NCBI RefSeq assembly: GCF_016806065.1
Contig: NZ_CP032405.1
Coordinates: forward strand, 2,880,001 to 2,944,000
DNA length: 64,000 nt
Source of the DNA: Rhizobium rosettiformans
Lineage (GTDB): Bacteria; Pseudomonadota; Alphaproteobacteria; Rhizobiales; Rhizobiaceae
Reading direction: 5' to 3'
Part shown: one piece after another, positions 1-64,000 of the stretch
How the letters are laid out: every line of letters starts with the position of its first letter
Position numbering within the stretch: the first letter of the stretch is position 1
Notes under the pieces: generated by a model
The model's input: only the letters and a program-made list of their open reading frames with translations
What the model was told of the DNA's origin: nothing
The model's database searches: none
Position numbers and translations under genes: made by a program

Positions 1-193
1 CCTGGACATGCGGCGAGACGTCGAGATCGGCACCATAGAGCGAAATCGTCCGGATGAGGCAGCGCTGCGACCGCGCCATGCTGAGATGGTGGCCGACAAA
101 CACGATCTTGCCGGGGCGATCGATCTTGAATTTCTCGAAGATCTGATCCCGAGGGATGTCCGATTTTGCGTCCGGTATCCTCTGCAAGGGCAT
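1..193 (-). CDS. PilZ-like domain protein, 3' part outside window
   Basis: An open frame runs from an ATG at 193 off the left edge of the window without a stop, giving 64 residues. A strong ribosome binding site (GGGAGG, about 5 bases before the ATG) fixes the start. Near the end of the visible part is CLIRTISLYGADLDV, which fits the PilZ pattern of a [DN]xSxxGA turn after a strand. PilZ domains bind cyclic di-GMP, but the N-terminal RxxxR half of the site is not clear: the nearest candidate is the MARSQR stretch. The window also encodes two GGDEF proteins far away, so cyclic di-GMP signalling is plausible. Function is inferred from a short motif only. Confidence 0.5.
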   Translation of the reverse strand, partial: MPLQRIPDAKSDIPRDQIFEKFKIDRPGKIVFVGHHLSMARSQRCLIRTISLYGADLDVSPHVQ

Positions 194-424
194 ATTACCC
201 TCCCACGGTGTCAAGTTAGAATGACATGCTAGCCGATGTCCGTTACCAGATTCTGCATGCAAACCGTAAAATCCAGACGAGCTTTCAAATTGGCAAGATT
301 TGCCAGCCACTTCGTCGGTTGGCTGTTTGTGCCGTTTTTGGTCGGGAATGCCGTAGGTAGCAATCGGCGAGGACGTACACGCCGGTGACAATGGACGGTT
401 TCGACCGGCGAGCCCCAGGCCAAC

Positions 425-453
425 TTGACCGCAAACCGCCACAAAGCTAGGCC
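425..453 (+). promoter_or_regulatory. Candidate sigma-70-type promoter for the oxidoreductase gene
   Basis: The 334-base gap 194-527 contains no convincing gene. In it, TTGACC (425-430) stands 17 bases before TAGGCC (448-453), resembling the rhizobial CTTGAC-N17-CTATAT pattern, about 75 bases before the GTG start of the oxidoreductase. The -10 match is weak. The rest of the gap shows no recognisable structure. Confidence 0.25.
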
Positions 454-527
454 TTGCTGCATCGCATCGTGGCCGGTTCTCCGGCAGCGATTCTGATTTG
501 GACGGCATAAGGCAGGGAGTGCATCAC

Positions 528-1745
528 GTGGCGGAGCGACTGGTGATTATCGGGGCGGGGCAGGCGGGTTTCGCTCTGGCCGCAAAGCTGAGGGCGCTGA
601 AGGACGAACGCCCGATCACCCTTGTCGGCAACGAGCCGGTGCTTCCCTATCAGCGGCCTCCACTTTCCAAAAAGTATCTGCTCGGCGACATGGACTTCGA
701 TCGGCTGCTGTTCCGGCCTGAAGCCTGGTATGGCGAGAACGGGGTCGAGATCCGCCTGTCGACGCCGGTCGAAGCGATCGATCGTGACAAGCGCGTGGTC
801 AAGCTGTTTGACGGCAGCGAGATCTCTTATGAGACCCTCGCCATTGCGACCGGGGCGACGCCGCGCCGTCTGCCGGCCGCCATCGGCGGTGATCTCGATG
901 GCGTCTACACGATGCGTGACAAGGCCGATGCCGATCGTCTGGCCGACGAGATGAAACCGGGCCATCGGCTCCTGATCATCGGTGGCGGTTACATCGGTCT
1001 CGAGGCTGCTGCTGTCGCCCGCAAACTGGGGCTCGACGTCACACTGATCGAAATGGCAGACCGCATCCTTGCCCGCGTGGCCGCCCGCGAGACGGCGGAT
1101 GCGATCCGCGCGATCCATGAAGCCGAGGGCGTGAAGATCCACGAAAGGACGGGCCTGACCCGTTTGATCGGCGATGAGGGCAGAGTGAAAGCCGCCGAGC
1201 TCTCGGACGGCCGCGTCATCGACGTCGACCTGGTCATCGTGGGGATCGGTGTGATCCCAAACGATCGTCTGGCGGGTGATGCTGGGCTCGAGGTTCAGAA
1301 CGGCATCGTCGTCGACGATTTTGGCCGCACGAGTGATCCTGCCATCTTCGCCATGGGCGACTGCGCCGTTCAGGATTGGGACGGGGAGCAGGTCCGGCTC
1401 GAATCCGTGCAGAACGCGGTGGATCAGGCAGAAGCCATCGCCGCCGTGATCGCAGGCGGTTCCGAGCCATATCGCCCGAAGCCCTGGTTCTGGTCGGACC
1501 AGTATGATGTCAAACTGCAGATCGCGGGCTTCAATCTGGGCTATGATCAGACCGTACTGCGCCCCGGTAGCCGCGAGGGCAGCCTTTCGATCTGGTATTT
1601 CCGCAAGGGCGTCTTCATTGCCGTGGATGCGATCAACGATGCCAAGGCCTATGTGACCGGCAAGAAGCTCCTGGAACTCGGCCGGCCGCTCGATCCTGTC
1701 TCGATTGCCGATCCCGCGCTCGACCTGAAGAGCCTGATGGCGTGA
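528..1745 (+). CDS. FAD/NAD(P)-dependent ferredoxin reductase-type oxidoreductase
   Basis: A 405-residue flavoprotein of the family that passes electrons from NAD(P)H to a ferredoxin, rubredoxin or Rieske partner. The FAD dinucleotide fold GAGQAG lies at residues 9-14, the ATG-type motif (IATGATPRR) near 110, the NAD(P)-binding fold GGGYIG at about 152-157, and the second FAD motif AIFAMGDC near 273-279. A C-terminal reductase domain with PWFWSDQYDVKLQ follows. The GTG at 528 is preferred because AGGGA lies 9 bases upstream. An in-frame TTG at 498 lacks a site. No ferredoxin or oxygenase gene is adjacent, so the partner is unknown. A hairpin terminator follows. Confidence 0.85.
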   Translation: MAERLVIIGAGQAGFALAAKLRALKDERPITLVGNEPVLPYQRPPLSKKYLLGDMDFDRLLFRPEAWYGENGVEIRLSTPVEAIDRDKRVVKLFDGSEISYETLAIATGATPRRLPAAIGGDLDGVYTMRDKADADRLADEMKPGHRLLIIGGGYIGLEAAAVARKLGLDVTLIEMADRILARVAARETADAIRAIHEAEGVKIHERTGLTRLIGDEGRVKAAELSDGRVIDVDLVIVGIGVIPNDRLAGDAGLEVQNGIVVDDFGRTSDPAIFAMGDCAVQDWDGEQVRLESVQNAVDQAEAIAAVIAGGSEPYRPKPWFWSDQYDVKLQIAGFNLGYDQTVLRPGSREGSLSIWYFRKGVFIAVDAINDAKAYVTGKKLLELGRPLDPVSIADPALDLKSLMA

Positions 1746-1790
1746 GGCCGCCGTTCGAGGTCGGGCAGGGGACAAGAGAGTATAAAGAGC

Positions 1791-1814
1791 AAGGGCCGGA
1801 CAAAGCCGGCCCTT
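1791..1814 (+). terminator. Hairpin terminator after the oxidoreductase gene
   Basis: A perfect 9-bp stem (AAGGGCCGG / CCGGCCCTT) with a 6-base loop begins 46 bases after the oxidoreductase stop. Only a short T stretch follows (CTGCAATTT). It sits between this gene and the convergent integrase gene and could serve both. Confidence 0.6.
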
Positions 1815-1838
1815 CTGCAATTTAAATTACGAAATGAC

Positions 1839-2828
1839 TCACGAAGCTGCTGCCCGTTCTAGGATGGGAACGCACATGTCGAGATCATGCGAAGCCAGGT
1901 GAGCATAGCGCATGGTCATGGTGAGCGTCTGGTGGCCGAGCCACATCTGCACACGACGGATATCGATCCCGCCCTGAACCAGACGGGACGCACAGGTATG
2001 GCGCAGCACGTGCGGCACCACGTCCTTGTCGTCGGCAAACCCCACCGCATCCTTGGCATTGTGCCAGGCGATGCGGAAGCGCTGCTGATCGATCTCGGCA
2101 AACGGACCGGAATACCGGCGATCCGACGCTTCAATGGCAGCCAGCGCGCGCTGGGTGAGTGGAACCGAGCGCGAACGCCCCGATTTCGTGACCCAAAAGG
2201 TAACGCGGTCCTTATGTATGTCGCCCCAGCGAAGGTTGAGACCCTCGCTCAGGCGGGCGCCGGTATCGACCAGGAAGAGGCAGAACCGGTAATAGAGTTC
2301 GGAATGCGCCCGGATTTCGGAAAACAGCAGGTTTTCTTCATCTGTGTCGAGAAAGCGAATACGGCCCGCTTTCTCCTTCTGGCGCTTGAATTCAGGCAGA
2401 CTGTGAACGTCTCCCATTTTGTTCGCCTTTCGCAGCAGTTTGCTTAAGGCCGCCATCTTTCGGTTGATGGTGGCATTGCTATTACCGCGTTTGCGCAACT
2501 TGCCGATCAATTGGTCGAGCATTTCGTCCGAAAAGGCTGAAAAACTCGGAAAATCAAGGAGATCATGAAGCTCTCCGATAAAATTGGTTACGTTATATTT
2601 GTGGCTGCCATTCATCCACAACAGGTCGCCATATTTGCCGAACAGTTCGCGCAGATTGGTTTCGCGCACCTCGTGCAGGATCGTTCCCTGTCTGTATTGA
2701 TAGTTGACCGAATAATCGGGCACGCCCACGAAGACGTCAAAACCCTTGCCGGTTGGCATTTCCACCTGCATGTATCCCCCAAATTTCCCTTTGGCGAGCA
2801 CGCGAACGGGCTCACCGCCCGTCCCCAC
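1839..2828 (-). CDS. Tyrosine recombinase / phage-type integrase
   Basis: A 329-residue site-specific recombinase. The C-terminal catalytic domain has the full set of residues: Arg192 (GARLSE), Lys near 215 (TKSGRSR), His273 and Arg276 (HVLRH), His299 (LGHQ) and the nucleophile Tyr308 (MRYAHL), so it looks active. The region around residues 75-150 fits the SAM-like core-binding domain. The frame opens with GTG at 2828 without a good ribosome binding site; an internal ATG could be the true start. No excisionase, relaxase or phage gene lies beside it, and it is not next to a tRNA (the nearest is about 1.9 kb away). It may be the remnant of an excised or degraded element. Confidence 0.85.
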   Translation of the reverse strand: MGTGGEPVRVLAKGKFGGYMQVEMPTGKGFDVFVGVPDYSVNYQYRQGTILHEVRETNLRELFGKYGDLLWMNGSHKYNVTNFIGELHDLLDFPSFSAFSDEMLDQLIGKLRKRGNSNATINRKMAALSKLLRKANKMGDVHSLPEFKRQKEKAGRIRFLDTDEENLLFSEIRAHSELYYRFCLFLVDTGARLSEGLNLRWGDIHKDRVTFWVTKSGRSRSVPLTQRALAAIEASDRRYSGPFAEIDQQRFRIAWHNAKDAVGFADDKDVVPHVLRHTCASRLVQGGIDIRRVQMWLGHQTLTMTMRYAHLASHDLDMCVPILERAAAS

Positions 2829-3017
2829 GGGCTCAGATATCGTTATAACTTATAAAAAGTATAGTGCAAAACGGCACAAACTTTTCCGGAGCAGCTCGAC
2901 TCGAGCCTGTCAATTGGTGTCGAAAGCATTTCCTCTCATTGAGCTGCGAACCATCGGCCGCAGGGCTAACTCACTGTAATTGCGTGGTATGTGAAGCTGT
3001 GAGCCAGATGGCCGAAA

Positions 3018-3046
3018 GGGGTCCGGCTCTTGCGAAGCCGGACCCC
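3018..3046 (-). terminator. Terminator of the leftward porin gene
   Basis: An 11-bp perfect stem (GGGGTCCGGCT / AGCCGGACCCC) with a 7-base loop lies 27 bases past the porin stop. Read on the minus strand it is followed by TTTCGG. Confidence 0.75.
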
Positions 3047-3072
3047 AAACTTTTTCGCTAATCCGTTGTGGA

Positions 3073-4098
3073 TTAGAACGAACGGGTCAGGCGAACGAAG
3101 CCACCCCAGGTGTCGTCGCTACCGTCAGCGTCGGCGTAGATGACGTTGGCGGAAGCCTTCAGGCCGGCTGCCATCTGGTATTCGATGAGCAGGTCGGCAG
3201 CCCAGGCATCAGCCGAGACGAAGTCACCACGCGAACCAGCCGATGCGAAGAGACCGCCCGAGTTGATGTCGCCGTAGTACATGACCTGCGGCGTGATCGA
3301 GAGCTTCTCGGTAGCCTTGACGGTGTAAGCAGCGCCAATGGTCCACTCGGAGTTGAAGCGGTAACCAGCAGACTGGCCAGATGCCCATGCACCGGCGATG
3401 CCCAAGGTGCCCGGGCCGAGGTCAGCAGAGATGACGCCAGCGATTGCGCCTTCTTCAGAGCCGAAGTCGTAAACGCCGTTTACGACAACCGAAGCCGGAC
3501 CGAATGCAGCCGAAACCACACCTTCTACACCAACTTCTTCACCGCCAACGTAGCCAGCAGAAAGGTCGTCTACGCCGAGGCCGACCGTGAAGGCGTCCGT
3601 CGTGTAGGTGTAAGAGATGGTGTTGAAGCGAGCGCGACCGAAGAAATCATCCGATTCACCAGCGAGACCCCAGTCATCAGCCCAGGTCAGAGCGCGACCG
3701 ACCTTGAGGCCGCCAACGGTGATGTACGCCTGATCAAGCAAGACGGCTTCACGAGCGAAGCCATCGCCCTGCTCGGCCTGGATGCGGATGTAGGAGCCGA
3801 TCGTGCCGATTTCAGAGTCGTTCTTAGCTTCGAAAGCGAGACGAGCGCGAACGTCCGTACCCCAGTCCAGACCGGAGTCAACGCCATCGGACAGGCCGAG
3901 GGTTGCGCGGACTTCACCCGAGATCTTGAGGCAGGTTTCGGTGCCGGGGATGTAGAAGTAGCCGGTGCCGAAGGCGTCGCAAACGCGAACGTATTCCATG
4001 GGCTCGGGCTCAGCAGCGATGATTGCGTCAGCAGCCTGAGCGCCGGAAACTGCAACGAGGGCTGCAGCGGAGCCGAGAAGAAGGCTCTTGATGTTCAT
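3073..4098 (-). CDS. Outer-membrane porin, Porin_2 family (copy 1)
   Basis: A 341-residue outer-membrane porin for passive uptake of small hydrophilic solutes. It begins with a signal peptide (MNIKSLLLGSAAALVAVSG, cleavage after AQAA) and ends with FVRLTRSF, the terminal Phe expected for BAM recognition. Two Cys (VCDAF, TCLK) near residues 39 and 57 are shared with copy 2. The start is the ATG at 4098 with GGAGGTCAATA upstream. A longer frame to 4167 is just open leader. Its first 65 residues, signal peptide and leader are nearly identical to the divergent copy at 5037, whereas the rest (surface loops) differs, so the pair arose by duplication. Confidence 0.9.
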   Translation of the reverse strand: MNIKSLLLGSAAALVAVSGAQAADAIIAAEPEPMEYVRVCDAFGTGYFYIPGTETCLKISGEVRATLGLSDGVDSGLDWGTDVRARLAFEAKNDSEIGTIGSYIRIQAEQGDGFAREAVLLDQAYITVGGLKVGRALTWADDWGLAGESDDFFGRARFNTISYTYTTDAFTVGLGVDDLSAGYVGGEEVGVEGVVSAAFGPASVVVNGVYDFGSEEGAIAGVISADLGPGTLGIAGAWASGQSAGYRFNSEWTIGAAYTVKATEKLSITPQVMYYGDINSGGLFASAGSRGDFVSADAWAADLLIEYQMAAGLKASANVIYADADGSDDTWGGFVRLTRSF

Positions 4099-4704
4099 TA
4101 TTGACCTCCAGTCAAGTTTCGTATGGGTCTGGGTTATTTGGCTGAAGGACAGCATTCCCTGCCCCATCCCCTTCGGTTTCAGAAGACGGACGATCCACCG
4201 CCTCGCTTCCGAGATTGAAAATACAAAACCCGGTCAGTCATGCAATCACCAAAGAGTGGAATGGACAGAATGTGGTCACCCTTCCACCCGGTCTGTTGCT
4301 GAAAGGCCACAAACTCCCTGGCACGGCCCCATATCCATTTAGGTTTTGTTAAGAAAAGCCAAAAAAAACCGCCGCTTACACGGGCTCTTGGGTACGCCGG
4401 GCAGGTGTTCGCACGCGGGTGTTCTTCTCATTTTGGCACAGGATTCCGCAAAAAGTTGCATTTAGAACCATGTCGGCTCGCCTCGAAGCTGCATCTTCGA
4501 CAATGGCAGTTTCAGAGCTTAAGCCTGAAAATCGGCAGCAGAAGGCCGCCCGAGTGACAGAATCATGTCGTCGGCCAGCATCGATTCGGCTTTTCATATG
4601 AGTGGAGCCGATCAACGCCTTGCATTGGTTGCCGCTCGCTAAAATGTTGAGAGCGGAGAAAAGGCCTTGCAATCACTGATTCAAGCAAATAATCAGGCGT
4701 CACC
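4099..4704. other. Intergenic region between porin copy 1 and tRNA-Ser
   Basis: A 606-base stretch with only short frames lacking ribosome binding sites and coding bias (for example 4376-4672 minus). It must hold the promoter and leader of the leftward porin. The A-rich run at 4350-4370 is the most distinctive sequence. I see no gene, repeat or clear RNA structure here. Confidence 0.5.
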
Positions 4705-4795
4705 GGAGAGGTGGCCGAGTGGTCGAAGGCGCTCCCCTGCTAAGGGAGTATACGTCAAAAGCGTATCGAGGGTTCGAATCCCTTCCTCTCCGCCA
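4705..4795 (+). tRNA. tRNA-Ser (anticodon GCT)
   Basis: A 91-base class II tRNA. The acceptor stem is GGAGAGG paired with CCTCTCC, followed by discriminator G and an encoded CCA. The anticodon stem CTCCC/GGGAG encloses the loop CTGCTAA, anticodon GCT, reading AGC/AGU serine codons. The long variable arm (TACG...CGTA) and the GGTTCGAATCC T-arm are typical of tRNA-Ser. It lies between the two divergent porin genes and is not visibly interrupted or duplicated. Confidence 0.97.
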
Positions 4796-5036
4796 TAGAT
4801 ACCTTCCCCAATAGATCATCCCCATCGCTTTCAAACAGTCGTCGTGTCGCTGCGCCGTCGTCGCATTGTTCGCGCCTGGCGCTTGCGCAGCTCGAGAGAG
4901 AATCGTGCCTATTGAGGCCCGAGAATGAATCGGCGCGCTGCCCAGCATCTGCCCCATGATCCACTAACCAACTGAAAAAACAAAACAAAGTCAGTATTCG
5001 TCTGCCTCGACCTCTATAATTGACTGGAGGTCAATA

Positions 5037-5990
5037 ATGAACATCAAGAGCCTTCTTCTCGGCTCCGCTGCAGCTCTCGTTGCAGTTTCCGGCGCTCAGG
5101 CTGCTGACGCAATCGTCGCTGCCGAGCCCGAGCCCATGGAATACGTTCGCGTTTGCGACGCTTTCGGCACCGGCTTCTTCTACATCCCCGGCACCGAAAC
5201 CTGCCTCAAGATCGGCGGCGAAGTTCGTTTCGCTTACGACTGGAACAGCAACGACACGACCCTCATCAACCGTGACGACTTCCAGACCCGCGCTCGCGTC
5301 GTCTTCCAGACCGCAAATGACTCGGAAGTTGGCACCATCGGTTCCTACATCCGCCTCGAAGGTTCTTCGGACAACACCGGCGTCATCCTTGACCAGGCCT
5401 ACATCACTGTTGGCGGCTTCAAGGCTGGTTACTTCCTGACCTGGGCTGACGACATCGGCATCTCCGGCGAAAACGACACGTTCATCGACGCTGCGAAGTT
5501 CGACTCGGTCAGCTACACCTACGCAGCTGACGCCTTCACCATTGGTCTCGGCGTTGACGAACTCCGTCAGGCTGACGGCGCATTCGGCGTGCAGGGTTAC
5601 GCTTCCACCACGCTCGGCGTTGCAACCATCAGCCTCTGGGGCGGTTACGACACCAAGGCTGACGAAGGCTACATCTCTGCCAAGGCAGCTGCAGCTGTTG
5701 GCCCGGGCACCTTCGAACTCTACGGCGCATGGGCTTCTGATCCGTCGGCTTACGTAGCCACCGTTGAGTGGACCGTTGGCGCTGCTTACGGCTTCAAGGC
5801 AACCGAAAAGCTGACGATCACCCCGTCGGTCAACTTTGTTGAGCAGTTCAACGGCGTTGACTACACCACCGGTGGCGTTCTGGCTTCCTACGCTGTTGCT
5901 TCGGGCCTCAAGGTCGACGCAACCGTCGACTACAACAAGTCCGACTCGAAGGACTGGACCGGCTTCGTTCGCCTGATCCGTTCGTTCTAA
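5037..5990 (+). CDS. Outer-membrane porin, Porin_2 family (copy 2)
   Basis: A 317-residue porin, shorter than copy 1 by 24 residues. It has the same signal peptide, the same two early Cys and a matching C-terminal FVRLIRSF. The ATG at 5037 has GGAGGTCAATA upstream, identical to copy 1, so the two genes probably share translational control. Repeated strands rich in Gly and aromatic residues fit a 16-strand barrel. A strong terminator follows at 6015. The 241 bases between tRNA-Ser and this gene carry its promoter but no gene. Confidence 0.9.
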   Translation: MNIKSLLLGSAAALVAVSGAQAADAIVAAEPEPMEYVRVCDAFGTGFFYIPGTETCLKIGGEVRFAYDWNSNDTTLINRDDFQTRARVVFQTANDSEVGTIGSYIRLEGSSDNTGVILDQAYITVGGFKAGYFLTWADDIGISGENDTFIDAAKFDSVSYTYAADAFTIGLGVDELRQADGAFGVQGYASTTLGVATISLWGGYDTKADEGYISAKAAAAVGPGTFELYGAWASDPSAYVATVEWTVGAAYGFKATEKLTITPSVNFVEQFNGVDYTTGGVLASYAVASGLKVDATVDYNKSDSKDWTGFVRLIRSF

Positions 5991-6014
5991 TTCGATCTCC
6001 AGATCGAATAAGGG

Positions 6015-6039
6015 AAGCCCGGCCTCGTGCCGGGCTTTT
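6015..6039 (+). terminator. Rho-independent terminator of porin copy 2
   Basis: A perfect 9-bp stem (AAGCCCGGC / GCCGGGCTT) with a 5-base loop, ending in TTTT, 25 bases past the porin stop. Confidence 0.85.
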
Positions 6040-6089
6040 CGTTTGTATAGAGGTGTTCTGACGATCGCCGCTGCGATCAACAGCTGGGT

Positions 6090-6950
6090 TCAGCTGCCGA
6101 GAAACGCGCCGATCGCCTCCGCGAGGCCACCGAGATGCAACAGCGGCGCATGCCCCTGGCCCTTCGCCTCCACAATCGTGCATCCGGAATGTCGCCGCGC
6201 CATCTCATCCGTCGTCGCGCGGGACAGAAGCCTTGAGTGTTCCCCCCGGATCACCATCACCTTCTTGTCCGCAAACAGCGCAAACTGTGCCCAGAGGTCG
6301 GGGAAGGGCTGGCTCAGATCTGCGGCACGAAACTGTGCGGCGATATCAGGGTCAAAATCTGCCGTGAGCTTTCCATCGATTTCGCGGTAAAGCGCCTTAG
6401 CCATGTCGGCCCAGTTGTCCTGCTTCAGCGCCGGAAACTCCGCGCCATGGGTGGCCTTGAGAATGTCAGCCGCTTCGGCGTAACTGGAAGGCGCAGGCCG
6501 ATTGCCGAGATATCCCTGGATCTGCCGCAGCCCCTCCGTTTCCAGCACCGGCCCGATATCGTTCAAAACCAGCCGTTCGATACGATTGAGATGCGTCATG
6601 GCCAGGACATGCAGGATCAAGCCGCCGCGCGAGGTGCCGATGAAGGCGGCGCTGTCGATCCCCAATTGGTCGAGCACGCTGATCACGTCGCCCGCTTCGA
6701 TCGGGATGGTGTAACGCTCCGGGCTCGGATCTCGATCCGACAGGCCGCGGCCGCGCGAGGAAATCGCAATCATTCGCCGGTCATAAGGCGGAGCCGCCAG
6801 CACCCGCGCGAGATCTTCGAAGTCGAGCACATTGCGTGTCAGCCCCGGCAGGCAGACGATTGGCGTACCGCCATTGTCTGCGCCATAAATGCGCACATGC
6901 AGGTTCAGTCCATCGGGAACTTTGATGAAGCGGTCGTTGCTCTCGGCCAT
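6090..6950 (-). CDS. Alpha/beta-fold hydrolase
   Basis: A 286-residue single-domain hydrolase without signal peptide or membrane segment, so cytoplasmic. The nucleophile elbow is GTSRGG with Ser107, the oxyanion region is LPGLTRN (about 34-40), and the catalytic His lies in GQGHAP near residue 264. The start at 6950 has AAGGAGAG upstream; a longer frame to 7007 lacks a site. The substrate cannot be read from the sequence. The gene lies just downstream of the leftward transglycosylase gene, with an 81-base gap. Confidence 0.8.
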   Translation of the reverse strand: MAESNDRFIKVPDGLNLHVRIYGADNGGTPIVCLPGLTRNVLDFEDLARVLAAPPYDRRMIAISSRGRGLSDRDPSPERYTIPIEAGDVISVLDQLGIDSAAFIGTSRGGLILHVLAMTHLNRIERLVLNDIGPVLETEGLRQIQGYLGNRPAPSSYAEAADILKATHGAEFPALKQDNWADMAKALYREIDGKLTADFDPDIAAQFRAADLSQPFPDLWAQFALFADKKVMVIRGEHSRLLSRATTDEMARRHSGCTIVEAKGQGHAPLLHLGGLAEAIGAFLGS

Positions 6951-7031
6951 GCGGCTCTCCTTCGCTGTATCGAAAGAGAGCCTAGCGGAGCCTTCGCCAA
7001 CGGTCATCAGGCAAAGGATGGGGCAGGGCGC

Positions 7032-9101
7032 CTACCGGCCGAAGCGCAGGTCGTGCACGATATCGGTCTTCTGCCCGAGCCGGCTCTTGTAGACTTGGTA
7101 GTTCTCCATCACCCGCATGACGTAGTTGCGCGTCTCGGGGAAGGGGATGCGCTCGATCCAGTCGACGACCTCGTCGATCGACTTGCCGCGCGGATCGCCG
7201 TAGCGCTCGATCCATTCAGGGACTTTGCGCGGGCCGGCATTATAGGCGATGAAGGTCATGATATAGGAGCCGCCGAAGGCGTCGATCTGCTCGCCGAGAT
7301 AATGGGCACCAAGGGTCGCGTTGAAACCTGGATCGCGCGTCAGCTTCTCCGGTTGATAGGCAATGCCGTGGCGTGCGGCGACCCCTCGGGCCGTCGAGGG
7401 TAGGAGCTGCAGGAGGCCGCGCGCATCCGCCGGCGAGATGGCGGCCGGGTTGAAGGCGCTTTCCTGCCGCGCGATCGCGTAAGCCAGCGCCTTGCCGGAG
7501 CCGGCGATATTTGCGCTTGCGGGAATGACACCGACGGGGAAGGCGAGCGCCGGCACGTCGATGCCGCGCGCGTACGCCGTCTTGCCGATCTGCAGCGACA
7601 ATTGATGCCCGCCAGACGAGTTTTCTGCCCGCGCACTCAGCAGCGCCAGCTCACCCGGACTGTCGAGCTGGTCTGCCAGCGCCCTGTAAAGGCTCTGCGC
7701 CCTCCAGCCATGACCGGCCGCCTCGTAGCGGGCGATCGCCTGGACGGATTCGCGCTGGCCGAACCGGCTGCGGTCGGCCTCGCTCGGACGCGGATAGGGG
7801 ATCTGGATGCCGGGCCGATCGATGCGGGCGGCCGCGAGCTGGCCGTAGAAGGTGCTGGAATGCTGGGCGGCGCGGGCGAAGTGCTCGCGCGCCTTGCCGT
7901 CCTTGGCTGCTTCCGCCGCACGGCCGAGCCAGTACCAGGCACGGCTTGCCGAAAGCGGCCGGTTCGAGACTTCGAGAATGCGGTTGAAGTGGCGGCTTGC
8001 GGTGCCGGGGTCGTTCAGCGCCCTCAGCGCATACCAGCCGGCATGGAACTCGGCGTCGGCAATATCGGTCGCTTCGGTCGCCACATGGCGGGAGACGATG
8101 CGATAGGCCTCGCGATACTGGCCGAGATCGGCAAGTCCGCGCGCGATGATCCGCTGCTCGTTCCACCAGGCGCGGCCGCTGACGAGCTTGTCCCGCTCGC
8201 GCGGCATCTGTTCGAGAAGCTTTGCCGCTTCTTCGTAGCGCTGTTGCCGGCGCAGGTTTTCGATGCGGATATAGAGGAGCGCCGGATCCTTGGCCCAGGA
8301 CTTGTCGACGGCCGCAATCAGCGCATCGACATTCTTGGCGCGCGCATTGAGCCCCGCCCAGGCGCGGTAGAGAGACTGCGCTTCACCGAGCGAAGAAAAC
8401 CGCTTCGCCTGCGAGGCCCGGTTGCGATACATCAGATAATCCATGCGCGCCCGGTGATCGGCAGTGCGCAAAAGGGCAGGGAATTCCTTGAGGATCCGGT
8501 TTTCCGCTGCCTCATCCAGCGCCTCGCTGCGCCAGAGATTGCGGATCAGGCTTGCCGCTTTCGCCGTGTCGCCCGAGCCGAGATGCGCGCGCGCCAGGAG
8601 GATCGTGCCTTCCGTCGTCTCCGGCGCCGTGTTGCCGAAGGCGGCGAGAACGGCGGATGGCGCCGGGTTTTCGCGGAAAAGCGCCTTTTCCGAATTGGCC
8701 CGGAAGGACTTGAGCCCCGGCCAGCCTTGAAGCTGTCGCTGGGCGGCGGCAATTTCGGCCGCCGGCACGTCGCTCAAGCCGGACATCGCGATCGACCAGG
8801 TCAGCATCTGCCGGTCAAGCCCGGCGGGCATGCGATCGCGGATCGCGATTGCCTGGGCGCCCTTGCGATCAGACAGGGCATCAAGCCCGGATTTCAGCTG
8901 CGGATTGGCCGCAGCCAGCCGATCGCCACGCGGAATGGCGCCGGTGGTCTCGAGCGACGGCGGCAAAGCCTTGCTCGGCGCAAAGCCGAGCGGCTTCATT
9001 GCCGGAACGGGCACATCGGAAAGCGCATGCGCACTTGTCGACGACAAGATCAGCGCAAGACCGAGACCAAGGACAGAACCGTAAGAGAGCGACATCTTCA
9101 T
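7032..9101 (-). CDS. slt: Soluble lytic murein transglycosylase (Slt type)
   Basis: A 689-residue periplasmic enzyme that cleaves the MurNAc-GlcNAc bond of peptidoglycan to form 1,6-anhydro ends. A signal peptide ([14 protein letters not shown]) comes first, then about 450 residues of alpha-helical repeats forming the ring-like U domain, then the SLT catalytic domain. The catalytic Glu (about residue 547) is in ARQESAFNP, followed by GLLQLLPSTA and AYNAGP, the usual family blocks. The start is uncertain: ATG at 9101 leaves a normal signal peptide, while ATG at 9119 adds six residues, and neither has a strong ribosome binding site. It is divergent from dapA; a 7-bp inverted repeat (TCGCACC/GGTGCGA, 9236-9253) lies between. 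Confidence 0.88.
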   Translation of the reverse strand: MKMSLSYGSVLGLGLALILSSTSAHALSDVPVPAMKPLGFAPSKALPPSLETTGAIPRGDRLAAANPQLKSGLDALSDRKGAQAIAIRDRMPAGLDRQMLTWSIAMSGLSDVPAAEIAAAQRQLQGWPGLKSFRANSEKALFRENPAPSAVLAAFGNTAPETTEGTILLARAHLGSGDTAKAASLIRNLWRSEALDEAAENRILKEFPALLRTADHRARMDYLMYRNRASQAKRFSSLGEAQSLYRAWAGLNARAKNVDALIAAVDKSWAKDPALLYIRIENLRRQQRYEEAAKLLEQMPRERDKLVSGRAWWNEQRIIARGLADLGQYREAYRIVSRHVATEATDIADAEFHAGWYALRALNDPGTASRHFNRILEVSNRPLSASRAWYWLGRAAEAAKDGKAREHFARAAQHSSTFYGQLAAARIDRPGIQIPYPRPSEADRSRFGQRESVQAIARYEAAGHGWRAQSLYRALADQLDSPGELALLSARAENSSGGHQLSLQIGKTAYARGIDVPALAFPVGVIPASANIAGSGKALAYAIARQESAFNPAAISPADARGLLQLLPSTARGVAARHGIAYQPEKLTRDPGFNATLGAHYLGEQIDAFGGSYIMTFIAYNAGPRKVPEWIERYGDPRGKSIDEVVDWIERIPFPETRNYVMRVMENYQVYKSRLGQKTDIVHDLRFGR

Positions 9102-9324
9102 CCACACACCAGAACCCATGGCATCACACGAGAGATTAGGCCGAGCACGCGGTTAACAAAAGCCTAAAGCCAGCGATCACATTCTCTCGAACGAAGCCTC
9201 GGAAAACTGTCACAAATCTCCTGCAGATGCGCTTGTCGCACCTGATGGTGCGAAGTAATGTGCCCCCGATTTAAAGTCAGAATGCGGCCGAAGCGTGGAT
9301 GTCGGCCCCCGAGGAGTTCATTGC

Positions 9325-10209
9325 ATGTATCAGGGATCCATTCCCGCGCTTGTCACGCCCTTCACCGATCAGGGCGCCGTCGATGAGCAAGCCTTCGCCG
9401 CCCATGTCGAATGGCAGATTTCCGAAGGCTCCTCCGGTCTCGTGCCTGTTGGCACCACAGGTGAATCGCCGACCCTCTCCCACGCCGAGCACAAGCGCGT
9501 GGTCGAGCTCTGCGTCGAAGTGGCAAACAAGCGCGTGCCCGTGATTGCCGGCGCCGGCTCCAACAACACGCTTGAGGCCATCGAGCTTGCCGAGCATGCG
9601 CAAGCCGTCGGCGCCGATGCGCTGCTCGTCGTCACGCCTTATTATAACAAGCCGACCCAGAAGGGCCTGATCGCCCATTACGCAGCCATCGCAGACGCCG
9701 TCTCGCTGCCGATCATCATCTACAACATCCCCGGCCGCTCGGTGATCGACATGTCGCCGGAAACCATGGGGGCGCTCGCCAAGGCCCACAAGAACATCGT
9801 CGGCGTCAAGGATGCGACCGGCAAGATCGAGCGCGTTTCCGAACAGCGCATCACCTGCGGCGCAGATTTCGTCCAGCTCTCGGGCGAGGATGCAACGGCG
9901 CTCGGCTTCAACGCCCATGGCGGCACCGGCTGCATCTCCGTCACCGCCAATGTCGCTCCGCGCCTCTGTGCCGAATTCCAGGCGGCGACACTGGCCGGCG
10001 ACTACGCCAAGGCGCTGGAGTATCAGGACCGCCTCATGCCGCTGCACAAGGCGATCTTCCTGGAGCCCGGCCTTTGCGGCGCGAAATACGCGCTGAACCG
10101 CACCCGCGGCATGAACCGCACCGTCCGCCTGCCGCTGATGGCAACGCTGGAGGCTTCGACGGAAGCCGCGATCGACGCGGCGCTGAAGCATGCGGGACTG
10201 TTGAACTGA
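9325..10209 (+). CDS. dapA: 4-hydroxy-tetrahydrodipicolinate synthase
   Basis: A 294-residue enzyme that condenses pyruvate with aspartate semialdehyde, the first committed step to diaminopimelate and lysine. The residues match the E. coli enzyme almost in number: Thr44-Thr45 (GTTGES), Tyr133 (IIYNIPGR), Arg138, and the Schiff-base Lys162 (VKDATG). The ATG at 9325 has GAGGAG upstream and gives the normal family length; the frame opens 30 bases earlier with a GTG. The gene is followed by a terminator and then by the accessory segment. In this family of genomes smpB usually lies soon after dapA, so that link appears broken here. Confidence 0.95.
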
Positions 10210-10222
10210 GGGAATGAGGAGG

Positions 10223-10242
10223 GGCCGGCGGTGACGCCGGCC
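10223..10242 (+). terminator. Terminator after dapA
   Basis: An 8-bp GC-only stem (GGCCGGCG / CGCCGGCC) with a 4-base loop, followed by TTG, 14 bases past the dapA stop. The T run is short. Confidence 0.6.
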
Positions 10243-10368
10243 TTGCTGCAGGAAGGGCGCTTACGCGCATCTGGTTTCTGTGGATTCCATAAAGTCTAAC
10301 TCGCCCGTCGAAGTTGCCCGGTTTTGGCGATGAAATAATTATTACCGCACCCATTCGACCTATTTAGC

Positions 10369-10423
10369 AACTTAACGCAAGGCGTTAAGTTTCATTGACA
10401 GGACCGATCGACTCGACTAGTCT
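10369..10423 (+). promoter_or_regulatory. Operator palindrome and promoter of the toxin-antitoxin operon
   Basis: A perfect inverted repeat has arms AACTTAACGC (10369-10378) and GCGTTAAGTT (10382-10391) separated by 3 bases. Immediately after it come TTGACA (10395-10400), a 17-base spacer and TAGTCT (10418-10423). The -35 is a consensus match. The palindrome ends 4 bases before it, a position where a bound dimer would block polymerase, as expected for autorepression by a HigA-type antitoxin. The toxin ATG begins only 7 bases after the -10 element. Confidence 0.65.
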
Positions 10424-10429
10424 TTGTGT

Positions 10430-10735
10430 ATGGATATCGAGTTTCCTGATCGGCATTTGGCCCTTATCGAGACAGAGAGTGCTGCGCAGACTAGGCTGCC
10501 TGTTGCGGTAATTCAGTCCGCGCGACTGCGCCTTAGTATGATACGCGCCGCACCTGATGTTCGAACTTTAAAGAATTGGCGAAGCTTAGGCTTGAGTCAG
10601 GGTGCCCCTGGTTCGTCAGAATACTTCGTTTCAGTGTCCCCGGAATGGGTCCTGAGTCTACGGATTGAGGAAGTCGATAACGCTATGGCTGTGATTGTGA
10701 ATTCCATTGAAGAGAAAGCTAGGGGGGCTGCTTGA
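10430..10735 (+). CDS. HigB/RelE-family-like toxin
   Basis: A 101-residue protein resembling HigB-type RNases of the RelE/ParE fold, which cut mRNA on the ribosome. The central part (LPVAVIQSARLRLSMI, then DVRTLKNW, then YFVSVSPEWVLSLRIEE) follows the order of HigB conserved blocks: an LP-x-helix, a D-L stretch and the 'sIrVn.qWRi.F' strand pair. The usual C-terminal DYH is absent (it reads VIVNSIEE), so catalytic competence is uncertain. No ribosome binding site precedes the ATG; promoter spacing suggests a leaderless mRNA. Its stop overlaps the next start by one base, a translationally coupled toxin-first order like higBA. Base composition is lower in GC than dapA, suggesting transfer. Confidence 0.65.
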   Translation: MDIEFPDRHLALIETESAAQTRLPVAVIQSARLRLSMIRAAPDVRTLKNWRSLGLSQGAPGSSEYFVSVSPEWVLSLRIEEVDNAMAVIVNSIEEKARGAA

Positions 10736-11862
10736 TGGCCAACCTCAATATGGTCGCGGTCGAGCCTCCTGGAGTGTTCATCAAGCTTGAGTTGGAAGCT
10801 CGGGGTTGGTCCCAGCGTGACCTTGCATTCATCCTTGGACAGACCGAGCAGCAACTGAATCCCCTTCTGTCCGGAAAGCGAGCCGTTACGCCCGATATGG
10901 CGCGTTTACTGGGCGACGCCTTTGGTGCGTCTCCACAGTTCTTCCTCAACCTTCAGAGTCAGTATGATCTCCAGAGTGCGAAGCAACCTGACCCGGCGGT
11001 GAGGACACGGGCTGAGCTGCAGGCGGTCTACCCTGTGCGCGAAATGATACGCCGAGGCTGGATTCATGATGGGGAAGCATCGCTGCTTCAACTTCAGATG
11101 GAGAGGTTCTTCGAAGTCGCGAATGATCAAGAAGCCAGTCGGGTCGCATTCGCCGCGAAGCGGACGCACTACGGTGAAACTCCGCCGCATCAACTTGCCT
11201 GGGTGTATCGGGTTCGGCAGCTTGCAAGTTTTCAGTCTGTTTCGCCTTTCTCTTCGGAAAGACTCCGGACTGCTTTGGCTAAACTCAGAGGACTGATGGT
11301 TGATCCCGAAGCGGTTAAGCACGTTCCTGAAATTCTATCGGATTGCGGTGTGCGGTTTGTTGTCGTTGAGGTTCTGCCTAACGCTAAGATCGATGGAGTG
11401 TGTACCTGGCTTGATGAAAATTCGCCCGTTATTGGGATGTCTACTTTGTACGATCGCCTCGATAACTTCTGGTTTGTGTTGCGCCATGAGATTGAGCACG
11501 TTCTAGAGGGACACGGAAAATCGTCGATTGGTATTGTTGATCACTTATCGGGTGAAAACGCCTCTGATAGTCTGTCGGACAGCGAAGAAGAACGTGCAGC
11601 CAACTTAGCTGCTGCTGATTTTTGTGTTCCGACGCAGAAGATGGAATCTTTCTATGCGAGAAAACATCCTTACTTCTCGGAGCGGGACGTAATTGGGTTC
11701 GCATCTTTGATGGGTGTCCATCCGGCTATTGTGGTTGGCCAGTTGCAAAAGCGCATGAAGCGATATGATTACCTTCGCAAGTATCAAGTGGCGGTAAGGA
11801 AGCATCTACCTGCCACAGCCGTGTGTGACGGATGGGGCCATGTGGCCGAAGCGCAACTCTGA
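10735..11862 (+). CDS. HigA-type antitoxin fused to an ImmA/IrrE-type metallopeptidase
   Basis: A 375-residue two-domain protein. Residues about 12-80 form an XRE/HigA helix-turn-helix (GWSQRDLAFILG, then LSGKRAVTPDMA, then GASPQFFLNLQ), which should bind the operator and the toxin. A linking helical region follows. The C-terminal half is an ImmA/IrrE-like Zn peptidase: HEIEH at 251-255 gives the HExxH site, and EEERAANLAAADF near 284-296 supplies the distal Glu. Plain HigA proteins are about 100 residues, so the peptidase is an added domain. GGGGGGC upstream is the ribosome site, inside the toxin gene. Inference: the peptidase may turn over the antitoxin or another regulator on a signal. Confidence 0.8.
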   Translation: MANLNMVAVEPPGVFIKLELEARGWSQRDLAFILGQTEQQLNPLLSGKRAVTPDMARLLGDAFGASPQFFLNLQSQYDLQSAKQPDPAVRTRAELQAVYPVREMIRRGWIHDGEASLLQLQMERFFEVANDQEASRVAFAAKRTHYGETPPHQLAWVYRVRQLASFQSVSPFSSERLRTALAKLRGLMVDPEAVKHVPEILSDCGVRFVVVEVLPNAKIDGVCTWLDENSPVIGMSTLYDRLDNFWFVLRHEIEHVLEGHGKSSIGIVDHLSGENASDSLSDSEEERAANLAAADFCVPTQKMESFYARKHPYFSERDVIGFASLMGVHPAIVVGQLQKRMKRYDYLRKYQVAVRKHLPATAVCDGWGHVAEAQL

Positions 11863-11881
11863 TTTCTAATGGTGGTTATGA

Positions 11882-12373
11882 ATGGCAAAGTTCTCTGAAC
11901 AGATGCAGTCAATATTTGACCGCTATACGGAAGAGGTTGATTCTGGCCCAGTTTCACTGGACGACGTCGCCACTTGGGCTATCTCGGAAGGTCTGTTCAA
12001 GCCTCAGCCGCGAGACGTAGTGAAAATCTGCCGTGAAGCGCTGGCTGAGAGTTTGCGACAAGAAAAGCGTGTAGACTCCAACGGTAGGCGATATCGCGCC
12101 AAGCATTCAGTACGGACGAACATTGGAGGCGTTCAATTAAGTTTGTGGGCGGACATAGACACGGCCCCGCGCTCCTTTATGGAGAAATCTTTCAGCCAGC
12201 GTCGCAAGGCGATTGCTGACGATTGTTTCCAAATCAAACAAGACGTTGATCATTTTAATGAAGTGAATCCAACCGAGCTACCTCTTTTGGTAGTTCTGGA
12301 TTTCACGGATGATGTTGCAGAGATGGAAGCTGCTGGTCGCGTCGGTCGAGACGAGGACGATGAGGCTGCGTGA
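11882..12373 (+). CDS. Uncharacterised third gene of the toxin-antitoxin operon
   Basis: A 163-residue soluble protein that I do not recognise. Residues about 1-75 (SLDDVATWAISEGLFKP, then DVVKICREALAESL, then GRRYRAKHSV) look like a winged-helix fold. The middle is helical and charged, and the last 25 residues are very acidic (VGRDEDDEAA). It starts 19 bases after the antitoxin stop in the same direction, with similar AT-leaning composition, so it is likely co-transcribed. Possible roles are an accessory DNA-binding factor, the peptidase's substrate, or the effector it senses; none is shown by the sequence. Confidence 0.6.
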   Translation: MAKFSEQMQSIFDRYTEEVDSGPVSLDDVATWAISEGLFKPQPRDVVKICREALAESLRQEKRVDSNGRRYRAKHSVRTNIGGVQLSLWADIDTAPRSFMEKSFSQRRKAIADDCFQIKQDVDHFNEVNPTELPLLVVLDFTDDVAEMEAAGRVGRDEDDEAA

Positions 12374-12512
12374 GCAAATTTCGGATATCGCTGCAGCCTG
12401 GCGGATTGGTCAAAGGCGCCGTTGGACCTTGACGTGCTATCCGCATGTGGGTTTGTACCAATCCTGCTCGTTCACAAAGCTTGCGTTTGCCATGCTAGCC
12501 CTCAGCCGCTCG

Positions 12513-12660
12513 CACCTTTATTCCCCCCATCCTCCATTGCATATCTATGGCAACCGCCACACGTCGCCCGCGTATAGCTAAGACCACGACAAAATCCCGG
12601 GCGAAACGGAAGATCAGACCATGGCCCCCACGGTCCCACCGCGCACCGTCACCCCGCAAA
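12513..12660 (+). repeat. Diverged second copy of the smpB leader and start codon region
   Basis: This stretch matches 15783-15920, the leader and first codons of smpB. A 31-base block (12584-12614 and 15854-15884) is identical. CACCTTTATT and CATCCTCCATT further upstream, GACCATGGCCCCCA around the ATG, and GCGCACCGTCA downstream also match. Other positions are substituted, so the copy is old or came from a relative. Its frame reads MAPTVPPRTV and then ends after 21 codons inside a terminator hairpin, so it cannot make SmpB. It marks the left side of the segment between dapA and smpB. The remainder of the 357-base gap (12374-12512) holds nothing I recognise. Confidence 0.8.
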
Positions 12661-12666
12661 ACAAAA

Positions 12667-12693
12667 CGGCAGGTCACCAAAGGTAACCTGCCG
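12667..12693 (-). terminator. Terminator, probably of the secreted-protein gene before the IS inserted
   Basis: A 12-bp stem (CGGCAGGTCACC / GGTAACCTGCCG, one mismatch) with an AAA loop. On the minus strand it is followed by TTTTGTTTTG, a clear intrinsic terminator. Removing the insertion sequence 12731-15316 places it about 35 bases after the stop of the leftward gene now at 15314-15655. Confidence 0.75.
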
Positions 12694-12789
12694 CTTCAAA
12701 ACGCACTGACGAGAAACTGCTCAGAACTCATGACCTGAGACCCGACTTCCCTCCAAATTTCGGGAGAGTCTTGGGTTTTCAATCTGGCC

Positions 12790-13629
12790 TCATGCGGCCT
12801 GTTTTTCCATAGCCATTTTCATTGCGAACTCGCTGGGGGTGATATTGCCCAGCGACGAGTGGGGTCTGTTCCTGTTGTAATCCTCCTTCCATGCAGTGAT
12901 GGCGGTGCGGGCCTGGGTGAGCGACGAGAACAGCGTCTCGTTCAGGCATTCGTCACGGAAGCTGCCGTTGAAGCTTTCGACGAAGCCGTTCTGCATCGGC
13001 TTGCCTGGGGCGATGTAGTGCCATTCGACCTTTGTCTCCTGGCACCATTTAAGGATGGCCATGCTGGTCATCTCCGTGCCGTTGTCCGAGACAATCGTCT
13101 TCGGCTTTCCCCGTCTGGCGATGAGGCTATCCAGTTCGCGGGCAAGCCTTGCGCCTGACAGGGATGTATCGGCGACCAGGCACAGGCATTCACGGGTGAA
13201 GTCGTCGACGACGGCCAGTACCCGAAAGCGGCGGCCGTCGGTGAAGGCATCGCTGACGAAGTCCAGGCTCCAGCGCTCATTGGGGCGTGAGGGCAGAGCC
13301 AGAGGACGCCTTGTCCCCAAGGCCCGCTTTCTGCCACCACGCTTGCGCACCGTCAGCTTCTCCTCCCGATAGAGACGCCGAAGCTTCTTCAGGTTCATGA
13401 CGATCCCCTGCCGGTCGAGCATGACGTGGATGCGGCGATATCCGAAGCGTCGGCGCTCAGATGCCACCTTCTTCATCGCCTCACGGATGGATGCATCGTC
13501 TGGCCGCACACTGCGATATCGCATGCTCGACCGATCCACCGACAAAACCTCGCACGCCCGACGCTGGCTCACTCCATGCTGCGCACAGACGTGAGCCACC
13601 GCATTCCGCTTCACATCGGGCGTCACCAT
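12790..13629 (-). CDS. IS3-family transposase OrfB (DDE integrase domain)
   Basis: A 279-residue catalytic half of an IS407-type transposase. After an N-terminal helix-turn-helix ([20 protein letters not shown]) comes the HTH_21 region, then the rve integrase core with the DDE triad: Asp in [10 protein letters not shown], Asp in [10 protein letters not shown], and Glu in [18 protein letters not shown]. In an intact element it would be made as a frameshift fusion with OrfA. Here its 5' end abuts the inserted IS110 element, so only unfused OrfB could be produced. Confidence 0.93.
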
Positions 13630-13696
13630 TAATGGGATGGTCCGCCTCGTCCTCCTGCCGCATCATGAGGCGGTCAAACCAAAGGAGGTTGTTGCT

Positions 13697-14749
13697 ATGC
13701 CTAAACGCAATGTACCGCGTCCCGCGGCGGTCTACGGGATTGATATTGGGAAGAACATCTTCCACGTCGTCGCATTGGAGAGCGACGGTACGGTCGTCCA
13801 ACGCGTTCGGTTCCGACGGGACACGTTGCTTCAGTTCTTCCAGAGGGCAGCACCGGCGATCGTCGGGATGGAATCTTGCGCAGGGTCTCAGTGGATCGCG
13901 AGGAAGATCCAGGCACTCGGTCACAAGGTACGGCTGATCCCAGCCCAGTTTGTGAAGCCATACGTCAAGTCGAATAAGAGTGACATCATCGACGCGGAGG
14001 CGATCGCTGAGGCCGCCACGCGACCAACGATGCGATTTGCTGCACTCAAGACTGAGGAACAGGCCGACCTTCAAGCCCTGCACCGGGTGCGTGACCAGAT
14101 GATCGGCACGCGGACGCGCCTGATAAACCAGATGCGGGCGTTCTGCCTCGAATATGGTGTGGCGCTACGGCAGGGTGCTGGTCTGTTCAAGCTCGACCTG
14201 CCCGAAGCTCTCAAAGATCCAGCAAACGATCTTTCGCCGGCAATGCGCAAACTGCTCGGCGAGCTGTTTGACGATCTGCGTCAGTTGGAAAAGCGGATTG
14301 CTGATGTCACGCGCGAGATCGAAGCAGTCGCTGATCGAGAGGATGCTGCACGTCGGCTCATGACAATCCCCGGGATCGGAGCTCTCGGTGCGACAGCACT
14401 GCTTGCTGCTATTGGAAACGGCAGACAGTTCCAGAAAGCGCGTGATCTGGCCGCATGGCTGGGCCTTGTGCCGCGAGAATATTCGACCGGAGGAAAGCAG
14501 AAGCTCCTCGGGATCAGCAAGCGAGGCAACCGGTATGTCCGTAAACTGCTGGTCCATGGTGCCCGATCCTGCTTCCGACACCTCGACCGAACAAAGGATC
14601 GACTGGGAAGCTGGCTGGATGGTCTTCAAGCCCGAATGCATCCAAACAAAGCTGTTGTCGCACTTGCCGCCAAAATGGCCCGGATAGTCTGGGTCGTCCT
14701 GACCAAACCTGGAGCGCTCTACGAACGCAGAGACCCTGCCTTCACCTGA
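13697..14749 (+). CDS. IS110-family (IS1111-type) transposase/recombinase
   Basis: A 350-residue RNA-guided recombinase. The N-terminal RuvC-like DEDD domain shows Asp in YGIDIGKNIFHVV, Glu in IVGMESCAG, and the DxxD pair in KSDIIDAEAIAEA. A coiled-coil segment follows (QLEKRIADVTREIEAV). The C-terminal Tnp domain has LMTIPGIGALGATALLAAIG and the catalytic Ser in REYSTGGKQKLLG. The ATG at 13697 has AAGGAGG 8 bases upstream; the frame opens earlier at 13637 inside the inverted repeat. It appears intact and is followed by about 220 non-coding bases, where IS1111 elements encode their guide RNA. Confidence 0.93.
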   Translation: MPKRNVPRPAAVYGIDIGKNIFHVVALESDGTVVQRVRFRRDTLLQFFQRAAPAIVGMESCAGSQWIARKIQALGHKVRLIPAQFVKPYVKSNKSDIIDAEAIAEAATRPTMRFAALKTEEQADLQALHRVRDQMIGTRTRLINQMRAFCLEYGVALRQGAGLFKLDLPEALKDPANDLSPAMRKLLGELFDDLRQLEKRIADVTREIEAVADREDAARRLMTIPGIGALGATALLAAIGNGRQFQKARDLAAWLGLVPREYSTGGKQKLLGISKRGNRYVRKLLVHGARSCFRHLDRTKDRLGSWLDGLQARMHPNKAVVALAAKMARIVWVVLTKPGALYERRDPAFT

Positions 14750-14810
14750 CGCTTTTGGTTCGATTGCAAGGCTCGGGAACAGTGATGACGAAACAGTGGA
14801 TCAACATGCC

Positions 14811-14973
14811 GTAAGCCCTGTGCAAAAAAGCGGGCTTTCGTGCCCGAACCATTTATTGGGAACGGCGTGTGCGGATCTCATCATGGCCTGGCTGCAACCG
14901 CAGCCCACTCGCGAGAGGCCGGATACATTTATGCAACTGGAATCGTCATTTACGATGTCGCGAACCCTTGCAC
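14811..14973 (+). ncRNA. Candidate bridge RNA / seekRNA of the IS1111-type element
   Basis: The non-coding right end of the element is where IS1111 members carry the guide RNA. A hairpin CGGGC-N6-GCCCG (14831-14846) is flanked by TGCAAAAAA (14821-14829) and ACCAT (14848-14852), with CCC (14816-14818) and GGG (14858-14860) able to close an internal loop. TGCAAAAAA is the exact complement of the right target flank (14993-15001). ACCAT equals the top strand of the left target flank (13625-13629). This split, one guide for each strand, is the known logic of these RNAs. A second hairpin ATCGT-N5-ACGAT (14942-14956) follows. The RNA boundaries and promoter are not determined. Confidence 0.55.
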
Positions 14974-15252
14974 GGACGAGGCGGACCATACATTTTTTGC
15001 AGCGACATCCTTCAGGATCGCATTGTCCAGCATGGCTTCGGCGAGAAGCTTCTTCAGTTTGGCATTCTCGTCCTCAAGCGCCTTCAGCTTGCGAGCATCT
15101 GACACGTCCATGCCGCCATACTTCGCCTTGTATTTGTAGAAGGTTGCATCCGAGATGCCGTGCTTGCGGCAGACATCAACCGTCTTCGCGCCCGCCTCCT
15201 GCTCCTTCAATATCCCGATGATCTGTTCTTCTGTGAACCGTGAACGCTTCAT
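14950..15252 (-). pseudogene. IS3-family transposase OrfA, 3' end replaced by the IS110 insertion
   Basis: The frame of 100 residues starts MKRSRFTEEQIIGILKEQE, the HTH_8-type DNA-binding domain of IS3 OrfA, with the leucine-zipper-like stretch KLKALEDENAKLKKLL at about 57-72. Native sequence runs to 14993 (about 86 residues, ending AAK). The remaining residues (NVWSASSVQGFATS) are read from the IS110 end. The A7 frameshift site that would fuse it to OrfB is split by the insertion. It is therefore an interrupted gene rather than a functional OrfA. Confidence 0.85.
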
Positions 15253-15313
15253 TCGTCCGTCTCCCTCATGTGACGGACTCTACCAAATTCCGGAGGAAGT
15301 TCAGGGGCTCAGG

Positions 15314-15655
15314 TCACTCAAGCTCAAGCCCGTTTTCGCAGAAGTCGAACTGAGCAGGTTCCGATTCACTGCCGTCTGCATACGTGGCCTTGACCCACTG
15401 CGCGCAGCTTTCGCCATTTGTGCTCTGATCCCAGACGAGATCTGCAGTCGATCCCGGCTTGAGGCCGCTTCCAATGTCGAAAGTACCCCAGGTGCTCTTG
15501 TCTTCGGACACCAGGATCCCGGTGATGGCCGAACTGGTCGTGTTCGTCGCCTTGAAAGAGAACTCATCGGCATGGGCTGCAATAACGGTCATCCCGCTTG
15601 CCGCCGCCCCGAGGGCGATTGCCAGTAGACCGTTGCGAACGTGTTGGAGATTCAT
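15314..15655 (-). CDS. Small secreted protein, stop codon supplied by the IS end
   Basis: A 113-residue protein with a clear signal peptide ([20 protein letters not shown]) and a mature part of about 84 residues. The pattern [13 protein letters not shown], then STWGTFDIG, then LKPGS, then CAQW, then YADGSE, then DFCENG resembles a family of small exported rhizobial proteins of unknown function; the two Cys could form a disulfide. The terminal codons run directly into the IS3 end, and the TGA stop is the first three bases of the IS. Joining the flanks shows the original end was LELEF and a TGA, so only the last Phe was lost. The 235 bases between this gene and smpB carry both promoters. Confidence 0.7.
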
Positions 15656-15890
15656 GGTCTGTCCTCAGATCGGTGGGAATGTAACATCAGACTTTCTGGC
15701 ACTGTCAGCCCTGAAAGTCGACGGAATAAACGCGGCTTCCAGGCGCCATCTGCCGGGCGGTTCTTATGCTCGATCCACCCCCACCTTTATTTCCTCCCCA
15801 TCCTCCATTACATACCTGTCATACCCGCCACGCCCCGCCCGGGCGCAGGCGACCCACGACAAAATCCCGGGCGAAACGGAAGATTTGACC

Positions 15891-16367
15891 ATGGCCCCCA
15901 GAGGCTCGCAGCGCACCGTCAACAAGATCGTCGCGGAAAACCGCAAGGCGCGCTTCAATTATGAGATCGTCGACACCTACGAGGCCGGTCTGGTTCTGAC
16001 CGGCACGGAGGTCAAGTCGCTGCGCGAGGGCAAGGCCAATATTGCCGAATCCTATGCCTCCGATGAGGGCGAGGAGATCTGGCTGATCAATTCGCATCTG
16101 CCGGAATATCTGCAGGCGAACCGGTTCAATCACGAGCCCCGCCGTCGTCGCAAGCTTTTGCTCTCCAAGCGCGAGATCAACCGTCTGCGCGCCTCGATCA
16201 ATCGCGAGGGCATGACGCTCGTGCCCTTGAAGATCTATTTCAACGAGAAGGGCAGGGCGAAGCTGGAACTGGCGCTCGCCAAGGGCAAGAAGCTGCATGA
16301 CAAGCGCGAGACCGAGAAGGAACGCGACTGGAACCGCCAGAAGCAGCGCCTGATGAAAACGGGTTGA
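15891..16367 (+). CDS. smpB: SsrA-binding protein SmpB
   Basis: A 158-residue trans-translation factor that binds tmRNA and positions it in the empty A site of stalled ribosomes. Recognisable blocks are [48 protein letters not shown] and the C-terminal basic tail [19 protein letters not shown]. The ATG at 15891 matches the family start. Its leader is duplicated in diverged form at 12513-12660. DUF3830 follows after 2 bases. Confidence 0.96.
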
Positions 16368-16369
16368 TC

Positions 16370-16789
16370 ATGGCGCTCTCGCATCTGAAGGTCACCGTCG
16401 GCCCCTTCGTCTTCGAGGCGAGGCTCGAGCGCGAAAAGGCGCCCGAGACCTGCCACATCTTCGAAAGCTTTCTGCCCTTCCGCAACCAGGCGATCCATTC
16501 GCGCTGGTCGGGAGAGGCGGTCTGGGTGCCCTTGGGTGATTTCCAGTTCGGGGCAGGCTTTGAAAACCACACGGCGCATCCGTCGCGTGGCGACATCCTG
16601 CTTTATCCCGGCGGCTTCAGCGAAACGGAATTGCTCTTTGCCTACGGCTCTTCGCAATTCGCGAGCAAGATGGGTGTGCTATCAGGCAATCACTTTCTGA
16701 CGGTGACGAAGGCTGGGGAGCAGCTGGAGGCCATGGGCAAGATGGTGCTCTGGCAGGGCGCGCAGGATATCGCCTTCGAGGCGATGTAG
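16370..16789 (+). CDS. DUF3830 family protein
   Basis: A 139-residue cytoplasmic protein of the DUF3830 family, which has a cyclophilin-like barrel and no established activity. Family blocks are VGPFVFEARLE, HSRWSGEAVWVPLGDF, LLYPGGFSETELLFAYG and FASKMGVLSGNHFLT. Its ATG at 16370 lies 2 bases after the smpB stop, so it is co-transcribed and probably translationally coupled. A frame opening at a TTG (16364) is not needed. Confidence 0.8.
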   Translation: MALSHLKVTVGPFVFEARLEREKAPETCHIFESFLPFRNQAIHSRWSGEAVWVPLGDFQFGAGFENHTAHPSRGDILLYPGGFSETELLFAYGSSQFASKMGVLSGNHFLTVTKAGEQLEAMGKMVLWQGAQDIAFEAM

Positions 16790-16834
16790 GAAAGCTACCC
16801 TGCTTAGGTCCTTCCGCGATGGCGGAGCAAGAAC

Positions 16835-16990
16835 ACCCCCCTCTGTCACTGCGTGACATCTCCCCCACACGGGGGGAGAGTGGGGCGTCGCGTTTGCCGC
16901 ACTGTTCAAGACATCAGTGGAGGGCGACGGGGCAGCGGTTCAGCCGCTCTCCCCCTTGTGGGGGAGATGCCCGGCAGGGCAGAGGGGGGT
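16835..16990. repeat. MITE-like palindromic repeat with ACCCCCCTCTG ends
   Basis: The unit starts ACCCCCCTCTGTC and ends CAGAGGGGGGT. Just inside each end is a CTCCCCC/GGGGGAG palindrome (CTCCCCCACACGGGGGGAG and CTCCCCCTTGTGGGGGAG). It occupies most of the 241-base gap between DUF3830 and the NYN gene. The same termini recur at 56219-56507, 58591-58754 and 59241-59404. Confidence 0.75.
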
Positions 16991-17030
16991 GCTTTCAACC
17001 GCAATCATTGTCGCGGCCGCCCCAAGGCCC

Positions 17031-17615
17031 TCAGTGGTCGTCTTCGCTCGATGTCGCCGGTTCCGGGGCGCGCGGCATGCCGCGTTCGCTCGGGTCGCGG
17101 CCGATTTCGGCCTTCAGCGACATCAGGTCGATGAAGTGGTCCGACTGGCGGCGCAGGTCGTCGGCGATCATCGGCGGCTGCGTCGCCATGGTCGAGACGA
17201 CCGAGACCTTGCGGCCCCGGCGCTGCAGCGCTTCGACCAGCGTGGTGAAATCGCCGTCGCCGGAGAAGAGCACGAGATGGTCGACCGTCTCGGACTGTTC
17301 CATCGCGTCGATGGCAAGCTCGATATCCATGTTACCCTTGACCTTGCGGCGGCCCATGGAGTCGGTGAATTCCTTCGCCGGCTTGGTGATCACCTTGTAG
17401 CCGTTATAGTCCAGCCAGTCGATCAGCGGGCGGATCGAGGAATATTCCTGATCCTCGATCAGGGCAGTGTAATAATAGGCGCGCAGGAGATAGCCGCGCT
17501 TCTGGAAGGCTTTCAAGAGCTTGCGGTAATCGATGTCGAAGCCGAGGCTCTTGGATGCGGCATAGAGATTGGCGCCATCGATGAAGAGTGCAATTTTTTC
17601 GCGGGGGTCGAACAT
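17031..17615 (-). CDS. NYN/PIN-like (LabA/DUF88) domain protein
   Basis: A 194-residue cytoplasmic protein of the NYN family, predicted RNases with a PIN fold. Acidic residues expected at the metal site are present: Asp in LFIDGANLY (about 13), Asp in GNMDIELAIDAM (about 97) and the FSGDGDFTTLVEALQ block (about 118-132). The tail after 165 is low-complexity (RAPEPATSSEDD). The ATG at 17615 has AAGGA upstream. It is divergent from rpoZ; the 295 bases between hold AT-rich promoter sequence (around 17690-17740) and no gene. Confidence 0.8.
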   Translation of the reverse strand: MFDPREKIALFIDGANLYAASKSLGFDIDYRKLLKAFQKRGYLLRAYYYTALIEDQEYSSIRPLIDWLDYNGYKVITKPAKEFTDSMGRRKVKGNMDIELAIDAMEQSETVDHLVLFSGDGDFTTLVEALQRRGRKVSVVSTMATQPPMIADDLRRQSDHFIDLMSLKAEIGRDPSERGMPRAPEPATSSEDDH

Positions 17616-17910
17616 TTCGATATCCTTACGTCAAATATGAACAGTCTCGGCAATCGGCAATCAAAACAATACCTTGCCCCTCCAGATATGATCATAGATT
17701 TACATTATGAAATGATCATATAAAAATCTATCTAGGGCATCGTCAGGGGCAATCCAAGCAGCCTGTGGTTGAAATGTGGTGTATTGAGGGCCTTTTCCGG
17801 CCTTCATTTTTGGGCTTGGCGGTGTGTCAGCACGAAAAACTTGAATTTGCCTGCCATTGCCTGTATCGCAGCCGTCAATCCCACGCATTCAAGATCGCAA
17901 AGGACAGGCA

Positions 17911-18312
17911 ATGGCCCGTGTCACCGTTGAAGATTGCATCGACAAAGTCGAGAACCGCTTCGAGCTCGTTCTGCTCGCAAGCCACCGTGCCCGCCAGATC
18001 TCCCAGGGCGCGCCGATCACCATCGATCGCGACAAGGACAAGAACCCGGTCGTCGCTCTGCGCGAAATCGCCGACGAGACCCTCTCGCCCGACGACCTGA
18101 AGGAAGATCTGATCCATTCGCTGCAGAAGCACGTCGAAGTCGACGAGCCGGAGCAGGAGCCGAGCTCGATGCTGGCCAATACCGGCACCGTCGGCAAGGG
18201 CGAGGAAGAGGACGAACTGCCGGAAACGCTGACCTTCGACCAGATGTCGGAAGAAGAGCTGCTGGCCGGTATCGAAGGCCTCGTTCCGCCGGAAAAGAGC
18301 GACGATTACTAA
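17911..18312 (+). CDS. rpoZ: RNA polymerase omega subunit
   Basis: A 133-residue omega subunit that helps assemble and stabilise RNA polymerase through beta-prime. The conserved core is [20 protein letters not shown], then [13 protein letters not shown], then VALREIADE. The C-terminal acidic extension (PEQEPSS to PPEKSDDY) is usual in alphaproteobacteria. AAAGGA sits just before the ATG at 17911; an upstream in-frame extension is ignored. It precedes rsh, an order shared widely in this class, but a strong terminator separates the two genes. Confidence 0.95.
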
Positions 18313-18360
18313 TCGTCAACAGATCAGACTTAAGTCTTGATCTGACTGTAGGATGAATGT

Positions 18361-18390
18361 GCGCCAGTCGTCTCGACTGGCGCGCTTTTT
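18361..18390 (+). terminator. Intrinsic terminator between rpoZ and rsh
   Basis: A perfect 10-bp stem (GCGCCAGTCG / CGACTGGCGC) with a TCT loop followed by GCTTTTT. It ends about 20 bases before the rsh ATG, so rsh is reached either by readthrough or by a promoter in or overlapping this region. Confidence 0.85.
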
Positions 18391-18410
18391 CGTTTGTGGA
18401 GACGATCGGA

Positions 18411-20639
18411 ATGATGCGGCAATACGAGCTCGTGGAGCGGGTGCAGAAATACAAGCCCGATGCCAACGAAGCTCTGCTGAACAAGGCCTATGTCTATGCC
18501 ATGCAGAAGCACGGCAAGCAGACACGCGCCAGCGGGGACCCCTATATCTCCCACCCGCTCGAAGTCGCCGCCATTCTGACGGACATGCATCTCGACGAAT
18601 CGACGATCGCGGTTGCCCTGTTGCACGACACGATCGAGGACACGTCCGCGACCCGTGCCGAGATCGACGAACTCTTCGGCGAGGATATCGGCCGTCTGGT
18701 CGAGGGCCTCACCAAGATCAAGAAGCTCGACCTCGTCACCAAGAAGGCCAAGCAGGCGGAAAACCTGCGCAAGCTGCTGCTTGCCATTTCCGACGATGTC
18801 CGTGTTCTCCTGGTAAAGCTCGCCGACCGCCTGCACAACATGCGCACGCTCGAGCACATGCGTGACGACAAGCGCGCCCGAATTTCCGAAGAGACGATGG
18901 AAATCTATGCGCCGCTCGCCGGCCGCATGGGTATGCAGGACATGCGCGACGAGCTGGAGGACCTGTCCTTCCGCTACATGAACCCGGAAGCCTATGAGAC
19001 GGTGACCAACCGCCTTGCGGAGCTTTCCACCCGCAACGAGGGCCTGATTACCAAGATCGAGGACGAGTTGCGCGAGCTCCTAGTGGCAAACGGCCTGCTC
19101 AACACTTCGGTCAAGGGCCGTCAGAAGAAGCCTTACTCCGTCTTCCGCAAGATGCAGTCGAAATCGCTCTCCTTCGAGCAGCTCTCGGATGTCTATGGTT
19201 TCCGCCTGCTGGTCGACGACATCCCCGGCTGCTACCGGGCGCTCGGCATCGTGCACACCCGCTGGCGCGTCGTGCCCGGCCGCTTCAAGGACTATATCTC
19301 GACGCCAAAGCAGAACGACTACCGCTCGATCCACACCACCATTGTCGGCCCGTCGCGCCAGCGTATCGAGCTGCAAATCCGCACGCGTCGCATGCACGAC
19401 ATCGCCGAATACGGCATTGCCGCCCACAGCCTGTATAAGGACGGCGAAAACGGCGAGGCGAACGAGCCGCTGCAGCGCGAGAGCAATGCCTATTCCTGGC
19501 TGCGCCACACGATCGAGGCGCTGGCGGAAGGGGACAACCCGGAAGAGTTCCTCGAGCATACCAAGCTTGAGCTCTTCCAGGATCAGGTCTTCTGCTTCAC
19601 GCCCAAGGGCAAGCTGATTGCGTTGCCGCGCGGGGCGACCCCGATCGATTTCGCCTATGCCGTACACACCAATGTCGGCGATACCTGCGTCGGCGCCAAG
19701 ATCAACGGCTCGATCATGCCGCTGGTCACGCGCCTGTCGAATGGCGATGAAGTCGAGATCATTCGCTCCGGCGTCCAGGTGCCGCCTGCCGCCTGGGAAG
19801 AGATCGTCGTCACCGGAAAGGCCCGCGCCGCCATCCGCCGGGCCACCCGCATGGCGATCCGCAAGCAATATGCAGGCCTTGGCCAGCGCATTCTGGAGCG
19901 CACCTTCGAGCGCGCCGGCAAGGTCTTCTCCAAGGATACGCTGAGACCCGCACTGCATCGTCTCGGCCAGCGCGACGTGGAAGACGCGATCGCCTCCGTT
20001 GGTCGCGGCGAGACCTCCTCGCTCGACGTTCTCAGGGCCGTCTTCCCCGACTACCAGGACGAACGCGTCACCGTGAAGCCGTCCTCGGACGAGGGCTGGT
20101 TTGCGATGAACAGCGCCAATGGCATGGTCTTCAAGATCCCCGGTCCGGCTCATCCGAAAGGGGATGCACCGACGGCGGGCGATGGTCCGGATCCGCTGCC
20201 GATCCGCGGCCTTTCCGGCAATGCCGAGGTGCATTTTGCGCCTGCAGGTGCCGTGCCCGGCGACCGAATCGTCGGCATCATGGAAGACGGCAAGGGCATC
20301 ACCATCTATCCGATCCAGGCTTCCGCCCTGCAGCGCTTCGAAAACGAGCCGGAGCGCTGGATTGACGTGCGCTGGGATCTCGATGAGGCGAACAAGTCGC
20401 GCTTCGTCGCCCGCATCCTGATCAATGCGCTGAACGAGCCGGGTACGTTGGCGACTGTTGCGCAATCCGTCGCGCGTCTGGATATCAATATTCGGGTGCT
20501 CAACATGATTCGGATCGCCACCGACTTCACGGAAATGGGGATCGATCTGGAGGTCTGGGATCTGCGCCAGCTGAGCCAGCTCCTCGGCGAGTTGAAGGAG
20601 TTGGACTGCATCTCGACGGTGAAGCGGGTCTACGACTGA
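18411..20639 (+). CDS. rsh: Bifunctional (p)ppGpp synthetase/hydrolase (RelA/SpoT homologue)
   Basis: A 742-residue long RSH enzyme that makes and destroys the stringent-response alarmone (p)ppGpp. Domains in order: HD hydrolase (YISHPLEVAA, ALLHDTIEDT, about 35-190), synthetase (VYGFRLLVDDIPGCYRALG, DYISTPKQNDYRSIHT, about 245-360), TGS (LPRGATPIDFAYAVHTNVGD, about 400-465), helical region, and C-terminal ACT (NEPGTLATVAQSVARLDINI). Both catalytic domains keep their motifs, as expected for the single Rsh of alphaproteobacteria. Tandem ATGs at 18411 and 18414 are possible starts. The nearby terminator makes separate control from rpoZ likely. Confidence 0.96.
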   Translation: MMRQYELVERVQKYKPDANEALLNKAYVYAMQKHGKQTRASGDPYISHPLEVAAILTDMHLDESTIAVALLHDTIEDTSATRAEIDELFGEDIGRLVEGLTKIKKLDLVTKKAKQAENLRKLLLAISDDVRVLLVKLADRLHNMRTLEHMRDDKRARISEETMEIYAPLAGRMGMQDMRDELEDLSFRYMNPEAYETVTNRLAELSTRNEGLITKIEDELRELLVANGLLNTSVKGRQKKPYSVFRKMQSKSLSFEQLSDVYGFRLLVDDIPGCYRALGIVHTRWRVVPGRFKDYISTPKQNDYRSIHTTIVGPSRQRIELQIRTRRMHDIAEYGIAAHSLYKDGENGEANEPLQRESNAYSWLRHTIEALAEGDNPEEFLEHTKLELFQDQVFCFTPKGKLIALPRGATPIDFAYAVHTNVGDTCVGAKINGSIMPLVTRLSNGDEVEIIRSGVQVPPAAWEEIVVTGKARAAIRRATRMAIRKQYAGLGQRILERTFERAGKVFSKDTLRPALHRLGQRDVEDAIASVGRGETSSLDVLRAVFPDYQDERVTVKPSSDEGWFAMNSANGMVFKIPGPAHPKGDAPTAGDGPDPLPIRGLSGNAEVHFAPAGAVPGDRIVGIMEDGKGITIYPIQASALQRFENEPERWIDVRWDLDEANKSRFVARILINALNEPGTLATVAQSVARLDINIRVLNMIRIATDFTEMGIDLEVWDLRQLSQLLGELKELDCISTVKRVYD

Positions 20640-20869
20640 GGCGCCGATCCGGGCGGCTGGTGGAGGTCAGGGCGCGGACTTCGCGATCTCAGGCCTCGAT
20701 TGGGTCAAACTGCCTTCGTTTTGATCACGATCTTGCCCAAATCGTAAACCTCGGCCCCCTCGTCATGCGTTTGGCGCATGGCTGGCTTCAGTTCTTGTCT
20801 CTGGTGCCTTGTGCGCCGCAGCATTATCTTCAGTCCAACAGATGAAGAGAAAGAACCGAGGACAAAACG

Positions 20870-21019
20870 ATGTTTACTCCGATCCGCAAAATCGCCCGCG
20901 CCCTTCGCGTCCCGACCGTTGCAGAGCGTGAAATGAACTACCTGAACGGCGCTCGCGACCTGGTCGACCTGGAATACCGTCAGCGCGAAATCGACCGTGG
21001 CATGTTCCGCCGCGCCTGA
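20870..21019 (+). CDS. DUF3563 family small protein
   Basis: A 49-residue protein: MFTPIRKIARALRVP, then EREMNYLNGARDLVDLEYRQ, then REIDRGMFRR. The family is small and of unknown role, and common in rhizobia and related Proteobacteria; the YLNGxxDxxDLExRQRxIDRG pattern is diagnostic. GAGGA lies 7 bases before the ATG and a terminator starts 33 bases after the stop, so it is a stand-alone transcription unit in the gap between rsh and DUF2062. Confidence 0.8.
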   Translation: MFTPIRKIARALRVPTVAEREMNYLNGARDLVDLEYRQREIDRGMFRRA

Positions 21020-21051
21020 ACTGCCCACCGACCAGATACGGTCTCTGCTGC

Positions 21052-21078
21052 GACGCCGGTTCCTGCCGGCGTCTTTGC
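21052..21078 (+). terminator. Terminator of the DUF3563 gene
   Basis: A perfect 8-bp stem (GACGCCGG / CCGGCGTC), 6-base loop, then TTTGCTTTTTG. Confidence 0.8.
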
Positions 21079-21143
21079 TTTTTGACCACTTTGTCAGCCG
21101 CTTTTGCTTGCCGAAGCCGTCCAGGATCAACTACATATCCCGC

Positions 21144-21725
21144 ATGCTGTTTCGACGCCGGCAACCGATATCCAGACTGACCAAGCTGCGTGAGCTTTTC
21201 TGGCCGCGTCGTGGCTTTATCAGATCGTTTCAATATCTGAGCAAACGTGTCCTGCGCCTGTCCGCCACTCCCCATGCGATTGCAGCCGGCGTGGTCGCGG
21301 GAGTCGTTTCTTCGTGGACCCCGTTCATCGGACTTCATTTTCTGCTCGCCTTCGCGATCGCCTATATCATCGCGGGCAACATGGTTGCGGCAGCTATCGG
21401 AACAGCCTTCGGAAACCCGCTGACCTTTCCGTTCATCTGGGCTTCGACCTGGGAGGTCGGCCATCGCCTGATCGGCAAGGGTGATCCGGTCACGGATAGC
21501 GTCGATCTTGAGAAGAAGTTCTCCCTGTCGGCATTCGAGAGCATGTGGCATCCGATCTTGAAGCCGATGCTGGTGGGAGCGATCCCGCTTGCCGCCGTCA
21601 GTGGCGTTGTCATCTACTGTGTCATCTATTTCACCGTGTCGAAATTTCAGGCCCGTCGCCGCGAACGGCTCGCCGCGCGCGCCCGTACCCGCCTCGCCGA
21701 AGCCCTCCAGGGATCGAGCATCTGA
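21144..21725 (+). CDS. DUF2062 inner-membrane protein
   Basis: A 193-residue membrane protein of the DUF2062 family, of unknown function. After a basic N-terminus ([20 protein letters not shown]) there are hydrophobic segments at about 45-85 ([15 protein letters not shown] and [15 protein letters not shown]) and at about 145-170 ([16 protein letters not shown]), then a basic tail. The [17 protein letters not shown] block is typical. The start at 21144 follows the family; an upstream extension overlaps the DUF3563 terminator. acpS follows after 1 base, making this the first gene of the acpS-lepB-rnc-era run. Confidence 0.8.
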
Positions 21726-21726
21726 G

Positions 21727-22131
21727 ATGATCATCGGCATCGGCAGCGACTTGGTCGACATCAGACGGATCGAGAAATCGATCACCCGTTTCGGCGAGAA
21801 GTTCACCGCCCGCTGCTTCACGGACGAGGAGCAGGCGCGCTCGAATGGCCGCAAGGACACCGCTGCCTCCTATGCCAAGCGTTTCGCCGCCAAGGAGGCC
21901 ATGGCAAAAGCGCTTGGCACCGGAATTGCCGAAGGTGTCTTCTGGAAGGAAATGGGCGTCGTGAACCTGCCGAACGGCAAGCCGGGCCTGGAGCTGACCG
22001 GTGGCGCCGCCCGTTGCCTGGAACGGCTCCTGCCGGCCGGCCATCGTCCTGTCATCCATCTCACCATCACCGACGAATTCCCCTATGCCCAGGCATTCGT
22101 CATCGTCGAGGCCCTGCCGGAAAGCCGCTGA
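21727..22131 (+). CDS. acpS: Holo-[acyl-carrier-protein] synthase
   Basis: A 134-residue phosphopantetheinyl transferase that converts apo-ACP to holo-ACP with coenzyme A. The Mg-binding residues are visible: Asp8 in IGSDLVDI and the [14 protein letters not shown] block carrying Glu and Lys. Length is normal. It lies 1 base after DUF2062 and 97 bases before lepB. Confidence 0.94.
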
Positions 22132-22228
22132 GTCGACTGGTCGCGCTGGTCCGGACGCCTGCGCGGTTGCCGCGCGGACGCGAACCGACTAGAGAGAGCA
22201 GGATTTTCGCAAGAAGGAAAAGATCCGC

Positions 22229-22966
22229 GTGAGCGAAGAAAAGAAGCAAAGTGCCCTCTGGGAAAACGTCAAGGTCATCATCCAGGCCCTGCTGTTGGCA
22301 ATGGTGATCCGCACCGTGTTCTTTCAGCCCTTCACAATTCCGTCGGGCTCGATGATGCCGACGCTGCTTGTTGGCGACTACATCTTCGTCAACAAGTTCT
22401 CCTATGGCTATTCGAAGTACTCACTGCCCTTCTCGCCGGATCTCTTCGAAGGCCGGATCTTCGAAAGCGAACCGGAGCGCGGCGACATCGCCGTCTTCCG
22501 CTTCCCGCCGAACCCGAGCATCGACTACATCAAGCGCATCGTCGGCTTGCCGGGTGACCGGATCCAGATGATCGGCGGCGTACTGCAGGTCAACGGTCAG
22601 CCCGTGCCGAAGGTGCAGGACGGTGTCTTCACCTCCGATTACCGGATGGATCCCGGCACCGATGTTCCGGTCTTCCGCGAAACGCTCGACAATGGCGTGA
22701 GCTACGACACGCTCGACCAGGCGCAAGGCACCCGCGGAGATGACACGCGCGAATTCATCGTGCCGGAAGGCCATTATTTCGCGATGGGTGACAACCGCGA
22801 CAATTCGCTCGACAGCCGTTTCGACGTCGGCTTCGTGCCGGCCGAGAACCTGATCGGAAAGGCCTCGCTGATCTTCTTCTCGCTTGGGAATGATACCTCC
22901 TTCCGCGAAGTCTGGAAGTGGCCGGCCAACATGCGCTGGGATCGCCTGTTCAAGGTGGTCGAATGA
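22229..22966 (+). CDS. lepB: Signal peptidase I
   Basis: A 245-residue membrane-anchored peptidase that removes signal peptides after Sec or Tat export. One N-terminal membrane segment (VIIQALLLAMVIRTVFF), the catalytic Ser in PSGSMMPTL (about residue 40), the catalytic Lys in DYIKRIVGLPGD (about 96), and the C-terminal box MGDNRDNSLDSR are all present. The start is GTG at 22229 with GGAAAAG upstream. Its stop overlaps the rnc start (ATGA), so the two are translationally coupled. Confidence 0.95.
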   Translation: MSEEKKQSALWENVKVIIQALLLAMVIRTVFFQPFTIPSGSMMPTLLVGDYIFVNKFSYGYSKYSLPFSPDLFEGRIFESEPERGDIAVFRFPPNPSIDYIKRIVGLPGDRIQMIGGVLQVNGQPVPKVQDGVFTSDYRMDPGTDVPVFRETLDNGVSYDTLDQAQGTRGDDTREFIVPEGHYFAMGDNRDNSLDSRFDVGFVPAENLIGKASLIFFSLGNDTSFREVWKWPANMRWDRLFKVVE

Positions 22967-23688
22967 CGAACAAGAGCGTGGTCGGCGAAAAGGATTGGGA
23001 GCAGCTCGAAGCTGCGATCGGCCACAAGTTCGCCGACCGCGACCGCCTGAAGCGGGCGCTGACACATGCCAGCGCCCAGGTCTCGCGGGGCAAGAAGGGC
23101 GACTACGAACGGCTGGAATTCCTCGGCGACCGCGTGCTTGGCCTCTGCGTCGCCGAAATGCTGTTCACGACCTTCCGCGACGCGGCCGAGGGCGAACTTT
23201 CGGTTCGCTTCAACCAGCTGGTCAGCGCCGAGGCCTGTGCCTCCGTCGCCGATGAGATCGAGCTTTACCGCTTCATCCGCACGGGCGCGGACGTGAAGAA
23301 AATCACGGCGAAGAACATGCTGAATGTCCGCGCCGACGTCGTTGAAAGCCTGATCGCCGCCATTTATCTCGAGGCAGGATTGGAGGCCGCGCGCGGCTTC
23401 ATCCTGAAATACTGGGAGGGTCGTGCTGCCCGCGCCGATGGCGCCCGCCGCGATGCCAAGACCGAATTGCAGGAATGGACGCATGCCAGATTTGGCAAGC
23501 CGCCCACATACAAGGTTGCCGATCGCTCCGGACCGGATCATGATCCCCGCTTCACGGTGATCGTAGAGATCCCGGGCTTGAAGCCGGAGATAGGCATCGA
23601 ACGTTCCAAGCGTGCCGCCGAACAGGTGGCCGCGACCAAGATACTCGAACGCGAAGGCGTCTGGGCCAAGGCCTCCGACGCGAATTGA
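22963..23688 (+). CDS. rnc: Ribonuclease III
   Basis: A 241-residue double-strand-specific RNase that processes rRNA precursors and structured mRNAs. The signature ERLEFLGDRVLGL (about 46-58) and the second acidic cluster DVVESLIAAIYLEAG (about 124-138) form the catalytic centre. A dsRNA-binding domain spans about 163-235 (KTELQEWTHARFG and RSKRAAEQVAATKIL). The ATG overlaps the lepB stop, and era begins immediately after the rnc stop. Confidence 0.95.
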   Translation: MTNKSVVGEKDWEQLEAAIGHKFADRDRLKRALTHASAQVSRGKKGDYERLEFLGDRVLGLCVAEMLFTTFRDAAEGELSVRFNQLVSAEACASVADEIELYRFIRTGADVKKITAKNMLNVRADVVESLIAAIYLEAGLEAARGFILKYWEGRAARADGARRDAKTELQEWTHARFGKPPTYKVADRSGPDHDPRFTVIVEIPGLKPEIGIERSKRAAEQVAATKILEREGVWAKASDAN

Positions 23689-24639
23689 ATGGATGATATG
23701 ACCGATACCGAAACGCATGACGGCGGCGAAGCCACCGTCAACACCCCGACCCGATCCGGCTTCGTCGCCTTGATCGGCCCGACCAATGCCGGCAAGTCGA
23801 CGCTGGTCAACCGCTTCGTCGGCGCCAAGGTGTCGATCGTCAGCCACAAGGTGCAGACGACGCGCGCCGTCATGCGCGGCATCGCGATCCACAAGAACGC
23901 CCAGATCGTCTTCATGGACACGCCCGGAATCTTCAAGCCGCGCCGCAAGCTCGACCGCGCCATGGTGACCTCGGCCTGGGGCGGTGCCAAGGATGCCGAT
24001 ATCATCCTGCTCCTGATAGATAGCGAACGCGGTTTGCGCGGCGATGCCGAGGCGATCCTGGAAGCCCTGAAGGATGTGCCGCAGCCGAAGATCCTGGTCT
24101 TGAACAAGATTGACCGGGTCCGTCATGAGGAGCTGTTCACTCTTGCAGAGAAGGCGAACGAGTTCGTCAAATTCGATCGCACCTTCATGATTTCGGCCAC
24201 GACCGGCTCCGGCTGTGACGACATCATGGACTACCTGGCAGAGACCTTCCCGGAAGGTCCCTGGTATTATCCGGAAGATCAGATCTCCGATTTGCCGATG
24301 CGCCAGCTCGCAGCCGAAATCACCCGCGAGAAGCTGTTCCTGCGCCTGCACCAGGAGCTTCCCTATTCCTCGCATGTAGAAACCGAGAGCTGGGAAGAGC
24401 GCAAGGACGGCTCGGTTCGTATCGAGCAGGTTATCTATGTTGAGCGCGACAGTCAGAAGAAGATCGTGCTGGGCAAGAACGGCGACGCGATCAAGGCGAT
24501 TTCCACGGCTTCCCGCAAGGAGATGTCCGAGATCCTCGAACAGCCGGTCCACCTCTTCCTCTTCGTCAAGGTACGCGAGAACTGGGGCAACGATCCCGAA
24601 CGCTTCCGCGAAATGGGCCTCGAGTTCCCCCGCGACTAA
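23689..24639 (+). CDS. era: GTPase Era
   Basis: A 316-residue GTPase needed for 30S subunit maturation; it binds the 3' end of 16S rRNA. G1 is GPTNAGKST (about 29-37), G3 is DTPG (about 82-85) and G4 is NKID (about 144-147). The C-terminal KH domain contains KKIVLGKNGDAIKAI and the VRENW motif. The N-terminus is about 20 residues longer than E. coli Era. It directly follows rnc with no gap. recO, the usual next gene, is about 1.9 kb away behind an inserted transporter/regulator pair. Confidence 0.95.
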   Translation: MDDMTDTETHDGGEATVNTPTRSGFVALIGPTNAGKSTLVNRFVGAKVSIVSHKVQTTRAVMRGIAIHKNAQIVFMDTPGIFKPRRKLDRAMVTSAWGGAKDADIILLLIDSERGLRGDAEAILEALKDVPQPKILVLNKIDRVRHEELFTLAEKANEFVKFDRTFMISATTGSGCDDIMDYLAETFPEGPWYYPEDQISDLPMRQLAAEITREKLFLRLHQELPYSSHVETESWEERKDGSVRIEQVIYVERDSQKKIVLGKNGDAIKAISTASRKEMSEILEQPVHLFLFVKVRENWGNDPERFREMGLEFPRD

Positions 24640-24660
24640 GCACATTCAAGCGAAGGGCGC

Positions 24661-25758
24661 TCAGTCCTTCGCCACGCGCCTTGCCACGAAGTCCGAAATC
24701 GTCGGTCCGATCAGGATGATGACGATCAGCCGCATGGTCTGCAGCGCCATGATGAAGGACATATCGACCGGCGTGGTCGCGGCAATGATCGCGATCGAAT
24801 CGAGCCCGCCAGGGCTGGTCGCGAGATAGGCGGTCAGCGGGTCGATGCCATGCAGCGACCAGAGCAGGAAGGCAAGTCCGCCGCTGAAGGCCATCAATAC
24901 AAGGATCGAGCCGACGATCTGGGGCAGGGCGCTTGCCGCATGCCTGAGGATCCGCCGCGTGAAGGACAGGCCGATCCGCCAGCCGATCACACCATAGCCG
25001 AGCGCCAACAGCCATTCGGGCAGTTGCAGGGTGATATAGCCCATGACATGCAGAACCGTCGTCGCGACCAGCGGCAGGAGCATGGTGCCAGCCGGTATCC
25101 GGAACCGTGCGCCGATCATCGCCGCCGCAAGGGCAGCGGCCAGCGTTAGGGACAGATCGAGCCAGTCCGTCTCCGGAAACCAGACGACCGGATGTGCTGC
25201 ACCACCCTCGATGTTGAAGACAAAGGCCGCCACCAGCGACGCCCCGGTCGCGACGAAGGCCACGCGCAGATACTGCATGAAGGCGACCAGCCTCGCATCC
25301 CCGCCATGCGCTTCCGCCATCAGCACCATGGCCGAGGCGGCTCCCGCAGATGTCCCCCAGATTGCGGTTGTGCCCGGAAGGATTTCGGCTTTTGCCATGA
25401 AATAGCCGAGCAGGCTGCTCGCCGCGATGATCGCAAGCACGATGGACAGAAAGACCGGCCAGTCGTCTGCCACCGTCGACAGCGTTCCCAGATCGATCGA
25501 GCGGGCAATGATGCAGCCGATCAGCGAGTGGGCGAAGATGTAGGGGTAGCGGTGAACGGAAAGCCGTGCGCCGTTGGTGGCCACGAGAATGGCCGCGACC
25601 ATGGGCCCGAGCAGCAGCGCGCCCGGGATATGCGCCAGGAAAAGCCTGCCGGAGATCGCAACGGATAGGCCAAGCAGTATAAGCCAGCGAAGGACCACCG
25701 GAAGCGGTGTCAGCAGGCCGGGTTGGGCAGGCGTCCCATGCTCTTTATCCAAGGACAT
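24661..25758 (-). CDS. AbrB-family (ammonia monooxygenase-like) membrane transporter
   Basis: A 365-residue polytopic membrane protein with about 9-10 hydrophobic segments. Duplicated family blocks are present: SGRLFLAHIPGALLLGPM, GTSAGAASAMVLMAEAHG and the second-half counterpart SPGGLDSIAIIAATT. This is PF05145, named after AbrB of Pseudomonas; substrates are unknown and the ammonia monooxygenase label is historical. It is convergent with era (21-base gap) and divergent from the TetR gene, which likely controls it through the palindrome at 25832-25845. Confidence 0.82.
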   Translation of the reverse strand: MSLDKEHGTPAQPGLLTPLPVVLRWLILLGLSVAISGRLFLAHIPGALLLGPMVAAILVATNGARLSVHRYPYIFAHSLIGCIIARSIDLGTLSTVADDWPVFLSIVLAIIAASSLLGYFMAKAEILPGTTAIWGTSAGAASAMVLMAEAHGGDARLVAFMQYLRVAFVATGASLVAAFVFNIEGGAAHPVVWFPETDWLDLSLTLAAALAAAMIGARFRIPAGTMLLPLVATTVLHVMGYITLQLPEWLLALGYGVIGWRIGLSFTRRILRHAASALPQIVGSILVLMAFSGGLAFLLWSLHGIDPLTAYLATSPGGLDSIAIIAATTPVDMSFIMALQTMRLIVIILIGPTISDFVARRVAKD

Positions 25759-25831
25759 GACTGTCTCCGTCCTTCGTCTGAGACACCTTTGCCGGAAAGG
25801 GCTGGACGAAAGCGCGTTTTCATCAAATAAA

Positions 25832-25845
25832 TGAGGTAGACCTCA
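25832..25845. promoter_or_regulatory. Probable TetR operator in the divergent promoter region
   Basis: Inverted repeat TGAGGT-N2-ACCTCA in the 99-base gap between the AbrB-family gene and the TetR gene. It lies 12 bases before the regulator's ATG, suitable for autorepression and control of the transporter. Confidence 0.5.
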
Positions 25846-25857
25846 CAAACGAGTTTT

Positions 25858-26502
25858 ATGAGCATGGCCTCGCAAAAGTCAAGTTCGGCCACGACGCCGC
25901 AGGCGACTCCCGCGCCGACCGCCAAGGAGCCCAAGCGCAAGCGCGGCATTGCCCGGGTCGCAAAGCTTCTCGATGCCGGCGCCGCCGTTTTCGCCGAACA
26001 GGGCTACAGGGCCGCGACCATGACGGAGATCGCTGCCCGGGCCGAGGCACCGATCGGCTCACTCTACCAATTCTTTCCCAACAAGGATGTGCTCGCCGAC
26101 GCACTCGTTGCCCGCTATGCCGAGCATGTCGAGGCAGCACTCGACCGAATCAGGGCGCAGGTCGCCGATCTCGACGGAAGCCAGCTCGCCGACCGCCTGC
26201 TCGACGTGCTTGTCGCCCATGCTGCCGAGCGCAGCCTGGCGCTCAGCCTGCTCGATGCCCGCTGGGAGCAGCCGGGTGTGCGCCCGGGCGTGCTTCGCGA
26301 AAGCCTGCGCAAGCGCATCACCGAGATCCTCACGCTCTGGCGCCCGCAATTGCCCGAGGAACAGGCCGAGGTCATGTCGGTTGTGCTCTTCCAGGCGATG
26401 AAGTCACTTGTGCAACTGCATGAAGAAAAACGCTATCCGGGAAAGCCCGAAGCGATTGCCCATTGGCGCGGCTGGGTCCAGCGCTATCTCGCGGACGTCT
26501 GA
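25858..26502 (+). CDS. TetR-family transcriptional regulator
   Basis: A 214-residue repressor. The N-terminal helix-turn-helix occupies about 35-80 (LLDAGAAVFAEQGYRAATMTE, then APIGSLYQFFPNKDVLADAL). The C-terminal ligand-binding domain is helical. The first 30 residues are low-complexity (KSSSATTPQATPAPT). The ATG at 25858 lacks a clear ribosome binding site; ATG at 25864 is an alternative. It is divergent from the AbrB-family transporter, the usual arrangement for local control. Confidence 0.85.
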   Translation: MSMASQKSSSATTPQATPAPTAKEPKRKRGIARVAKLLDAGAAVFAEQGYRAATMTEIAARAEAPIGSLYQFFPNKDVLADALVARYAEHVEAALDRIRAQVADLDGSQLADRLLDVLVAHAAERSLALSLLDARWEQPGVRPGVLRESLRKRITEILTLWRPQLPEEQAEVMSVVLFQAMKSLVQLHEEKRYPGKPEAIAHWRGWVQRYLADV

Positions 26503-26553
26503 CCGCTCGCGAAATCCCTCGCGCTTGCCCAGCCTCTGCGGTAAAACCTGATC

Positions 26554-27327
26554 ATGCAATGGACAGACGAGGCAATCCTTCTCGGGGTGCGGCGGCATGG
26601 CGAAACAAGCGTCATCGCCGAGGTGATGACGGCCAGCCGCGGCCGGCATCTGGGCATGGTGCGCTCCGGGCGCTCGCGCACGATGCAGCCGGTGCTGCAG
26701 CCCGGCAATCGTCTGGAAGTCACCTGGCGTGCGCGCCTGGACGAGCATCTGGGCGAGTTTCGCATAGAACCTCTGATGCTGCGTGCGGGCCGGTTGATGG
26801 AAAGCGCGACCGCCGTCTACGGTGTGCAGGCGCTCGCGGCCCTGCTGCGGCTTTTGCCGGAGCGTGATCCCCATCCGCATCTCTTCCAGGCGCTGGATGT
26901 CATTCTCGACCATCTGGAGGATCCTGCGACGGCCGGCGAACTCTTCGTCCGCTTCGAGCTTGGGCTGCTGAATGATCTCGGCTTCGGGCTGGATCTGAGC
27001 GAATGTGCAGCGACGGGCACGCACCATGATCTGGCTTATGTCTCGCCGAAGTCGGGCAGGGCGGTCAGCCGCGAGGTGGGCGCGCCCTGGGCGGACAAGA
27101 TGCTGGCGCTGCCGGATTTCCTAACCCCCGGCACGAACCGGGCGGCTGATCCGGACAGCCTCGCTGCCGCCTTTCGGCTGACATCCTATTTTCTGGATCG
27201 GCATGTCTACGGGCCGCGGGGGCTGGAGCCCGGCGCGGCACGCGAGGGGTTCTGTCAGGCGGCGTTGAAAACCTTGCGTTCGCTGGAAGCGCCCGGCGCA
27301 TTGGCCGCGCCCAGGAACACGGCCTGA
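26554..27327 (+). CDS. recO: DNA repair protein RecO
   Basis: A 257-residue recombination mediator that helps load RecA at gaps with RecF/RecR. The N-terminal OB fold begins [19 protein letters not shown] and continues with [13 protein letters not shown]; the C-terminal half is helical ([26 protein letters not shown]). Length and blocks fit rhizobial RecO. The last 73 bases overlap the convergent gene at 27255-27509. It follows the TetR gene by 51 bases and is separated from era, its customary neighbour. Confidence 0.92.
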
Positions 27328-27509
27328 TCTTCCGGCGCCGATTTCGCCATGTGATCGTGAATGGCGGCCTGCAGCTCGCTGATGTTGCGATAGCTACCGC
27401 CGTCGAGGTCGATGACCGGATACTTGACGGCGATGAACTTGACCCTGTCGCCGTCGGGTATGGTGATGCCAACCGGGATTCCGGCATATTCGATAACTTG
27501 CTTCTTCAT
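27255..27509 (-). CDS. Conserved-looking small hypothetical protein
   Basis: An 84-residue soluble protein beginning [20 protein letters not shown], with [22 protein letters not shown] in the centre. I do not know its function. The ATG at 27509 has GGGGAA upstream; a longer frame to 27539 is less likely. Its 3' end overlaps the recO 3' end by 73 bases on the opposite strand, so the last 24 codons may be less constrained. Confidence 0.6.
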
Positions 27510-27586
27510 AACGATATTCCCCGCCCATGCGCGCAGCACGGCGTTGTGTAAGGTGTCGATGAAATGGAATCAGTGCTTGCGCAGCG

Positions 27587-27682
27587 TCACATTCGACAGA
27601 TGCAGTCGGGATGGCGTTTCACCATCACGAGGCGCGGGGTCGGCTGCCAGGATCGGATGGCATCAAGAAATACAACTTGCAT
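27587..27682 (-). CDS. Candidate 31-residue small protein
   Basis: A frame with an almost perfect Shine-Dalgarno sequence (AAGGAGGT, 7 bases before the ATG at 27682) encodes MQVVFLDAIRSWQPTPRLVM, then VKRHPDCICRM. A candidate promoter lies about 83 bases upstream on the same strand, and the leader can form a GGTTCG/CGAACC hairpin. It may be a small protein or a regulatory leader peptide. No homologue is known to me. Confidence 0.4.
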   Translation of the reverse strand: MQVVFLDAIRSWQPTPRLVMVKRHPDCICRM

Positions 27683-27764
27683 TTCGCTGACCTCCTTCTT
27701 TGGCTGCGGCCTTCAATAGCGAGGCCGTACATGGTTCGTCGTCAGGATGCGAACCAACTCGCAC

Positions 27765-27793
27765 AAGGTAGGTGCTGGCTCGGAATCCGTCAA
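27765..27793 (-). promoter_or_regulatory. Candidate promoter for the small ORF at 27587-27682
   Basis: On the minus strand TTGACG (27793-27788), 17 bases, then TACCTT (27770-27765). The -35 is good and the -10 moderate. It lies in the 400-base stretch between the hypothetical gene (27509) and the MFS gene (27910), which otherwise holds only the small ORF. Confidence 0.35.
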
Positions 27794-27909
27794 CGGGCGG
27801 CGCGGGAAAAATAAAATAATTTTCTGTGACAGTCGTGCTCAGCTGAAAACACAGGAATTTTGATCCGGCACGAGCGAAATGCCGAAATATGATCTCAGTT
27901 TGGGCAAAA

Positions 27910-29130
27910 TTACGCCACGCCCATTGCCGGGCGTTCGACGGCTTGTTCGCGGATCGGCCAATGCACCACAGCCGCGAAGATGCCGAGTGCCACACCCAGC
28001 CACCAGACCTGGTCATAGGTTCCGAAGTGGTCGTAGAGATAGCCGCCCATCCACACGCCGAGGAAGGACCCGATCTGGTGGGAGAGGAAGACCAGGCCTC
28101 CGAGCAGGCCGAGGTGGCGCGTGCCGAACATGATCGCCACGAGCCCGTTGGTCGGCGGTACGGTGGAGAGCCAGAGCAGACCCATGACAGCGGCAAAGAC
28201 AACGACCGAGGCCGGCGTCTGCGGCAGGAGCAGAAAGAGCGTCACCGTGATCGAGCGGCCGATATAGATAAAAGCGAGGAAATAGGGCTTGGAATAGCGC
28301 TGCCCGATCCAGCCTGCGGCGAGCGAGCCGATGATGTTGAAGAAGCCGATCAGCGCCATGGCGATCACCGCATAGCTCGCCTCGATGCCGATATCGCCGA
28401 GATAGGCGGGGAAATGCGCGGTGATGAACGCGACCTGGAAACCGCAGACGAAGAAGCCGGTCGTCAGCAGAAGATAGCTCTTGTGCGCAAAAGCCTCTTT
28501 GAGCGCCTCGGCGATCGTCTGTTGATACTGGTTGCCGGACTGCGTGCCCGACTGCGCATTGCCGCGCAGCGGAAAGGCGAGCAGCGGCACGACGAGCATC
28601 ATGACCGCGATGATGACGAGGCTGTCCGACCACCCGAAGGCCGAGATGAAACCTTGGCTGAGCGGCGCAAACAGGAACATGCCGGCCGAACCCGCAGCCG
28701 TGCCGATACCGAAGGCCATCGAGCGTTGCTCAGGCGTCACGTTGCGGGCAAAGGCCGAAAGGATGACGCTGAATGAACCCGCGCCGATCGCAAGCCCGAT
28801 CAGCGCGCCCCCGCCCATATGCAGCCAGATGGGTGCCGAGGCATTGGCCATCATCACGAGGCCAGCGGCATAGAGCACACCCGACATGACGAGCACGCGA
28901 CCCGTACCGTATTTGTCGGCCAGCGCCCCGAAGAACGGCTGGCTCAAGCCCCAGAACAGGTTCTGGAAGGCCATGGCAAGCCCGAAGGTGGAGCGGTCCC
29001 AGCCCCGATCGGCGAGCATCGGCAGTTGGAAGAAGCCCATCGCCGACCGCGGCCCGAAGGTCATCACCGCAATCAGCGATCCCGCAAGAATGATAAGCCA
29101 TGGCATGGCGGGACGGCTGATCGTGTTCAT
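27910..29130 (-). CDS. MFS transporter
   Basis: A 406-residue major facilitator with 12 predicted membrane segments. The loop 2-3 motif is present as GALADKYGTGRVLV (about 69-82), and a second-half counterpart is GWIGQRYSKPY. PTNGLVAIMFGTRHLGLLGG near 330 resembles the oxalate/formate-antiporter-like subgroup, but the substrate cannot be assigned. The ATG at 29130 has GAGGAG upstream; an earlier in-frame start at 29154 is rejected. The gene is flanked on its 5' side by repeat sequence. Confidence 0.85.
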   Translation of the reverse strand: MNTISRPAMPWLIILAGSLIAVMTFGPRSAMGFFQLPMLADRGWDRSTFGLAMAFQNLFWGLSQPFFGALADKYGTGRVLVMSGVLYAAGLVMMANASAPIWLHMGGGALIGLAIGAGSFSVILSAFARNVTPEQRSMAFGIGTAAGSAGMFLFAPLSQGFISAFGWSDSLVIIAVMMLVVPLLAFPLRGNAQSGTQSGNQYQQTIAEALKEAFAHKSYLLLTTGFFVCGFQVAFITAHFPAYLGDIGIEASYAVIAMALIGFFNIIGSLAAGWIGQRYSKPYFLAFIYIGRSITVTLFLLLPQTPASVVVFAAVMGLLWLSTVPPTNGLVAIMFGTRHLGLLGGLVFLSHQIGSFLGVWMGGYLYDHFGTYDQVWWLGVALGIFAAVVHWPIREQAVERPAMGVA

Positions 29131-29275
29131 CGCGGATTCTCCTCTGTCGATCACACACTAGTGCAGTCGGATCATGAGCAGAAACGCCTTTTGATGAACT
29201 GGCCATCAGGGGATTTGATGGATGTCAGGGGGGGCGGGTCGGTCCGACCGAAGGGGACGCGGGATGTCGCGCCAC

Positions 29276-29475
29276 CTCTCCCCCTTGTGGGAGAGATTAC
29301 AAAATCGAAGGCTTAGCCCGATTAGGGCTAAACTTCGGATTTTGTTGGTGAGGGGATCAGTTCCGTTGCCACAACATAACGGCCCCCCTCACTTTCGATT
29401 TCGATGAATTAGGCGTGGCTTCCGCCATGCCTAATTCATCGAAATCGCTTTCTCCCCCACCAAGGGGGAGATTGG
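29276..29475. repeat. Nested palindromic repeat block between the MFS and MOSC genes
   Basis: The 368-base gap 29131-29498 is mostly repeat. Outer units CTCTCCCCCTTGTGGGAGAG (29276-29295) and CTCCCCCACCAAGGGGGAG enclose two hairpins. One is imperfect (AAAATCGAAG... with ...TTCGGATTTT, 29301-29343). The other has a 24-bp stem with one G-T wobble and a 4-base loop (29396-29419 with 29424-29447). This looks like a mosaic of RIME-like rhizobial elements. Confidence 0.7.
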
Positions 29476-29498
29476 CGCCGCGCGTTTGGCAGCGACCT

Positions 29499-30344
29499 TT
29501 ACCGCTGCTTGATCGCCCAAGCCTCCCGGCTGCCAAGCACCGTCACCGCGTCCCCGACCCGTACGAGACCCTCTCCCCGCGGTACCGCGTTCCAGCCGAA
29601 AAGCACGCCAGGCACGCGGCGGTCGGCAGACATGCGGATGCGGCCCATGGCCGGCATCGGGTTGGCGCCCTCGCGCGATCCGGTCTGCTGGTCCTGGGTG
29701 GTCATGATGCAGCGCGGGCAGGGTTTGACGAAATCGAAGCGGATGCCGCCGATCTCGAGGCCGGTTCAGGCATCTTCCGCCCAGGGCTCGTCGCAGTCGA
29801 CGACGATGTTCGGGCGGAACCGATCCATGCCAACAGAACCTTCGCCGTGCCGCTCCATGTCCTCGTTCAGCGCGCGCAACGAGCCTGATGTCGTCACCAG
29901 GATCTGATAGCCGTCGGCAAAGCCCATCGGCGAGGCTTCTCCGGCCCATTCCGCGCTCGCCTCGCGACGGCTCTCCCCGTCGATGAAGGCAAGTTTCACC
30001 GGCCGGCCGAACCAGTCGGAAAGCTTGGCATTAACGCTGTCATGCGCCATCGCCGCGTTGACGGTCGAGCGCCAGATGGTGACATCCATGCGATTGTCGG
30101 GCTGCGGCGGCGCGACCATCATTTCACGCCCATCATCCAATCGAAGCGTCAGATAGGCGGCGGCCGGGAGCGCCGTGATACGAGCAAGGTCGGGCATTTC
30201 CCGCTGGGTGATGAACTGGCCATCAGGATCTACCAGCATCATGCGCCGGTCGCCGGAGAGGCCCATGGCATCGATGCGCGCCTGGGGAAGCGCAATGCCG
30301 CGCCCGCTCTTGAAGGGATAGATGGAGAGCCCGGTCACTTGCAT
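29499..30344 (-). pseudogene. MOSC-domain protein gene with an in-frame premature stop
   Basis: The frame from ATG 30344 encodes a YcbX-like protein: an N-terminal beta-barrel domain (MQVTGLSIYPFKSGRGI...) and the start of the MOSC domain (MDRFRPNIVVDCDEPWAEDA). It then meets TGA at 29766-29768. The same frame continues without shift as TGLEIGGIRFDFVKPCPRCIM and DQQTGSREGANPMPAMGRI to a stop at 29499, giving about 281 codons, the family length. Relatives have Trp at the stop position, so TGG to TGA is the likely change. The lost part carries the conserved Cys (KPCPRC) needed for Moco/sulfur chemistry. A base-call error is the alternative. Confidence 0.8.
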
Positions 30345-30357
30345 GGTTTAGCGTCCT

Positions 30358-31041
30358 TCAGATTTCGTCGCGGAAGAGGGTCAGGAACAGGTTGAGCCGC
30401 TCGTGCCGCTCCTCAGCCAGCTTGCGGCCGGTCTCGGTCTGGAAGCCGTCGGAGAGCTTCAGGAGCTTGGCCGGAAAGTGGTCGATGGCAAAGCTGCGGT
30501 CGTCGAGCGGTCGATGTTCGGCGCCGGGGTCGCCGGGATGATAAAGGCCTGAACCCATGCGCCCGGCAATGTAGAAACAGCGAGCCACCCCGACCATGCC
30601 GATCGCATCCAGCCGGTCGGCATCCTGCAACATCTTCGCTTCCAGCGTCTCCGGCTTGATGTTGGCGGAAAAGCTGTGGGTGAGGATCGCATGCGCCACG
30701 GCCTCGATCCCCTCCTTCGGCCAGCCGAGTTCCGCCAGAATGCCGCTCGCCTTTTCCGCGGCGAGCCGCGAGGCCTGCGATCGGAGCGGCGAACTTTTCT
30801 CGACGGCGACACAGTCATGCAGCAGGACGGCGGCAGCGAGAATTTGGGCATCGCCGCCTTCGCCCGCCTCGATTTTCAAGGCGTTCCTGAAGACGCGATG
30901 GATATGGGCGAGGTCGTGAGAGCCATCATCGCCATCCGTTGCATGCGGCAGAAGGCGGGCGGCGAGCGTCTCATGGGGGGCGAAGTCGGCGGCGGTGAGA
31001 AGGGCGGTCAAGACAGTTTCCCTATTCTGGTCGGCCCGCAT
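30358..31041 (-). CDS. HD-domain phosphohydrolase
   Basis: A 227-residue predicted metal-dependent phosphohydrolase. The HD fold residues are visible: His in SHDLAHIHRVFRNA (about 41-54), the HD pair in AAAVLLHDCVAVE (about 70-82), and the distal Asp in KMLQDADRLDAIGMVG (about 135-150). This pattern fits the group of small HD hydrolases that act on nucleotides or similar substrates; the actual substrate is unknown. It is 13 bases upstream of the broken MOSC gene and probably in one transcript with it. Confidence 0.82.
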   Translation of the reverse strand: MRADQNRETVLTALLTAADFAPHETLAARLLPHATDGDDGSHDLAHIHRVFRNALKIEAGEGGDAQILAAAVLLHDCVAVEKSSPLRSQASRLAAEKASGILAELGWPKEGIEAVAHAILTHSFSANIKPETLEAKMLQDADRLDAIGMVGVARCFYIAGRMGSGLYHPGDPGAEHRPLDDRSFAIDHFPAKLLKLSDGFQTETGRKLAEERHERLNLFLTLFRDEI

Positions 31042-31078
31042 CTAGCCCTGCGAGCGCCCACTGTTCAACCGCCCCCAA

Positions 31079-33844
31079 TCAGATCCCCGTCGGCGCCTCC
31101 TCGTCGTCCACATCGGGTGATCGGCTCGACTTGCCGCTCAGGATCCTCTGGTAGAAGAGCCCGATGCCGATCAGCACGAAGCCGAGGCCGATGAAGGACA
31201 GCGCGCGCAGCACGCCTTCGAGGTTCGCCATGTCGATCAGGAAGACCTTGGCGACCGTCAGCATCACGATGACGGCAGACGCAATGCGCAGGCTCCTGGC
31301 ATCGAATCGCGAACCGAGCGCAAGCAGGCCGACGCCGATGGCGAGCCAGGCGACGGAATAGCTGTAGGTCTCCGCCTGTTCGAAGCCCTTCCAGTAGGCA
31401 ATGAACTCGCCCTGCCAGAAGCGCCGGACCGTGAGCGTCACCCAGGCGAAACCGAGCAGGGCACCGGACAGCGCGAGCAGGATCACATAGGGTAGCGGGC
31501 GCTTGTCGCGGGCATAGAAGGCAAGGCCTGCATAGGCGAGACCGGGCAGGAGATAACCGATCAGCAGCAGGTTGATCAGCGGCCAGTTGCCGGTGCTCTC
31601 GCCCGAAAAATAGGGGTTGAGCACCCCGAGATGCAGGCTCACTGTCTGCAAGATGGCGATGCCGCCCGCCACCATCGAGCCGTAGCGGAAGACCGGGCTC
31701 GGCGATTTGACGTCGAGCGTCATCAGGATGCCGGAGAGGCCGACCACCAGCAGCGTGTAGATCGACTGTTCGCCAAGCGTCGGAGCGGACGCATTGAGCA
31801 CGCCGCCATTCATCGCGTGGCGGACGAGGATCGCGACTGCGAGCAGGCCGAGAAGGCTTGCGAGGCCCTGCAGCGCGTTGCGAACCCGAAGGCCCGGCCA
31901 GTTCCGCATCTCATAGGCCGAGAGCAGGGCGAGCAGTGCCGGAATGCCATAGCCGGGCAGCAACTGGTTCAAGATAGGCGTCCGCGACAGGGCATCCGGC
32001 CCGACCAGCGTCGGATCCCAGAAAACGCGGAAGAGCACGCCGACAAGCGCTGCCGCCATCATCCAGGGCAGCCCGCTCCACGCCCGTTTGCGGGTCGCCA
32101 TCAGATAGGCAAAGCCGAGGAGCGCGAGCAGGATCGTGGTCACAACGCCATCGGTGAGGCAATGCAGCATGAGCGCAAAGGCGGCGAAGCTGCCGAGAAT
32201 CAGGACGTCGATCCCGCGTCGGAAGCCGGGCAGGACGCCTTGGCGATACAGATACTCGCAGGCCGCGAGCAGCACGGCCCCGAGGCCGAGCGCGAAGAGA
32301 CCATGCGCCCAGTCCCGGGCATAGGTCCCGTAAAACACGAAGCTGATGGTTGTGAGCATCACCGGCAGCACCGCAACGATCACGGCCCAGACCGTTGCGA
32401 ACAACGGGTCTTCGGCAAAGCGACGGCGGTTCTGGGCAAGGCCGATAAAGGCGAAGACGGCAGCAAGCCCCAGGAAGATCAGCATGACCGGACCGCCGAG
32501 GCTGACCACGGCCGTTTCGTCCCAGCCGAAACCGAGCAGGAGCACCTGCGCCTGGGCGATCAAGCCGGACTTCACCACGGCCCCGATCAGGGCACCCATG
32601 GCCGCGAGTGCCGTTGGCCAAAAGGCGCCGTGACGGGCGCTGCCGGCGGCGGCGAGCGCTGCGACCAAGGCCGCGAAGGCAAACAGCGGCAAGGACACCG
32701 TAGGGCCGCGATCCAGCATCACGAGGGCCGGCAAAAGGACCGCGAGCGACAGCGTGATGTCGAGCGCAAGCGGACCCGATGCCATCCGCCGTCCGAGCGC
32801 ATCGAGCGACAGCGGGGTTTCGGGCGTCGCGGGGTCTTCACCCTTCGCGCCTGGCCAGATCAGCATCCAGCTGGCGATCATGGCGATCAGGGAGAGGGCG
32901 ATCGGGGTTATGTCAGCCGAATCGATGAGTGCCACGAGCGCCCAGAGCCCGAGCAGTACCTGGGCGATCGCCGGCACGATCAGCCAGCCCTTGATCCGTG
33001 AGGCGAGCGCCGTCGCGAGCTGTGCGACGGTCAGATAGATGAACAGTGTCCAGAGGCTCGGCGCCGTGGTCGAGATCAGAAGCGGAGTCAGCATGGAGCC
33101 GACGAGCCCGAGCCCGGCCAGCGCCTGGCCATGCAGCAGCGAGAGGCCGAGCACACCGAAGGCAGTCAGCCCCAGAAGCAGGAAGGCGAGCGTCGGGCCG
33201 ATGAATTCATAAATACCATGCGCCGCATAGATCGCGCCGAACAGCGAGACCGCGCCCGCTGCCGTGAGGATGCCGGGCACCATGGCATTGGCATAGAGGG
33301 CTTCGGCCTTCGGCAGTGCCTTGCGGCGAATGAGTTCGCCGGCGGCGATCAGGAGGAGGCCGAAGAGCGCGGCAAGCGTCAGTCGCACGCCAGGGCCGAG
33401 AAGGCCGCTTTCGATTGAATAACGGATGAGGAAGACCCCGCCGAGCGCCAGAGCCAGGCCGCCGGCCCAGACGGCCCAGCGCGCGCCGAGGAGATTTTCC
33501 AGGCTTTCCGCAGGTGCGGCGGCCGTGGCTTCGCCGCGAGCCGCCGTGGCGAGGAGTTCAGTGTTTTCCTCAGGCAGGGAGGCAGGCGCGCTTTGATACG
33601 GCGCGCCGTCGAGCGGCGGCTCCTCTGCGGTCACGGTCTCTGCGACCGTCTGTGGCTGGGCAACGTCGGCCGGCTCTTCCGTCTCCATCGGAATGGCAGA
33701 CGGCGCTGCGGTGGCTCCGCTCACCCTGAGCAGCCGCTCGCGGACCTCTCCGAGTTCCCTCTCGAGGCGATCGATGCGCTTGGCAGCGCCTCGGTTGATG
33801 ACAAAGAGAACGCCGATCAGGATCAGCGGCAACAGTTCGAACAT
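31079..33844 (-). CDS. DUF2339 large polytopic membrane protein
   Basis: A 921-residue inner-membrane protein. It begins with one membrane segment (LLPLILIGVLFVI), then a short coiled coil (RIDRLERELGEVRERLL) and a Pro/Glu/Ala-rich linker to about residue 120. The LLGARWAVWAGGLALALGGV block typical of DUF2339 follows, and then more than 20 hydrophobic segments to the end. The C-terminal tail is acidic (SRSPDVDDEEAPTG). The family has no established function. It lies 37 bases upstream of the HD gene and divergent from nadA. Confidence 0.85.
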   Translation of the reverse strand: MFELLPLILIGVLFVINRGAAKRIDRLERELGEVRERLLRVSGATAAPSAIPMETEEPADVAQPQTVAETVTAEEPPLDGAPYQSAPASLPEENTELLATAARGEATAAAPAESLENLLGARWAVWAGGLALALGGVFLIRYSIESGLLGPGVRLTLAALFGLLLIAAGELIRRKALPKAEALYANAMVPGILTAAGAVSLFGAIYAAHGIYEFIGPTLAFLLLGLTAFGVLGLSLLHGQALAGLGLVGSMLTPLLISTTAPSLWTLFIYLTVAQLATALASRIKGWLIVPAIAQVLLGLWALVALIDSADITPIALSLIAMIASWMLIWPGAKGEDPATPETPLSLDALGRRMASGPLALDITLSLAVLLPALVMLDRGPTVSLPLFAFAALVAALAAAGSARHGAFWPTALAAMGALIGAVVKSGLIAQAQVLLLGFGWDETAVVSLGGPVMLIFLGLAAVFAFIGLAQNRRRFAEDPLFATVWAVIVAVLPVMLTTISFVFYGTYARDWAHGLFALGLGAVLLAACEYLYRQGVLPGFRRGIDVLILGSFAAFALMLHCLTDGVVTTILLALLGFAYLMATRKRAWSGLPWMMAAALVGVLFRVFWDPTLVGPDALSRTPILNQLLPGYGIPALLALLSAYEMRNWPGLRVRNALQGLASLLGLLAVAILVRHAMNGGVLNASAPTLGEQSIYTLLVVGLSGILMTLDVKSPSPVFRYGSMVAGGIAILQTVSLHLGVLNPYFSGESTGNWPLINLLLIGYLLPGLAYAGLAFYARDKRPLPYVILLALSGALLGFAWVTLTVRRFWQGEFIAYWKGFEQAETYSYSVAWLAIGVGLLALGSRFDARSLRIASAVIVMLTVAKVFLIDMANLEGVLRALSFIGLGFVLIGIGLFYQRILSGKSSRSPDVDDEEAPTGI

Positions 33845-34040
33845 TTGGCCTCGCAGAGCCTTGCCTCAAGGAGCAGCCAAACTAACGTTTTTCCCGATGA
33901 GGGAAAGCGCTTCTCGTCACGCTCCGGTCGTAGCCGAGCTCTAAGGGCCGCATCCGGGGCTAAAACCTCCCTTGCAATCGAGGGCGAAACTTTCTACATC
34001 GGCACTACCGGCGATCGCCGGTTTTCTTTGGCGCTTATTG

Positions 34041-34055
34041 TGCTCAGTTTGAGCA
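34041..34055 (+). promoter_or_regulatory. Probable NadQ operator upstream of nadABC
   Basis: A perfect palindrome TGCTCA-N3-TGAGCA ends 21 bases before the nadA start. NadQ is the known repressor of NAD synthesis genes in alphaproteobacteria, and a NadQ-like gene lies about 5 kb downstream. Position and symmetry fit an operator; the exact NadQ consensus is quoted from memory and not checked. Confidence 0.6.
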
Positions 34056-34076
34056 TAAATAATGGAGGAGATGGCC

Positions 34077-35147
34077 ATGGAAGCGCAGCATCTGGTGGAA
34101 GCCAACAGCACGTCCCGCACAGCAGCCGAGCGTTTCGGCGTCTTGGAGCGTCCGGATCTGACCTATTCGCCCGCCGTCGTCAAAGAGACCGCGCATCTCT
34201 ATGAGCGCGTCCGCGACTTCATTCCTGCGATCGAATGGCCGGTCTTTGCGCCCTATATCCATGCCATCAACCGGCTGAAGAAGGAACGCGGCGCCGTTAT
34301 TCTCGCCCACAACTACCAGACGCCGGAGATCTTCCATTGCGTCGCCGACATCAAGGGCGATTCGCTGCAGCTCGCCCGCGATGCCGTCAGCGTCGATGCC
34401 GAGATCATCGTCCAATGCGGCGTGCATTTCATGGCCGAGACCTCGAAACTGCTCAACCCGCAGAAGACGGTGCTGATCCCCGATGGCCGCGCTGGCTGCT
34501 CGCTGTCGGAATCGATCACCGGCGCCGATGTCCGTCTGCTGCGCGAGCGCTATCCCGGTGTGCCCGTCGTCACCTACGTCAACACGTCCGCCGACGTGAA
34601 GGCTGAAACCGACATCTGCTGCACCTCGGCCAATGCCGTCGATGTGGTCAACAGCTTCGACAGCGACACCGTGCTCTGCATCCCCGACGAATATCTGGCG
34701 ATGAATGTCGCCAACCAGACGAGCAAAAAGATCCTCACCTGGAAAGGCCACTGCGAGGTGCATGAGCGCTTTACGGCCGACGAACTGCTGGAATACAAGA
34801 AGGCCGATCCGCGCATCGAGATCGTCGCCCATCCGGAATGCCATCCGAGCGTGCTGGCCGTCTCTGACTTTGCCGGCTCGACCAAGGGCATGATCGACTA
34901 TGTCAAGACCAAGCGCCCGGCTCGTGTCCTGCTCGTCACCGAGTGCTCGATGGCCTCGAACATTCAGGTGGAAGTGCCCGAGGTCGATTTCGTCAAGCCC
35001 TGCAACCTCTGTCCGCATATGAAGCGCATCACTCTGCCGAAGATCCTCGACAGCCTGCTCTTCATGACAGAGGAAGTCACGGTTGATCCGGCAATTGCGG
35101 GCCGCGCACGGCTTGCCGTCGAACGGATGATCAATCTGAAGAATTGA
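34077..35147 (+). CDS. nadA: Quinolinate synthase
   Basis: A 356-residue [4Fe-4S] enzyme that condenses iminoaspartate with dihydroxyacetone phosphate to quinolinate. Family blocks are [66 protein letters not shown] and [14 protein letters not shown]; the conserved Cys residues needed for the cluster are among these. The start at 34077 is chosen because GGAGGAG (34064-34070) is 6 bases upstream; earlier ATGs at 34062 and 34071 overlap that site. First gene of nadA-nadB-nadC. Confidence 0.95.
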
Positions 35148-35173
35148 AATACCGGCCGGCCGGGGAGGGCTGA

Positions 35174-36766
35174 ATGGCGACCAATCTTGAATCCATGCGG
35201 CCGCAATCCTGGCAGGGCATCGACGATATAGTCATCGTCGGTGGCGGCCTGGCCGGCCTCTTCTGCGCCCTGAAGCTGGCGCCACGCCCCGTCACTGTGC
35301 TCGCCGCCGCCCCGATCGGGCAGGGCGCGTCCTCGGCTTGGGCGCAAGGCGGCATCGCCGCTGCCATGAGCCCCGGCGACAGCTTCGACAAACATCTGGC
35401 CGATACGGTGTCGGCCGGTGCCGGGCTCGTCGAGGAAAAGATGGCGCGGCTGATGATATCCGAAGGGCCGGACCGCGTGCATGACCTGCTGGCTTATGGC
35501 GTACCATTCGACCGCGATCTCGAAGGTCATCTTCTGCTGTCCCGTGAAGCGGCTCATTCCGAGCGGCGGATCGTGCGCGTGGCCGGTGACCGGGCGGGTG
35601 GCGCGATCATGGAGGCGCTGATCTCTGCCGTTCGTCGCACGCCGTCGATCCGGGTGATGGAAGGTTATGTGGTCGAGGAGTTGATCGCCGAGGGCCGTTT
35701 CGTCTCCGGTGTTATTGCGAGGCCCGATGCCGGCCAGTCGAAGACGCGCGTCGCCTTTCCGGCCCGCGCCGTCGTCCTCTGCTCCGGCGGTGTCGGCCAT
35801 CTCTATTCTGTGACCACCAATCCTGCCGAAGCGCGCGGCACTGGCGTCGGCATGGCCGCCAAGGCCGGTGCAATGATCGCCGATCCGGAATTTGTCCAGT
35901 TCCATCCGACGGCCATCGATATCGGCCAGGACCCGGCGCCGCTCGCGACCGAGGCGCTGCGCGGCGACGGTGCTGTGCTCGTGAATGCGGCCGGCCACCG
36001 TTTCATGACCGATCTGCATGCCGACGCGGAACTTGCACCGCGCGACATCGTCGCCCGCGGCGTCTTCGCCGAGGTGGCAGCCGGTCGCGGCGCCTTTCTC
36101 GACTGCACCAAGGCGATCGGCAAGGAATTTTCGAAACGCTTCCCGACGGTCTTTGCCTCCTGCCTCGCCGCCGGCATCGATCCAGTCAGTCAGCCCATTC
36201 CGGTGGTCCCGGCGGTGCACTACCACATGGGCGGCGTGCTCGTGGATGCCGATGGCCGCACCTCGCTGGATGGCCTCTGGGCAGCGGGCGAGGTGACCTC
36301 GAGCGGTGTGCATGGCGCAAACCGTCTCGCCTCCAACTCGCTTCTCGAAGCCGTCGTCTTTGCCGGTCGGATCGCCGACTCGATCAAGGGCATGCTGCCG
36401 GAATCGGCCCTTTATGAATGGGGCACGAGCGCTGGCGAGAACGACGACCTTGTGACCGTCGAGGATAGTCCCGAGCTCAAGGACCTGCGCGGTCTGATGA
36501 GCCGCTATGCGGGCGTCATCAGAGACGAGGCGGGGCTGAAGGTGCTGATCCGTGAACTCGTGGCTCTGGAGCGCAAGCGCCCGCGCGTACGCTTCTCCAA
36601 CATCACCGCCACCGCCAAGCTGATTGCCGTCGGCGCTTATCTCCGTACGGAAAGCCGTGGAGCCCATATGCGCGCCGACCATCCCAATCCGCAGGAAGCG
36701 CTGCGCCACCGCACCTATCTGACGCTGAAAGATGCCGACCGCATTGCCGCCGAACTGGCCGGCTGA
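35174..36766 (+). CDS. nadB: L-aspartate oxidase
   Basis: A 530-residue FAD enzyme that oxidises aspartate to iminoaspartate for NadA. The FAD fold is [13 protein letters not shown] (about 17-29), followed by [12 protein letters not shown], the HPTAI and HYHMGGV blocks of the fumarate reductase/aspartate oxidase family, and [17 protein letters not shown] near the end of the FAD domain. GGGAGGG precedes the ATG. It starts 26 bases after nadA and ends 13 bases before nadC. Confidence 0.94.
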
Positions 36767-36779
36767 GGAGACCACGCCG

Positions 36780-37685
36780 ATGACCACGAGCCTTCGCCCG
36801 CAGCTTTCGCCCCTGATGATCGAGGACCTTGTCCGCAACGCGCTTCTGGAAGATCTCGGCCGGGCCGGTGACATCACCACCTATGCAACGATCGGGCGCG
36901 AGAAGACGGCGGTGGCCGATCTGAACAGCCGCGAAGACGGTGTCGTCGCCGGGCTGCCCTTGGCCGAAGCCGCCTTCCGTCTGATCGATCCGTCCTTGCG
37001 CTTCGAAGCCTTTGTTGCCGATGGTGACACGGTGGCGCCGGGGCAGGCGATCGCCCGCGTTTCAGGCAACGCCCGGTCTGTGCTGTCGGCCGAACGCGTC
37101 GCGCTGAACTTCCTCATGCATCTCTCGGGCGTGGCCAGCTACACGGCACGCTTTGCAGCCGAGATCACCCATACCAGGGCGCGGGTGACCTGCACGCGCA
37201 AGACACTGCCGGGGCTGAGGGCTGTGGAGAAGTACGCAGTGCGGCTGGGTGGCGGATCGAACCACCGCTTCGGCCTCGACGATGCGATCCTGATCAAGGA
37301 CAACCACATTGCGGTTTCAGGCGGCGTCGCCTCCGCGATCCATGCCGCACGCGCCTATGCCGGCCATCTCGTGAAGATCGAAGTTGAGGTTGATGGTCTC
37401 GACCAGATGCGCGAAGCGCTTGGCGCGCGACCGGATGTGATCCTGCTCGACAATATGGGGCCGGATCTGTTGCGCGAGGCTGTGGCGGTCAATCGCGAGC
37501 ATCATGACCTGAGCCCGGTCGACTACGCCACGGATGTCCGGCGTGTCGTCCTCGAAGCCTCGGGGAACGTCAACCTGAAGACGATTCGCGCGATCGCCGA
37601 GACGGGTGTCGACTATATCTCGACCTCGAAGATCACCATGGCCGCCCCGACGCTCGACATCGGCCTCGACATCTCGCTCCGCTGA
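36780..37685 (+). CDS. nadC: Nicotinate-nucleotide pyrophosphorylase (carboxylating)
   Basis: A 301-residue quinolinate phosphoribosyltransferase that makes nicotinate mononucleotide with release of CO2. Diagnostic blocks are ALLEDLGRAGDITT, NFLMHLSGVAS, TRKTLPGLRAVEKYAVRLGG, NHRFGLDDAILIKDNH, KIEVEVDGLDQ, LLDNM and EASGNVNL. The ATG at 36780 has GAGGAG upstream. It completes the de novo NAD operon. No clear terminator follows in the 238-base gap. Confidence 0.95.
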   Translation: MTTSLRPQLSPLMIEDLVRNALLEDLGRAGDITTYATIGREKTAVADLNSREDGVVAGLPLAEAAFRLIDPSLRFEAFVADGDTVAPGQAIARVSGNARSVLSAERVALNFLMHLSGVASYTARFAAEITHTRARVTCTRKTLPGLRAVEKYAVRLGGGSNHRFGLDDAILIKDNHIAVSGGVASAIHAARAYAGHLVKIEVEVDGLDQMREALGARPDVILLDNMGPDLLREAVAVNREHHDLSPVDYATDVRRVVLEASGNVNLKTIRAIAETGVDYISTSKITMAAPTLDIGLDISLR

Positions 37686-37923
37686 ACTCACGACAAAGTT
37701 TGCGGATTGTTTTGCGTTGCAGCATGCACGGGTACTCCGCGCGCATCGGAAAACCCATGTGTGCCAAGGTCTTGCTGATATATCAGCATTTGCTTCGCTA
37801 GTTATTACCCGTGATTCCTGGTTTTTGACCGGCAAAACCGAATCCCCTAGCCCTTTGTCATGCATACAGTTTGTATCGCATCGGGGTAATGCAGACGGAA
37901 TGACGACTGTGTAAGGGGCAAGT

Positions 37924-38268
37924 ATGACGACGACACTTTTGAAGCCGGACCGCGCACCCCAGGGCAGGGATGCCCGCCATGATGCTTCGATACCTGCATC
38001 TTTTACTGAAAATGATCTCGAAGCTGCCTGTGACGAACGTCACTCCGATACGATATCTGCTTGCGACGACATTTCAGCTGTGCGGTCAAGGCTTGTGACG
38101 CAAAAGTCCGCGTCCGGTTCTGAACAGGTGCAGGCTGATCAGGAAGCGGAGACCACTGCGGGCATGACCGAGGACGACACTGTCAGCGTTCTGGAAGTGC
38201 TCGCCGAAATGCAGCGCATCATCGACCGGCACCTCGAAAAGACTGCAGGGCAGCAGAGCGAAGGCTGA
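37924..38268 (+). CDS. Hypothetical acidic protein
   Basis: A 114-residue protein I do not recognise. It is hydrophilic and probably disordered over the first 75 residues (FTENDLEAACDERHSD, AETTAGMTEDDT), with a single amphipathic helix near the end (VSVLEVLAEMQRIIDRHLEK). AAGGGG precedes the ATG. It is convergent with the mscS-type gene. The gap upstream is moderately AT-rich and may hold its promoter. Coding status rests on the ribosome binding site and composition. Confidence 0.5.
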   Translation: MTTTLLKPDRAPQGRDARHDASIPASFTENDLEAACDERHSDTISACDDISAVRSRLVTQKSASGSEQVQADQEAETTAGMTEDDTVSVLEVLAEMQRIIDRHLEKTAGQQSEG

Positions 38269-38321
38269 CCCACTGCCTCTCATTTCAAAACCTGGGTTGC
38301 ACCTGTGGCGGCAGGTGATGC

Positions 38322-39212
38322 TCAGGCTTCCTTCGCCCGAGCGTCGACGAAGCGTTCGGGTAGGGCGACTACTTGCGGCGAGCCGTGATAGGTCACCTGC
38401 GGGAACGGGATGGAAATCCCGTTCTCGTCGAAGGACTTCTTCACCTTCTTGATCATCTCGCGTGACGTCAGCCAGAAGTCGGAGGCCGCCGTCCAATACC
38501 AGAGCGTGATGACCACGGCGCTGTCACCCAGCTGGTCGACATGGGTGGAGACGGCGGGATCCTGCAAGACCCGCTTATCCGCCTCCGCATGATCGCGCAT
38601 GATCTTCTCGGCCAGATCGATGTCGTCATTGTAATCGATGCCGATCTTCAGTTCGAAACGGCGGGTCGGCAAGCGGCTGAAACTGGTGATCGGCACATTC
38701 CACAGCGTCGAATTCGGAGCGAGCCGATAAAGGCCGTCAGGGGTCTTCAGCTCCGTGGCAAACAGTCCGATCTCGACGATAATCCCCGAAATCGAGCCTG
38801 TATCGATAAACTCGCCGACCCGGAAGGGGCGCAGCACCAGAAGCATGATGCCAGCGGCGATGTTCTGCAGCGTGCCTTGCAGCGCAAGGCCGATCGCGAG
38901 GCCGGCGGCACCCAACGCTGCGATGATCGAGGCGGTCTGGACTCCGAACTGGCCGAGGACAGTGACGAAGACGAGAATGAGTGCGCCGTAGCGTACGACA
39001 TTGGCAAAGAAGCGCGCCAGCGTCTCGTCGATGCCGCGCACGCGCATGAGACCGGAATGGGTCCAGCGGCTGAGCAGGGCGGCAAGCCACCAGCCGATGC
39101 AGAGGAGAAGAAGCGCTCCGACGATCGAGAAGGAATACTGGACCGCAAGCTGGCTCGCCTGTTCGAGCGCCGCCTGTGTCGCGAGTATCGCTTCGTTCGT
39201 ATCCAAGTCCAT
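38322..39212 (-). CDS. MscS-family mechanosensitive channel
   Basis: A 296-residue small-conductance mechanosensitive channel. Three membrane segments precede the pore-lining TM3 (AALGAAGLAIGLALQGTLQN, about 100-120), with the Gly/Ala packing typical of MscS. The beta domain (FRVGEFIDTGSISGIIVEIG) and C-terminal domain follow. The start at 39212 has AGGGAG about 10 bases upstream; a longer frame to 39275 overlaps the upstream gene. It is the last gene of the leftward cluster that includes nadQ, 59 bases after it. Confidence 0.88.
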   Translation of the reverse strand: MDLDTNEAILATQAALEQASQLAVQYSFSIVGALLLLCIGWWLAALLSRWTHSGLMRVRGIDETLARFFANVVRYGALILVFVTVLGQFGVQTASIIAALGAAGLAIGLALQGTLQNIAAGIMLLVLRPFRVGEFIDTGSISGIIVEIGLFATELKTPDGLYRLAPNSTLWNVPITSFSRLPTRRFELKIGIDYNDDIDLAEKIMRDHAEADKRVLQDPAVSTHVDQLGDSAVVITLWYWTAASDFWLTSREMIKKVKKSFDENGISIPFPQVTYHGSPQVVALPERFVDARAKEA

Positions 39213-39271
39213 GCCGTGATTGCTCCCTGCTGTTGATATCCACGCCCTAGATGGGGCCGAGGCAGGCGAGG

Positions 39272-40231
39272 TCAACCGCTGGTCCGGCCTCCGACCTTGA
39301 GGCCCGGCGCCGGACGCTCTTCGAGCACCTGGCGACGGAAGCGGAAGAGGGCCGCCGGCCGGCCACCGGTGGCGGCCTGAGTCGATCCCGTCGGTTCGAC
39401 CAGTTCGGCGCCGTCGACCAGGCGCCGGAAATTCTGTTTGTGTACGTGGTGCCCGGCAATCGCCTCGACCGTGCCCTGCAGCTCGGTGAGAGTGAACTCC
39501 GGCGGCATCAGTTCGAATATGACGGGTCGATACTTGATCTTGCTGCGCAACCGGGCAAGCGCCGTCGCGGCGATCCGCCGGTGGTCATGGCGCATCGGAC
39601 GCCCCAGGGTCACGGTTGTGCGGCAGCGCTCGACCCGGCCGTCCTGCACGGCTTCCTCGACCAGTCCTGCTTCGTAGAGCAGCTCGTAGCGCTCCAGCAC
39701 GTGTTCTTCGTCGAAGGGGAAGTCATCGAGACCAAAAGCAAGTCGCAGCCGTGAGCGGCGGGAGGAGGCCGATGTCTCTTCTGCCCATGAGGTCAGCGCC
39801 GGCAGGATGACACGGTCCAGGAGAGCCGGACGTCCCTGCCGCCAGTCCTCCCAGGGAAGATAGCCATACCAGTCACGCCATCGGGCTCCGGACAGTTCGA
39901 GCCGTGCATCGCCGTCGGTGTCGAGCCTCGTCAGCGCAAGATAGCCGACGGAGACGACATGGGGTCCCTGGTCGCCGGGCATCTTGTGGCGGCCGCGATC
40001 CCCGAAGGTGTAGAGTTGCTCGATGTAACCCAGTTCGAGCGCCGTTTGTGCTTCGACGGTATGCCGAAGCGACATCTCCATCGTCCGGTGCCGGTTCGGA
40101 TCGAAGGGGCCGAAGGGCAGCGCATCAAGTGCGTTGCCGTCCTCTCCGACCGCGAGCAGGCGTGGGGTACGGGCGTTGATGGCGACGATCGCGGCATTGA
40201 GCCCGATCTCGATCTCCGCCGGTGCCGTCAT
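39272..40231 (-). CDS. nadQ: NadQ-type NAD biosynthesis repressor (Nudix-like domain plus winged helix)
   Basis: A 319-residue two-domain regulator. The N-terminal half (about 1-160) is a Nudix-like ligand domain (LNAAIVAINARTPRLLAVGE, LRHTVEAQTALELGYIEQLY, HVVSVGYLALT) lacking a standard Nudix box, so it probably senses an NAD-related metabolite without hydrolysis. The C-terminal half (about 210-300) is the NrtR-like winged helix (FELMPPEFTLTELQGTVEAI, HKQNFRRLVDGAELVEPTG). This architecture fits NadQ of alphaproteobacteria. It overlaps the upstream phosphatase gene by 4 bases and lies near nadABC, whose promoter carries a matching palindrome. Confidence 0.8.
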   Translation of the reverse strand: MTAPAEIEIGLNAAIVAINARTPRLLAVGEDGNALDALPFGPFDPNRHRTMEMSLRHTVEAQTALELGYIEQLYTFGDRGRHKMPGDQGPHVVSVGYLALTRLDTDGDARLELSGARWRDWYGYLPWEDWRQGRPALLDRVILPALTSWAEETSASSRRSRLRLAFGLDDFPFDEEHVLERYELLYEAGLVEEAVQDGRVERCRTTVTLGRPMRHDHRRIAATALARLRSKIKYRPVIFELMPPEFTLTELQGTVEAIAGHHVHKQNFRRLVDGAELVEPTGSTQAATGGRPAALFRFRRQVLEERPAPGLKVGGRTSG

Positions 40232-40764
40232 GACTGGACCGGTTCCCGCGCGGGAAGCGGCAACACGAAGGGTGTGTTGCCGTCGGCATCGGCGCCGCGC
40301 CCGAGCGTCTTCACCGCCTTCACAAACCGGCCACCACGACCGAGCATTTCGTCGCCGATCTCCACCAGCCGCATATTGGGCGTGGCAAAGGGCGAGGCTT
40401 CCCGCAACCGTTTCGCCAGTGCATCGTCGTCATCGTCGGGAGCAATCGCAAGGCTCGCGATCATCGCAGCTGCCGGAGACCGCGACACGCCCATCCAGCA
40501 ATGCACGACGAGAGGTGCGGCCTGATCCCACGCCTTTGCGAAACCGATGATCTCGGCGACATGTGCTTCCTGCGGCGCAATCAGATCGCCGGTGCCGGCA
40601 AAGCTGATGTCGTTCATCGAAAGCTTCAGATGCCGCTCGGCCTGGATGACCGCCGGCCGGTGAAAATCCTGATTGGCCGCGAGCAGGCTGATCATCTCGC
40701 GCGCCTTGTGACGCACGGCCATCTCGGCAATTCGGGCGAGCGGTGAAACGACGATGACGCTCAT
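40228..40764 (-). CDS. Protein tyrosine phosphatase-like protein
   Basis: A 178-residue cytoplasmic protein with the Cx5R phosphatase loop CWMGVSRSPAA (Cys about 89), the signature of dual-specificity/tyrosine phosphatases. An Asp-rich stretch (APDDDDDALAKRLREASP) follows the loop. Its substrate is unknown. It overlaps both neighbours by 4 bases (ATGA), so HD, phosphatase and nadQ form one translationally coupled operon. Confidence 0.78.
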   Translation of the reverse strand: MSVIVVSPLARIAEMAVRHKAREMISLLAANQDFHRPAVIQAERHLKLSMNDISFAGTGDLIAPQEAHVAEIIGFAKAWDQAAPLVVHCWMGVSRSPAAAMIASLAIAPDDDDDALAKRLREASPFATPNMRLVEIGDEMLGRGGRFVKAVKTLGRGADADGNTPFVLPLPAREPVQS

Positions 40765-41393
40765 GCGCGGGCCCAGGTCGTCGACTGCCTGCCGGCCTCG
40801 ATCTCTTCGAAGCGTTCGAGGAACTTTGCCTGGGCCTGATAGGCGGGCAGCGGTTCGATCAGGATCGTATCGCGGGTGAAGCCCTTGGGCTGGCCGAACA
40901 GCTTGCGGGCTTCGGCCTCGGCAAAGCCGGCGAGCACGGTTGCCTCGAAATAGGCAGAGATCATGTCGGCCTTCTTGATCAGGTCCTTCAGCACCGCTTT
41001 CGGATGGGCAGGCAGGCCGAAGCGCAGATGGATGGCCGCCTCCAGCCGTTTCTCGACGACCTTGTAGCCGCCACCGACAACGGCCTTGAACGGCGAGATC
41101 ATGTCACCGATCACATATTCCGGCCCGTCATGCAGCAGCGCGACCATCAGCTCGTCTGCCGTGGCCTTCGTATTGGAGCGGCGGAAAATATCCTCGACGA
41201 TCAGGCTGTGCTGGGCAACGGAGAAGGCATGATCGCCGGAGGTCTGGCCGTTCCAGCGGGCGACGCGGGCAAGCCCATGGGCAATATCGGTGATCTCGAC
41301 ATCAAGCGGCGAGGGGTCGAGCAGGTCGAGACGCCGACCGGAGAGCATGCGTTGCCAGGCGCGGGCGGAGGGCAGAGCGGCAGCCGAACCCAT
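40761..41393 (-). CDS. HD-domain hydrolase, YfbR/5'-deoxynucleotidase-like
   Basis: A 210-residue HD hydrolase. Metal residues are His in VAQHSLIVEDIF (about 62), the HD pair in LMVALLHDGPEYVIGDM (about 88-89), and the distal Asp in LIKKADMISAYFEATVL. The AHGLARVARWNGQT start and the HDGPE block resemble YfbR-like nucleotidases. The stop is coupled to the phosphatase start; ygfZ ends 1 base upstream. Inference: nucleotide turnover. Confidence 0.82.
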   Translation of the reverse strand: MGSAAALPSARAWQRMLSGRRLDLLDPSPLDVEITDIAHGLARVARWNGQTSGDHAFSVAQHSLIVEDIFRRSNTKATADELMVALLHDGPEYVIGDMISPFKAVVGGGYKVVEKRLEAAIHLRFGLPAHPKAVLKDLIKKADMISAYFEATVLAGFAEAEARKLFGQPKGFTRDTILIEPLPAYQAQAKFLERFEEIEAGRQSTTWARA

Positions 41394-41394
41394 G

Positions 41395-42228
41395 TCAGGC
41401 CTCCTCGGCCGAGCTGGGGAAAGTCAGTCCCGTCCAGCCGGGAAGGGCAACCGATACCGGCACATCACCGGCTAGGATGGGCTCGCCGACTGCCATGGCT
41501 TCGCCGGCCTTGTCGATGCGGACAATCGCAAGCCCGCGCTCGCCAGCGACCGTGCCGAGCGCGCCGATCGCCTTGCCGCCGATGGTGATCTCTGAGCCGG
41601 ACGCTGGAAGCGGCGCTTCGCCCGAGACGATCACCACGCGGCGCCGCGCGGTCGAGCGATGCTGCATGCGCGACACCACTTCCTGACCGACATAACATCC
41701 CTTGCGGAAGGAGACGCCACCCGACTTGTCGAAGAGAATGTCGTGCGGAAAGGCGTCCTGAAGCGCGTAGTCCTGCCCCGATTCCGGCACGCCGTGGAGA
41801 ATGCGAAGCGCATCGTAAGCGCCCCGGTCGCCAGCACCATCGAACCGGCCGGGTTGGCGGCGAACCTCGGTTCCGGCGAGCGCGAATCGATGGTCGGCGG
41901 CGCCATCACTGGCCTCTCCCCAGATGACCGTCGCACCGGTTTCCGGCAGCGTCTCGATCGTCACGGCAGCGCGCAGCTTGTACATCGTCATACGCCTGAC
42001 GAAGGCTTCCACCTGATCGGCGCGGATGTCGATCATGAAGCCGTCATCACGGTGGGAGATCAGGAAATCATAGAAGATCTTGCCCTGCGGCGTCAAAAGT
42101 GCGCCCGGCCGCCAATCATGGTCCGCAAGTGCCCCGAGATCGGTGGTGATCAGATTCTGCAGAAAGTGCTCGGCATCCGCCCCCGTTATTCGGACAAAGG
42201 CGCGATCGGGCAGGAAGGCTGAGGGCAT
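41395..42228 (-). CDS. ygfZ: Folate-binding protein YgfZ/IbA57 family
   Basis: A 277-residue GcvT-like protein that supports assembly of [4Fe-4S] enzymes in a folate-dependent way. The diagnostic motif KGCYVGQEVVSRMQHR (about 175-190) contains the conserved Cys. LLTPQGKIFYDFLI and FLQNLITTDL are also typical. ATG at 42228 is preferred over the GTG at 42237. First gene of the leftward cluster ygfZ-HD-phosphatase-nadQ-mscS. Confidence 0.9.
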   Translation of the reverse strand: MPSAFLPDRAFVRITGADAEHFLQNLITTDLGALADHDWRPGALLTPQGKIFYDFLISHRDDGFMIDIRADQVEAFVRRMTMYKLRAAVTIETLPETGATVIWGEASDGAADHRFALAGTEVRRQPGRFDGAGDRGAYDALRILHGVPESGQDYALQDAFPHDILFDKSGGVSFRKGCYVGQEVVSRMQHRSTARRRVVIVSGEAPLPASGSEITIGGKAIGALGTVAGERGLAIVRIDKAGEAMAVGEPILAGDVPVSVALPGWTGLTFPSSAEEA

Positions 42229-42334
42229 GGGGTCCACCGGGCTGTTTCGATGCCGACTGAGTTAGGCGCTGCCAGTCTAGACGACAAGCAGTTCCGATCA
42301 CAGCCCACAGTTTGCCCCACAATCTGGATCGTGG

Positions 42335-43072
42335 TCAGTCGCCGACGGAGAGGAACTTCCAGCGGCCGTCGGGTGTGATGCCGACGCGGAAGAAGTTGTA
42401 ATTCCCGTATTCCTGCATCTCCGCGACGTCACCAGCCGTCACGATTCGCAGCAGTTCGACCTTCTCCTGCGGCGTCAGCAGGCCGAGCGACTTTCCGACG
42501 AAATAGGGCCACACATAGGCCTCGTCCGCCGTGCCCTTGTCGACTTGCACGAAGCCGGTGGAGAAAATGTCGAGCAGAATGGCCAGGATCTCGATTCCGT
42601 CGCTGTCGCCGGAGATCGCCATGAGCGCCTCGATCGGATCCTGGTCAGGCGTCTGGAGCGGCACCACAGTCTGGTCCGGTCCGGGGTTCATCAGCGGCTT
42701 CAGCTTCGAGATGTCGCCGGTCTTTGCGGCCTCAATGATCAGCTCGCGCATCCGCCGCACGGGTTCCGGCGCCTTCTCGATGTCATAGATGACTTCGGCC
42801 GGGGGACCGGCGGGCTCCATGTCTTCGATATCCCCGGCCTCTTCTTGCTCAGGAGAGCGGATCAACGGATCCGGGTCGGGGATCACCGGGATCGAATCCT
42901 CGATGACATCAAGTTCCTCGTTCGACGCTGGCTCCGATGATTCGGCGGCCGGCGGAGTGATATCCTTGATGTCGGATAGGGCAATGGCTGGCAGGGCCAC
43001 CCCCGCAGAGGCAAGCATGAGCGTCAGCCCGCTCGTCAAGCGGAGGAGCCTGACCCGCGACGAGATCATCAT
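42335..43072 (-). CDS. Hypothetical exported protein
   Basis: A 245-residue protein with an N-terminal signal peptide (LTSGLTLMLASAGVALPAIA), then an acidic, Pro-rich region (residues about 35-95), then a folded C-terminal part (IIEAAKTGDISKLKPLMNPG, SGDSDGIEILAILLDIFSTG, EAYVWPYFVGKSLGLL, MQEYGNYNFFRVGITPDGRW). It looks like a periplasmic protein conserved in rhizobia. Function unknown. GAGGGA precedes the ATG. The next leftward gene, ygfZ, starts 107 bases further on. Confidence 0.7.
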   Translation of the reverse strand: MMISSRVRLLRLTSGLTLMLASAGVALPAIALSDIKDITPPAAESSEPASNEELDVIEDSIPVIPDPDPLIRSPEQEEAGDIEDMEPAGPPAEVIYDIEKAPEPVRRMRELIIEAAKTGDISKLKPLMNPGPDQTVVPLQTPDQDPIEALMAISGDSDGIEILAILLDIFSTGFVQVDKGTADEAYVWPYFVGKSLGLLTPQEKVELLRIVTAGDVAEMQEYGNYNFFRVGITPDGRWKFLSVGD

Positions 43073-43092
43073 TGTGTCCCTCGATTGATGTC

Positions 43093-43350
43093 TTATTGAA
43101 GCTGGCGTTCGGGCGAGAACTCGCCGGCGAGCAGCCGGGCCTTGAGCGCGTCGAGAACAGCCTCGGCGCCATGTTCGCCATGAATGCGGATGGTCTCGCG
43201 CATCGCGAGCGCAAAGGACGCCTCGGCGATGATCTCGGGCTCGATCCCATCGGCCATGCCATCGGCCCAGGCTTCGTTCTGGTATTCCAGCGCAGCCTGC
43301 ATCTTCTCGTGAACGATCATCTCGTCGATTTCGTTGCGGCGCGGTTCCAT
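43093..43350 (-). CDS. Small hypothetical protein
   Basis: An 85-residue acidic, helical, cytoplasmic protein (MEPRRNEIDEMIVHEKMQ, then ALEYQNEAWADGMADGIEP). GAGGA lies 5 bases before the ATG at 43350, which is preferred over ATG at 43356. It is 20 bases upstream of the exported-protein gene and likely in one transcript with it. No function can be assigned. Confidence 0.6.
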   Translation of the reverse strand: MEPRRNEIDEMIVHEKMQAALEYQNEAWADGMADGIEPEIIAEASFALAMRETIRIHGEHGAEAVLDALKARLLAGEFSPERQLQ

Positions 43351-43444
43351 GGGCATTCCTCGAAGCACTTACTCAGTCCTTAACGACCCTATCAGCCTTT
43401 TGCCAAAACGACACGGGGCCAGACTAAAAGAGGTGAATTTATCG

Positions 43445-43867
43445 TTAATTTCCGAAACGTGCGGTAATTTCTGTGGCAAGTGTTGCGCCTTCGATACGGT
43501 AATTCTGCTCTGCACGAACTGCGGCCGGCGTGCAAGAGGTGTAGACGGAGGCGAAAGAACGGTAGCCTCGGTTGTAGGCAGCCGTCATCCGTGCCCGGCG
43601 CTTCGGCTCGGCGCGTGTTTCGGCGTCCAGCAGTCCCTGCAACGATTGCCGCCATTCCGGTTCCCCATCCGCCTTGCAGAGATTGCGCAGGTAGTGAACC
43701 GCTCCGATGATCTCCGAAAGTCGCGCGAGACGGTCATCATAGGGCGTCGGCTTTTCGGTGTCTGCCACGGGCGGAACGATAGCCTCAGTGCTGCCCTGTG
43801 CGGCCACCGGACCGGCGATTGCGAGAAGAGCCGCGGCAAGGCAAAGGGGCTTTGTGATCTTGCTCAT
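43445..43867 (-). CDS. TIGR02301 family exported protein
   Basis: A 140-residue protein with a signal peptide (KPLCLAAALLAIAGPVAAQG) and a helical mature part: RLARLSEIIGAVHYLRNLC, EWRQSLQGLLDAET, and YNRGYRSFASVYTSCTPAA. Two conserved Cys are present. This matches the TIGR02301 group of unknown function found across Rhizobiales. It overlaps the NUDIX gene by 4 bases. Confidence 0.75.
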   Translation of the reverse strand: MSKITKPLCLAAALLAIAGPVAAQGSTEAIVPPVADTEKPTPYDDRLARLSEIIGAVHYLRNLCKADGEPEWRQSLQGLLDAETRAEPKRRARMTAAYNRGYRSFASVYTSCTPAAVRAEQNYRIEGATLATEITARFGN

Positions 43868-44289
43868 GCTTCGCCCCCGATCGTGGTCGCTGACGATAGG
43901 CGCAGGATGCAGTCGCGCACGCTCTCGGGGATGGGAAGCCCAAGCACTTCTTCGGGAAGAAACCAGCCTGCCTCGAGCGCGTCGCTTCTAGCTTCGGCTT
44001 CGCCCGTTCCGTCAGCCTCTACTCTGAAGACCGAAAGCAGGAAGTGGCTGCCCGCGACGCCAGCCTCGGGCAGAAGCTCGACCGTCTCGAAAAGTCGCGG
44101 ATTGCGCCCGATGATCCCGGTTTCTTCGAACAGCTCCCTGAGCGCCGTCTCCTCCGGCGTTTCCCCCGGCTCGGCGCGCCCCCCGGGAAAGGCAAAGAGG
44201 TCCGCCGCCGGCGGATTGCCGCGCCGGACGAGGAGGTAGCGCCCGGCCCGCTCGACGATGGCGGAAGAGGCGAGGCGGGGCATGCTCAT
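43864..44289 (-). CDS. NUDIX hydrolase
   Basis: A 141-residue hydrolase of nucleoside diphosphates linked to another moiety. The Nudix box Gx5Ex7REUxEExGU is complete as GRAEPGETPEETALRELF then EETGI (about 38-60). The preceding RRGNPPAADLFAFPGG is usual. The start at 44289 has GGAG about 10 bases upstream; ATG at 44283 is an alternative. Its stop overlaps the TIGR02301 start, so the two are co-translated. Confidence 0.88.
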   Translation of the reverse strand: MSMPRLASSAIVERAGRYLLVRRGNPPAADLFAFPGGRAEPGETPEETALRELFEETGIIGRNPRLFETVELLPEAGVAGSHFLLSVFRVEADGTGEAEARSDALEAGWFLPEEVLGLPIPESVRDCILRLSSATTIGGEA

Positions 44290-44423
44290 GAACAGGAAAC
44301 TCCGGTCGGAAGATCGCAACGTGGCGACGAAGCAGTGTCGCCCGATTATCGCGAGCTTTGCCGCCCCCTGCAAGCATCGCGTCATGCCTTGACCCTGAAG
44401 GGTCGCACTGCCATCTACGTTCC

Positions 44424-45188
44424 ATGTGCGGACGTTTTGCCCTGACTGCGAGCCCGGAAGAAGTGGCGGAGATCCTCGGCGTGATGGAGCTCGAGGGCTT
44501 TCCGCCACGCTACAATATCGCGCCGACGCAGCCGATCCTCGTGGCGGTGGCATCCCCGCCCGCCGAGCCCGGTTCGAACCGGCCCGATCGCATGGCGGTG
44601 CTGGTGCGCTGGGGGCTCATCCCGTCCTGGGTCAAGGATCCCAAGGAATTCACACTGCTGATCAATGCCCGTTCCGAGACGGCAAACGAGAAGGCGTCTT
44701 TTCGCGCGGCGATGCGGCACCGGCGTATTCTGGTTCCAGCCTCCGGTTTTTACGAGTGGCACCGGCCGCCAAAGGAGAGCGGCGAAAAGCTGCAGGCCTA
44801 CTGGATCCGCCCGAAGAGTGGCGGGATCGTCTGCTTCGGCGGGCTAATGGAAACCTATATGTCGAAGGACGGCTCCGAGCTCGATACGGGCTGTATCCTG
44901 ACGGTCGGGGCAAACAAGGCCATCGGCGAGATTCATGACCGCATGCCGGTGGTGATCCAGCCGCAGGATTTCAGCCGCTGGCTCGATTGCCGCCACGGCG
45001 AACCGCGCGATGTGGCGGATCTGCTGCGACCCGCAGCGGAGGACTATTTCGAGGCGATCCCGGTGTCCGACCTCGTCAACAAGGTCGCGAATGTCGGACC
45101 GGAACTGCAGACACCGGTCGCGCTTCCGCCGAAAAAGCAAAAGCCCACCGCGGACAAGTCCGGCGACGGGCAGATGAGCTTGTTCTAG
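44424..45188 (+). CDS. SRAP-family abasic-site protein (YedK/HMCES), SOS-associated
   Basis: A 254-residue protein that covalently traps abasic sites in single-stranded DNA through Cys2 (MCGRF at the start after Met removal), protecting stalled forks. Other active-site blocks are YNIAPTQPI, RWGLIPSW, NARSETANEKASFRAAM, ILVPASGFYEW and the His of IHDRMPVVI. The protein ends QMSLF, matching the QLSLF-type clamp-binding pentapeptide. The start at 44424 is fixed by the need for Cys at position 2. It is divergent from the NUDIX gene. Confidence 0.92.
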   Translation: MCGRFALTASPEEVAEILGVMELEGFPPRYNIAPTQPILVAVASPPAEPGSNRPDRMAVLVRWGLIPSWVKDPKEFTLLINARSETANEKASFRAAMRHRRILVPASGFYEWHRPPKESGEKLQAYWIRPKSGGIVCFGGLMETYMSKDGSELDTGCILTVGANKAIGEIHDRMPVVIQPQDFSRWLDCRHGEPRDVADLLRPAAEDYFEAIPVSDLVNKVANVGPELQTPVALPPKKQKPTADKSGDGQMSLF

Positions 45189-45249
45189 GCAATGTCCGGA
45201 ACAGGAGGTGAGCCTCTCCTCCGCCGAATCGCCGTCTTGCCGATGATCT

Positions 45250-45390
45250 TCAGGCGACCTTCGGTGCCGGCTTGGGCTTCAGCATCAGAGCTGCTGCGAG
45301 AACGGCCTTGAGGCCGAGCGGGCGGTAATTCGAGGCAAGATTCTCGTTTGCCGGCTTCTGCTGCTCGGCTTGATTCTCAGTCGTCATCAT
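45250..45390 (-). CDS. Small hypothetical protein
   Basis: A 46-residue protein: Gln/Glu/Asn-rich start (TTENQAEQQKPANENL), then NYRPLGLKAVLAAALMLKPK with a short hydrophobic stretch. AAGGA lies a few bases before three tandem ATGs (45393, 45390, 45387), so the exact start is uncertain. Possibly a small conserved rhizobial protein; no function known. Confidence 0.5.
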   Translation of the reverse strand: MMTTENQAEQQKPANENLASNYRPLGLKAVLAAALMLKPKPAPKVA

Positions 45391-45514
45391 CATGTTCCTT
45401 GGAGTGTTTCCTGACCGGTGTTTTTTGTTTGCGGCTCTCTCTGCGGAGATCATGACAAAAGCGTGGCCGTTGCTGTGACTCAAATCAAATTTGAAGAAAA
45501 AGAGTAGATATGGA

Positions 45515-45549
45515 GAGCCCCGCGCAAGCTTTTCGGCTTGGCGGGGCTC
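45515..45549 (-). terminator. Hairpin after pssA
   Basis: A 9-bp stem (GAGCCCCGC / GCGGGGCTC) encloses a second short AAGC/GCTT pairing, 33 bases past the pssA stop. No T run follows on the minus strand, so termination is uncertain. Confidence 0.4.
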
Positions 45550-45581
45550 AAAAATACTTCAAGCTTGAACGAAAACGCGGG

Positions 45582-46442
45582 TCAGACGCCCCGATCGATC
45601 TCCGACAGCCCCTTTTCGGCTGCTTCCTCGCCAATCGTCAGTGTACCGTAGCGGCGATGCCAGTTGCGGGCGCCGAACGGCAGCGAGCAGAGATAGAGAA
45701 GCACGCTGACAACAAGCACTTCCCAGGTAAAGCTCATCAGAAGTGCGACGTAGAGCACGACGCCGAGAATCATCGGAAACACAAGATCGCGGCGAACATG
45801 GCTGGTCTCCGACTTGCCGGACCACACCGGGAGGCGACTGACGAGGAGATAGCCGATGACGACGGTGTAGGCCGTGCTGGCATAGGCAAAGATGCCGACC
45901 GGTGCCACGCCGAGAAAGCCGAGATAGATCGGCAGCATGACGAGTGCCGCACCCGCGGGTGCCGGCACGCCGACGAAAAACTCCGACTGCCACGGTGCCT
46001 TGGTCTCGCGCTCATCCATCACGTTGAACCGCGCGAGCCGCAGGCCGGCCGCGATCGCATAGATCAGCGCTGCAATCCAGCCGAGCGAACGGGCCTGGTC
46101 GAGCACGAAGACATAGAGAACGAGGGCAGGCGCCACGCCGAAATTGATGATGTCGGCGAGCGAGTCCATTTGCGCGCCGAATTTCGATGTCGCCTTCATC
46201 ATCCGCGCGACGCGGCCATCGATGCCGTCGAGAAAGGCGGCGGCCAGCACCATGGCGACCGCCAGTTCGTAACGGTTTTCGAAGGCGAGCCTGATCCCGG
46301 TCAGACCGGCACAGATCGCGAGCACCGTGATCAGATTGGGGATGATCAGCCGGAGCGGAATTTCGCGGAGCCTCGGGCCGCGCGCACCCGTATCAGCCTG
46401 GGTGCTGCCGCGTAGTTCGGTCGAGGGGGTCTGATCGTCCAT
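45582..46442 (-). CDS. pssA: CDP-diacylglycerol-serine O-phosphatidyltransferase
   Basis: A 286-residue membrane enzyme that makes phosphatidylserine from CDP-diacylglycerol and serine. The CDP-alcohol phosphotransferase motif is DGIDGRVARMM, then GAQMDSLADIINFG (about 87-115), giving the DGx2ARx8Gx3Dx3D signature. About 8 hydrophobic segments span the rest. It is 10 bases downstream of psd, so the two sequential steps to phosphatidylethanolamine form one operon. Confidence 0.94.
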   Translation of the reverse strand: MDDQTPSTELRGSTQADTGARGPRLREIPLRLIIPNLITVLAICAGLTGIRLAFENRYELAVAMVLAAAFLDGIDGRVARMMKATSKFGAQMDSLADIINFGVAPALVLYVFVLDQARSLGWIAALIYAIAAGLRLARFNVMDERETKAPWQSEFFVGVPAPAGAALVMLPIYLGFLGVAPVGIFAYASTAYTVVIGYLLVSRLPVWSGKSETSHVRRDLVFPMILGVVLYVALLMSFTWEVLVVSVLLYLCSLPFGARNWHRRYGTLTIGEEAAEKGLSEIDRGV

Positions 46443-46452
46443 CCAAATCTCC

Positions 46453-47151
46453 TCAGCTGCGGCGGCTGATGACCGGCCCCTTGGCCGAGCCGAACTCGGC
46501 GATCACGGTCTCGCCGGCAATCGCGGTCTGACCGAGCGAAACACGGGGTTCGGCACCTGCCGGCAGAAAGACATCAAGGCGCGAGCCGAAGCGGATGAGG
46601 CCGAAGCGTTCACCGGCATCCAACGGCTCGTTCATGTTCGTCCAGCAGATAATGCGGCGGGCAACGAGGCCCGCGATTTGAACGACGCCGATGGCACCAT
46701 GCTTGCTGTCGATGACGAGGCCGTTGCGCTCGTTGTCGGTGCTTGCCTTGTCCAGTTCGGCATTCAGGAACTGGCCTTCCTTATAGGCGATCGTCGTCAC
46801 CCGGCCGCGCATCGGTGCCCGGTTCACATGGCAATTGAAGACGTTCATGAAGACCGTGATGCGCAGCATCGGCTCGGTGCCGAGATTGAGTTCCTGCGGC
46901 GGAACGACCATCTGGACGGAGGACACGCGACCATCGGCCGGGCTGATGACCAGATCGTCGTCCTGCGGCGTCACACGCTCGGGATCGCGGAAGAAATAGG
47001 CACACCAGAGGGTCAGGATCAGGCCCACCCAGAAAAGCGGATCCCAGATCCAGCCGAGCACCAGCGATGCAACGAAGAAGGCTGCGACGAAAGGATAGCC
47101 TTCCTTGTGCACGGGCACGATCGTCTTGCGGATGGTTTCGAACAGATCCAT
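46453..47151 (-). CDS. psd: Phosphatidylserine decarboxylase proenzyme
   Basis: A 232-residue pyruvoyl enzyme. The self-cleavage site is GS in [12 protein letters not shown] (about 190-201), generating the pyruvoyl group at Ser. Two hydrophobic segments near the start ([30 protein letters not shown]) anchor it, then [11 protein letters not shown] and [13 protein letters not shown]. This short form is usual in rhizobia. The 247 bases between psd and the divergent GGDEF gene hold the promoters and no gene. Confidence 0.94.
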
Positions 47152-47398
47152 GGGGTCCTCGGTCTTTTAATTGTGTCGCCCGTGACTACTCTGAAAGCCG
47201 CAGATGGGCAATGCCGGCGGTCAAATCAAGGCGCGCTAAAGCATATGTGACAATCCACAGCTGGCCCAAAAAAAGCTCAATTGCGTTCAGGCGTGGCGAG
47301 ACTTTGTAAATAACTGCACCCTAAAAAAGGGGAGGTGGATTTAAGCAGGATCCGCGATGCGGGACCGTTGTCGGCCCGGTCCGGACAAGGAATGACCG

Positions 47399-48682
47399 TT
47401 GCAGCTCGCCAGGCACATTGAACCGGATTCGGACACGGTAACGCTCGCCACGATATCCTGGCATTCCTCCCGCGGACTGCCGCCGCCGGCCTTCATCGCG
47501 TCCCTCTCTCCGTCTCGGATCACCGCTGCAGAGGCGCTGCAAAACTCGTCGCTTTGCTTCCTTGATTGCGCTGACAAGGCCGCAATCGCCCAGGTTGTCC
47601 GGCTGCGCGAGATCTGCGGAAATGGCATTTATCTTGTCGCGGTGACGGGGGCAGTCACCGCCGAATTTCAGGCTGAACTCTTCGACGCCGGGGTCGACGA
47701 TCTCCTGATGGACGATGGCTCGGCCCAGCTGCTGCGCTGCCTCTTGCGCGCCAAGCGTCACCTTACCCTGCTGCAGGCACACCAGAAGACACTCGACGCA
47801 TTGCAGGACAAGCTCGATGCCTGGCAGGACGGCTTGGACCATCTGCCGACGCCGATCTACCTGAAAGATGTCGGCGGACGCTATCTCGGCTGCAACACGG
47901 CGTTCAGCCATTTTGTCGGCACCGAACGTGACCGCGTCATAGGCCAGACCCTCGCTGATTTTCTGCCGCTGGATGTTGCCGAGGCGCATCGGGAATCGGA
48001 CCTCGAAGTGATGCGCAGAGGCGGCGTCATCAGGGTCGAGACCGATGTCTGCGTGCCCGACACGGGCGTGCGCCATGTCATGCTGCACAAGGCCTGTGTC
48101 GCCTCGCCGGAAGGCGGCCTTCGCGGCATTGCCGGCGTGCTGATCGACATCACCGAACGCAAGGAGCTGGAGGCGCGCCTGACGGCCGCTGCCGAGCGCG
48201 ACCCGCTGACCAATGCTTTTAACCGTCGCAAGTTCTTCCAGGTGGCGGGTTCGGCCATCGAGACGGCGAAAGAAGGTGAGCAGAGCTTTGCCGTGGCTGT
48301 CATCGATATCGACCACTTCAAGTCGATCAATGACGAACTGGGGCATGGCGAGGGAGATCTCACCCTCTGTTCGATCGTCGATACCCTCAGAGCGCACGAG
48401 GCGGAGGGCGTCCTGGTCGCGCGTGCCGGAGGCGAAGAGTTCTTTGCCTTCTTCTCCGGCGAGAATGCAGCCCAGGCGGAGGACATTCTGGAGCGGATGC
48501 GAACCGACATCGCCCGCTACTGTGCGGTTGCGACCGGGATGGGCACCGCCGGCACCATCAGCATCGGCCTTGCCAATTTCGATCCGCTGCAGGAGACGAT
48601 CGACCACGCGCTTCGTCGGGCCGATCTCGCCCTTTACCGGGCAAAACGCGACGGCCGCAATCGGCTATGCCGGGCGGATTGA
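47399..48682 (+). CDS. Diguanylate cyclase with receiver-like and PAS domains
   Basis: A 427-residue signalling protein. The N-terminal part (about 15-120) has a receiver-like fold but no clear phospho-Asp set. A PAS domain follows (DHLPTPIYLKDVGGRYLGC to ITERKELEARL, about 145-260), then a GGDEF domain with DPLTNAFNRRKF, the substrate block DIDHFKSINDELGHGEGD, and an active GGEEF. The RxxD product-inhibition site is missing (AEGVLVARA precedes GGEEF). The start is TTG at 47399, supported by AAGGA 7 bases upstream. No membrane segment, so cytoplasmic. Confidence 0.88.
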   Translation: MQLARHIEPDSDTVTLATISWHSSRGLPPPAFIASLSPSRITAAEALQNSSLCFLDCADKAAIAQVVRLREICGNGIYLVAVTGAVTAEFQAELFDAGVDDLLMDDGSAQLLRCLLRAKRHLTLLQAHQKTLDALQDKLDAWQDGLDHLPTPIYLKDVGGRYLGCNTAFSHFVGTERDRVIGQTLADFLPLDVAEAHRESDLEVMRRGGVIRVETDVCVPDTGVRHVMLHKACVASPEGGLRGIAGVLIDITERKELEARLTAAAERDPLTNAFNRRKFFQVAGSAIETAKEGEQSFAVAVIDIDHFKSINDELGHGEGDLTLCSIVDTLRAHEAEGVLVARAGGEEFFAFFSGENAAQAEDILERMRTDIARYCAVATGMGTAGTISIGLANFDPLQETIDHALRRADLALYRAKRDGRNRLCRAD

Positions 48683-48708
48683 CCGCCCGGTGTCGCTGAC
48701 CGCCAGCG

Positions 48709-50598
48709 TTAGACGGCTGGCGGGCGCCGGACCACGACGCCGAGTTCGTCGCTTTCGCGCACTTGCCGCAGCATTTCTTCGGCCTGAGTCGCCTCCCGCT
48801 GACGGTTCCACATTGAGGCATAAAGGCCGTCCTGGGCCAGAAGCTCGCTATGGCTGCCGCGTTCGGCGATCTCGCCGCCCTTCAGCACGATGATTTCGTC
48901 AGCGCCAACCACCGTGGACAGACGGTGGGCGATGACCAGCGTCGTGCGGTTCTTCGAGACGATGTCGAGGGCGGACTGGATCTCGTGCTCGGTGGTCGTG
49001 TCGAGCGCCGAGGTCGCCTCGTCGAGGATCAGGATCGGCGGCGCCTTGAGCACCGTACGGGCGATCGCCACGCGCTGCTTTTCACCGCCCGAGAGCTTCA
49101 GCCCGCGCTCCCCGACCTTGGTGTCGAAACCATCCGGCAGATCCTTGATGAAATGCGAGATCTGCGCGACCTCCGCAGCCTGTTCGATCTCGGCGTCAGA
49201 CGCGCCGGGTCGACCGTAGCGGATGTTGTAGGCGATCGTGTCGTTGAACAGCACAGTGTCCTGCGGCACCATGCCGATCGCGGCTCTGAGCGACTTCTGG
49301 GTCACATCCCGCACGTCCTGGCCGTCAATGGTGATCGAGCCCTTCTGGACGTCGTAGAAGCGGTAGAGCAGGCGGGATATGGTCGATTTGCCGGCGCCCG
49401 AGGGACCGACGACGGCCACAGTCTTGCCGGCGGGGACCTCGAACGACACGCCTTTCAGGATCCGCCGGTCCGGATCATAATGGAAATGCACGTCCTTGAA
49501 GGCGATGGCACCTTGCGCGATGGCAAGCGGCGTTGCCCCGGGACCGTCGACCACCTCGGCCTGGACTTCGAGAAGATCGAACATCTGCTCGATATCAGTC
49601 AGGCCCTGGCGGATTTCGCGGTAGACGAAGCCGATGAAGTTGAGTGGGATCGACAGCTGCATCAGCATGGCGTTGACGAAGACGAAGTCGCCGATCGTCT
49701 GTTCGCCGCGCTGCACGGCAAGTGCGGACATCACCATGATGATCGCAGTGCCGACACCAAAGATCAGGCCCTGGCCGAAGTTCAGCCATCCGAGCGAGGT
49801 CCAGACCTGGGTCGCGGACTTCTCATACTTCGCCATCGAGGCATCGAAGCGCTTGGCCTCCATCTCCTCGTTGCCGAAATACTTGACCGTCTCGAAGTTG
49901 AGAAGCGAGTCGATCGCCTTGGTGTTCGCGTCTGTGTCGCTGTCGTTCATCGCGCGGCGGATGCCGATGCGCCAGTCCGACGCGCGGATCGTGAACCAGA
50001 TATAGGCCCAGACGGTGAAGGCGGTGACGCCGAGATAGGAGAAGCCGTAGGTCCACCAGAAGATCGCGGCCGTCAGGATGAATTCAATGAGCGTCGGGAT
50101 CGAGTTGAGGATCGTGAAGCGGACGATCGTCTCGATGCCCTTGGTGCCGCGTTCGATGATGCGCGACAGGCCCCCGGTCTTGCGTTCCAGATGGAAGCGC
50201 AGCGACAGCTGGTGCATGTGCACGAAGGTCCTGTAGGCGAGCTGGCGCACCGCATGCTGGCCGACGCTGGCGAACAGCGCGTCACGAAGCTGGTTGAGGC
50301 CGACCTGCAGGATACGGGTGAGATTGTAGAAGATGACGAGCGCCACGGCTCCCAGAAGGAAGGTCGGCAGGATGCCCGCCATGTCGATCCGGCCGTCGAG
50401 CGCATCGGTTGCCCATTTGAAGAAATAGGGAACGAGGATCAGGACGAATTTCGAGATGATCAGGAAGACGGTCGCCCAGACGACGCGCATCTTGAGATCA
50501 AATCGGTCGGCCGGCCACATATAGGGCCAGAGGTTCACGAGCGTCTGCATCGGGTTGCCGTCGTCGGCCGATACCGTCTTCTTCTTCGCCTCTGCCAT
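48709..50598 (-). CDS. Atm1/HMT1-type ABC exporter
   Basis: A 629-residue half-transporter with a six-helix membrane domain (about 30-330) fused to an ATPase. Walker A is GPSGAGKST, the signature is LSGGEKQRVAIAR, and Walker B is ILILDEATSALD. The N-terminal LWPYMWPADRFDLKMRVVWA and the FKWATDALDG motif place it in the Atm1/ABCB7 group, which exports glutathione-linked sulfur or metal species. The start at 50598 has AGAGGG upstream; a frame to 50667 would read through the terminator hairpin and is rejected. It is convergent with the GGDEF gene. Confidence 0.88.
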   Translation of the reverse strand: MAEAKKKTVSADDGNPMQTLVNLWPYMWPADRFDLKMRVVWATVFLIISKFVLILVPYFFKWATDALDGRIDMAGILPTFLLGAVALVIFYNLTRILQVGLNQLRDALFASVGQHAVRQLAYRTFVHMHQLSLRFHLERKTGGLSRIIERGTKGIETIVRFTILNSIPTLIEFILTAAIFWWTYGFSYLGVTAFTVWAYIWFTIRASDWRIGIRRAMNDSDTDANTKAIDSLLNFETVKYFGNEEMEAKRFDASMAKYEKSATQVWTSLGWLNFGQGLIFGVGTAIIMVMSALAVQRGEQTIGDFVFVNAMLMQLSIPLNFIGFVYREIRQGLTDIEQMFDLLEVQAEVVDGPGATPLAIAQGAIAFKDVHFHYDPDRRILKGVSFEVPAGKTVAVVGPSGAGKSTISRLLYRFYDVQKGSITIDGQDVRDVTQKSLRAAIGMVPQDTVLFNDTIAYNIRYGRPGASDAEIEQAAEVAQISHFIKDLPDGFDTKVGERGLKLSGGEKQRVAIARTVLKAPPILILDEATSALDTTTEHEIQSALDIVSKNRTTLVIAHRLSTVVGADEIIVLKGGEIAERGSHSELLAQDGLYASMWNRQREATQAEEMLRQVRESDELGVVVRRPPAV

Positions 50599-50625
50599 CC
50601 CCGACCCTCTCGCTGCATGCAGATT

Positions 50626-50658
50626 AAAAAGCGGCGATCCCTTTTGAGGATCGCCGCT
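50626..50658 (-). terminator. Intrinsic terminator of the LysM gene
   Basis: An 11-bp perfect stem (AGCGGCGATCC / GGATCGCCGCT) with a 7-base loop. On the minus strand it is followed by TTTTTAATC. It lies 54 bases past the LysM gene and ends only about 28 bases before the ABC exporter start. Confidence 0.88.
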
Positions 50659-50711
50659 CTCATTCACTTAGGTTTTCGCTCGTGCGAATACAATAACGGA
50701 ACTGTGAAAGC

Positions 50712-52769
50712 TCAGTTCACCGCCTCGCCACGCAGGCGCTTTCGATGAATTTCTTCCGCATTGGGAAGCGCGTCGCGCGGCACCGTGAAGATCTGGCCGG
50801 GTTCGATCAGGTCCGGATTGTTGATCTGGTTCTCGTTGGCGAGATAGATCGTGGTGTAGCGCACACCCTGCCCATAAACGCGCCGCGAAATCTGCCAGAG
50901 CGTATCGCCGCGGCGGATGATGACGCTGCTGTCGCTCTGTTCGAGCGGCGCCTGCTGGATTGTCTTCGGCTCGCCGGATGCAGCCGCATTCGTCGGGGAT
51001 GCTGCCGCCACATTGGTCTCGGACTGAGCCGGTGCCTGCGCTGACGGAGCGGGTGCCGGATCGTTGAGGAGGTCACGGATCAGCGCGACGAGCTGCGGCA
51101 GGGCGGCGCCCAAAGCATCCACATTGCCGTTCGGTACAGACTGCAGGAGCGCAAGCGCCTCGCGAGCCTTGGCGCCATGGCTGTTGAAGGCGGCGGCAAG
51201 GTCTGGTTCGACATTGGGGCCCGGACGGAAGCCGATGATCGACTGCAATCCGATTTCCGTGGCCGAACGCGCCGCTGCCGCCTGCTCCAGGGCGGGCTTC
51301 TGACCGTTGGCGAACAGATTTTCCAGGATCGTCATCGCCTTGGTCAAGGAGATCCGCAGCCGCTCGAACTCAATCTGTTCGGGGGTGGTCGGCGACGACG
51401 CAGCACCCGCTCCCGTCTGGGCGACGACGGAGACCTGCTCGCCGGCGGGGCGCTCGAACGGAACCGAGGCGCGGACGACCACCTTGCCGGTGGAATCCAG
51501 GAGTTCCACCTCGATGATGTGGTTGCCGACCTCGAGTTTCATTTCGCCTTCGATGACGAAGTTGCCGTTTCCGTCGCTCGCCGCTTCGCCGATGGTGGCC
51601 TTGTTGGCAAAGCCACGCACCCGCGCCCCGGCCGGCGCTTTGCCGGCGACGAAGATGCGGTCGCCTTCGATCTCGACCGCAGTGACCTGCACTTCGGTGG
51701 CGCCGGGAAGGGCCGTGGGTTCTTCGGCCACGGGTTCATTTGCGGGGGCTGCCGCCGTTTCGCTCATGCCCGGCATCGCAGGCGCTGAGCCGGCAAGTTC
51801 GCTGGCGGCAGCGGGAAGTTCCGGCAGGGCAACGCCGCCGGCCGGTGCAGCGGCCGGCTGGCTTGCCGATGCGGGAGCATTCTCGGAATCGGGAAGGGTG
51901 ATCAGACGGCTCGCCTCGCCAGGCTTCGAGACCATGGCCAAGAGCTCGCCCTTGCCACCTTCCGGCACGGAAATCGTCGCAACCTCTTCCGAGGTGACGA
52001 CCTTGCCGTCGGGAGCCGTGGCGCGGATCTGCAGCGCGTGATCGCCGGGCGGCAGCGGCTGATCGAGCACGGCGGCAAAATCGCCCGTGCCGTCGACCGT
52101 TTGCGAGGAAATGACCTGGTCTCCATTCAGGATCTCGACGGTCGCGCCCGGCACGGCGTTGCCGGCGATCACCGTGGAGCCATTGGGCTCGACACGAAGC
52201 ACGTCGAAGCGGGGCGCAATCTCCGTCGTCGCTTCAGTGACGGGCGCGGGCTGGGTGACCGGCTTGCCGAGCAGCGCATCCTTGATCGAGGCGATGAGGC
52301 CTGCGGCCTTTGCCGGATCGGCCGGTAGCTGCTGGACCATCTCCAGAGCTCGCGCGGCATCGGCCTGTACCGTCTTGATGCCGTTCATGACCGTCGCATC
52401 GAGGTCGTCGGGAATCTCGATCGATGAAAGTGCCTGAAGGGCGCCCTGAGCCAGTGTCTTGGCGGCGGTATAGGCTTCGATGCCCGGCGTGCGGCCATCG
52501 GCAAACAGCGCCGAGATGCTGTCGACGGCCTTCACGGCCTCTTCTTTCAGGCGATCCATCTTCTGGCTGGCTGCGCTGGCGACGTCTTGCACGGCGCCTT
52601 CGGCCGTCGCCTGGGCCTCATCGGCTGCAGACTTCGCCGCGTCGGCGGCAGCATTCACGGTCGGCAGATCGCTCACCGGCGGATTGAGCCGTGGCATGAT
52701 GACGAACACCATCAGCAGGCTGACGATGGCAAGGACGATCAGGACCACCCAGAGGGCACGGTTCTTCAT
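50712..52769 (-). CDS. LysM domain envelope protein with duplicated internal modules
   Basis: A 685-residue protein. One N-terminal membrane anchor (LWVVLIVLAIVSLLMVFVI) is followed by an Ala-rich helical region. Two related helical modules start near residues 88 and 483 (ISALFADGRTPGIEA and LENLFANGQKPALEQ). Two Ig-like beta modules lie near 188-275 and 358-445 (NGSTVIAGNAVPGATVEIL and EGDRIFVAGKAPAGARVRGF). The C-terminal LysM domain (about 611-665, IIRRGDTLWQISRRVYGQG) should bind peptidoglycan. It is probably a periplasmic spacer-type protein anchored in the inner membrane. Function unknown. Confidence 0.8.
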   Translation of the reverse strand: MKNRALWVVLIVLAIVSLLMVFVIMPRLNPPVSDLPTVNAAADAAKSAADEAQATAEGAVQDVASAASQKMDRLKEEAVKAVDSISALFADGRTPGIEAYTAAKTLAQGALQALSSIEIPDDLDATVMNGIKTVQADAARALEMVQQLPADPAKAAGLIASIKDALLGKPVTQPAPVTEATTEIAPRFDVLRVEPNGSTVIAGNAVPGATVEILNGDQVISSQTVDGTGDFAAVLDQPLPPGDHALQIRATAPDGKVVTSEEVATISVPEGGKGELLAMVSKPGEASRLITLPDSENAPASASQPAAAPAGGVALPELPAAASELAGSAPAMPGMSETAAAPANEPVAEEPTALPGATEVQVTAVEIEGDRIFVAGKAPAGARVRGFANKATIGEAASDGNGNFVIEGEMKLEVGNHIIEVELLDSTGKVVVRASVPFERPAGEQVSVVAQTGAGAASSPTTPEQIEFERLRISLTKAMTILENLFANGQKPALEQAAAARSATEIGLQSIIGFRPGPNVEPDLAAAFNSHGAKAREALALLQSVPNGNVDALGAALPQLVALIRDLLNDPAPAPSAQAPAQSETNVAAASPTNAAASGEPKTIQQAPLEQSDSSVIIRRGDTLWQISRRVYGQGVRYTTIYLANENQINNPDLIEPGQIFTVPRDALPNAEEIHRKRLRGEAVN

Positions 52770-52926
52770 TTCTCAAGTCTCCCGGCGGATCAGCCGCCAT
52801 TCCCTTGGAATTGCTAGCGTCAACCCGATGAATCGACAAGCGGCGATGGATCAATCCACCCTGCCGGACAAGGGTTTTCAGCCAATTTTGTTGACCTGCA
52901 GCGGCGTAGCCTGTTTTTTGCCCCGC

Positions 52927-53547
52927 ATGAGCGAACAGAAAACCCCGATTCGATCCGTCTGCGTCTATTGCGGCTCCCAGCCCGGACGCGATCCCGCCTT
53001 CATGGAAGCCGGCCGAAATTTCGGTCGCGCCCTGGCAGAAAACAACCTTCGCCTGGTCTATGGCGGCGGCACCAAGGGCATCATGGGGGCGGTTGCCTCG
53101 GGCGTGCTTTCGGCCGGCGGTCATGTCACCGGCATCATACCCGAATTCCTCGTCGACATGGAAGCGACGCGCCATTCGCTCGGCCAGCTGAACGAATTGA
53201 TCATCACCAAGGACATGCACGAGCGCAAGCACGCCATGTTCGAGCGCTCTGACGCTTTCGTGACCCTTCCGGGCGGCATCGGCACGCTTGAGGAGATCGT
53301 CGAGATCATGACCTGGGGTCAGCTCGGCCGTCATGCCAAGCCGATGGTCTTTGCCAATGTCAACGACTTCTGGAAGCCTATGCTGGAGCTTATGGACCAC
53401 ATGTCGGCCTCGGGCTTTATCCACACCGCCCATCTCGTGCGGCCGCTGGTCATTGACCGAATCGAGGACATTGTGCCCGCCATCGAGGTCCGCTGGGCCG
53501 AGGCCGGATCGCCCGAAGGCGACCCGGAGACGATTTCCAAGCTTTGA
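52927..53547 (+). CDS. LOG-family (TIGR00730) nucleotide phosphoribohydrolase
   Basis: A 206-residue Rossmann-fold enzyme of the Lonely Guy family, which cleaves cytokinin riboside monophosphates or AMP. The diagnostic block is FVTLPGGIGTLEEI (PGGxGTxxE), preceded by SVCVYCGSQPG, VYGGGTKGIMG and MHERKHAMFERSD. In a plant-associated lineage cytokinin activation is possible, but AMP nucleosidase-type activity is equally compatible. The ATG at 52927 is family-consistent. It is divergent from the LysM gene and convergent with rarD (2-base gap). Confidence 0.88.
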   Translation: MSEQKTPIRSVCVYCGSQPGRDPAFMEAGRNFGRALAENNLRLVYGGGTKGIMGAVASGVLSAGGHVTGIIPEFLVDMEATRHSLGQLNELIITKDMHERKHAMFERSDAFVTLPGGIGTLEEIVEIMTWGQLGRHAKPMVFANVNDFWKPMLELMDHMSASGFIHTAHLVRPLVIDRIEDIVPAIEVRWAEAGSPEGDPETISKL

Positions 53548-53549
53548 GT

Positions 53550-54446
53550 TCAGCGCTGCCGAAGCATCGGCAGCGTATAGATCACCAATGCCGACCAGAT
53601 AAGCGGGAAGGCAACGGCTTTCGCCACGCTGAAGGGTTCGTTGAAGACGAAGACGGCGGTGATGAAGATCATCGACGGCGCGATGTATTGCATGATGCCT
53701 ATGGTCGAGAGGCGCAACAGCTTGGCGCCGTTCGCATAAAGGATCAGCGGCACTGCCGTCACCAGTCCTGCCGAGGCAAGCAGGATCGTATCGGTCATGT
53801 TGCCCATCAGGAAATGCCCGCCCCCCTGCAGGTTCAAATAGACAAGATAGCCGAGCGCGATGGGCGAAAGCAGCAGCACTTCCAAGAGGAAGCCCTGGTT
53901 CGGCCCGATCGGCAATGTCTTGCGGAAAAAGGCGTAGAAGCCCCAGGAGAAGGTCAGCGCCAGCGCCACCACCGGCAGGCGGCCTGCCTCGACGGTCAGG
54001 ATGACGACAGCGATCACGACCAGCGAGAGGGCCGCAATCTGCGTCTTCTTCAGCTTTTCCTTGAGAATGACAGCACCGAGCAGGATCGAAAACAAAGGAT
54101 TGATGAAGTAGCCGAGCGCCGTGTCCAGCGCGTGTCCAGTCCCTATCGCCCAGACATAGATGCCCCAGTTGACGCTGATCAGCGTCGCGGTCACGGCGGC
54201 CATGCCGAGCATGCGCGGATTGCGCATCGCCTTCTTCAACTCATCGGTGCGCTTGAGGATGATCAAGAGCAGGCCGGCAACCGGGATCGACCAGAGGATG
54301 CGGTGAGCGATCACCTCCGCCGGCGAGATATGCGCGAGCGCCTTCATGTAGAGTGGCAGGAAGCCCCACAAAAGATAGGCGGAGAGCGCAAAGAGAAAGC
54401 CGTTCAGGCTGTCCCGGTTCTCGGCGGGAGCGGTGACGTCGGCCAT
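53550..54446 (-). CDS. rarD: RarD-type EamA/DMT-superfamily permease
   Basis: A 298-residue inner-membrane protein with ten hydrophobic segments and two EamA repeats. The start GFLFALSAYLLWGFLPLYMK and EVIAHRILWSIPVAGLLLI are typical of RarD (chloramphenicol-sensitive protein). ALDTALGYFINPLFSILLGA and FSWGFYAFFRKTL are also family blocks. Natural substrate unknown. Confidence 0.88.
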   Translation of the reverse strand: MADVTAPAENRDSLNGFLFALSAYLLWGFLPLYMKALAHISPAEVIAHRILWSIPVAGLLLIILKRTDELKKAMRNPRMLGMAAVTATLISVNWGIYVWAIGTGHALDTALGYFINPLFSILLGAVILKEKLKKTQIAALSLVVIAVVILTVEAGRLPVVALALTFSWGFYAFFRKTLPIGPNQGFLLEVLLLSPIALGYLVYLNLQGGGHFLMGNMTDTILLASAGLVTAVPLILYANGAKLLRLSTIGIMQYIAPSMIFITAVFVFNEPFSVAKAVAFPLIWSALVIYTLPMLRQR

Positions 54447-54563
54447 GGTGTTTCCTGACTTTTGTTATGCTTGGAAACGGGATTACGCCTGCAAGGTTGC
54501 AGGCGCCAATTCATTTCTGTGAAGCATCGTTCAGGCAGACCGATCGTTTGGACGCCTCCGATC

Positions 54564-56180
54564 TCACTCCGCCGCGATCTTGCCTGCCAGTTCGCGGTTC
54601 TTCATCAGCTTGTAGACGATACTGTCCATCAGCGCCTGGAAGGAGGCGTCGATGATGTTCTCGGACACGCCAACCGTCCACCAGCGGGCGCCGGAGGCAT
54701 CGGTGGACTCGATTAACACGCGGGTGATGGCCTCGGTGCCGCCGTTCAGGATACGGACCTTGTAGTCCGCCAGTTCGAGATCGAGGATTTCCGTCTGGTA
54801 TTTGCCGAGATCCTTGCGGAGCGCAATGTCGAGGGCGTTGACCGGACCATCGCCTTCCGCAACCGACATCACCATTTCGCCGTCGACCAGCACCTTTACG
54901 ACGGCTTCCGACACGGTCTTCAGCTTGCCATGGCTGTCGAAACGGCGCTCAACCATGACGCGGAAGCTCTCGACCGCAAAGAAATTGGGCACGGTCCCGA
55001 GCGTCTTGAGCGCCAGCAATTCGAAACTCGCATCCGCGCCTTCATAGGCGTAACCCGAGGCCTCGCGCTCTTTGACGATAGAAATCAGCGTGTCGAGCTT
55101 CGGATCGTCCTTGGCAACCGTGATGCCGCGACGCTTCAGTTCATTAAGGAAATTTGCCTTGCCGCCTTGATCCGACACCATGACTTTGCGGAAATTGCCG
55201 ACGCTTTCTGGCTCGACATGCTCGTAGGTCTTGGGGTCCTTGAGGAGCGCCGAGGCATGGATGCCGGCCTTGGTGGCAAAGGCCGAGCCGCCGACATAAG
55301 GCGACTGGTGATTGGGCGAACGGTTGAGCAATTCGTCGAAAGCGCGCGACAGACGGGTGAGGCCGACGAGCTTTTCCCGGTCGATCGAGGTCTCGAAGCG
55401 CGAGGAATACGTGTCCTTCAGACAGAGCGTCGGGATGATCGTGATGAGGTCGGCATTGCCGCAGCGCTCGCCAATGCCGTTCAGCGTGCCCTGGATCTGC
55501 CGCACGCCGGCCTCGACGGCGGCGAGTGAATTGGCAACCGCCTGGCCGGTATCGTTATGCGCGTGGATACCGAGCGAGGAGCCGGGGATGCCCGAGGCTA
55601 TCACGGCCGAGACAATGTCCCGGATTTCCGGCGGCTGCGTACCGCCATTGGTGTCGCAGAGCACGACCCAGCGAGCCCCGGCCTGATAGGCCTCCTTGGC
55701 GCAGGCGATGGCATAATCAGGATTGGCCTTGTAGCCATCGAAGAAATGCTCGCAGTCGACCATGGAAAGCTTGCCCGCTTCGACCACGGCCTTGACGCTA
55801 TCGCGGATGCTTTCGAGGTTCTCCTCGTTGGTGCAGCCCAGTGCCACCTTCACATGATAGTCCCAGCTTTTCGCAACCAGACAGACGGCATCTGCCTTCG
55901 ACTGGATGAGTTGGCTGAGGCCCGGATCGTTGGAGGCGGAAATGCCGGCACGCTTGGTCATGCCGAAGGCGACGAAGCCGGCCTTTTGCGTGCGCTTCCT
56001 GGAAAAGAACGTCGTGTCCGTCGGGTTTGCGCCGGGATAACCGCCCTCGATGAAGTCGATGCCGAATTCGTCCAGCATCGCCGCGATCGCGATCTTGTCC
56101 TCGACGGAAAAATCGATCCCCGGCGTCTGCTGGCCGTCGCGCAGTGTCGTGTCGAACAGGGTGATCTTTTCAAGCGTCAT
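54564..56180 (-). CDS. cimA: (R)-citramalate synthase
   Basis: A 538-residue enzyme that joins pyruvate and acetyl-CoA to citramalate, opening a threonine-independent route to isoleucine. The DRE-TIM metallolyase signature is LFDTTLRDGQQTPG (about 8-21), with GGYPGANPTD, the metal-binding HAHNDTGQA (about 208-216), and NGIGERCGNADL. The C-terminal LeuA dimer/regulatory domain spans about 400-530 (DGPVNALDIALRKDLGKYQ). Length and GYPGANPTD match the citramalate rather than the isopropylmalate synthase group. MITE-like repeats lie upstream. Confidence 0.88.
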   Translation of the reverse strand: MTLEKITLFDTTLRDGQQTPGIDFSVEDKIAIAAMLDEFGIDFIEGGYPGANPTDTTFFSRKRTQKAGFVAFGMTKRAGISASNDPGLSQLIQSKADAVCLVAKSWDYHVKVALGCTNEENLESIRDSVKAVVEAGKLSMVDCEHFFDGYKANPDYAIACAKEAYQAGARWVVLCDTNGGTQPPEIRDIVSAVIASGIPGSSLGIHAHNDTGQAVANSLAAVEAGVRQIQGTLNGIGERCGNADLITIIPTLCLKDTYSSRFETSIDREKLVGLTRLSRAFDELLNRSPNHQSPYVGGSAFATKAGIHASALLKDPKTYEHVEPESVGNFRKVMVSDQGGKANFLNELKRRGITVAKDDPKLDTLISIVKEREASGYAYEGADASFELLALKTLGTVPNFFAVESFRVMVERRFDSHGKLKTVSEAVVKVLVDGEMVMSVAEGDGPVNALDIALRKDLGKYQTEILDLELADYKVRILNGGTEAITRVLIESTDASGARWWTVGVSENIIDASFQALMDSIVYKLMKNRELAGKIAAE

Positions 56181-56218
56181 GCTGTTGTCCTTACGAGAAC
56201 TTCCGCTATGGGGCGTTC

Positions 56219-56507
56219 ACCCCCCTCTGTCACTGCGTGACATCTCCCCCACAAGGGGGGAGAGTAGTGGCCGCGTGCGTTGCGCTCCCCACCTCCCCCT
56301 TGAGGGGGTAGGTCGCCGCGAAGCGGCGGGTGGGGGTGAACCACACCGCGAGTTCGACGTGTCGCGACTTTTGTAACCCTCAGCCAGTCACCCCACCCCG
56401 GAGTTTCGCTCCGACCCTCCCCCTCAAGGGGAGGGTGGGCCCGAGCCGCAGCGGCAATCCGCTCTCCCCCCTTGTGGGGGAGATGGCCGGCAGGCCAGAG
56501 GGGGGTA
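56219..56507. repeat. Compound MITE-like palindromic repeat
   Basis: The 347-base gap 56181-56527 is almost all repeat. The outer ends ACCCCCCTCTGTC and CAGAGGGGGGT carry CTCCCCC/GGGGGAG palindromes inside. Between them is a second palindromic pair (CCTCCCCCTTGAGGGGGTAGG at one side, CCTCCCCCTCAAGGGGAGG at the other, each under 22 bases), which suggests a different unit inserted in the first. Confidence 0.75.
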
Positions 56508-56527
56508 ACCACGGGCGCGAGCATGAT

Positions 56528-57973
<1,446 letters not shown>

Positions 57974-57977
<4 letters not shown>

Positions 57978-58441
57978 TGATCATCCTCCGGCGGCCACTG
58001 GGCCGTGTCGTGGTCTGGATGCTGAAAACTCTCGATCGAGGCGAAAAAGGCCTCGTATTCGGGGCTCGTATAGACAGGCGTCTCGAACAGCTGATCGATC
58101 CAGGGCAGGCGCTGGTGATGGTTGACCTGGATCTGCGGCTCGAAACGCTCCGGATGGTCGAAGGTGCCGATCGCAAGTTCGACGCCCCCGGGATGCTGAT
58201 AGGTGAGCGGTGTGCCGCACTTGCCGCAGAAGCCGCGCTTCACTTTGGCGGACGAGCGGTAGAGCATCGGCTGCCCGCGCGTCCAGGTCAGATGCGCCTG
58301 ATCGGCGGTCACAAATGCGCCGAAGAACGAGCCGAACTGCTTCTGGCACATACGGCAATGGCAGATCGACGGCCGCCCAAGCTTCGACGCCTGGAACCGG
58401 ATCGCGCCGCACTGGCAGCCACCACTCTCGATCTCGCTCAT
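57974..58441 (-). CDS. GFA-family zinc protein (copy 2)
   Basis: A 155-residue paralogue of the next gene, with the same Cys clusters (GGCQCGAIRF, CHCRMCQKQFG, CGKCGTPLTY) and the same C-terminal HPDHDT. Tandem duplication is evident. Its stop overlaps the start of copy 1, and a small membrane-protein gene ends 10 bases before its ATG, so four genes (small protein, GFA2, GFA1, pip) form one leftward operon. Confidence 0.85.
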
Positions 58442-58451
58442 CTCGACGTCC

Positions 58452-58565
58452 TCATTGCATCGCCATGAAAATCGTGACGCCGATGATCACGGCAGCCACC
58501 AGAACGCCCTTGGCGATCAGGCCGTAGAGCAGCCATTTCGGCATTTTGGTGTTGGGTTGAGTCAT
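58452..58565 (-). CDS. Small single-span membrane protein
   Basis: A 37-residue protein: a polar start (MTQPNTKMPKW) and one hydrophobic helix (LLYGLIAKGVLVAAVIIGVT). GAGG lies 7 bases before the ATG at 58565, and the next gene follows 10 bases after the stop. Size and layout fit a small inner-membrane protein; function unknown. Confidence 0.6.
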   Translation of the reverse strand: MTQPNTKMPKWLLYGLIAKGVLVAAVIIGVTIFMAMQ

Positions 58566-58590
58566 GCGGTGGCCTCGCGAGTGTGGCGTC

Positions 58591-58754
58591 ACCCCCCTCT
58601 GTCCTGCCGGACATCTCCCCCACAGGGGGGGAGAGCGGGAACCCGCCGACCTCGCCTCTGAGATTCAAGGGCCTGGAATTGGTGTGGCACGACGCACGCG
58701 GCCCCACTCTCCCCCCTTGTGGGGGACATGGCACGAAGTGACAGAGGGGGGTAA
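58591..58754. repeat. 164-bp MITE-like repeat, copy A
   Basis: Perfect 13-bp terminal inverted repeats ACCCCCCTCTGTC / GACAGAGGGGGGT. Inside are CTCCCCC/GGGGGAG palindromes and a shared core. It differs from copy B (59241-59404) at about 6 of 164 positions and lies in the same orientation. Confidence 0.85.
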
Positions 58755-58781
58755 TGCGCGCCGCAGCAGACACTGCCATCA

Positions 58782-59150
58782 TCACGACCACCCCTTTCCC
58801 GCAACAATCACAATATGCTGGCAAACATTGTCGATGTCCCGCAGCACGTCGTCGTTCCAGAACCGCAGCACCGTCCAGCCATCCTGCTCCAGCCGCCTCG
58901 TGCGGGCCGCATCATATGCGATATCGGCATCGTTCCCGTGCCGAGACCCGTCCACCTCCACAATCAGCTTATGATCCGAGCAGGCGAAATCGACGATGAA
59001 GCCGGCAATCGGCACCTGTCGGCGAAAGCCAAGGCCCATCAAGCGATGCGCGCGCAGGCAGCCCCAGAGCTTGCGCTCGGCATCTGTCATTTCGTGGCGC
59101 ATGCGCTTTGCATGGGCGCGCCGTTGCGGTGGAACGGGTGCATGCGGCAT
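58782..59150 (-). CDS. DUF559 endonuclease-like protein (Vsr/PD-(D/E)XK fold)
   Basis: A 122-residue protein of the DUF559 family, related to very-short-patch repair endonucleases. RAHAKRMRHEMTDAERKLWG and LMGLGFRRQVPIAGFIVDF lead to the catalytic pattern: Asp in IVDFACSDHK, then EVDGSRH, followed by RRLEQDGWTVLRFWNDDVL. The ATG at 59150 has GGAAG 6 bases upstream. Its DNA target is unknown. The gene is enclosed by two nearly identical 164-bp repeats. Confidence 0.82.
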   Translation of the reverse strand: MPHAPVPPQRRAHAKRMRHEMTDAERKLWGCLRAHRLMGLGFRRQVPIAGFIVDFACSDHKLIVEVDGSRHGNDADIAYDAARTRRLEQDGWTVLRFWNDDVLRDIDNVCQHIVIVAGKGWS

Positions 59151-59240
59151 GGCAGCTTCCATCACCGGTTTGAACTGGTGGGAAGACTGTCTCTGGTTGT
59201 GTGTTCTGGCAAGGGGCTTGGTTGGCGTTGCGTGTGCGGC

Positions 59241-59404
59241 ACCCCCCTCTGTCCTGCCGGACATCTCCCCCACAAGGGGGGAGAGCGGGAACCCGCCGAC
59301 CTCGCCTCTGAGATTCAAGGGCCTGGAATTGGTGTGGCACGACGCATGCTTCCCCACTCTCCCCCCTTGTGGGGGAGATGTCACGAAGTGACAGAGGGGG
59401 GTAA
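59241..59404. repeat. 164-bp MITE-like repeat, copy B
   Basis: The same length, ends and orientation as copy A at 58591-58754, about 96% identical by eye. It lies between the DUF559 gene start and the cysS stop. Confidence 0.85.
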
Positions 59405-59427
59405 TCTGCACCGCAGCCGAAACCATT

Positions 59428-60912
59428 TTACCGCTTGACCTCCCAGGTCGTCACCCGCTCGCCGGTCTCCTTGTCCTTGCCGTCCTTGAGCTGGATGCCT
59501 TTGGCGGCAAGTTCGTCCCGGATCTTGTCCGCTTCGGCAAAATTCTTCGCCTTCAGCATTTCGAGCCGCATGTCGACCAAGGCCTGGACCGCGGCGGAGA
59601 GATCGTCGCTGAGTTCTGCCTTCTTCGGCGCAACACCGAGCAAGGCTGCCGAGGCGACAAAGAGCGGCAGCTTCGACGGATCCGCATTCGCCGCCTGCGC
59701 GAGTGCATGAATCGCCTGAACGGCCGCAACCGTGTTGAGGTCATCAGAGAGGGCTTCTAGAACGGCTGCATCCGGGGCCACGTCACCGGCATCACCTGCC
59801 GGCCACTTTGCCAGCAGACGTTCTGCCTCTTCCAGCCGCTTGACCGAAAAATCGATCGGCTCGCGGTAATGCGTCATCAGCATGGCGAGCCTCAGCACTT
59901 CGCCCGGCCACTTCCGCCCGCCGAATTTCTCCGTCGCCAGCAACTCGTTGATCGTGACGAAATTACCCTCCGACTTCGACATCTTCCGGCCTTCGACCTG
60001 CAGGAAGCCGTTGTGCATCCACACGGTCGCCATCAGGTCGTTGTCGAAGGCGCAGCAGGACTGGGCGATCTCGTTTTCGTGGTGCGGGAAGATCAGGTCC
60101 AGTCCGCCGCCATGGATGTCGAACTGGTGCGGCTTGGCCTTCGCCTTGGGGGACAGGCGATCCTTGATCTCTTCCCAGAGATAGCGGTCGGACATGGCAG
60201 AGCATTCGATATGCCAGCCGGGACGCCCATAGATCGGCGTGGTGATCTTCTCGAAGGTGAAGCTCGCCGGCCAGCCTGGCTCTGTGTCAGCGGACTGCTT
60301 CCACAGCACGAAATCGGCTGGGTTCATCTTGTGGCTTTCGACCGCGACGCGGGCGCCTGCCTGCTGGTCTTCGAGCTTGCGCTTTGACAGCATGCCGTAA
60401 TCGGCCATCGAGGCGGTCGAAAACAGCACTTCATGGCCTTCCGAACCGCTGGCGACATAGGCATGGCCCATGTCGAGCAGCCGCTGGATGATCGTGATCA
60501 TCTGCGGAATGTTGTCGGTGGCGCGTGGCTCGACGGTGGGCTTCAGACAGCCGAGCGAGGCCACGTCCTCGTGGAACTGGCTTTCCGTCTTGCCGGTAAC
60601 AGCCCGGATCGCCTCGTTGAGGCTCATCGAACCATCGGCGATCTGCCCGCCGAAATCGCGCAACGCCCGCGCGTTGATCTTGTCATCGACGTCGGTGATG
60701 TTGCGGACATAGGTCACCTTGTCGGCGCCATAGGTGTGGCGGAGCAGCCGGAAGAGCACATCGAAGACGATGACGGGGCGCGCGTTGCCGATATGGGCAA
60801 AGTCGTAGACCGTCGGGCCGCAGACATACATGCGCACATTGTCGGGATCGATCGGCTCGAAGTCGACCTTCTCGCGTGTGAGCGTGTTGTAAAGCTTGAG
60901 GCCGCCGGCCAT
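59428..60912 (-). CDS. cysS: Cysteinyl-tRNA synthetase
   Basis: A 494-residue class I synthetase charging tRNA-Cys. Zn-site Cys begins in [19 protein letters not shown], which also contains the HIGH-like HIGN; KMSKS is exact in [10 protein letters not shown] (about 270). The DALR-like C-terminal domain spans about 345-494. GGGAG lies 6 bases before the ATG at 60912; a longer frame to 60960 is not needed. The roughly 300 bases upstream to the GGDEF gene show no gene. Confidence 0.96.
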
Positions 60913-61210
60913 GTGAAACTCCCAGAATGATTGACCCGGCTGGACCGGGTCGTTTGTCATCTGGGGCTATGCAGGAGACGAAAACGGCCAGGCCAGCGAA
61001 TACGCTAGCGAATAATGATCCCGCAAATGGTGCAGAAGCTCGTTTTCATGCTGGGTGTTATGGCGCGGGTCGTGATTTTGGTCAAGGGCGCTTGCGGCGT
61101 CCCGAAACAGGCCACCCGCCAGCTGCCAACTGTGGATAGTCACTCTTCGGGTTAAGTCTTTTTCAAGGTAACTCCCCCAATTCTAGCGTGGTAATCCCCC
61201 GCCCTCGGAG

Positions 61211-62461
61211 ATGATCTTCGGCATGGACCACAGCCTGCATCTGCCAACAGTGATGATCGTCCATGCGTTGATCACACTGATATCAACGGTCGTGACGATT
61301 TATATGTGGCTGCGAAACCGGGACAGCCGCATCCTGCCGATGCTGGTCGCGGCGGGGCTCGCTGGCTGCACGGCCATGTTTCTGCATTCGGCGCGCAGTT
61401 CGCTGCCGCTGTTCTTGTCGTCGGGCGTCGGTCTCGGGCTCGGCGTTTTCGCCGTCGGCCTCTACTGGCAGGCGGTCGTTGTGTTCGAGGGCGGCAAGGC
61501 CTCTTTAACAAAGGCCTCCATCGGGCTGATTGTCTGGACGGCGCTCTGGCTGATGCCGGTCGTCTATCAATCGGTAGAGCTGAGAACCACGATTCTTGGC
61601 CTCCTGATTGCTGGCTACTGCTTCCTTACGGCGGAAGATATCTTGCGCAAGGCAAAGCGAGAACCGTTGCCGTCCAGGTCGATTGCTGCCGTGGCAAACC
61701 TCATTCGAGGCGCGGTTTGGCTGGCGCCGGTGCCGCTGTCGCTCTTTGTCGGGCCGGCCTACGCGGCCGATGGCACGACGGCACCCTGGTTTGCCTATAT
61801 CGTGCTGGCCAACTCCATGATGATCGTGCTGACGCTCGTCGCTCTGCTGATGCTGGCGAAGGAGCGCGACGAACTCCGTTATCGACTGGCCTCGGAACGG
61901 GATCCGCTGACCAATCTCGCCAATCGTCGCACCTTCGTGACGAGTGCCTGCAAGATGCTGCAAGAGCAGGAGGGCGCCAGCCTGCTCTTGCTCGATATCG
62001 ACCACTTCAAGGTCGTCAACGATACGCACGGCCATGCGGCAGGAGACCAGGTTCTGCTAGCCTTCTCCCGTACCATCGAGCAGCGGATGCCCAAGGGCTG
62101 GCTTTTTGCGCGCATCGGCGGCGAAGAGTTTGCCTGTCTGATGCCCCGGATGAGTGCCCAGAAGGCCGTCGCCGTAGCGGAAAACCTGCGGCTTGCCGTG
62201 GCCGACATGCTTTTGCCGGCCTCTTCCCCGCTGCGGGTCACGGTCAGCATCGGCGTCAGTGAAGCGAAGGAGCGGGGTGCCGATCTGGACGAGCTTCTCG
62301 CCACCGCAGATGCTGCGCTCTACCGAGCGAAGGCTGATGGTCGAAACTGTGTCCGTCTCTATGAACCGGTGGCCTTGCTTGCTGAGACCGGCAATACTCT
62401 GGCATTGGCTGTCGAACAGCCTCGCCGGCGTTTGGCGCGCATGCGGCGACGGGCGGGCTGA
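61211..62461 (+). CDS. Membrane-bound diguanylate cyclase
   Basis: A 416-residue protein with about six to seven membrane helices in the first 215 residues (VMIVHALITLISTVVTIYMW, GVGLGLGVFAVGLYWQAVVV and others), then a GGDEF domain: DPLTNLANRRTF, DIDHFKVVNDTHGHAAGD, and active GGEEF. The RxxD inhibitory site is absent before GGEEF. The sensory membrane part is of a type not tied to a known ligand. ATG at 61211 is the frame start; ATG at 61223 is an alternative. It is convergent with the EamA gene with no gap. Confidence 0.87.
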   Translation: MIFGMDHSLHLPTVMIVHALITLISTVVTIYMWLRNRDSRILPMLVAAGLAGCTAMFLHSARSSLPLFLSSGVGLGLGVFAVGLYWQAVVVFEGGKASLTKASIGLIVWTALWLMPVVYQSVELRTTILGLLIAGYCFLTAEDILRKAKREPLPSRSIAAVANLIRGAVWLAPVPLSLFVGPAYAADGTTAPWFAYIVLANSMMIVLTLVALLMLAKERDELRYRLASERDPLTNLANRRTFVTSACKMLQEQEGASLLLLDIDHFKVVNDTHGHAAGDQVLLAFSRTIEQRMPKGWLFARIGGEEFACLMPRMSAQKAVAVAENLRLAVADMLLPASSPLRVTVSIGVSEAKERGADLDELLATADAALYRAKADGRNCVRLYEPVALLAETGNTLALAVEQPRRRLARMRRRAG

Positions 62462-63340
62462 TCAGGCCACCCGGCGCGGCGTCCTCACGATCCCGAGTAC
62501 GAGCGCGCATCCGACGATGATCACGGCGCCACCCATCAGTTGCAGCACTGTCAGCGGTTCGTCGAGTATCAAAGCCCCAACCAGCACGGCCACGACTGTC
62601 ACGACGAACTCGACACTGATCGCGGCCGTCGCACCGATGCTTTTGACCAGACCGAAATAGAGCACGTAGGTGAGCGCACTCATCAGGGCTGCCAGCGCCA
62701 CAAGATAGAGGTAGTCGATCGCAGCAGGCGTCGTGGGAACCGGAACGAACCACAGAAGCGGCAGCGTCAGGATACCACCGGCGATGAAGGAGCCGATCGT
62801 GACCTCCCAGGGGCCGGTGCCGGAAAGATATCGGCTCGCATAATTGCTGCCAAAGGCGGCCGAGAAGGTTGAGCCGACCATGGCGGCACAGCCGAGCAGG
62901 AAGGCGAAGGTCACGGGAACTGCCGGAAATCCCACCAGCATGATGATGCCGATCGTGCCCAGCGCAAGGCCGAGCACTCGCGCCTGTGTGATCCGCTCCA
63001 GTCCCCACAGCTGCGCGATGACCATGGAGAAAAGGGGGATGGATGCGACGAAAATCGCGGCCATCGCCGTGCCGATCAGCGGCGTCGCGTAGGAGAGGCC
63101 CACAAGCTGCCCGGCCACAGTGGTTGCACCGACGATCGTGAAAGGCAGCCAGCCTGCACGGAAGTCGAGCCGGCGTCGCATGGCCCTCGCAATCAAGTAA
63201 AGCAGGGCGCCGGCAATGAAGCAGCGAAATGTCACCGCGCCGATCCAGCCGAAGGCATCCACCACGTGCAGAAGCAGGACGAACGAAAGCCCCCAGGCCA
63301 GAGACAGATAGGCGTAAGCGGCAAAATCTCTGGGCGACAT
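62462..63340 (-). CDS. EamA/DMT-superfamily permease
   Basis: A 292-residue membrane protein with ten hydrophobic segments in two EamA repeats (YAYLSLAWGLSFVLLLHVV; ALMSALTYVLYFGLVKSIGA). It belongs to the drug/metabolite transporter superfamily; substrate not assignable. It differs clearly from the RarD-type permease at 53.5 kb. It lies 48 bases downstream of the SDR gene in the same direction. Confidence 0.85.
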   Translation of the reverse strand: MSPRDFAAYAYLSLAWGLSFVLLLHVVDAFGWIGAVTFRCFIAGALLYLIARAMRRRLDFRAGWLPFTIVGATTVAGQLVGLSYATPLIGTAMAAIFVASIPLFSMVIAQLWGLERITQARVLGLALGTIGIIMLVGFPAVPVTFAFLLGCAAMVGSTFSAAFGSNYASRYLSGTGPWEVTIGSFIAGGILTLPLLWFVPVPTTPAAIDYLYLVALAALMSALTYVLYFGLVKSIGATAAISVEFVVTVVAVLVGALILDEPLTVLQLMGGAVIIVGCALVLGIVRTPRRVA

Positions 63341-63388
63341 GGATGATCCTGATATGGAATGGCTGCCGGTAGGTAGGAGATCCTGCTC

Positions 63389-64000
63389 CTACTCCGGCAT
63401 GCGGTAGTCGACCATCTTGCCTTCGCGAACGATGAAGAGCTTGCCGGTTTCCGTCTGGTCCGGGCCGACGAGCGGCAGAAGCTTGGCGGCAACTTCGGAC
63501 GGATGCGGCAGAGTGGCTGGATCTTCACCCGGCATGGCCTGGGCGCGCATGGCGGTGCGGGTAGCGCCAGGATCAACGGAGAGCACGCGCAGAGGCAGGC
63601 GCTGGGTCTCGGCCGCCCAGGTGCGGGCGAGCGCCTCGACGGCTGCCTTGGAGGCGGAGTAGGGGCCCCAGAACGGACGGCACTTGTGGGCGGCACCCGA
63701 GGACAGGATCAGAGCACGACCCTGGTCGGACTTGACGAGAAGCGGCTCGAGCGAGCGGATCAGCCTCCATGTGGCGGTGACGTTGATCGTCATCACCTTG
63801 TCGAAGACCTTCGCCTCGACATGGCCGATTGGCGAGATGACACCGAGCACACCGGCATTCAGGACCGCGATGTCGAGCTTGCCCCAGCGCTCGAAGATGT
63901 GGCCGCCGAGCTGGTCGATCGCGGCCATGTCCGAGAGGTCGAAGGGCACCAGCGTTGCCGTGCCGCCAACCGCCTTGATGGCGTCATCAAGCTCTTCCAG
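63389..64000 (-). CDS. SDR-family oxidoreductase, 5' part outside window
   Basis: The frame enters from the right edge (LEELDDAIKAVGG...) and runs 203 codons to a stop at 63389, so the N-terminal NAD(P) fold is missing. Visible SDR features are LVPFDLSD, the NAG motif in DIAVLNAGVLG, the catalytic Ser in ILSSGAAH, and YSASKAAVEAL with Tyr and Lys. DPGATRTAMRAQAMPG follows. Substrate unknown. Confidence 0.85.
   Translation of the reverse strand: MEELDDAIKAVGGTATLVPFDLSDMAAIDQLGGHIFERWGKLDIAVLNAGVLGVISPIGHVEAKVFDKVMTINVTATWRLIRSLEPLLVKSDQGRALILSSGAAHKCRPFWGPYSASKAAVEALARTWAAETQRLPLRVLSVDPGATRTAMRAQAMPGEDPATLPHPSEVAAKLLPLVGPDQTETGKLFIVREGKMVDYRMPE

Follow-up and report, generated by a model that had tools for sequence, protein, structure and literature searches.

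The non-coding right end of an IS1111-type insertion sequence in the analysed stretch of Rhizobium rosettiformans DNA (64,000 nucleotides; hereafter, the window) very probably encodes a two-loop seekRNA/bridge RNA that guides the DEDD transposase of the element to the A-run at the orfA/orfB overlap of IS3-family elements. Computational observations on the fold and placement of the RNA, the covariation of its loops with target and donor sequences, the clean insertion and the IS3 orfA/orfB context carry this reading.

The insertion sequence (1363 bp, forward strand) occupies positions 13630 to 14992 and was delimited by its pair of subterminal inverted repeats and its flanks, without target duplication. 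The left repeat (ATGGTCCGCCTCGTC; 13637-13651) and the right repeat (GACGAGGCGGACCAT; 14975-14989) form a perfect 15-bp pair (15/15 complementary), and outside them lie the left-end extension TAATGGG (7 nt, 13630-13636) and the right-end extension ACA (14990-14992). A 3-nt right-end extension is typical of IS1111. The 7-nt left extension is named as an IS1111 feature in the available text of Siddiquee et al. 2024 (PMC11187229). The transposase gene (13637-14749, forward strand) encodes 370 aa from the first ATG or 350 aa from the ATG at 13697 (IS1111 criterion, about 330-350 aa), and the profile search assigned it the domains DEDD_Tnp_IS110 (E = 1.6e-20) and Transposase_20 (E = 5.7e-26). Between the transposase stop codon and the right end of the element lie 243 nt of non-coding sequence. 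Four features of the IS1111 family (DEDD transposase, subterminal repeats with extensions, a long downstream non-coding region (NCR) and no target duplication) are present; the IS110-type layout of ISEc21 (upstream NCR, bottom-strand guide first) is absent, the NCR being downstream and the order of the guides opposite. This order, with the top-strand guide 5' of the bottom-strand guide, is that of IS1111 when the direct reading is compared with the available text of PMC11187229. A search of positions 13000-15400 against Rfam gave no matches up to E = 1. The sequence TTGCAC-17-CATAAT is readable across the joined ends, and a promoter consensus scan, run without a shuffled control, gave 5-10 of 12 in 43 elements.

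The element interrupts an IS3-family element on the reverse strand. The orfB half of this host (12731-13629, its end fixed by identity with a second copy) contains orfB at 12790-13629 with the rve and HTH_21 domains, and the orfA half (14993-15316, likewise delimited by identity with the second copy) carries the HTH_Tnp_1 domain. Direct reading and comparison with uninterrupted IS3 elements gave the left half of the target as GGGCGTCACCAT (13618-13629, forward strand) and the right half as TTTTTTGCA (14993-15001, forward strand), the antisense of the IS3 A-run. The insertion is clean: five uninterrupted IS3 relatives (L171-L175) read CACCAT|TTTTTTG, with no base lost or duplicated. In the sense direction the target is GCA AAA AA^A TGG TGA, the orfA stop codon lying a few bases past the junction and orfB being in the -1 frame. 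Programmed frameshifting is used by the IS3, IS630 and IS5 groups. In two of the uninterrupted relatives (L173 and L175), a single IS3 transposase CDS of 1100 nt is annotated, whose length, not being divisible by three, implies a frame change. The tetranucleotide CTCA (12727-12730; right copy, 15317-15320) is the likely target duplication of the IS3 element. The composite of IS3 and IS1111 (window 12727-15320) occurs twice in the same genome; the copies are identical where both exist, and the identity stops at the IS3 termini. CTCA stands on both sides of the window composite, and the second composite lacks a matching duplication, its orfB containing another insertion of about 1.24 kb. A third, diverged copy of the ends of the window IS3 (L176; G000:C2:238300-242600) shows 92-96% identity, and its middle matches neither the window IS3 nor the IS1111 element.

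The first-pass annotation of this DNA had reported guide-like matches between the NCR and the flanks, and direct reading found every one of them: TGCAAAAAA (14821-14829) is the complement of TTTTTTGCA (14993-15001), the hairpin CGGGC (14831-14835)/GCCCG (14842-14846) follows, ACCAT (14848-14852) is identical to 13625-13629, and ATACATTT occurs at both 14923-14930 and 14988-14995. In 20,000 dinucleotide shuffles of positions 14750-14974, the 9-mer arose in 0.36%, ACCAT in 21% and AAAAAA in 8.7%; with ACCAT required to follow within 40 nt, the same shuffles contained the 9-mer in 0.02% and AAAAAA in 0.27%. The annotation's caveat that the A-run lowers the weight of the match is right for the single matches, the order and spacing are unlikely by chance, and it is the relatives that decide.

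Relatives were collected from 394 genomes of the family, 385 of the class and 398 of the phylum, together with a contig scan that yielded at least 78 distinct loci. The repeats served to define their ends, a step that 100 loci passed (89 once duplicates had been taken out), and ill-defined or rearranged loci were removed by name before counting (8 in one set, 11 in another). The alignment comprised the divergent NCRs, that of the window element and those of six members of its clade, minus L159 (53 in total), and was thinned at 75% identity to 43 elements, in which covariation was evaluated by 12,550 column-site tests with 1000 permutations. The covariance model was built from 40 of the 43, with four members of the L144 lineage (see below) and without the window clade (window, L020 and L067). 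The clade set consisted of 66 loci among the matches listed (at least 60% identical, with at least one end read), 16 duplicates and the second copy of the own genome being excluded; per-position pairing was counted in 38 clade copies flanked by IS3 sequence to the left and right (39 two-ended copies minus L055).

The covariance model placed the seekRNA/bridge RNA core, with a target loop and a donor loop, at 14808-14936 of the forward strand (71.4 bits, E = 2.9e-17; MFE z = -3.3 for 14750-14973), the sole strong match in the 64-kb window (next match, E = 0.13). The model contains 12 base pairs, 9 of them with compensatory changes, and matched 21/21 further loci given to it (L057 and L201 at two places each). 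Built from 40 divergent IS1111 RNAs, it puts the target internal loop on 14821-14854, where the first-pass annotation had it. Single-sequence folds agree, with CAAAAAAG and AACCAUUUA opposite each other round the CGGGC/GCCCG hairpin, which also by direct reading stands between the two target guides (14831-14846, forward strand).

The expectation that loop sequence and insertion site vary together was borne out by the permutation test, in which loop columns covaried with the flanks across the 43 diverse elements. The bottom-strand (left) target guide, ACCATTT (14848-14854, forward strand), has the letters of target positions -5 to +2 and agreed with them in 31-39 of the 43 elements (z 5.8-9.8): 31 at -5/14848, 35 (z 8.6) at -4/14849, 36 at -3/14850, 38 (z 9.8) at -2/14851, 35 at -1/14852, 39 at +1/14853 and 36 at +2/14854. 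This 3' guide reaches two bases across the insertion point. At least four of five left-guide bases agreed with the own flank in 33/43 elements versus 33/1806 swapped combinations, and in 31/40 when the window clade was left out; the longest match of the whole NCR, calculated for 47 divergent elements, showed a smaller difference (own, 6.7 and 7.2; swapped, 5.4 and 5.5). For the top-strand (right) target guide, AAAAAAG (14824-14830, forward strand), which pairs with target positions +6 to -1, the counts were 30/43 at +5/14824, 28 at +4/14825, 23 at +3/14826 and 30 at +2/14827. The register of this 5' guide is ambiguous by one base, the signal being spread over two registers because the spacing to the hairpin varies, and the top scores (T+5/14824 and T+4/14825) are shifted by one base from the register used, which sets +6 opposite 14824 (23/43, z 4.2). 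The guides of L020, L021 and L084 are not pure A-runs and therefore fix 14829 opposite +1 and 14830 opposite -1. Other high covariation scores were trivial, arising from right-end columns inside the aligned NCR or from a shared core base.

Per-position pairing in the 38 clade copies defined which of the matching bases are constrained. Watson-Crick pairs were found at 14848 to 14854 in 36, 36, 33, 33, 24 (plus 7 wobble), 36 and 36 of 36-38 copies, and at 14829 to 14824 in 35, 36, 25, 34, 35 and 29 of 35-37, while G14830 faces target -1 with 14 Watson-Crick and 22 wobble pairs in 37 copies. Target position +3 stays unpaired in 12/37 copies, being C in 11 of them and A in one; position -1 is T or C and is mostly accommodated by wobble in both guides. 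The TGC at 14821-14823, which matches the GCA of the window IS3, is weakly or not constrained: 14823, 14822 and 14821 (opposite +7 to +9) form Watson-Crick pairs in 20, 22 and 13 of 37 copies, and GCA follows the T-run (+7 to +9) in 5/38. From these counts the A-run part of the originally proposed 9-base match stands as a real guide (AAAAAAG, 14824-14830), the TGC is mostly fortuitous, and the full 9 bases were rejected as the guide; likewise, the two guides of the proposed 9 + 5 match are real, and their functional extent is 6-7 + 7 bases. A preference for a bare T-run does not suffice for the window clade, ACCAT being equally constrained in the 38 copies; it was retained as a rival reading for the L144 lineage. 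Natural retargeting is seen within the clade: the guide is GCCGAAA with target TTTCGGC in L020, GAAAG with C|TTTC in L021, CGAAAG with C|TTTCG in L084 and UCCACUU with TCCAC|TT in L067. The target is thus readable from the RNA of the element, as the first-pass annotation had suggested; that this target is the orfA/orfB overlap of an IS3-family transposase is a point the annotation had not made. As a separate observation, two extra tandem 141-bp units stand after the L055 element, whose right end abuts its own target-guide DNA (ACCA|TTTATTGGG). The arrangement would fit an insertion that used the guide gene as target or, alternatively, slippage at a short homology.

The donor side, which had been called the weaker match, proved to be well supported. 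The donor guide ATACATTT (14923-14930, forward strand) repeats the letters of the right end, ATACA, and of the bases that immediately follow it, and 14924-14928 equal the right end plus the first left-end base in 41/43 elements for the own ends versus 205/1806 for swapped ends; an element end ACG goes with ACG in the RNA, ATA with ATA and AGA with AGA. A putative second donor guide, CTCATCATG (14877-14885, forward strand), would pair with CA|TAATGGG, the circle junction, if one wobble and one mismatch are allowed; a guide of this type pairs exactly in L067, and the evidence for this left donor guide is one strong column (14878 versus left-end position 6; 37/43, z 6.7). In L039, one extra 64-bp right-end unit is joined at the donor-guide mimic ATACA|T and is followed by a near-match, non-IS3 flank.

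Other copies with the same loops are not scattered over unrelated sites: the expected IS3 halves flank 39/41 two-ended and 23/25 one-ended clade copies, and in the 39 two-ended copies antisense orfB lies to the left and orfA to the right. The two-ended exceptions are L047 (orfB to the left and a target-like right flank without an orfA match) and L039 (outside IS3, at ATCAT|TATTTT), and the one-ended exceptions are L098 (a target-like left flank, no IS3 match) and L109 (no match). L039 and L055 were considered as copies at unrelated sites and set aside, since in each of them parts of the element's own right end are repeated in tandem. The clade copies share ancestry, so that 39/41 does not amount to 39 independent events. 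The best-segment identity of the host orfB to the window orfB ranges from 23 to 100% across the clade copies. The frame step from orfA to orfB in 31 clade copies was -1 in 19, +1 in 6 and 0 in 6, as judged from the longest open frames; some of the hosts are decayed and can mislead this reading. IS3 hosts of the TTCTTTCCC type read GGA AAG AAR at the junction and have no A7 run.

We propose that the RNA is expressed and bound by the transposase, and that transposition would proceed as follows. In the first internal loop, AAAAAAG would pair with the top strand across and to the right of the insertion point, and ACCAUUU with the bottom strand to the left of and across it; in the second loop, the donor guides would read the joined ends ACA|TAATGGG; and the guided DEDD transposase would then insert the circle at the site, with no bases duplicated. 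The target would be the antisense of the A-run at the IS3 orfA/orfB overlap, where a ribosomal frameshift presumably makes OrfAB (orfB being in the -1 frame in the window host). Such A-runs are probably used for frameshifting, and the insertion would silence the host element; the host would need the slippery site for its full transposase, and the site could therefore not easily mutate away. The guide is nearly fixed and the IS3 hosts differ; the mismatch at +3 and the wobble at -1 may let one RNA recognise many IS3 elements.

A second lineage was represented by L144, the third IS1111 element of the same genome (46% identity), which lies between orfA and orfB of another type of IS3 at the sense sequence ATAAAAA|AAGAC and whose host reads through the junction in one frame (step 0). 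A search for the L144 type in the 385 genomes of the class gave its own copy alone at E = 1e-100. Thirty-three loci of the lineage were examined. Thirteen were chromosomal and cleanly delimited (L144, L151 and 11 of 18 new loci, 7 with unresolved ends being dropped), and 20 were plasmid loci, picked before their flanks were seen from 40 listed of 61 records; the more distant L035, L037 and L163 were in neither set. Eighteen of the 33, the plasmid loci being among the matches listed, lie at orfA/orfB junctions, namely of IS3 in 5 (L144, L209, L219, L222, L233), of IS630 in 9 (L151, L200, L201, L203, L220, L226, L229, L231, L236; L203 with the orfA side only) and of IS5 in 4 (L211, L230, L234, L235). 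The Pfam domains on the orfB side of these hosts are rve, DDE_3 and DDE_Tnp_1. L227, with one weak match to IS5 orfB, was left out of the 18 and is among ten of the 33 loci without a host assignment. The frame step in the 18 was -1 in 8, +1 in 9 and 0 in L144; the step was +1 at every IS5 junction, where the sequence is GGAAAGGGGGG, AAAAGGGG or AAAGGGGG. Three loci (L218, L219, L220) have near-identical transposases and A-run guides, and their hosts are no recognisable IS, IS3 and IS630, with TCT/GCT|TTTTTTG in common; the RNA thus reads the run and not the family. In the orientation tested, a half-gene lay no more than 130 nt away in 19/33 L144-lineage loci (L227 included) versus 3/41 other divergent elements (L096, L121, L143), a control that favours our reading, its queries having been taken from L144-lineage flanks plus L163, L001 and L067 (self-hits excluded). 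A rule for all IS1111 elements was rejected, an IS3 or IS630 half-gene lying near 3/41 of the other divergent elements. The tree places the window clade with the L144 lineage in one 39-row group (support 94/96, short of the star mark of the program) that also holds elements of other targets; therefore, one origin with losses and repeated origins are both possible. In L205, L206, L217, L223 and L224, the right flank holds IS3 sequence in the opposite (sense) orientation, as though insertion had taken place upstream of orfA; they have GTGGAAA in the guide region and sites TGTTG[GA]|TT, and the IS3 5' end is perhaps their target. The divergent element L121 lies between IS630-type halves at the sense sequence TTTCAG|GATGAAGCC, which by eye may be the catalytic DE codons of IS630, reminiscent of ISEc21 in IS3.

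We lean towards the view that the frameshift signals of other insertion sequences have become the speciality of related IS1111 lineages (IS3 for the window lineage; IS3, IS630 and IS5 for the L144 type), which would make these lineages RNA-guided hyperparasites of a functional recoding signal. The target might instead be conserved IS3 coding DNA whose role in frameshifting is incidental, which is possible yet well short of probable. ISEc21 targets a different conserved part of IS3, the region of the second D codon of DDE (available text of PMC11187229), CACCAT is the start sequence of orfB, and the L144 host has no frame step; however, the second lineage sits at A-run or AAAGGGG junctions of three transposase families, with a step of -1 or +1 in 17/18. 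We consider it unlikely that insertion into another IS is simply harmless and that the RNA needs a T-run alone, frameshift sites being the T-runs that survive. This would suit L218, whose transposase and A-run guide almost equal those of L219 (IS3) and L220 (IS630) and which lies at an A-run without a recognisable IS, as do L221 and L208/L232, as well as the presence of 79 TTTTTTTG sites in the own genome. The window clade, however, also reads ACCAT on the left; 18/33 L144-lineage copies are at junctions versus 2/79 own-genome TTTTTTTG sites adjoining IS3 orfB (IS3 alone was scored, and IS density differs between replicons); and survival bias would not create guide-target covariation. In the L144 lineage, a bias towards copies that survive at harmless sites may still play a part.

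Descent of the occupied IS3 elements from one insertion spread by IS3 transposition (hitch-hiking) is improbable. Two identical IS3 and IS1111 composites exist in the own genome, with identity ending at the IS3 termini and CTCA on both sides of the window copy, but targeted re-insertion explains two local copies equally well, and the host orfB identity (23-100%) speaks against a single spread insertion. It is scarcely credible that the matches are chance and that the transposase protein itself recognises the site: AAAAAA (8.7%) and ACCAT (21%) are singly common in the shuffles, whereas the covariation in 43 elements, the placement by the covariance model and the swapped-target control all contradict it.

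For the RNA-guided insertion that we prefer, the mechanism and the family are already known (PMC11187229, PMC11208160), and RNA-guided parasitism of IS3 is not new (ISEc21), as far as the available texts of these sources go. According to the available text of Siddiquee et al. 2024 (PMC11187229), the window element resembles ISEc11, ISKpn4, ISPa11 and ISPst6, IS1111 elements with a seekRNA, in its downstream NCR, subterminal repeats and 7-nt left extension, and resembles IS1111 seekRNA elements in adding no target bases, in having the top-strand guide 5' and in the overlap of the guide matches in the target; the targets given there for these four elements are attC, a REP and GTGAAAATACTG, whereas that of the window element is the IS3 orfA/orfB overlap. 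It also resembles the bridge RNAs of IS110/IS621 and IS1111 in the available text of Durrant et al. 2024 (PMC11208160), with target and donor loops, left and right guides and, for IS1111, the RNA in the right end; unlike the window element, the IS621 group has the RNA in the left end, and IS621 targets REP elements. ISEc21 of the IS110 family (PMC11187229, available text) similarly homes by RNA guidance to a conserved coding stretch of the IS3 transposase, but it has an upstream NCR and the reversed guide order, hits the second D of DDE, and has IS3 members alone named as its targets. IS4321/IS5075 are likewise IS1111 elements that parasitise mobile elements, their target being the terminal inverted repeat of the Tn21 family (as worded in a title in PMC11187229). 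No description of IS110/IS1111 elements targeting frameshift sites was found in titles and abstract starts of open-licence articles other than preprints, which is weak evidence of absence, and the words frameshift and slippery are absent from the main texts of PMC11187229 and PMC11208160.

If the RNA acts as proposed, the target of a natural RNA-guided transposase would be readable from one genome and checkable by covariation, including which of the matching bases are real. The targets suggest a rule by which elements of this kind pick sequences that recur in other mobile elements and are indispensable to them, here the recoding junction of the transposase genes of IS3 and, in the related lineage, of IS630 and IS5. 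How guide specificity evolves, and how it acts as a brake on IS activity, would become directly testable, and the naturally retargeted guide-target pairs could be used for mapping mismatch tolerance. Elsewhere in the window, the product of an ORF at positions 10732-11862 shows what looks like an XRE-type helix-turn-helix together with an HEIEH motif, and by eye is ImmA/IrrE-like.
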